Of a DNA stretch of 12,876 nucleotides, positions 1 through 12,876 are shown one piece after another; position 1 is the first letter of the stretch, and the number at the start of each line of letters is the position of its first letter. The notes beneath the pieces are model-generated. The model made no database searches, was not told where the DNA came from, and worked only from the letters and a program-made list of their open reading frames with translations. The stretch spans positions 1 through 12,876 of the forward strand of contig JALOMX010000014.1 in NCBI GenBank assembly GCA_025455245.1. Direction: 5' to 3'. The position numbers were made by a program, and so were the translations under genes. The DNA comes from Chitinophagaceae bacterium (lineage in GTDB: Bacteria; Bacteroidota; Bacteroidia; Chitinophagales; Chitinophagaceae).

Positions 1-904
1 ATGCCGTGAAAAGGTCTTGAAGGAGTGGTTTTATTTCATATCCATTCTCATAAAAACGTTTTGATAGCCATGCAACGTGGTCCGCATTGACGTTGTCGTG
101 TACAAAAAACCTGTAAATCTTACTGCAAATAAAGGTGGCTGTTTGCCTTTGACTCAATAAGTGGTCAAGTACCTCTTCTCCGGAAAGATTACCTGTTTTT
201 CCCAAAACCGTTTTGTCGCCTGTATCATGTTGAAAAGCCCTGAACTGAAATTGTCCCTGAAGATTAAATCCCCATCCGGTAAATGCACGGGCGGCTTCCT
301 TAATGTCGTTTTCAGAATAATTGCCGCGGCCCAGGGTAAACAATTCCATTACCTCGCGGGCAAAGTTTTCATTTGGGCTGTTTTTCCGGTTTTGCTGATT
401 ATTAAGAAATTGCAACATCGCGGGACTTTTGCTCACGGCATGCAGCAGGGTGCCAAAATCCGAAAGGGCATGTTCGCGAATAATATTGATAAGTTGTTGC
501 TGAAAAAAACTGTTGAGGTTTCTGCAGGCAAAATGCCCGTGCCAGAATAAGGCCATCTTTTCGCGTAGCTGTGCGCTACTGTTTACCATTTCGTCAAGCC
601 AGGCAAGGTTCAGGCTGCGGGTAGCCTGCCTGTTCTGCTGTTGCATTTGCCGCCTTCGCTGATCAGCCGTTAAACTATCGGTTCCCTGCTGTGCCTGCAT
701 TCTTCCTATTTCCCCAATACCATTTCCAAGCCCGTCCACCATATTTTGAACCACCGTAAATGGGATGGGTGGTTTTTCGGAAGCTTTAAGCAAAGCTTTC
801 ACATAAGGTTCCGGCCGAAATGGCGTTGATTGGTGAATCATCTCCGGCGTGGGGCCAAATCCGGCTCTCCAGAAAAGGTGATTTTGCTTTTGAATGCTTA
901 GCAT
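1..904 (-). CDS. DUF1800 family protein, N-terminal 301 residues (3' end beyond the left edge)
   Basis: The reading frame is open from the ATG at 904 to base 1, giving 301 residues with no stop, so the gene is cut by the window edge. Recognisable DUF1800 blocks are LFWRAGFGPTP (residues 10-20), LREKMALFWHGHF (113-125), NENFAREVMELFTLG (178-192), the DIKEAARAFTGW segment (200-211) and a FQHDTGDKTVLGKTG-type segment (224-238). A Gln/Arg-rich stretch lies at about 82-96. No signal peptide or membrane segment is visible at the N-terminus. The start is fixed by an in-frame TAA four codons upstream. The family's biochemical role is unknown. In many Bacteroidota and other bacteria it is paired with an exported DUF1501 protein, which would lie downstream to the left and is not visible. 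No SD sequence or clear promoter was found in the 102 bp upstream. Family assignment is secure; function is not. Confidence 0.9.
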   Translation of the reverse strand, partial: MLSIQKQNHLFWRAGFGPTPEMIHQSTPFRPEPYVKALLKASEKPPIPFTVVQNMVDGLGNGIGEIGRMQAQQGTDSLTADQRRRQMQQQNRQATRSLNLAWLDEMVNSSAQLREKMALFWHGHFACRNLNSFFQQQLINIIREHALSDFGTLLHAVSKSPAMLQFLNNQQNRKNSPNENFAREVMELFTLGRGNYSENDIKEAARAFTGWGFNLQGQFQFRAFQHDTGDKTVLGKTGNLSGEEVLDHLLSQRQTATFICSKIYRFFVHDNVNADHVAWLSKRFYENGYEIKPLLQDLFTA

Positions 905-952
905 GTGTGCTTTGACTTAAATGTACCTCAGATGTTTAATCGTTGATTCCCC

Positions 953-986
953 AAAAAGGCATTTTTTCTGTGCTTACAAAATGCTT
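953..986 (-). terminator. possible weak rho-independent terminator after the GH125 gene
   Basis: Read on the minus strand, GCATTTT (984-978) and AAAATGC (965-959) form a 7-bp stem with a 12-base loop, 23-48 bases after the mannosidase stop codon. It is followed by C and five T (957-953). The stem is AT-rich and therefore weak, so this is only a candidate. It would separate the mannosidase transcript from the DUF1800 gene. Confidence 0.3.
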
Positions 987-1006
987 AAACCATTGACCTT
1001 AGCTTT

Positions 1007-2428
1007 TTAAACGATCAAATGCTTTCTTTCCCTGAACACTTTCCAGATCATTTCGCCAAAAAGGGTATTTGCCCAGGCAAACCATTTTCTGGTAAACCTG
1101 GCAGGATCGTCTTTATGGAAACTCTCATGCATAAAACCTGTACCGGCATGTGTCAACCGGAGGGTTTCTATGCAGTCCGCAATTTCTTTGTCATCTACAC
1201 TTGTGATGGCCCTCAGAATGATGCTCATCGGCCAAATGGTATCCATACCGGTATGAGGGCCCCCAATGCCTTCAGCTGCTTTTCCTTTGTAAAAAAAAGG
1301 ATTGTTTTCACTGAGGACAACCTTTCGGGTATTCAGGTAAAGGGGATCATTTGGTTTAACAGCTCCCAGGTAGGGTAGCGACAGCAAGGAGGGTACGTTG
1401 GCATCGTCCATCATATGAAAGCTTCCGAAGCCATTCACTTCAAAAGCAATGATGCGGCCAAACCGGGGATGATTAATGATACCATGTTTTTGCAAAGCCT
1501 CATCAACCTGTTTCCGGAGTGCATGGGCTTCATTGGCTTCTTTCGTTTTGTTCAATGAAGGTATGGAGAGCAATTCGGCCATTTGTTTCAGGCTTTCAAC
1601 AGCAAAAAAATTGCTTGGTATCAAAAAAGGAAATAAGGTTGCATCATCACTTGGTCTGAAAATGGAAACAATCAGTCCGTTGGGTTTTACCGGATACCCA
1701 TATCCGCTGAGCGGAACCCCATCGGTGGCCCATGCCGTTGTGCGCTGAAACGTATATGGTCCCTTGCTTTCAAAGCGTTGTTGTTCACGGAAGGTTTGCA
1801 ATACAAGCCGCATGGCTTCTACCCATTCATTATCAAGAACAGAAGAGTCCCCGGTTTCTTTCCAGTAGGCATAAATCAGCCTTACAGGATAGCAAAGGCT
1901 GTCTATTTCCCATTTTCGTTCATGGATTCCGGGTTTCATTTGGGTAATATCATTCTTCCATTCGCTTTCTCTGTTGGGGTCTTTAAAGAATGCATTTGCA
2001 TATGGATCGAGCAGAATACATTTTGTTTGTCTGTAAATGACTCCTTTTATTAATTCCTGCAATTTTGGATCATCCTTCATGAGCGGCAGGTAAGGCCAAA
2101 CCTGTGCAGTGCTGTCCCGCAGCCACATGGCATCAATATCGCCGGTAATCACATAGGTATCAGGCTTTCCGTTTATGTATTCAAAGTCAACGGTTGTATC
2201 GAGGGTGTTGGGAAAACAGTTTTCAAAAAGCCAGCCGATTTCAGGGTTCCGAACATTTTTCTGAATGGTTTCAATTACTTTTTCTACTGCCGGACTGCTG
2301 AATTTTCTTTCACCAGCGGGTGTACGAACTATGGGGAATTCCTTGAAATTTTTCCCAAAGCCATATTTGGAGAAAACAAGTGCTCCTGAAGCAAGGGTCG
2401 ATTGGGTAACAAATTTTCTTCGGTTCAT
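1007..2428 (-). CDS. glycoside hydrolase family 125 exo-alpha-mannosidase (Mug157/DUF1237 family), Tat-type signal
   Basis: This 473-residue protein belongs to GH125, whose characterised members are exo-acting alpha-1,6-mannosidases that remove mannose from N-glycan or mannan side chains. Visible family blocks are GDIDAMWLRDSTAQVWPY (about 96-113), AWATDGVPLSGYGYPV (about 232-247), FRPSDDATLFPFLIPSNFFA (257-276), DDANVPSLLSLPYLG (341-355), GGPHTGMDTIWP (389-400) and GTGFMHESFHKDDP (429-442). By comparison with known GH125 enzymes, the Asp of ATDG (D236) and the Glu of HESF (E435) are the likely catalytic acid and base; this assignment is inferred. The N-terminus MNRRKFVTQSTLASGALVF is a twin-arginine-like signal, suggesting export. 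An in-frame ATG at 2470 would add 14 residues, but that puts the Tat motif internally and lies upstream of the predicted transcription start, so 2428 is preferred. Length fits the family. No other glycan-degradation or SusC/SusD genes are next to it. Confidence 0.93.
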   Translation of the reverse strand: MNRRKFVTQSTLASGALVFSKYGFGKNFKEFPIVRTPAGERKFSSPAVEKVIETIQKNVRNPEIGWLFENCFPNTLDTTVDFEYINGKPDTYVITGDIDAMWLRDSTAQVWPYLPLMKDDPKLQELIKGVIYRQTKCILLDPYANAFFKDPNRESEWKNDITQMKPGIHERKWEIDSLCYPVRLIYAYWKETGDSSVLDNEWVEAMRLVLQTFREQQRFESKGPYTFQRTTAWATDGVPLSGYGYPVKPNGLIVSIFRPSDDATLFPFLIPSNFFAVESLKQMAELLSIPSLNKTKEANEAHALRKQVDEALQKHGIINHPRFGRIIAFEVNGFGSFHMMDDANVPSLLSLPYLGAVKPNDPLYLNTRKVVLSENNPFFYKGKAAEGIGGPHTGMDTIWPMSIILRAITSVDDKEIADCIETLRLTHAGTGFMHESFHKDDPARFTRKWFAWANTLFGEMIWKVFRERKHLIV

Positions 2429-2467
2429 ATTGAAGCAGGTTGAAATGGTGGGAGGAATAATTGCAAA

Positions 2468-2500
2468 CAAATATATGGCATGTTAATAGCCTTATGCAAA
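2468..2500 (-). promoter_or_regulatory. candidate Bacteroidota-type promoter for the GH125 gene
   Basis: On the minus strand TTTG (2500-2497) is followed after 21 bases by TATATTTG (2475-2468). This matches the -33 TTG / -7 TAnnTTTG consensus known for Bacteroidota primary sigma factors. Transcription would start near 2461, leaving a leader of about 33 bases before the ATG at 2428. This favours the 2428 start over the ATG at 2470. No SD motif is seen in the leader, which is normal for the phylum. Confidence 0.55.
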
Positions 2501-2527
2501 TTAGGGAAACAACCAAGCAGGAATGGA

Positions 2528-2555
2528 ATTGAATAAAACATTTGGTTTGTTCAAT
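2528..2555 (-). other. stem-loop between helicase stop and mannosidase promoter
   Basis: ATTGAA (2528-2533) pairs with TTCAAT (2550-2555), and AAAC (2536-2539) with GTTT (2545-2548), around a small asymmetric internal loop and a 5-base loop. It lies about 42-69 bases after the helicase stop codon and upstream of the mannosidase promoter, where a transcript end would be expected. There is no T-tract after it on the minus strand, so it is not a standard intrinsic terminator. It may be a 3'-end structure or chance. Confidence 0.25.
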
Positions 2556-2596
2556 CCGGTTAAAAGGCAAAAACGAATCTGATCAATGTAGCCGGT

Positions 2597-5155
2597 TCAA
2601 CCTAATGCGGCCTGCATTTTGCGGATACGGTCTTCAAGTTTTTCAGTAGTAAGGTTGTTGCGGTTGAGGCCATCTACTATGATAGGAAAACTAAGTGGGG
2701 TAAGTCTTTCCGGGAAAGTTATAATGATTGGGTTTTCTACAATACGCTGCAGGGCTTGTCTCAGTCGCACTTCTTCCATCTGCTGTTCAAATACTTCGTT
2801 GTATGCCTGTCTGAGCAATAAGTTTTCCGGATCGAATTCGCGGAATACCTTGAACAGCAGCGATGCTGAAGCCTGCAGGTGGCGGGCTTTTTTTTGTTCG
2901 CCCGGCATGCCGGGAAAAATCAGTCCGCCGATAACGGCAATATCCCGAAATTTCCGCATAGCCATTTCAACCTGATTGGTGCTTTTCTGCATATCCGCAA
3001 GCAGGTTGTCAAGAGAGAAAAGATCATAAACATTTGAGTCGTCAACGGGGATCGGCTTGTCGCTCAGCAATTCAAAGCCATAGTCGTTCATGGCTATACT
3101 GAAACTAATAGGCAAGATTTTACCGATCCGGTAAGCGAGTATGGCGCTCAAAGCTTCATGGATCTGTCTTCCTTCAAAAGGATAAACGAGCAGGTGATAT
3201 CCTTCTTCATCTTCATGATGCTCTATTAATAATTCATTTTGTCTTGGTATGTGCGAAAGGTCCTCCTGAAGGTGCAGCAAAGGTTCGAGGCTCCTTAGTT
3301 CTATCGGAAAAGACCCGGAAGGGGCGCCTTTCACCAGATCAGATGTCTGCGAAAATGTTTCCCTCAATACTTCACCAAGATTCGCGGTCAGGCTCATCCG
3401 TCCACCCATCCAGCTTGGTACGATTGTTTTTTTGCTGTTGCTTTTGCGTACCAGTACCGTCATGTCTTTTACCTGAACCAATTCAACATTGCGGCCGGCA
3501 AGGGTAAAAGCATCTCCCGGTTCAAGCCGGCTGATAAACCATTCTTCAATATGTCCGATATAGCCACCTGTCATGAATTTCACCTTCAGCATGGCATCGC
3601 TTACAATGGTGCCAATGCCCAGCCTGTGGCGAAGGGCCAACCTTCTGCTTTTTATCCTGTAGTTTCCATCAGGCTCTATATCTACTTTTCTGTACTCATC
3701 ATATTGTTTTAATGCCTGTCCTCCTTCCGTAAGGTGGTTCAGAAGTGCCAGCCACTCATCATTGGTTAATTCTGCATAGCTGTAGGTGTTTTTTAAAACC
3801 GGAAAAATCTCTTCGGGCTTAAATCCATCACCAACAGCGAGTGTGCATAAAAACTGAAGCAAAACATCGTAGCATAGCAAAAGGGGTATCCGATCTTCGA
3901 TATACCCACGGTGCATGGCTTGCTGCAATGCTGCCGACTCTACCAGTTCAAGGCTATGTGTAGGTAAAAAGTATATATGGCTTACCTCGCCGGGTTGATG
4001 ACCTGCCCGGCCCGCCCTTTGCAAAAACCTTGCCACTCCTTTGGGTGATCCTACCTGGATAACCGAATCTACCGGCCTGAAGTCAACCCCAAGGTCAAGG
4101 CTAGCAGTGGTAACCACCGCTTTTAGTTTTTCTGTATGAAGCGCTTCTTCCACCCACTGCCGCAGTTCCATTTCTATACTGCCGTGGTGAAGGGCAATGG
4201 CACCTGCAAGTTCGGGAGCGATATCCAGCAGGCTTTGGTACCAACGCTCGGCCATGCCACGCGTATTGATAAAGATTAAGGTTGTTTTACTCTTTTCGAT
4301 AATCGGGACAACCTTCCCGATGAGTTTGATTCCCAGATGGCCTGCCCATGGATACTTTTCAATTTCATCGGGAATAATGGTATGTACAGCGATCTTTTTA
4401 TCTATTTCGGCCTTTACAACTACCCCGGATTGACGCAGCGATTTTAAAAGAACATCCTGTGCCTCATCCAGATTTCCTATGGTTGCCGAAATACCCCAGA
4501 TCAAGGGAGATGAGGAAGTTTTGATTAGGGGTTTTTGATGACCGGCAGAATTTGGCGAAACCAATTCGTCAGCCTGTTCATTTGATTCCCGGCATTTATG
4601 TATCAGGTATGCAAGGGCCAATTCTACCTGAACTCCACGCTTGCTTCCAAGCAATTCATGCCATTCATCCACTGCAATAATGCGGAGTGTATTGAAAAAG
4701 GAACCATGGTCTTTGGTAGCAAGGAGCAGGTGGAGGCTTTCCGGAGTAATGATCAGCACTTCAGGTGCTTTTTTACGCTGTCGCGCCCTTTCTGAAACGG
4801 ATGTGTCGCCGTTGCGCACGGCAATTTGCCATTGCATTCCCAGCGCTGAAACAACTTCTTCCATTGCCCTTCCGATATCTTTTGCAAGGGCACGCAGGGG
4901 CGTTATCCAGAGAAGTTGTAACCCGTTTTGCTTAATGGATTTCCAGTCCGAGGGATGGGCATTTATAAACCGGATAAGGGCACCGAGAAAAACTGAAAAT
5001 GTTTTTCCGCAGCCCGTAGGGGCATTTACCATTCCGCTTCTTTCTTCGATAATATGTTTCCATACCTCTTCCTGAAATTTAAACGGCAACATTGATTTTT
5101 GGGAAAGCCAATGATAAATTACTTCTTCCCCCGGTGTTTTTTTTTCGGTATTCAC
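2597..5155 (-). CDS. Lhr-like DExH helicase, ligase-associated DNA damage response type
   Basis: This 852-residue superfamily 2 helicase has all core motifs: Walker A NAPTGCGKT (44-52), Ia TPLRALA (85-91), motif II DEWH (163-166), III SAT (223-225), V TASLDLGVDF (350-359) and VI QRAGRAGH (379-386). After the two RecA folds comes the Lhr-type C-terminal region to residue 852. The DEWHELLGSKRGVQ and GSPKGVARFLQRAGRAGH segments and the length fit the bacterial ligase-associated DExH helicase subgroup. These are ATP-driven DNA translocases thought to act in DNA repair with a neighbouring ATP-dependent ligase, nuclease and phosphoesterase. None of those partners is in this window. The start is GTG at 5155, chosen because GTGA overlaps the stop of the upstream cytochrome gene by four bases; the next Met (residue 22) would remove expected N-terminal sequence. 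A Ser/Asn/Gln-rich stretch at about 188-215, between motifs II and III, looks like an insertion. Cytoplasmic. Confidence 0.9.
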   Translation of the reverse strand: MNTEKKTPGEEVIYHWLSQKSMLPFKFQEEVWKHIIEERSGMVNAPTGCGKTFSVFLGALIRFINAHPSDWKSIKQNGLQLLWITPLRALAKDIGRAMEEVVSALGMQWQIAVRNGDTSVSERARQRKKAPEVLIITPESLHLLLATKDHGSFFNTLRIIAVDEWHELLGSKRGVQVELALAYLIHKCRESNEQADELVSPNSAGHQKPLIKTSSSPLIWGISATIGNLDEAQDVLLKSLRQSGVVVKAEIDKKIAVHTIIPDEIEKYPWAGHLGIKLIGKVVPIIEKSKTTLIFINTRGMAERWYQSLLDIAPELAGAIALHHGSIEMELRQWVEEALHTEKLKAVVTTASLDLGVDFRPVDSVIQVGSPKGVARFLQRAGRAGHQPGEVSHIYFLPTHSLELVESAALQQAMHRGYIEDRIPLLLCYDVLLQFLCTLAVGDGFKPEEIFPVLKNTYSYAELTNDEWLALLNHLTEGGQALKQYDEYRKVDIEPDGNYRIKSRRLALRHRLGIGTIVSDAMLKVKFMTGGYIGHIEEWFISRLEPGDAFTLAGRNVELVQVKDMTVLVRKSNSKKTIVPSWMGGRMSLTANLGEVLRETFSQTSDLVKGAPSGSFPIELRSLEPLLHLQEDLSHIPRQNELLIEHHEDEEGYHLLVYPFEGRQIHEALSAILAYRIGKILPISFSIAMNDYGFELLSDKPIPVDDSNVYDLFSLDNLLADMQKSTNQVEMAMRKFRDIAVIGGLIFPGMPGEQKKARHLQASASLLFKVFREFDPENLLLRQAYNEVFEQQMEEVRLRQALQRIVENPIIITFPERLTPLSFPIIVDGLNRNNLTTEKLEDRIRKMQAALG

Positions 5156-6561
5156 AATGTTTTCAGGTATTCTATTACTGCTTTACGCTCAATGTCATTC
5201 AGTTTGTCACCAAAGGTATGACCATGATTATTATAACCCCTCAATGTTGTGTTGTAAGTGCTTTTGTTAATTTGTTTCTCATGTTCTTTATAAATCCATC
5301 CTACTTTTTCATAATCATATTCAGGCTTGTCAAAACTTCTTTCCCAGTAAACAGGGCGGGTTTTACTGTTTAAAAGGGTTTCAAGGTTTGGAACGCTTCC
5401 GTTGTGCAAATATGGCGCTGTAATCCATACCCCATCGAGCGGTGGTGCAATATATCCCTTGAAGGGAACAAGGTCTGCCTTGCGCTCTCCGGTTCTGAAC
5501 CAGCTTTGCCTGAACCAATCCAAAAACTGAGGACTGCTGAAGTTGGATTCTACGAGGGCTGAGTCTGTTTTGATAATTTCTAAAGGAACCAGCAAATTGG
5601 GATAGTTTTCATCGGCTCCATACTTTCCATGACATTTGGCGCAGTTTTTATCAAACAACGGTTTGCCTTTTGACGCAAGGTCCTGATCGATCGGTTTGGG
5701 ATATTTGGGAGGCTTGATTGAATAAATATAGGCGAGCACATCATCAAAATGGGTAAGCACCTCTGCTGCTTCCGCAGTGTCGGTAACCGTAAGCAGGTTT
5801 GCCGCCATCAAAAAACGCGGGAAATCACCCCTTCCGAATCCGCTGTAAAACATGGCATTTTTCTTTTTAAGCAACCACCAGGCGGGTACATCCGTCGGGA
5901 TGACTTCTTTTGATAATGCAAGGCCCGGTTCATTGCGCCATACAAAACTTTTCGGATCGCGATGGGCTGCAAGCACGGCTGTTAGCCGGTCAGCAATATT
6001 TACACCTTTACTTGCCGTGGTTAAATAAGGCGCCGTTGTTTTACCGGCCCTTATAAAGTTCGTGGCTGCAGCACGGTCTTTTTCGTTCATCAATTTCAAG
6101 GCTGTTTCGGCCATTGCCATTGCAGCCTGCTGTGGCAAGCTGTAATCACTCAGGCTGTTGCCCAGGCCGATTATTACACTGTCGCCCCAGGTTTGAGCAT
6201 GACAAAACATGCAGTTCGGAGCACCAACTTTAGCGCCATTGGGTGCGGTAATAACGGTAAAATCATAAGGGACCCCTTTGTTGTCTCCTTGTCTGCCAAG
6301 GTCGGGTTTTCCCGATCCTGCAAGAAAGGCCTGTTTAAATAAGTTTACCGGTATTCCGCTTTTCAGATAGTCACCCTCGGTCAGGTATGTAAATCCTTTT
6401 TCTGCATTGCCCGGGAATTGTTTATGGGCAGGAATGGGAACAGTACCTGCAGGTGAAGCATATTCAGCAGGAATATTGCTGATACGGGAAGCACATGCAA
6501 TAAACAGACTGAAAGCCGATATGATAAATAGCCACTTTTTCAGAGGAAAGTTCATAAACAT
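5152..6561 (-). CDS. di-haem c-type cytochrome lipoprotein (cytochrome c peroxidase/RoxA-like)
   Basis: This 469-residue exported protein has two haem c attachment motifs, CMFCH (117-121) and CAKCH (307-311). The N-terminus has Lys-Lys, a hydrophobic run and FIAC (C23), a plausible lipobox, so it is probably lipid-anchored in the periplasm or outer membrane. The segment DVPAWWLLKKKNAMFYSGFGRGDFPR (about 224-249) and the C-terminal APPLDGVWITAPYLHNGSVPNL (about 372-393) are typical of di-haem cytochromes related to cytochrome c peroxidase and RoxA-type oxygenases. Whether it reduces peroxide, oxygenates a substrate or only carries electrons cannot be told. The start could be the ATG at 6561 or the one at 6555; both keep the signal sequence. 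It is first in a two-gene unit, its TGA overlapping the GTG of the helicase gene. No TAnnTTTG promoter was found upstream. Confidence 0.88.
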   Translation of the reverse strand: MFMNFPLKKWLFIISAFSLFIACASRISNIPAEYASPAGTVPIPAHKQFPGNAEKGFTYLTEGDYLKSGIPVNLFKQAFLAGSGKPDLGRQGDNKGVPYDFTVITAPNGAKVGAPNCMFCHAQTWGDSVIIGLGNSLSDYSLPQQAAMAMAETALKLMNEKDRAAATNFIRAGKTTAPYLTTASKGVNIADRLTAVLAAHRDPKSFVWRNEPGLALSKEVIPTDVPAWWLLKKKNAMFYSGFGRGDFPRFLMAANLLTVTDTAEAAEVLTHFDDVLAYIYSIKPPKYPKPIDQDLASKGKPLFDKNCAKCHGKYGADENYPNLLVPLEIIKTDSALVESNFSSPQFLDWFRQSWFRTGERKADLVPFKGYIAPPLDGVWITAPYLHNGSVPNLETLLNSKTRPVYWERSFDKPEYDYEKVGWIYKEHEKQINKSTYNTTLRGYNNHGHTFGDKLNDIERKAVIEYLKTL

Positions 6562-6868
6562 TTTTTTGAAATAAATTCATTAAGAAAGTTTTCGCTTCCG
6601 AATTGTCGAAAATTTTTCCCTTAGTTCTTCATGATTTTCCATACGGTAAACCAATATGCAGGAATAAATGGTAATGGCTTTAAAGTGACTTTTTAAGCTT
6701 ATACAAAAAAGTACATTACCATAGTACCTATTACAAAATGCCAACCTGTTTGGTTTATTGACTTTAGATAAAGGAAGTGAATAATTTTTATAGCCTGACT
6801 GAAAAACATATGTCCACGGTTATTTTTTGAAAAATCGATAGACCTTAAAAGGATAAGCGGATGATCAA
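6562..6868. other. 307-bp intergenic region without a gene
   Basis: This AT-rich gap lies between the end of the caspase operon and the start of the cytochrome-helicase unit, both on the minus strand. I see no open frame of note, no RNA gene and no good TAnnTTTG promoter on either strand. Its one clear structure is the nested inverted repeat at 6668-6722. It must hold the 3' end of the caspase transcript and the start of the cytochrome transcript, unless the two are read through. Confidence 0.6.
6668..6722. repeat. nested inverted repeat in the intergenic gap
   Basis: A perfect 9-bp inverted repeat, ATGGTAATG (6668-6676) and CATTACCAT (6714-6722), encloses a second, imperfect hairpin at 6677-6698 (GCTT/AAGC outer and AAA/TTT inner pairs). 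Two GTAC tetramers at 6711-6714 and 6724-6727 flank the right arm. It sits about 147-201 bases after the stop of the tandem-caspase gene and 107-161 bases before the cytochrome start. It could be a transcription-end structure, a regulator binding site or the remnant of a small element; the sequence does not decide. Confidence 0.45.
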
Positions 6869-8566
6869 TCAGAATTCTTTCTTTAGCGGCAGTAGAATAA
6901 ATTCCCCTTCAGGTTCGTGATCGCCGAAGGCGGCCTGATGGGGAAAGATTCGCATGTTGGTATCGTCATACAATCCGGCTTTCTGCAGACTACTGAAGAT
7001 ATCTGATGCCGTAAGCATTCCTACTTCGCCTCCTGCGCCATACAACAGATTAAGTAAATATGTGGCGAAGGGCGAATGTTTTCCTACCATCCCATCAAAA
7101 GCCGGTTGTTTCCCAACTGATGTCAATAATTTACGGCTTTTATAATTGCTTTTTTCAAGGAAAAACTGATTTACATTTTGCCGTAAAATAGCATCCTTGT
7201 TTTCACCGCTACGCATTGGCCCGCCAAGTACCTTTTCATCAAAGGTCCCGGCATGGCATATATCCAGCAGGACGAGGACGTTTCCTGATGGCATTTTATT
7301 AAGGATCCTTTTCAGTTTGCTGTGGGCGATGTATGTGTTGCGCATAACATCTTCCTCAACAGATTTTGAATCTATACAAACCAGAAAACCATCATCAAGC
7401 AGTGCCTGATCATAATCACCGTGCCCGGCGGCATAAAAAATAAAGTCATCATCAGGCTTCATTTTGGAATAAAGATCAAGCAGTGTGTTGTAAATAGTTG
7501 CCGCTTTGGGGTCTCTGAGCACAATGGTGTCGTAACCATACAGATCTTTCAATACGGTTGCAATTTCATTGGCATCTCTTATGGGATTATTGAGCGGGTC
7601 CCAGCCTTTAACCCTGTAATGGTCAATTCCAATTAGCAGTGCGAATTTGTTTTTATTGGCCAGTGCCTGTTTGGCAGGTTCGGGTAGATTTAATTTGACC
7701 GTCCTGCTTCTTGTAACAAGATTATTCCGGTTAATCTGTTGATATAGTTTTAAAAAATCTCTTTCAAAAAATACATCCGCATAATCGGGTGCACAATTAT
7801 TGATGATGGCCTGAGCTACGGCATTTGCTTTTTCCTTTATCAAAAGATCAGTAAGCCTGAATTTAGCGGTATCCAACTTTTGAAGCGCAAGTGCAAGCAT
7901 GCCGCCATCTTTAAGTTCTTGTCCAATTTTTTTAGGTGCAACAATAACCCTGTTTATACTTTGCAATGCTGCAACATCGGGAGAGCCTTGCATAAGCGCT
8001 GAAGCAAATTCTGCATTCAGGTTGGCAGTGCTTGCTGCTTCGGCAATGAAAAGCTGATTTCTGCAAGGCAAAAGCTGAACATGCTCCTGAAGTAATTTGA
8101 GTGAAATGAGCCCGGAAAATTCATCCCTGCCAAGTGCACTGTCTGTAAACAAAAATTCAGGCTTAATGTCATCAGTACTACCAAACGGGGCAAACCATGT
8201 TTCAAAGTTTGCAGGATCATTTCCATTAAAAACAGTTAATCCGGCAAAAAAGAATACAAACAGATCATTGGGTTCTGCTGATCTTGCGATATGCTTAATC
8301 AAATTTAAAATAGAATCCTTAGTGGCGTATTTGTCAAGCAGCAAATAATGCTCATCATTTTTACCTTTCGCCTGATTTTTTAAAATTGAATGAATGGCGA
8401 CAGCATCTTTTTTACAATTCATCAGCGGGAATGATTTGTAGAGATCAATTCCAACAGAAATGGAGTAGGTTTTTCCAATGGTATCTTTTTTAATGCCCGC
8501 GCCGGAATAGCCGTAAATACACGAAAGCAGAAGAATTCCTGTAATGATTCCGGTAATTTTTACCAT
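6869..8566 (-). CDS. exported tandem caspase-like protein: pseudo-caspase plus active C14 caspase domain
   Basis: This 565-residue protein has an N-terminal hydrophobic export signal (about 1-20). LLSC ending at C16 could be a lipobox, otherwise signal peptidase I cleavage follows. Two caspase folds follow. The second (about 305-560) starts FALLIGIDHY, has YAAGHG (H382) and LLDICHAG (C437), the His-Cys dyad of peptidase C14, and a p10-like part with KLLTSVGKQPAFDG and HSPFATYLLNLL. The first (about 33-250) starts YSISVGIDLY and keeps the same layout including a p10-like part (RVIVAPKK...GGMLALALQKL). However, the His position reads FFFAGLT (L110) and the Cys position falls in FIAEAAST (about A178), so it should be inactive. 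It follows the WD40-caspase gene by 11 bases in the same operon. An inactive-active pair suggests internal dimerisation or allosteric control, by analogy with eukaryotic caspase-8/cFLIP; this is inference. Confidence 0.88.
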   Translation of the reverse strand: MVKITGIITGILLLSCIYGYSGAGIKKDTIGKTYSISVGIDLYKSFPLMNCKKDAVAIHSILKNQAKGKNDEHYLLLDKYATKDSILNLIKHIARSAEPNDLFVFFFAGLTVFNGNDPANFETWFAPFGSTDDIKPEFLFTDSALGRDEFSGLISLKLLQEHVQLLPCRNQLFIAEAASTANLNAEFASALMQGSPDVAALQSINRVIVAPKKIGQELKDGGMLALALQKLDTAKFRLTDLLIKEKANAVAQAIINNCAPDYADVFFERDFLKLYQQINRNNLVTRSRTVKLNLPEPAKQALANKNKFALLIGIDHYRVKGWDPLNNPIRDANEIATVLKDLYGYDTIVLRDPKAATIYNTLLDLYSKMKPDDDFIFYAAGHGDYDQALLDDGFLVCIDSKSVEEDVMRNTYIAHSKLKRILNKMPSGNVLVLLDICHAGTFDEKVLGGPMRSGENKDAILRQNVNQFFLEKSNYKSRKLLTSVGKQPAFDGMVGKHSPFATYLLNLLYGAGGEVGMLTASDIFSSLQKAGLYDDTNMRIFPHQAAFGDHEPEGEFILLPLKKEF

Positions 8567-8577
8567 ACATATCAGCT

Positions 8578-11500
8578 TTATTCAATTTTCTTTAAAACCA
8601 TGTTGATGAGAACAGCCGCAAAATCTGCCCTTTCAATTTTTTCTAATTTTAAAGGTAAATCCCTTCCATCAAACTGAAGAGAACCATTCAGCGAAATTTT
8701 ATCATTTTCCATAGAATATATTCCACTGATACTGCAGGCTCCGGGAAACTCATCAACATCAAGAAATGTAAACTCAGATTTTGGACCTTTTTCAATGGTT
8801 AGTTCAATCATTTTTTGTTTTACTTCCTGTGACAGCTTTAATACGTCCCTTGTTTTACTCAGTTCTAGTAAAACAGGGCGTACAAAAACCGGTTTTACCT
8901 CTGCAAGCGGTATGTTTTTCTTATCACTTTCATTGACTATGCCAATATCAAAGCTGCCTGTAGTGGGAATAAGCATTTGGGGTTCCTGAATGCCGCCAAG
9001 GCCCGATGCAAGCAAGGGAACTCTTTCCCGTGCATATTGCAATACATTCAATACATCTACCATTTTATAATCCTTTAATGCAGGCCCTTTCATGCCTTCG
9101 AGAATGCTGTATGTAAGTAACCCCTGACCATAAATGTTGGACTCGTAACTTTCAGCATCGGCTGTACATCCGCTGATTATGTATAAGCCTGTTCTGTCTT
9201 TCATGCGATCGATGGCCCTTATTTGCAGGGCATCAATATTGCGCATGGCAAGCATATTGTCTACGGCTTTACCACTGCCGCAAGCGTCAATAATCATGAT
9301 GCGCTTCAAAGCGTCTATGCCATTAAGCATCTGGGTAAATTCTGTAGTGCTGATGGTCTGTTTTTCACGCAGTACGGGATCCCGGAAACTTGAAGCCCTT
9401 GAACCGCTTGCCTCTTTTGTCAGGTAAAAAAAATCATCATTATCTCCGCCAAGCGTAATTCCATGACCGCTCAGGTAAACCATTATGATGTCTTCGGGCT
9501 TTGCCCGCTTACTTACTTCTTCAAAGGTGTTTTTAATATTGACTTTTGTGGTAGGGGTTTTGCCCGGATTAGTAATAATAAACAAATGTGTGCTGTCGGT
9601 TCCGAACAGGTTGCCCCCTGATAAAGAAATTGCTTTTGCCATAGCTTCTGCATCTCGGACAGGATAGCGAAGGTTAATGCGTGGATCACTATACTCGTTT
9701 GTTCCGCAAATGATGGCATAAAGAGCCGGATTCCGGCGTTTGCTGCTATCCAATGCTGGCTTAACTACTGTAATGCCCCGGCTGCTGATGAAGCCATCAG
9801 CAGATTGTGCCTTAACTGAAATGTGGTTATCTATTCCTTCTGCAAGGAAGGATGCAATATTTACGAAGAGTTTTTGCTGCTGTAAAGATGTATCAAAACC
9901 TGAAGGCCTTGCATCTTCAATTACTTCTATATTATTGACATATATACTTATTTTTCCATATCCTCCATCCCTCTTTTTCAGATCAATCGGTAAAATACCG
10001 TCTTTTATTTCGCCGGTTATTACTTCAGGATAAAGTTTTACTTCTCCCATACCAGCAACACTTCTCAGTGCCTTATTTTCCAGGACCATATTCCAAAGAC
10101 CCGGTTGATAGAACCTGTCTTTCAGCTGATTCAGTTCAATTATTTCATTCTCCTTCACCCAATACATTTTTCCCATGGCTTCGGGGGTTGCATCAAATAA
10201 TCCCGATGGATGAACGATAACCCAGTCTTTATCTTCAATTAAATAGAAACTGATAAGTTCTCTTCCCGCAGGAAAATCCAGCAGTTTGAATTCTGAATTT
10301 CTAAATGAAAGGATCTTTTGTGTTTTCAGGTTAATATCCGCAAATTCAAAGTTTATCCCCATGGGGATTTCATATCTTAGCTTGCCTGTCTGTGCATTCC
10401 AGATTTGAACCAGTCTCCTTGTTGCCGTAATTATTTGATTGCCATCCGGGTCATACTCAATTCGGATAAAATTATTATCCTTTCCGTCAATAATAAATAT
10501 TGGATCTTTTGTCCCAAACTTATATGCAAGGATTTTGTTGTTAGCAGACTCCTTCAGGAACCACTTACCATCCGGGCTGATTATTGCTCCATTGTACAGG
10601 AAATCCTCATTTGAAGTTGTTTCAAAAATTTTATTGCCATCTTTTGCATCCCAAACAATGGCTTTTTTATCTGCAAATGCCATTATTTTTTCTCCGTCAG
10701 GACTTAATTGCACATAGTAATTTTCATTGAGCTTGTCTTTGAGCGATAAAATCACTTCACCGGTGTTCGGATCATACATTTTTATGCTTCCGTCAACATG
10801 CACACTCATTAATGATTTCCCATCACTGCTTATATTCAGGGATGTAATCGGGTTTATTGAGTCGCTTATCTCACGAATCAGGGTAGCTGTTTTTGTTTCC
10901 CATATCCTTATCACCGAATCCATTCCGGTAATGAACAGTAATTCACCCTTCCCGGAAAATACCGGGGGATTTTGGCCAAGGTATTTTTTATCAATTGAAT
11001 GCAAAAATTTTCCATTCGAAGCATCCATAAAAAACATAGAGTCGCCGGATGTAACAAACAGTTTATTTCCATTCGGCAAAAGGTCAGCTCTGTTCAACTC
11101 ATTCCCTTTCACAGAAACTTTTGTATTAATTCTGAAATGTTCTGCATCCAGCACCTTATAAGTCTCAAGGTCGTTGACTACAAGAATCTTGCTTCCATCC
11201 TCTGAAAAGGTTACACTCCCTACAACATTGGTATATCCTCTTAATGTTTTTCGGATTTTTTCATCCGGGATTGTTATCAGGTACGATGACCCATCAAGGG
11301 AGCCTGCAATTAATTTATCTTCTTCCTCATTTACAGAAAGTGAGGTAAGTAGTTTATCTTTTACTGTTTGAATTTCATGGATGACTTCACCGTTAGATGT
11401 ATTCCAAATCTTTATTATTCCAGACCCCGTGGCTGTATATAGGCGATTACCGTCTTTATTGAAATGCACTACATTGAATTGCTCCCGGGGAATTTCGAAA

Positions 11501-12207
11501 GTCTTTATTTGTTTTCCTGTTTCTATATCCCATTGGCCGCCTATGTGTTCGTAACTTGCTGTGATAATGGATTTGTTGTCCGGTGAAAAAAAAGCATAAT
11601 TTATACCATCAGTATATTTCCAGTCAAATGCTGCTAATCGTTTACCTGTTATGGCATCCCATAGTATTGGTCCTTCCAGTGCTGATGCAGTTAATATCTT
11701 ATTTCCTTCTTGATTAAAAGTTGCCGAGAGAAAAATAGCATTTGGATCTTTAATAATTATCAGGTTTTTCCCTGTTGAAATATCCCATGTTCGGACAGTG
11801 TTATCAGAAGATGTCGAAAGAAGTTTCCTCCCGTCATAACTGAATGATACCGAGGAAACGTGATTTTTATGTCCGCTGAATTCCTTTAATATTTCTCCTT
11901 TAAATGCATCCCAGAGAATAATGGTACTGTCTATCGAAGATGTTGCAATGGTTTTACCGTCAGGGCTGAATGCGGCACCTGTAATTTTTCCGAGGTGGCC
12001 TTTTAGTTCAATTATTTCATGACCGGTTTCGGTATCCCATATCTTGGCATTATTATCATCCGATGCTGTTACGATTCGCATTCCATCAGGACTGAATTGA
12101 ATGGCTGAAACAGAGCCGGAATGCCCGGAAGGAATAACAAGCCTCGGTTCCTGAGACAATGCCGAAAAGGAAAGCAATATGAATAATTCAAGGAAGATTA
12201 ACTTCAT
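8578..12207 (-). CDS. secreted WD40 repeat-caspase fusion protein
   Basis: This 1209-residue protein begins with a clear signal peptide (MKLIFLELFILLSFSALS, likely cleavage before Q19). Residues 25 to about 650 hold about 15 WD40-like units of about 42 residues, most ending in WD or WN plus xxTG (W57, W99, W141, W183, W226, W268, W436, W519, W603). Units 7-9, 11, 13 and 15 have lost the Trp. That is enough for two seven-bladed propellers. A DWVIVHPSGLFDATPEAMGKMYWV linker (661-684) and a beta-rich segment (about 720-815) lead to a caspase domain (828 to about 1085) with YLSGHG (H915) and IIDACGSG (C976), so the dyad is intact, and a p10-like part with ISGCTADAESYES. Residues 1100-1209 form a further helix-plus-beta region I do not recognise. 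It is first in an operon with the tandem-caspase gene. The family is known in bacteria (orthocaspases with WD40), where propellers are thought to bind partners. Substrates are unknown. Confidence 0.93.
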   Translation of the reverse strand: MKLIFLELFILLSFSALSQEPRLVIPSGHSGSVSAIQFSPDGMRIVTASDDNNAKIWDTETGHEIIELKGHLGKITGAAFSPDGKTIATSSIDSTIILWDAFKGEILKEFSGHKNHVSSVSFSYDGRKLLSTSSDNTVRTWDISTGKNLIIIKDPNAIFLSATFNQEGNKILTASALEGPILWDAITGKRLAAFDWKYTDGINYAFFSPDNKSIITASYEHIGGQWDIETGKQIKTFEIPREQFNVVHFNKDGNRLYTATGSGIIKIWNTSNGEVIHEIQTVKDKLLTSLSVNEEEDKLIAGSLDGSSYLITIPDEKIRKTLRGYTNVVGSVTFSEDGSKILVVNDLETYKVLDAEHFRINTKVSVKGNELNRADLLPNGNKLFVTSGDSMFFMDASNGKFLHSIDKKYLGQNPPVFSGKGELLFITGMDSVIRIWETKTATLIREISDSINPITSLNISSDGKSLMSVHVDGSIKMYDPNTGEVILSLKDKLNENYYVQLSPDGEKIMAFADKKAIVWDAKDGNKIFETTSNEDFLYNGAIISPDGKWFLKESANNKILAYKFGTKDPIFIIDGKDNNFIRIEYDPDGNQIITATRRLVQIWNAQTGKLRYEIPMGINFEFADINLKTQKILSFRNSEFKLLDFPAGRELISFYLIEDKDWVIVHPSGLFDATPEAMGKMYWVKENEIIELNQLKDRFYQPGLWNMVLENKALRSVAGMGEVKLYPEVITGEIKDGILPIDLKKRDGGYGKISIYVNNIEVIEDARPSGFDTSLQQQKLFVNIASFLAEGIDNHISVKAQSADGFISSRGITVVKPALDSSKRRNPALYAIICGTNEYSDPRINLRYPVRDAEAMAKAISLSGGNLFGTDSTHLFIITNPGKTPTTKVNIKNTFEEVSKRAKPEDIIMVYLSGHGITLGGDNDDFFYLTKEASGSRASSFRDPVLREKQTISTTEFTQMLNGIDALKRIMIIDACGSGKAVDNMLAMRNIDALQIRAIDRMKDRTGLYIISGCTADAESYESNIYGQGLLTYSILEGMKGPALKDYKMVDVLNVLQYARERVPLLASGLGGIQEPQMLIPTTGSFDIGIVNESDKKNIPLAEVKPVFVRPVLLELSKTRDVLKLSQEVKQKMIELTIEKGPKSEFTFLDVDEFPGACSISGIYSMENDKISLNGSLQFDGRDLPLKLEKIERADFAAVLINMVLKKIE

Positions 12208-12354
12208 GAGTATCCTTCTGATTTAATATATGAATAAATGAATGTCAAATGTTGCCGGGCAATCATATATGTCTGAATTCTAAAACAATGTTTAATTTCG
12301 AATTTCTCTGGACTTCCGTATGAAATCTCAATGTACAAAGAATCAGACATTTAT
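12208..12354. promoter_or_regulatory. 147-bp divergent intergenic region between caspase operon and metacaspase gene
   Basis: Both transcription units must start in or near this AT-rich gap. No perfect TAnnTTTG is present. The best plus-strand near match is TAATTTCG (12293-12300). On the minus strand a TTGACA hexamer (12248-12243) lies upstream of TATATTAAAT, but spacing and phylum preference make it weak. A CATATATG palindrome occurs at 12264-12271 and a short direct repeat AATTTC at 12294-12306. Promoter positions are therefore unresolved; only the divergent layout is secure. Confidence 0.45.
12213..12217 (-). promoter_or_regulatory. Shine-Dalgarno-like site of the WD40-caspase gene
   Basis: AAGGA on the minus strand lies five bases before the ATG at 12207. 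It is the only clear SD-like sequence seen before a start in this window, since the other genes lack one as is usual in Bacteroidota. It supports the chosen start. Confidence 0.5.
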
Positions 12355-12876
12355 ATGAGAAAAATATTATCCTTTTTTATTTTCTTTTCGCTGTATTTCA
12401 ATTATGTGGCTGACGCTCAGGAAAAGCATGCACTTTTAATTGCGATTAATCAATACGAACCAACCGGGGGTATTCCTAAGGTTAACCAAACAGGACTTCG
12501 TTCAGGGTTCAGTAATCTCGATGGATGTGTCAACGATGCGTTAGCCATGAAATCGCTGCTGTTATCCCGCTTCGGTTTTTCAAATAATACAATCAGGGAG
12601 ATATATGATCAGGAAGCTACCCGGAAGCGGATAATGGATGAAGTGGCATCCTTAACGGAAAGGGTCAAAGCCGGAGATCATGTATTTATATTTTATGCCG
12701 GGCATGGCAGTCAGCAACCTAACAGCCTTTCACCCGAGTCAGATAAGCTTGATGAAACCCTTGTGCCTGCTGATGCCTGGCAAAACCCCTTCAGTGATAT
12801 CAGGGATAAAGAACAGCGCGTTTGGTATAACAACCTGCTAAACAAGGGGGCTAACCTTACCGTTATTTTTGACTGT
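12355..12876 (+). CDS. secreted type I metacaspase-like peptidase C14, N-terminal 174 residues (cut at right edge)
   Basis: The frame is open from the ATG at 12355 to the last base. A signal peptide (MRKILSFFIFFSLYFNYVADA, likely cleavage before Q22) is followed directly by a caspase p20-like domain: HALLIAINQYEP (25-36), LDGCVNDALAMKSLL (55-69), the catalytic His in FYAGHGSQ (H117), and SDKLDETLVPADA (129-141), which resembles the type I metacaspase DETLVPxD segment. The last residues, VIFDC (170-174), are the start of the catalytic DxC motif. The active-site Cys would be the next codon, outside the window. An in-frame ATG at 12331 would add eight residues (MYKESDIY) before the signal peptide, so 12355 is preferred. 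There is no pro-domain before the p20 part. Type I metacaspases cut after Arg or Lys; by family analogy this one may too. It is transcribed away from the other two caspase-like genes. Confidence 0.87.
   Translation, partial: MRKILSFFIFFSLYFNYVADAQEKHALLIAINQYEPTGGIPKVNQTGLRSGFSNLDGCVNDALAMKSLLLSRFGFSNNTIREIYDQEATRKRIMDEVASLTERVKAGDHVFIFYAGHGSQQPNSLSPESDKLDETLVPADAWQNPFSDIRDKEQRVWYNNLLNKGANLTVIFDC

Follow-up and report, generated by a model that had tools for sequence, protein, structure and literature searches.

To our knowledge, substrates are known for few bacterial caspase homologues, and cell death or immunity is the role usually guessed for them. A short contig of a Chitinophagaceae bacterium that carries three differently built caspase-like genes side by side raises the question of what such proteins might cut, and whether they act on one another.

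Organization of the caspase locus

The stretch of DNA analysed here (the window) is the complete contig C241 with 12876 bases, part of an assembly of 2.6 Mb that is 78% complete. Seven PF00656 matches were found in these 2.6 Mb, and three of the seven lie in the window. A reading of the window made before any database search (hereafter the sequence-only reading) had recognized three caspase-like genes within 6 kb, two of them separated by an 11-base gap and one divergent; gene count, coordinates, gap and orientation were all confirmed. From right to left, the locus contains a metacaspase-like gene truncated where the contig stops (plus strand), a WD40-caspase (minus strand) and a tandem caspase (minus strand), with the following features:

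6869..8566, minus strand: tandem caspase, 565 aa, with a signal-like start, a dead C14 domain, a linker and an active C14 domain (PF00656, own C14 profile, dyads)
6998..7654, minus strand: active C14 domain of the tandem caspase, residues 305-523, with His382 and Cys437 (own C14 profile, 1e-66)
7211..7213, minus strand: Arg452 in the disordered loop past the catalytic Cys, a possible maturation site (Arg in 20/25 representatives; pLDDT under 50)
7703..7711, minus strand: Arg286-Ser287-Arg288, proposed processing site in the interdomain linker (Arg conservation; pLDDT under 50)
7958..8476, minus strand: pseudo-caspase domain, residues 31-203, with Leu/Ala at the catalytic positions (own C14 profile, 4e-31)
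8567..8577: gap of 11 bases between the co-directional tandem and WD40-caspase genes
8578..12207, minus strand: WD40-caspase, 1209 aa, with a signal-like start, a beta-propeller region, a linker domain, a C14 domain and a C-terminal domain (Pfam, own profile, model)
9043..9723, minus strand: C14 domain of the WD40-caspase, residues 829-1055, with His915 and Cys976 (own C14 profile, 1e-43)
12208..12330: divergent spacer of 123 bases between the WD40-caspase and the metacaspase-like gene
12331..12876, plus strand: 5' part of the metacaspase-like gene, 182 aa, open at the contig end (PF00656, 3.6e-15)

Further left, beyond the tandem caspase, lie genes for a RoxA-like cytochrome, an Lhr-type helicase and a GH125 glycosidase, and a DUF1800 gene.

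Three architectures of family C14

PF00656 matched the tandem caspase with 8.5e-25 and the third protein with 3.6e-15, and in the genome search it also matched the WD40-caspase with 3.5e-16. The C14 proteins have the caspase fold, and the His/Cys dyad of this peptidase family is present in the C-terminal domain of the tandem and in the WD40-caspase. C14 was the sole Pfam match of the tandem and the third protein (E 0.001), which excludes a gingipain (C25) domain at this threshold; the Pfam matches of the tandem also lacked a type IX C-terminal sorting domain. For the WD40-caspase, this comparison covered 25 of 50 Pfam matches, and the third gene is without its C-terminus.

In the tandem caspase, the dyad is lost from the N-terminal domain (Leu/Ala) and kept in the C-terminal one (His/Cys). 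That the first domain nevertheless belongs to the caspases is indicated by the pseudo-domain section of the A1 profile, which matches the solved metacaspase MCA2 (1.1e-4). Pseudo-orthocaspases, which account for 10 of 1078 Bacteroidetes sequences, also lack the catalytic His and Cys and carry Tyr and Ser instead (PMC6426788). The dead domain of the tandem departs from this pattern: its residues are Leu/Ala in the window, relatives combine Gly with Tyr, Phe, Arg, Leu, Ile or another residue, and the domain is fused to an active one. A linker of variable sequence and low model confidence connects both halves, within which one Arg is present in 25/25 tandem representatives and is followed by Gly in 24/25. 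Asp331 and Asp435 are likewise invariant among the 25 representatives; we take them to be the equivalents of the acidic S1-pocket residues of MALT1. Fold searches with the tandem covered mainly the active domain, whose matches included 3h11, presumably the heterodimer of caspase-8 and c-FLIP. In that pair an active caspase is under the control of a dead caspase domain. There, however, the dead partner is a separate chain, whereas in the tandem it resides within the same chain and may pair with the active domain. A third C14 domain precedes the tandem in eight loci, one of which (L030) has additional C14 neighbours; a full His and Cys pair is found in none of the eight extra domains. The start of the window's tandem resembles a lipobox, and its Cys is absent in the closest relatives, so that a conserved lipoprotein signal was dismissed.

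The model of the WD40-caspase (residues 21-1209; pLDDT 81, pTM 0.63) shows a run of strands in the propeller region, the linker domain, the C14 domain and a C-terminal domain, with low confidence directly after the catalytic Cys (about residues 978-1025). A conserved Arg in the linker ahead of its C14 domain was sought in 20 representatives and found in none. The C14 domain of the third protein comprises residues 30-182 (own profile, 1e-26); the His is present and the contig stops just ahead of the expected catalytic Cys. This protein shares 52% identity over about 170 residues with a homologue in locus L016. Full-length relatives in the loci have 746-780 aa, and both that were scanned carry a C-terminal DUF4384-like match. 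The remainder of the gene was not found elsewhere in the window genome, where the C-terminal part had no match at E 0.01.

Export signals had been assigned to all three proteins by the sequence-only reading. A home-made signal-peptide heuristic was positive for all of them (3/3); it is loose, passing 134 of 150 C14 ORFs and also 303 of 664 other ORFs. The starts are conserved in relatives, and judging from these sequences the caspases of the cluster are most likely exported, so that the assignment stands as a prediction. Surveyed bacterial metacaspases possess N-terminal helices that are possibly signal peptides (PMC3501461).

Conservation of the grouping

The tandem alignment was run against 84,980 genomes, one for each species, and yielded 104 loci, of which the best 79-80 were kept. 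The window's closest tandem clade comprises 11 loci (L013-L022 and L027). A metacaspase of the DUF4384 family lies within 10 kb of the tandem in nine of them, and another C14 gene in ten; L022 is the sole member whose tandem has no C14 neighbour. In L019, a 6-kb contig, the 1266-aa neighbour is C14 by our own profile only, with Pfam silent. Two forms of the cluster are apparent. In L014, L016, L018 and L021 it consists of the divergent metacaspase/tandem pair alone, 127-204 bases apart, whereas L013, L015, L017, L020 and L027 contain five or six C14 ORFs each. The same five loci have a WD40-type caspase within about 10 kb of the tandem (5/11), which in L013 is divided between two overlapping ORFs. 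The larger clusters include C14 members with TPR, WD40 or (L020) ankyrin repeats, and also hold small secreted proteins and a CGPC thioredoxin-like protein with a start that looks signal-like by eye. Metacaspase and tandem diverge in all eight loci measured. The window's gene order recurs in L125, with broken frames in the WD40-caspase, which belongs to another C14 clade, and a tandem cut by the contig end. L125 and L019 are not one locus, as their ends do not overlap and their tandem fragments differ.

The chance of a C14 neighbour within 10 kb is 2-10% per genome, which gives a probability of about 1e-11 for at least nine of ten long-flank loci having one; this figure ignores kinship and overstates independence because the loci form a few synteny groups. 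Among the matches listed, the closest relatives of the tandem (78%) and of the WD40-caspase (82%) come from the same source and probably lie on one contig, because the longest contig is 9247 bases in both cases. The grouping of these caspase genes is thus real and conserved. The sequence-only reading had staked itself on neighbourhood in related genomes and on export, and neither of the results that it named as refuting turned up: the parts adjoin in other genera, though 0/9 same-genus genomes have the tandem, and the export-like starts are conserved. The WD40-caspase was also found in 0/9 same-genus genomes (E 1e-30). Across the 396 genomes of the order, the tandem profile matched 11 at 1e-40, six of them full-length by our own cut on query coverage and one of these a triple; the metacaspase family occurs in four genomes and together with the tandem in two. 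Copy counts from these searches and from that for the cl16 family (see below) are lower bounds, as the best candidates per genome were scored.

A FastTree phylogeny built from 120 C14 domains and rooted at the midpoint recovers the pseudo-domains as monophyletic (0.97) and places the extra N-terminal domain of the triple fusions in the sister clade of the metacaspase-DUF4384 family (0.96). In this tree the WD40-caspase of the window groups with the first WD40-caspase of L015, L017 and L027 and with those of L115 and L126 (0.995). The three window caspases are placed in separate deep clades and therefore are not recent tandem copies of one gene; likewise, the pseudo-domain, with a clade of its own, is no recent copy of its active partner.

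That bacterial caspases can occur in clusters is already known. The 2012 survey lists 20 operons that contain two or three metacaspases, spread over four groups of which Bacteroidetes is one, and finds WD40 to be the commonest partner domain (73 sequences, 10.9%) (PMC3501461). The window's cluster shares with these metacaspases or orthocaspases the C14 domain, WD40 or TPR repeats and multi-gene operons, whereas its dead-plus-active tandem, conserved grouping and preprotein partners have no description in the consulted part of that survey. The opinion of the sequence-only reading that no system with these three parts had been described thus holds for the grouping and not for caspase clusters in general: in the open-licence literature, as far as its texts were at hand, nothing was recognized as the three-part grouping or as the preproteins described below.

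Secreted preproteins next to caspase genes

Two families of small secreted proteins in the relatives are candidate substrates. Members of cl16 (about 131 aa) consist of a signal peptide, a pro-region, an Arg-Gly and a C-terminal domain, and those of cl2 (about 130 aa) of a signal peptide, an Arg-Gly/Ser, a pro-region, an Arg-Gly/Ala and a tail rich in Cys, Tyr and Trp. No Pfam family scored above the cut-off for either. An Arg-Gly/Ala/Ser junction is common to both families and the tandem linker. In a set of 21 genomes, of which 18 have tandem-related genes and the others are G000, G262 and G040, cl16 had 12 matches in 11 genomes and cl2 eight matches in six. Our own cl16 profile found the family in 12 of the 396 genomes of the order, and ten of these have a C14 gene at a distance of 44-116 bp from it, the exceptions being G061 and a weak match in G174. 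When both searches are pooled, with the three shared genomes, recognized by their identical coordinates, counted once, a C14 gene lies at most 201 bp away from 16 of the 21 distinct cl16 genes. The export heuristic is positive for all 16 neighbours, for four of them when a Met further downstream is taken as the start. For the remaining five cl16 genes, the 3-17 kb examined contained no C14 gene; these are the one on a 3-kb contig in G427, both copies in G428, the one in G433 and the weakly matching one in G174. Every one of the 21 cl16 proteins has an Arg just ahead of the C-terminal part, followed by Gly (19), Ser (G012) or Ala (G174). All eight cl2 proteins contain at least two such Arg sites, with just two to three Arg past the signal peptide, and in 7/9 TPR-caspases an Arg-Gly follows directly after the signal peptide. 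The cl16 family is present in four of the six genomes with full-length tandem or triple proteins, against a base rate of 12/396 (hypergeometric 7e-6, kinship ignored).

Small export-like ORFs in general were also compared for [ST]RG, and an overall enrichment was rejected, as the motif occurred in 9/38 of those near C14 genes and in 4/37 of those far from them, a difference short of significance (p 0.22). The substrate case therefore rests on cl16 and cl2. Neither family was found in the window genome, which is 78% complete with the relevant flank unsequenced; the window's own locus may have its preprotein gene beyond the contig end. The metacaspase/tandem pair can also exist without these families, because G418, G420, G422 and G425, which carry the pair only (L014, L016, L018 and L021), have neither of them genome-wide. 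Other recurrent members of loci that contain cl16 or C14 genes are a CHASE2 protein, a secreted protein of roughly 300 aa and a trypsin-PDZ protease.

A putative maturation pathway and its alternatives

The gene grouping, the dyads, the heuristic signal-like starts, the conservation of Arg and the adjacency of preprotein genes in relatives are observations; export itself, cleavage, the order of events, who cuts whom and the biological role are inferences. Our preferred reading, to which we give a little less than an even chance, is that the caspases are exported and Arg-specific, that they process the pseudo-caspase tethered in the tandem, and that they mature small secreted proteins much as Arg-gingipain does fimbrial ones. 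The locus would encode exported C14 proteases of the orthocaspase type with specificity for Arg, and orthocaspases are described as cleaving after positively charged residues (PMC6426788). The tandem would be a zymogen, in which the dead first domain tethers the active second one through the disordered linker with its conserved Arg and holds the tandem in check. A cut at this Arg, and in the loop past the catalytic Cys, would release the active domain or change its arrangement, and could be made by the sibling proteases or the tandem itself. The WD40 propeller may dock or sense, as may, in other loci, the TPR or ankyrin repeats on neighbouring caspases. In relatives, the pathway would end with the cutting of preproteins at Arg-Gly/Ala/Ser, from which the C-terminal domain or the Cys/Tyr/Trp-rich tail is released. 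Proteolytic activation of one member by another had been suggested by the sequence-only reading; it fits the conserved Arg in disordered linkers, and any member might be activator or target. Its further suggestion of surface-protein maturation fits the linker Arg and the secreted preproteins that adjoin caspases in relatives, but has no preprotein in the window. Regulated lysis, which it also proposed, drew no support from these data. A wider generalization, that a maturation pathway of the Chitinophagales employs exported, repeat-bearing caspases and a self-tethered pseudo-caspase zymogen for cutting dedicated preproteins at Arg-Gly, is possible and more tentative.

Families C14 and C25 both belong to clan CD. 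Arg-gingipain (C25) of Porphyromonas gingivalis is an exported cysteine protease of the Bacteroidota that cuts the preprotein Mfa4 after Arg53 to its mature form (PMC4789730); for the cluster, cleavage after Arg is a prediction. This processing is the closest functional precedent. The peptidase family differs (C25 versus C14), however, the substrates are unrelated, and where gingipain precursors bear a propeptide that is removed on maturation (PMC3677877), the cluster has a dead caspase domain.

If this wider maturation pathway exists, bacterial caspases would have a constructive role in the secretory pathway rather than one in cell death, and one preprotein family would end in a Cys/Tyr/Trp-rich peptide and share loci with an export-like thioredoxin-like protein. 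The conserved neighbours and the shared Arg-Gly junction name candidate substrates with exact sites in relatives, which reduces the substrate question to a single protease and two small proteins. The tandem, in which a conserved candidate cut site links a dead caspase domain with an active one, would also offer a ready-made model of control by pseudo-enzymes.

The genes could instead form a loose array of exported caspases that each act on their own targets without activating one another and are kept together by common regulation or by gene gain. This is rather unlikely in our view, but agrees with the varying gene content of the arrays, with the WD40-caspase array of L126, which has no tandem gene within 19.5 kb, and with four distant tandems (L033, L051, L116 and L117) that stand alone without a C14 neighbour. 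The WD40-caspases of L015, L017 and L027, moreover, share about 26% identity with that of the window along most of their length, and because of this low identity orthology is not claimed. Against the loose array stand the constant divergence of metacaspase and tandem and the deep separation of the window genes in the tree, which does not fit a simple run of recent copies; the fusions and the invariant linker Arg suggest linkage. Alternatively, the Arg-Gly sites may be cut by the trypsin-PDZ or another protease while the caspases act otherwise nearby. Trypsin-PDZ proteases are of an Arg-cutting type, and their genes occur near cl16 or the metacaspase in L125, L124, L147, L168 and L171; a weaker relative (1e-25) is found in L149, where cl16 is without a C14 neighbour. 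Yet C14 genes are the commoner neighbours of cl16, no trypsin-PDZ relative is present in 17 kb around the G199, G226, G234, G250, G340 and G358 loci, and the tandem caspases themselves bear the Arg-Gly linker. We regard this explanation as improbable.

Compared with the preferred maturation of secreted proteins, an envelope-located conflict or cell-death system with kinship to cytoplasmic caspase defence systems appears improbable. The PADLOC 'caspase' model matches all three window proteins (1.7e-23, 8.2e-10 and 1.8e-22), and the NCBIfam model of EACC1-associated caspases (NF047832) matches with 72.3, 55.9 and 27 bits, well below its cut-off of 140 bits. The starts look exported, which is at odds with such a system. 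An immune link is kept because in L125, at some 1.4-6 kb from cl16, there are genes of a kind typical of immunity, namely TIR-SIR2, nSTAND1 and patatin; among the flanking proteins scanned, immune genes were seen in this locus only. The defence-model scan of eight proteins returned matches to the single 'caspase' model and to one HEAT-ARM model.

Caspase arrays and their neighbours

Among the loci fetched from related genomes (L-numbers; coordinates relative to each locus), L126 harbors an array of five ORFs of the caspase-like peptidase family C14 within a 19.5-kb stretch (1-19500) that lacks a tandem caspase (dead plus active C14 domain in one protein). Within the arrays of L123 and L125, WD40-caspase reading frames are broken up, which suggests turnover of array members. 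Proteins with three consecutive C14 domains are encoded in L023-L026 and L028-L031; one domain has an intact dyad, the other two none.

The caspase operon of the window adjoins a gene for a RoxA-like cytochrome (window 5152-6561) with a lipoprotein-type start predicted heuristically. A trypsin-PDZ protease gene recurs at five loci in the vicinity of cl16, a secreted preprotein family and candidate caspase substrate, or of relatives of the window's metacaspase-like gene. Also recurrent, close to C14 genes or cl16, is a gene for a CHASE2-domain protein followed by one for a ~300-aa secreted protein. In L148 this pair adjoins two cl16 genes, and the 14 kb examined around them contain no C14 gene.

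Features in related loci
L123 14102-18001, broken WD40-caspase frames
L125 12628-16188, broken WD40-caspase frames
L125 9363-10889, trypsin-PDZ protease
L124 6480-7925, trypsin-PDZ protease
L147 7141-8682, trypsin-PDZ protease
L168 2216-3829, trypsin-PDZ protease
L171 9225-10715, trypsin-PDZ protease
L149 3872-5389, weaker trypsin-PDZ relative
L124 8088-10143, CHASE2 pair
L030 11113-13207, CHASE2 pair
L168 3998-5994, CHASE2 pair
L148 3857-5870, CHASE2 pair
L015 11972-12352, Cys/Tyr/Trp-tail secreted protein
L013 6457-6861, Cys/Tyr/Trp-tail secreted protein
L154 6724-7152, Cys/Tyr/Trp-tail secreted protein
L014 2725-3144, small secreted protein, candidate type IX sorting domain
L021 1983-2396, small secreted protein, candidate type IX sorting domain

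Small secreted proteins and immune-type genes

Secreted proteins of L015, L013, and L154 end in an extreme Cys/Tyr/Trp-rich tail that follows an Arg-Gly/Ala junction; the two members scanned against Pfam gave no match above the cut-off. Judged by eye, the C-termini of small secreted proteins in L014 and L021 resemble type IX sorting domains. Immune-type genes (TIR-SIR2, nSTAND1, and patatin; L125 407-5107) share a contig with a caspase cluster, from whose cl16 gene they are separated by ~1.4-6 kb.
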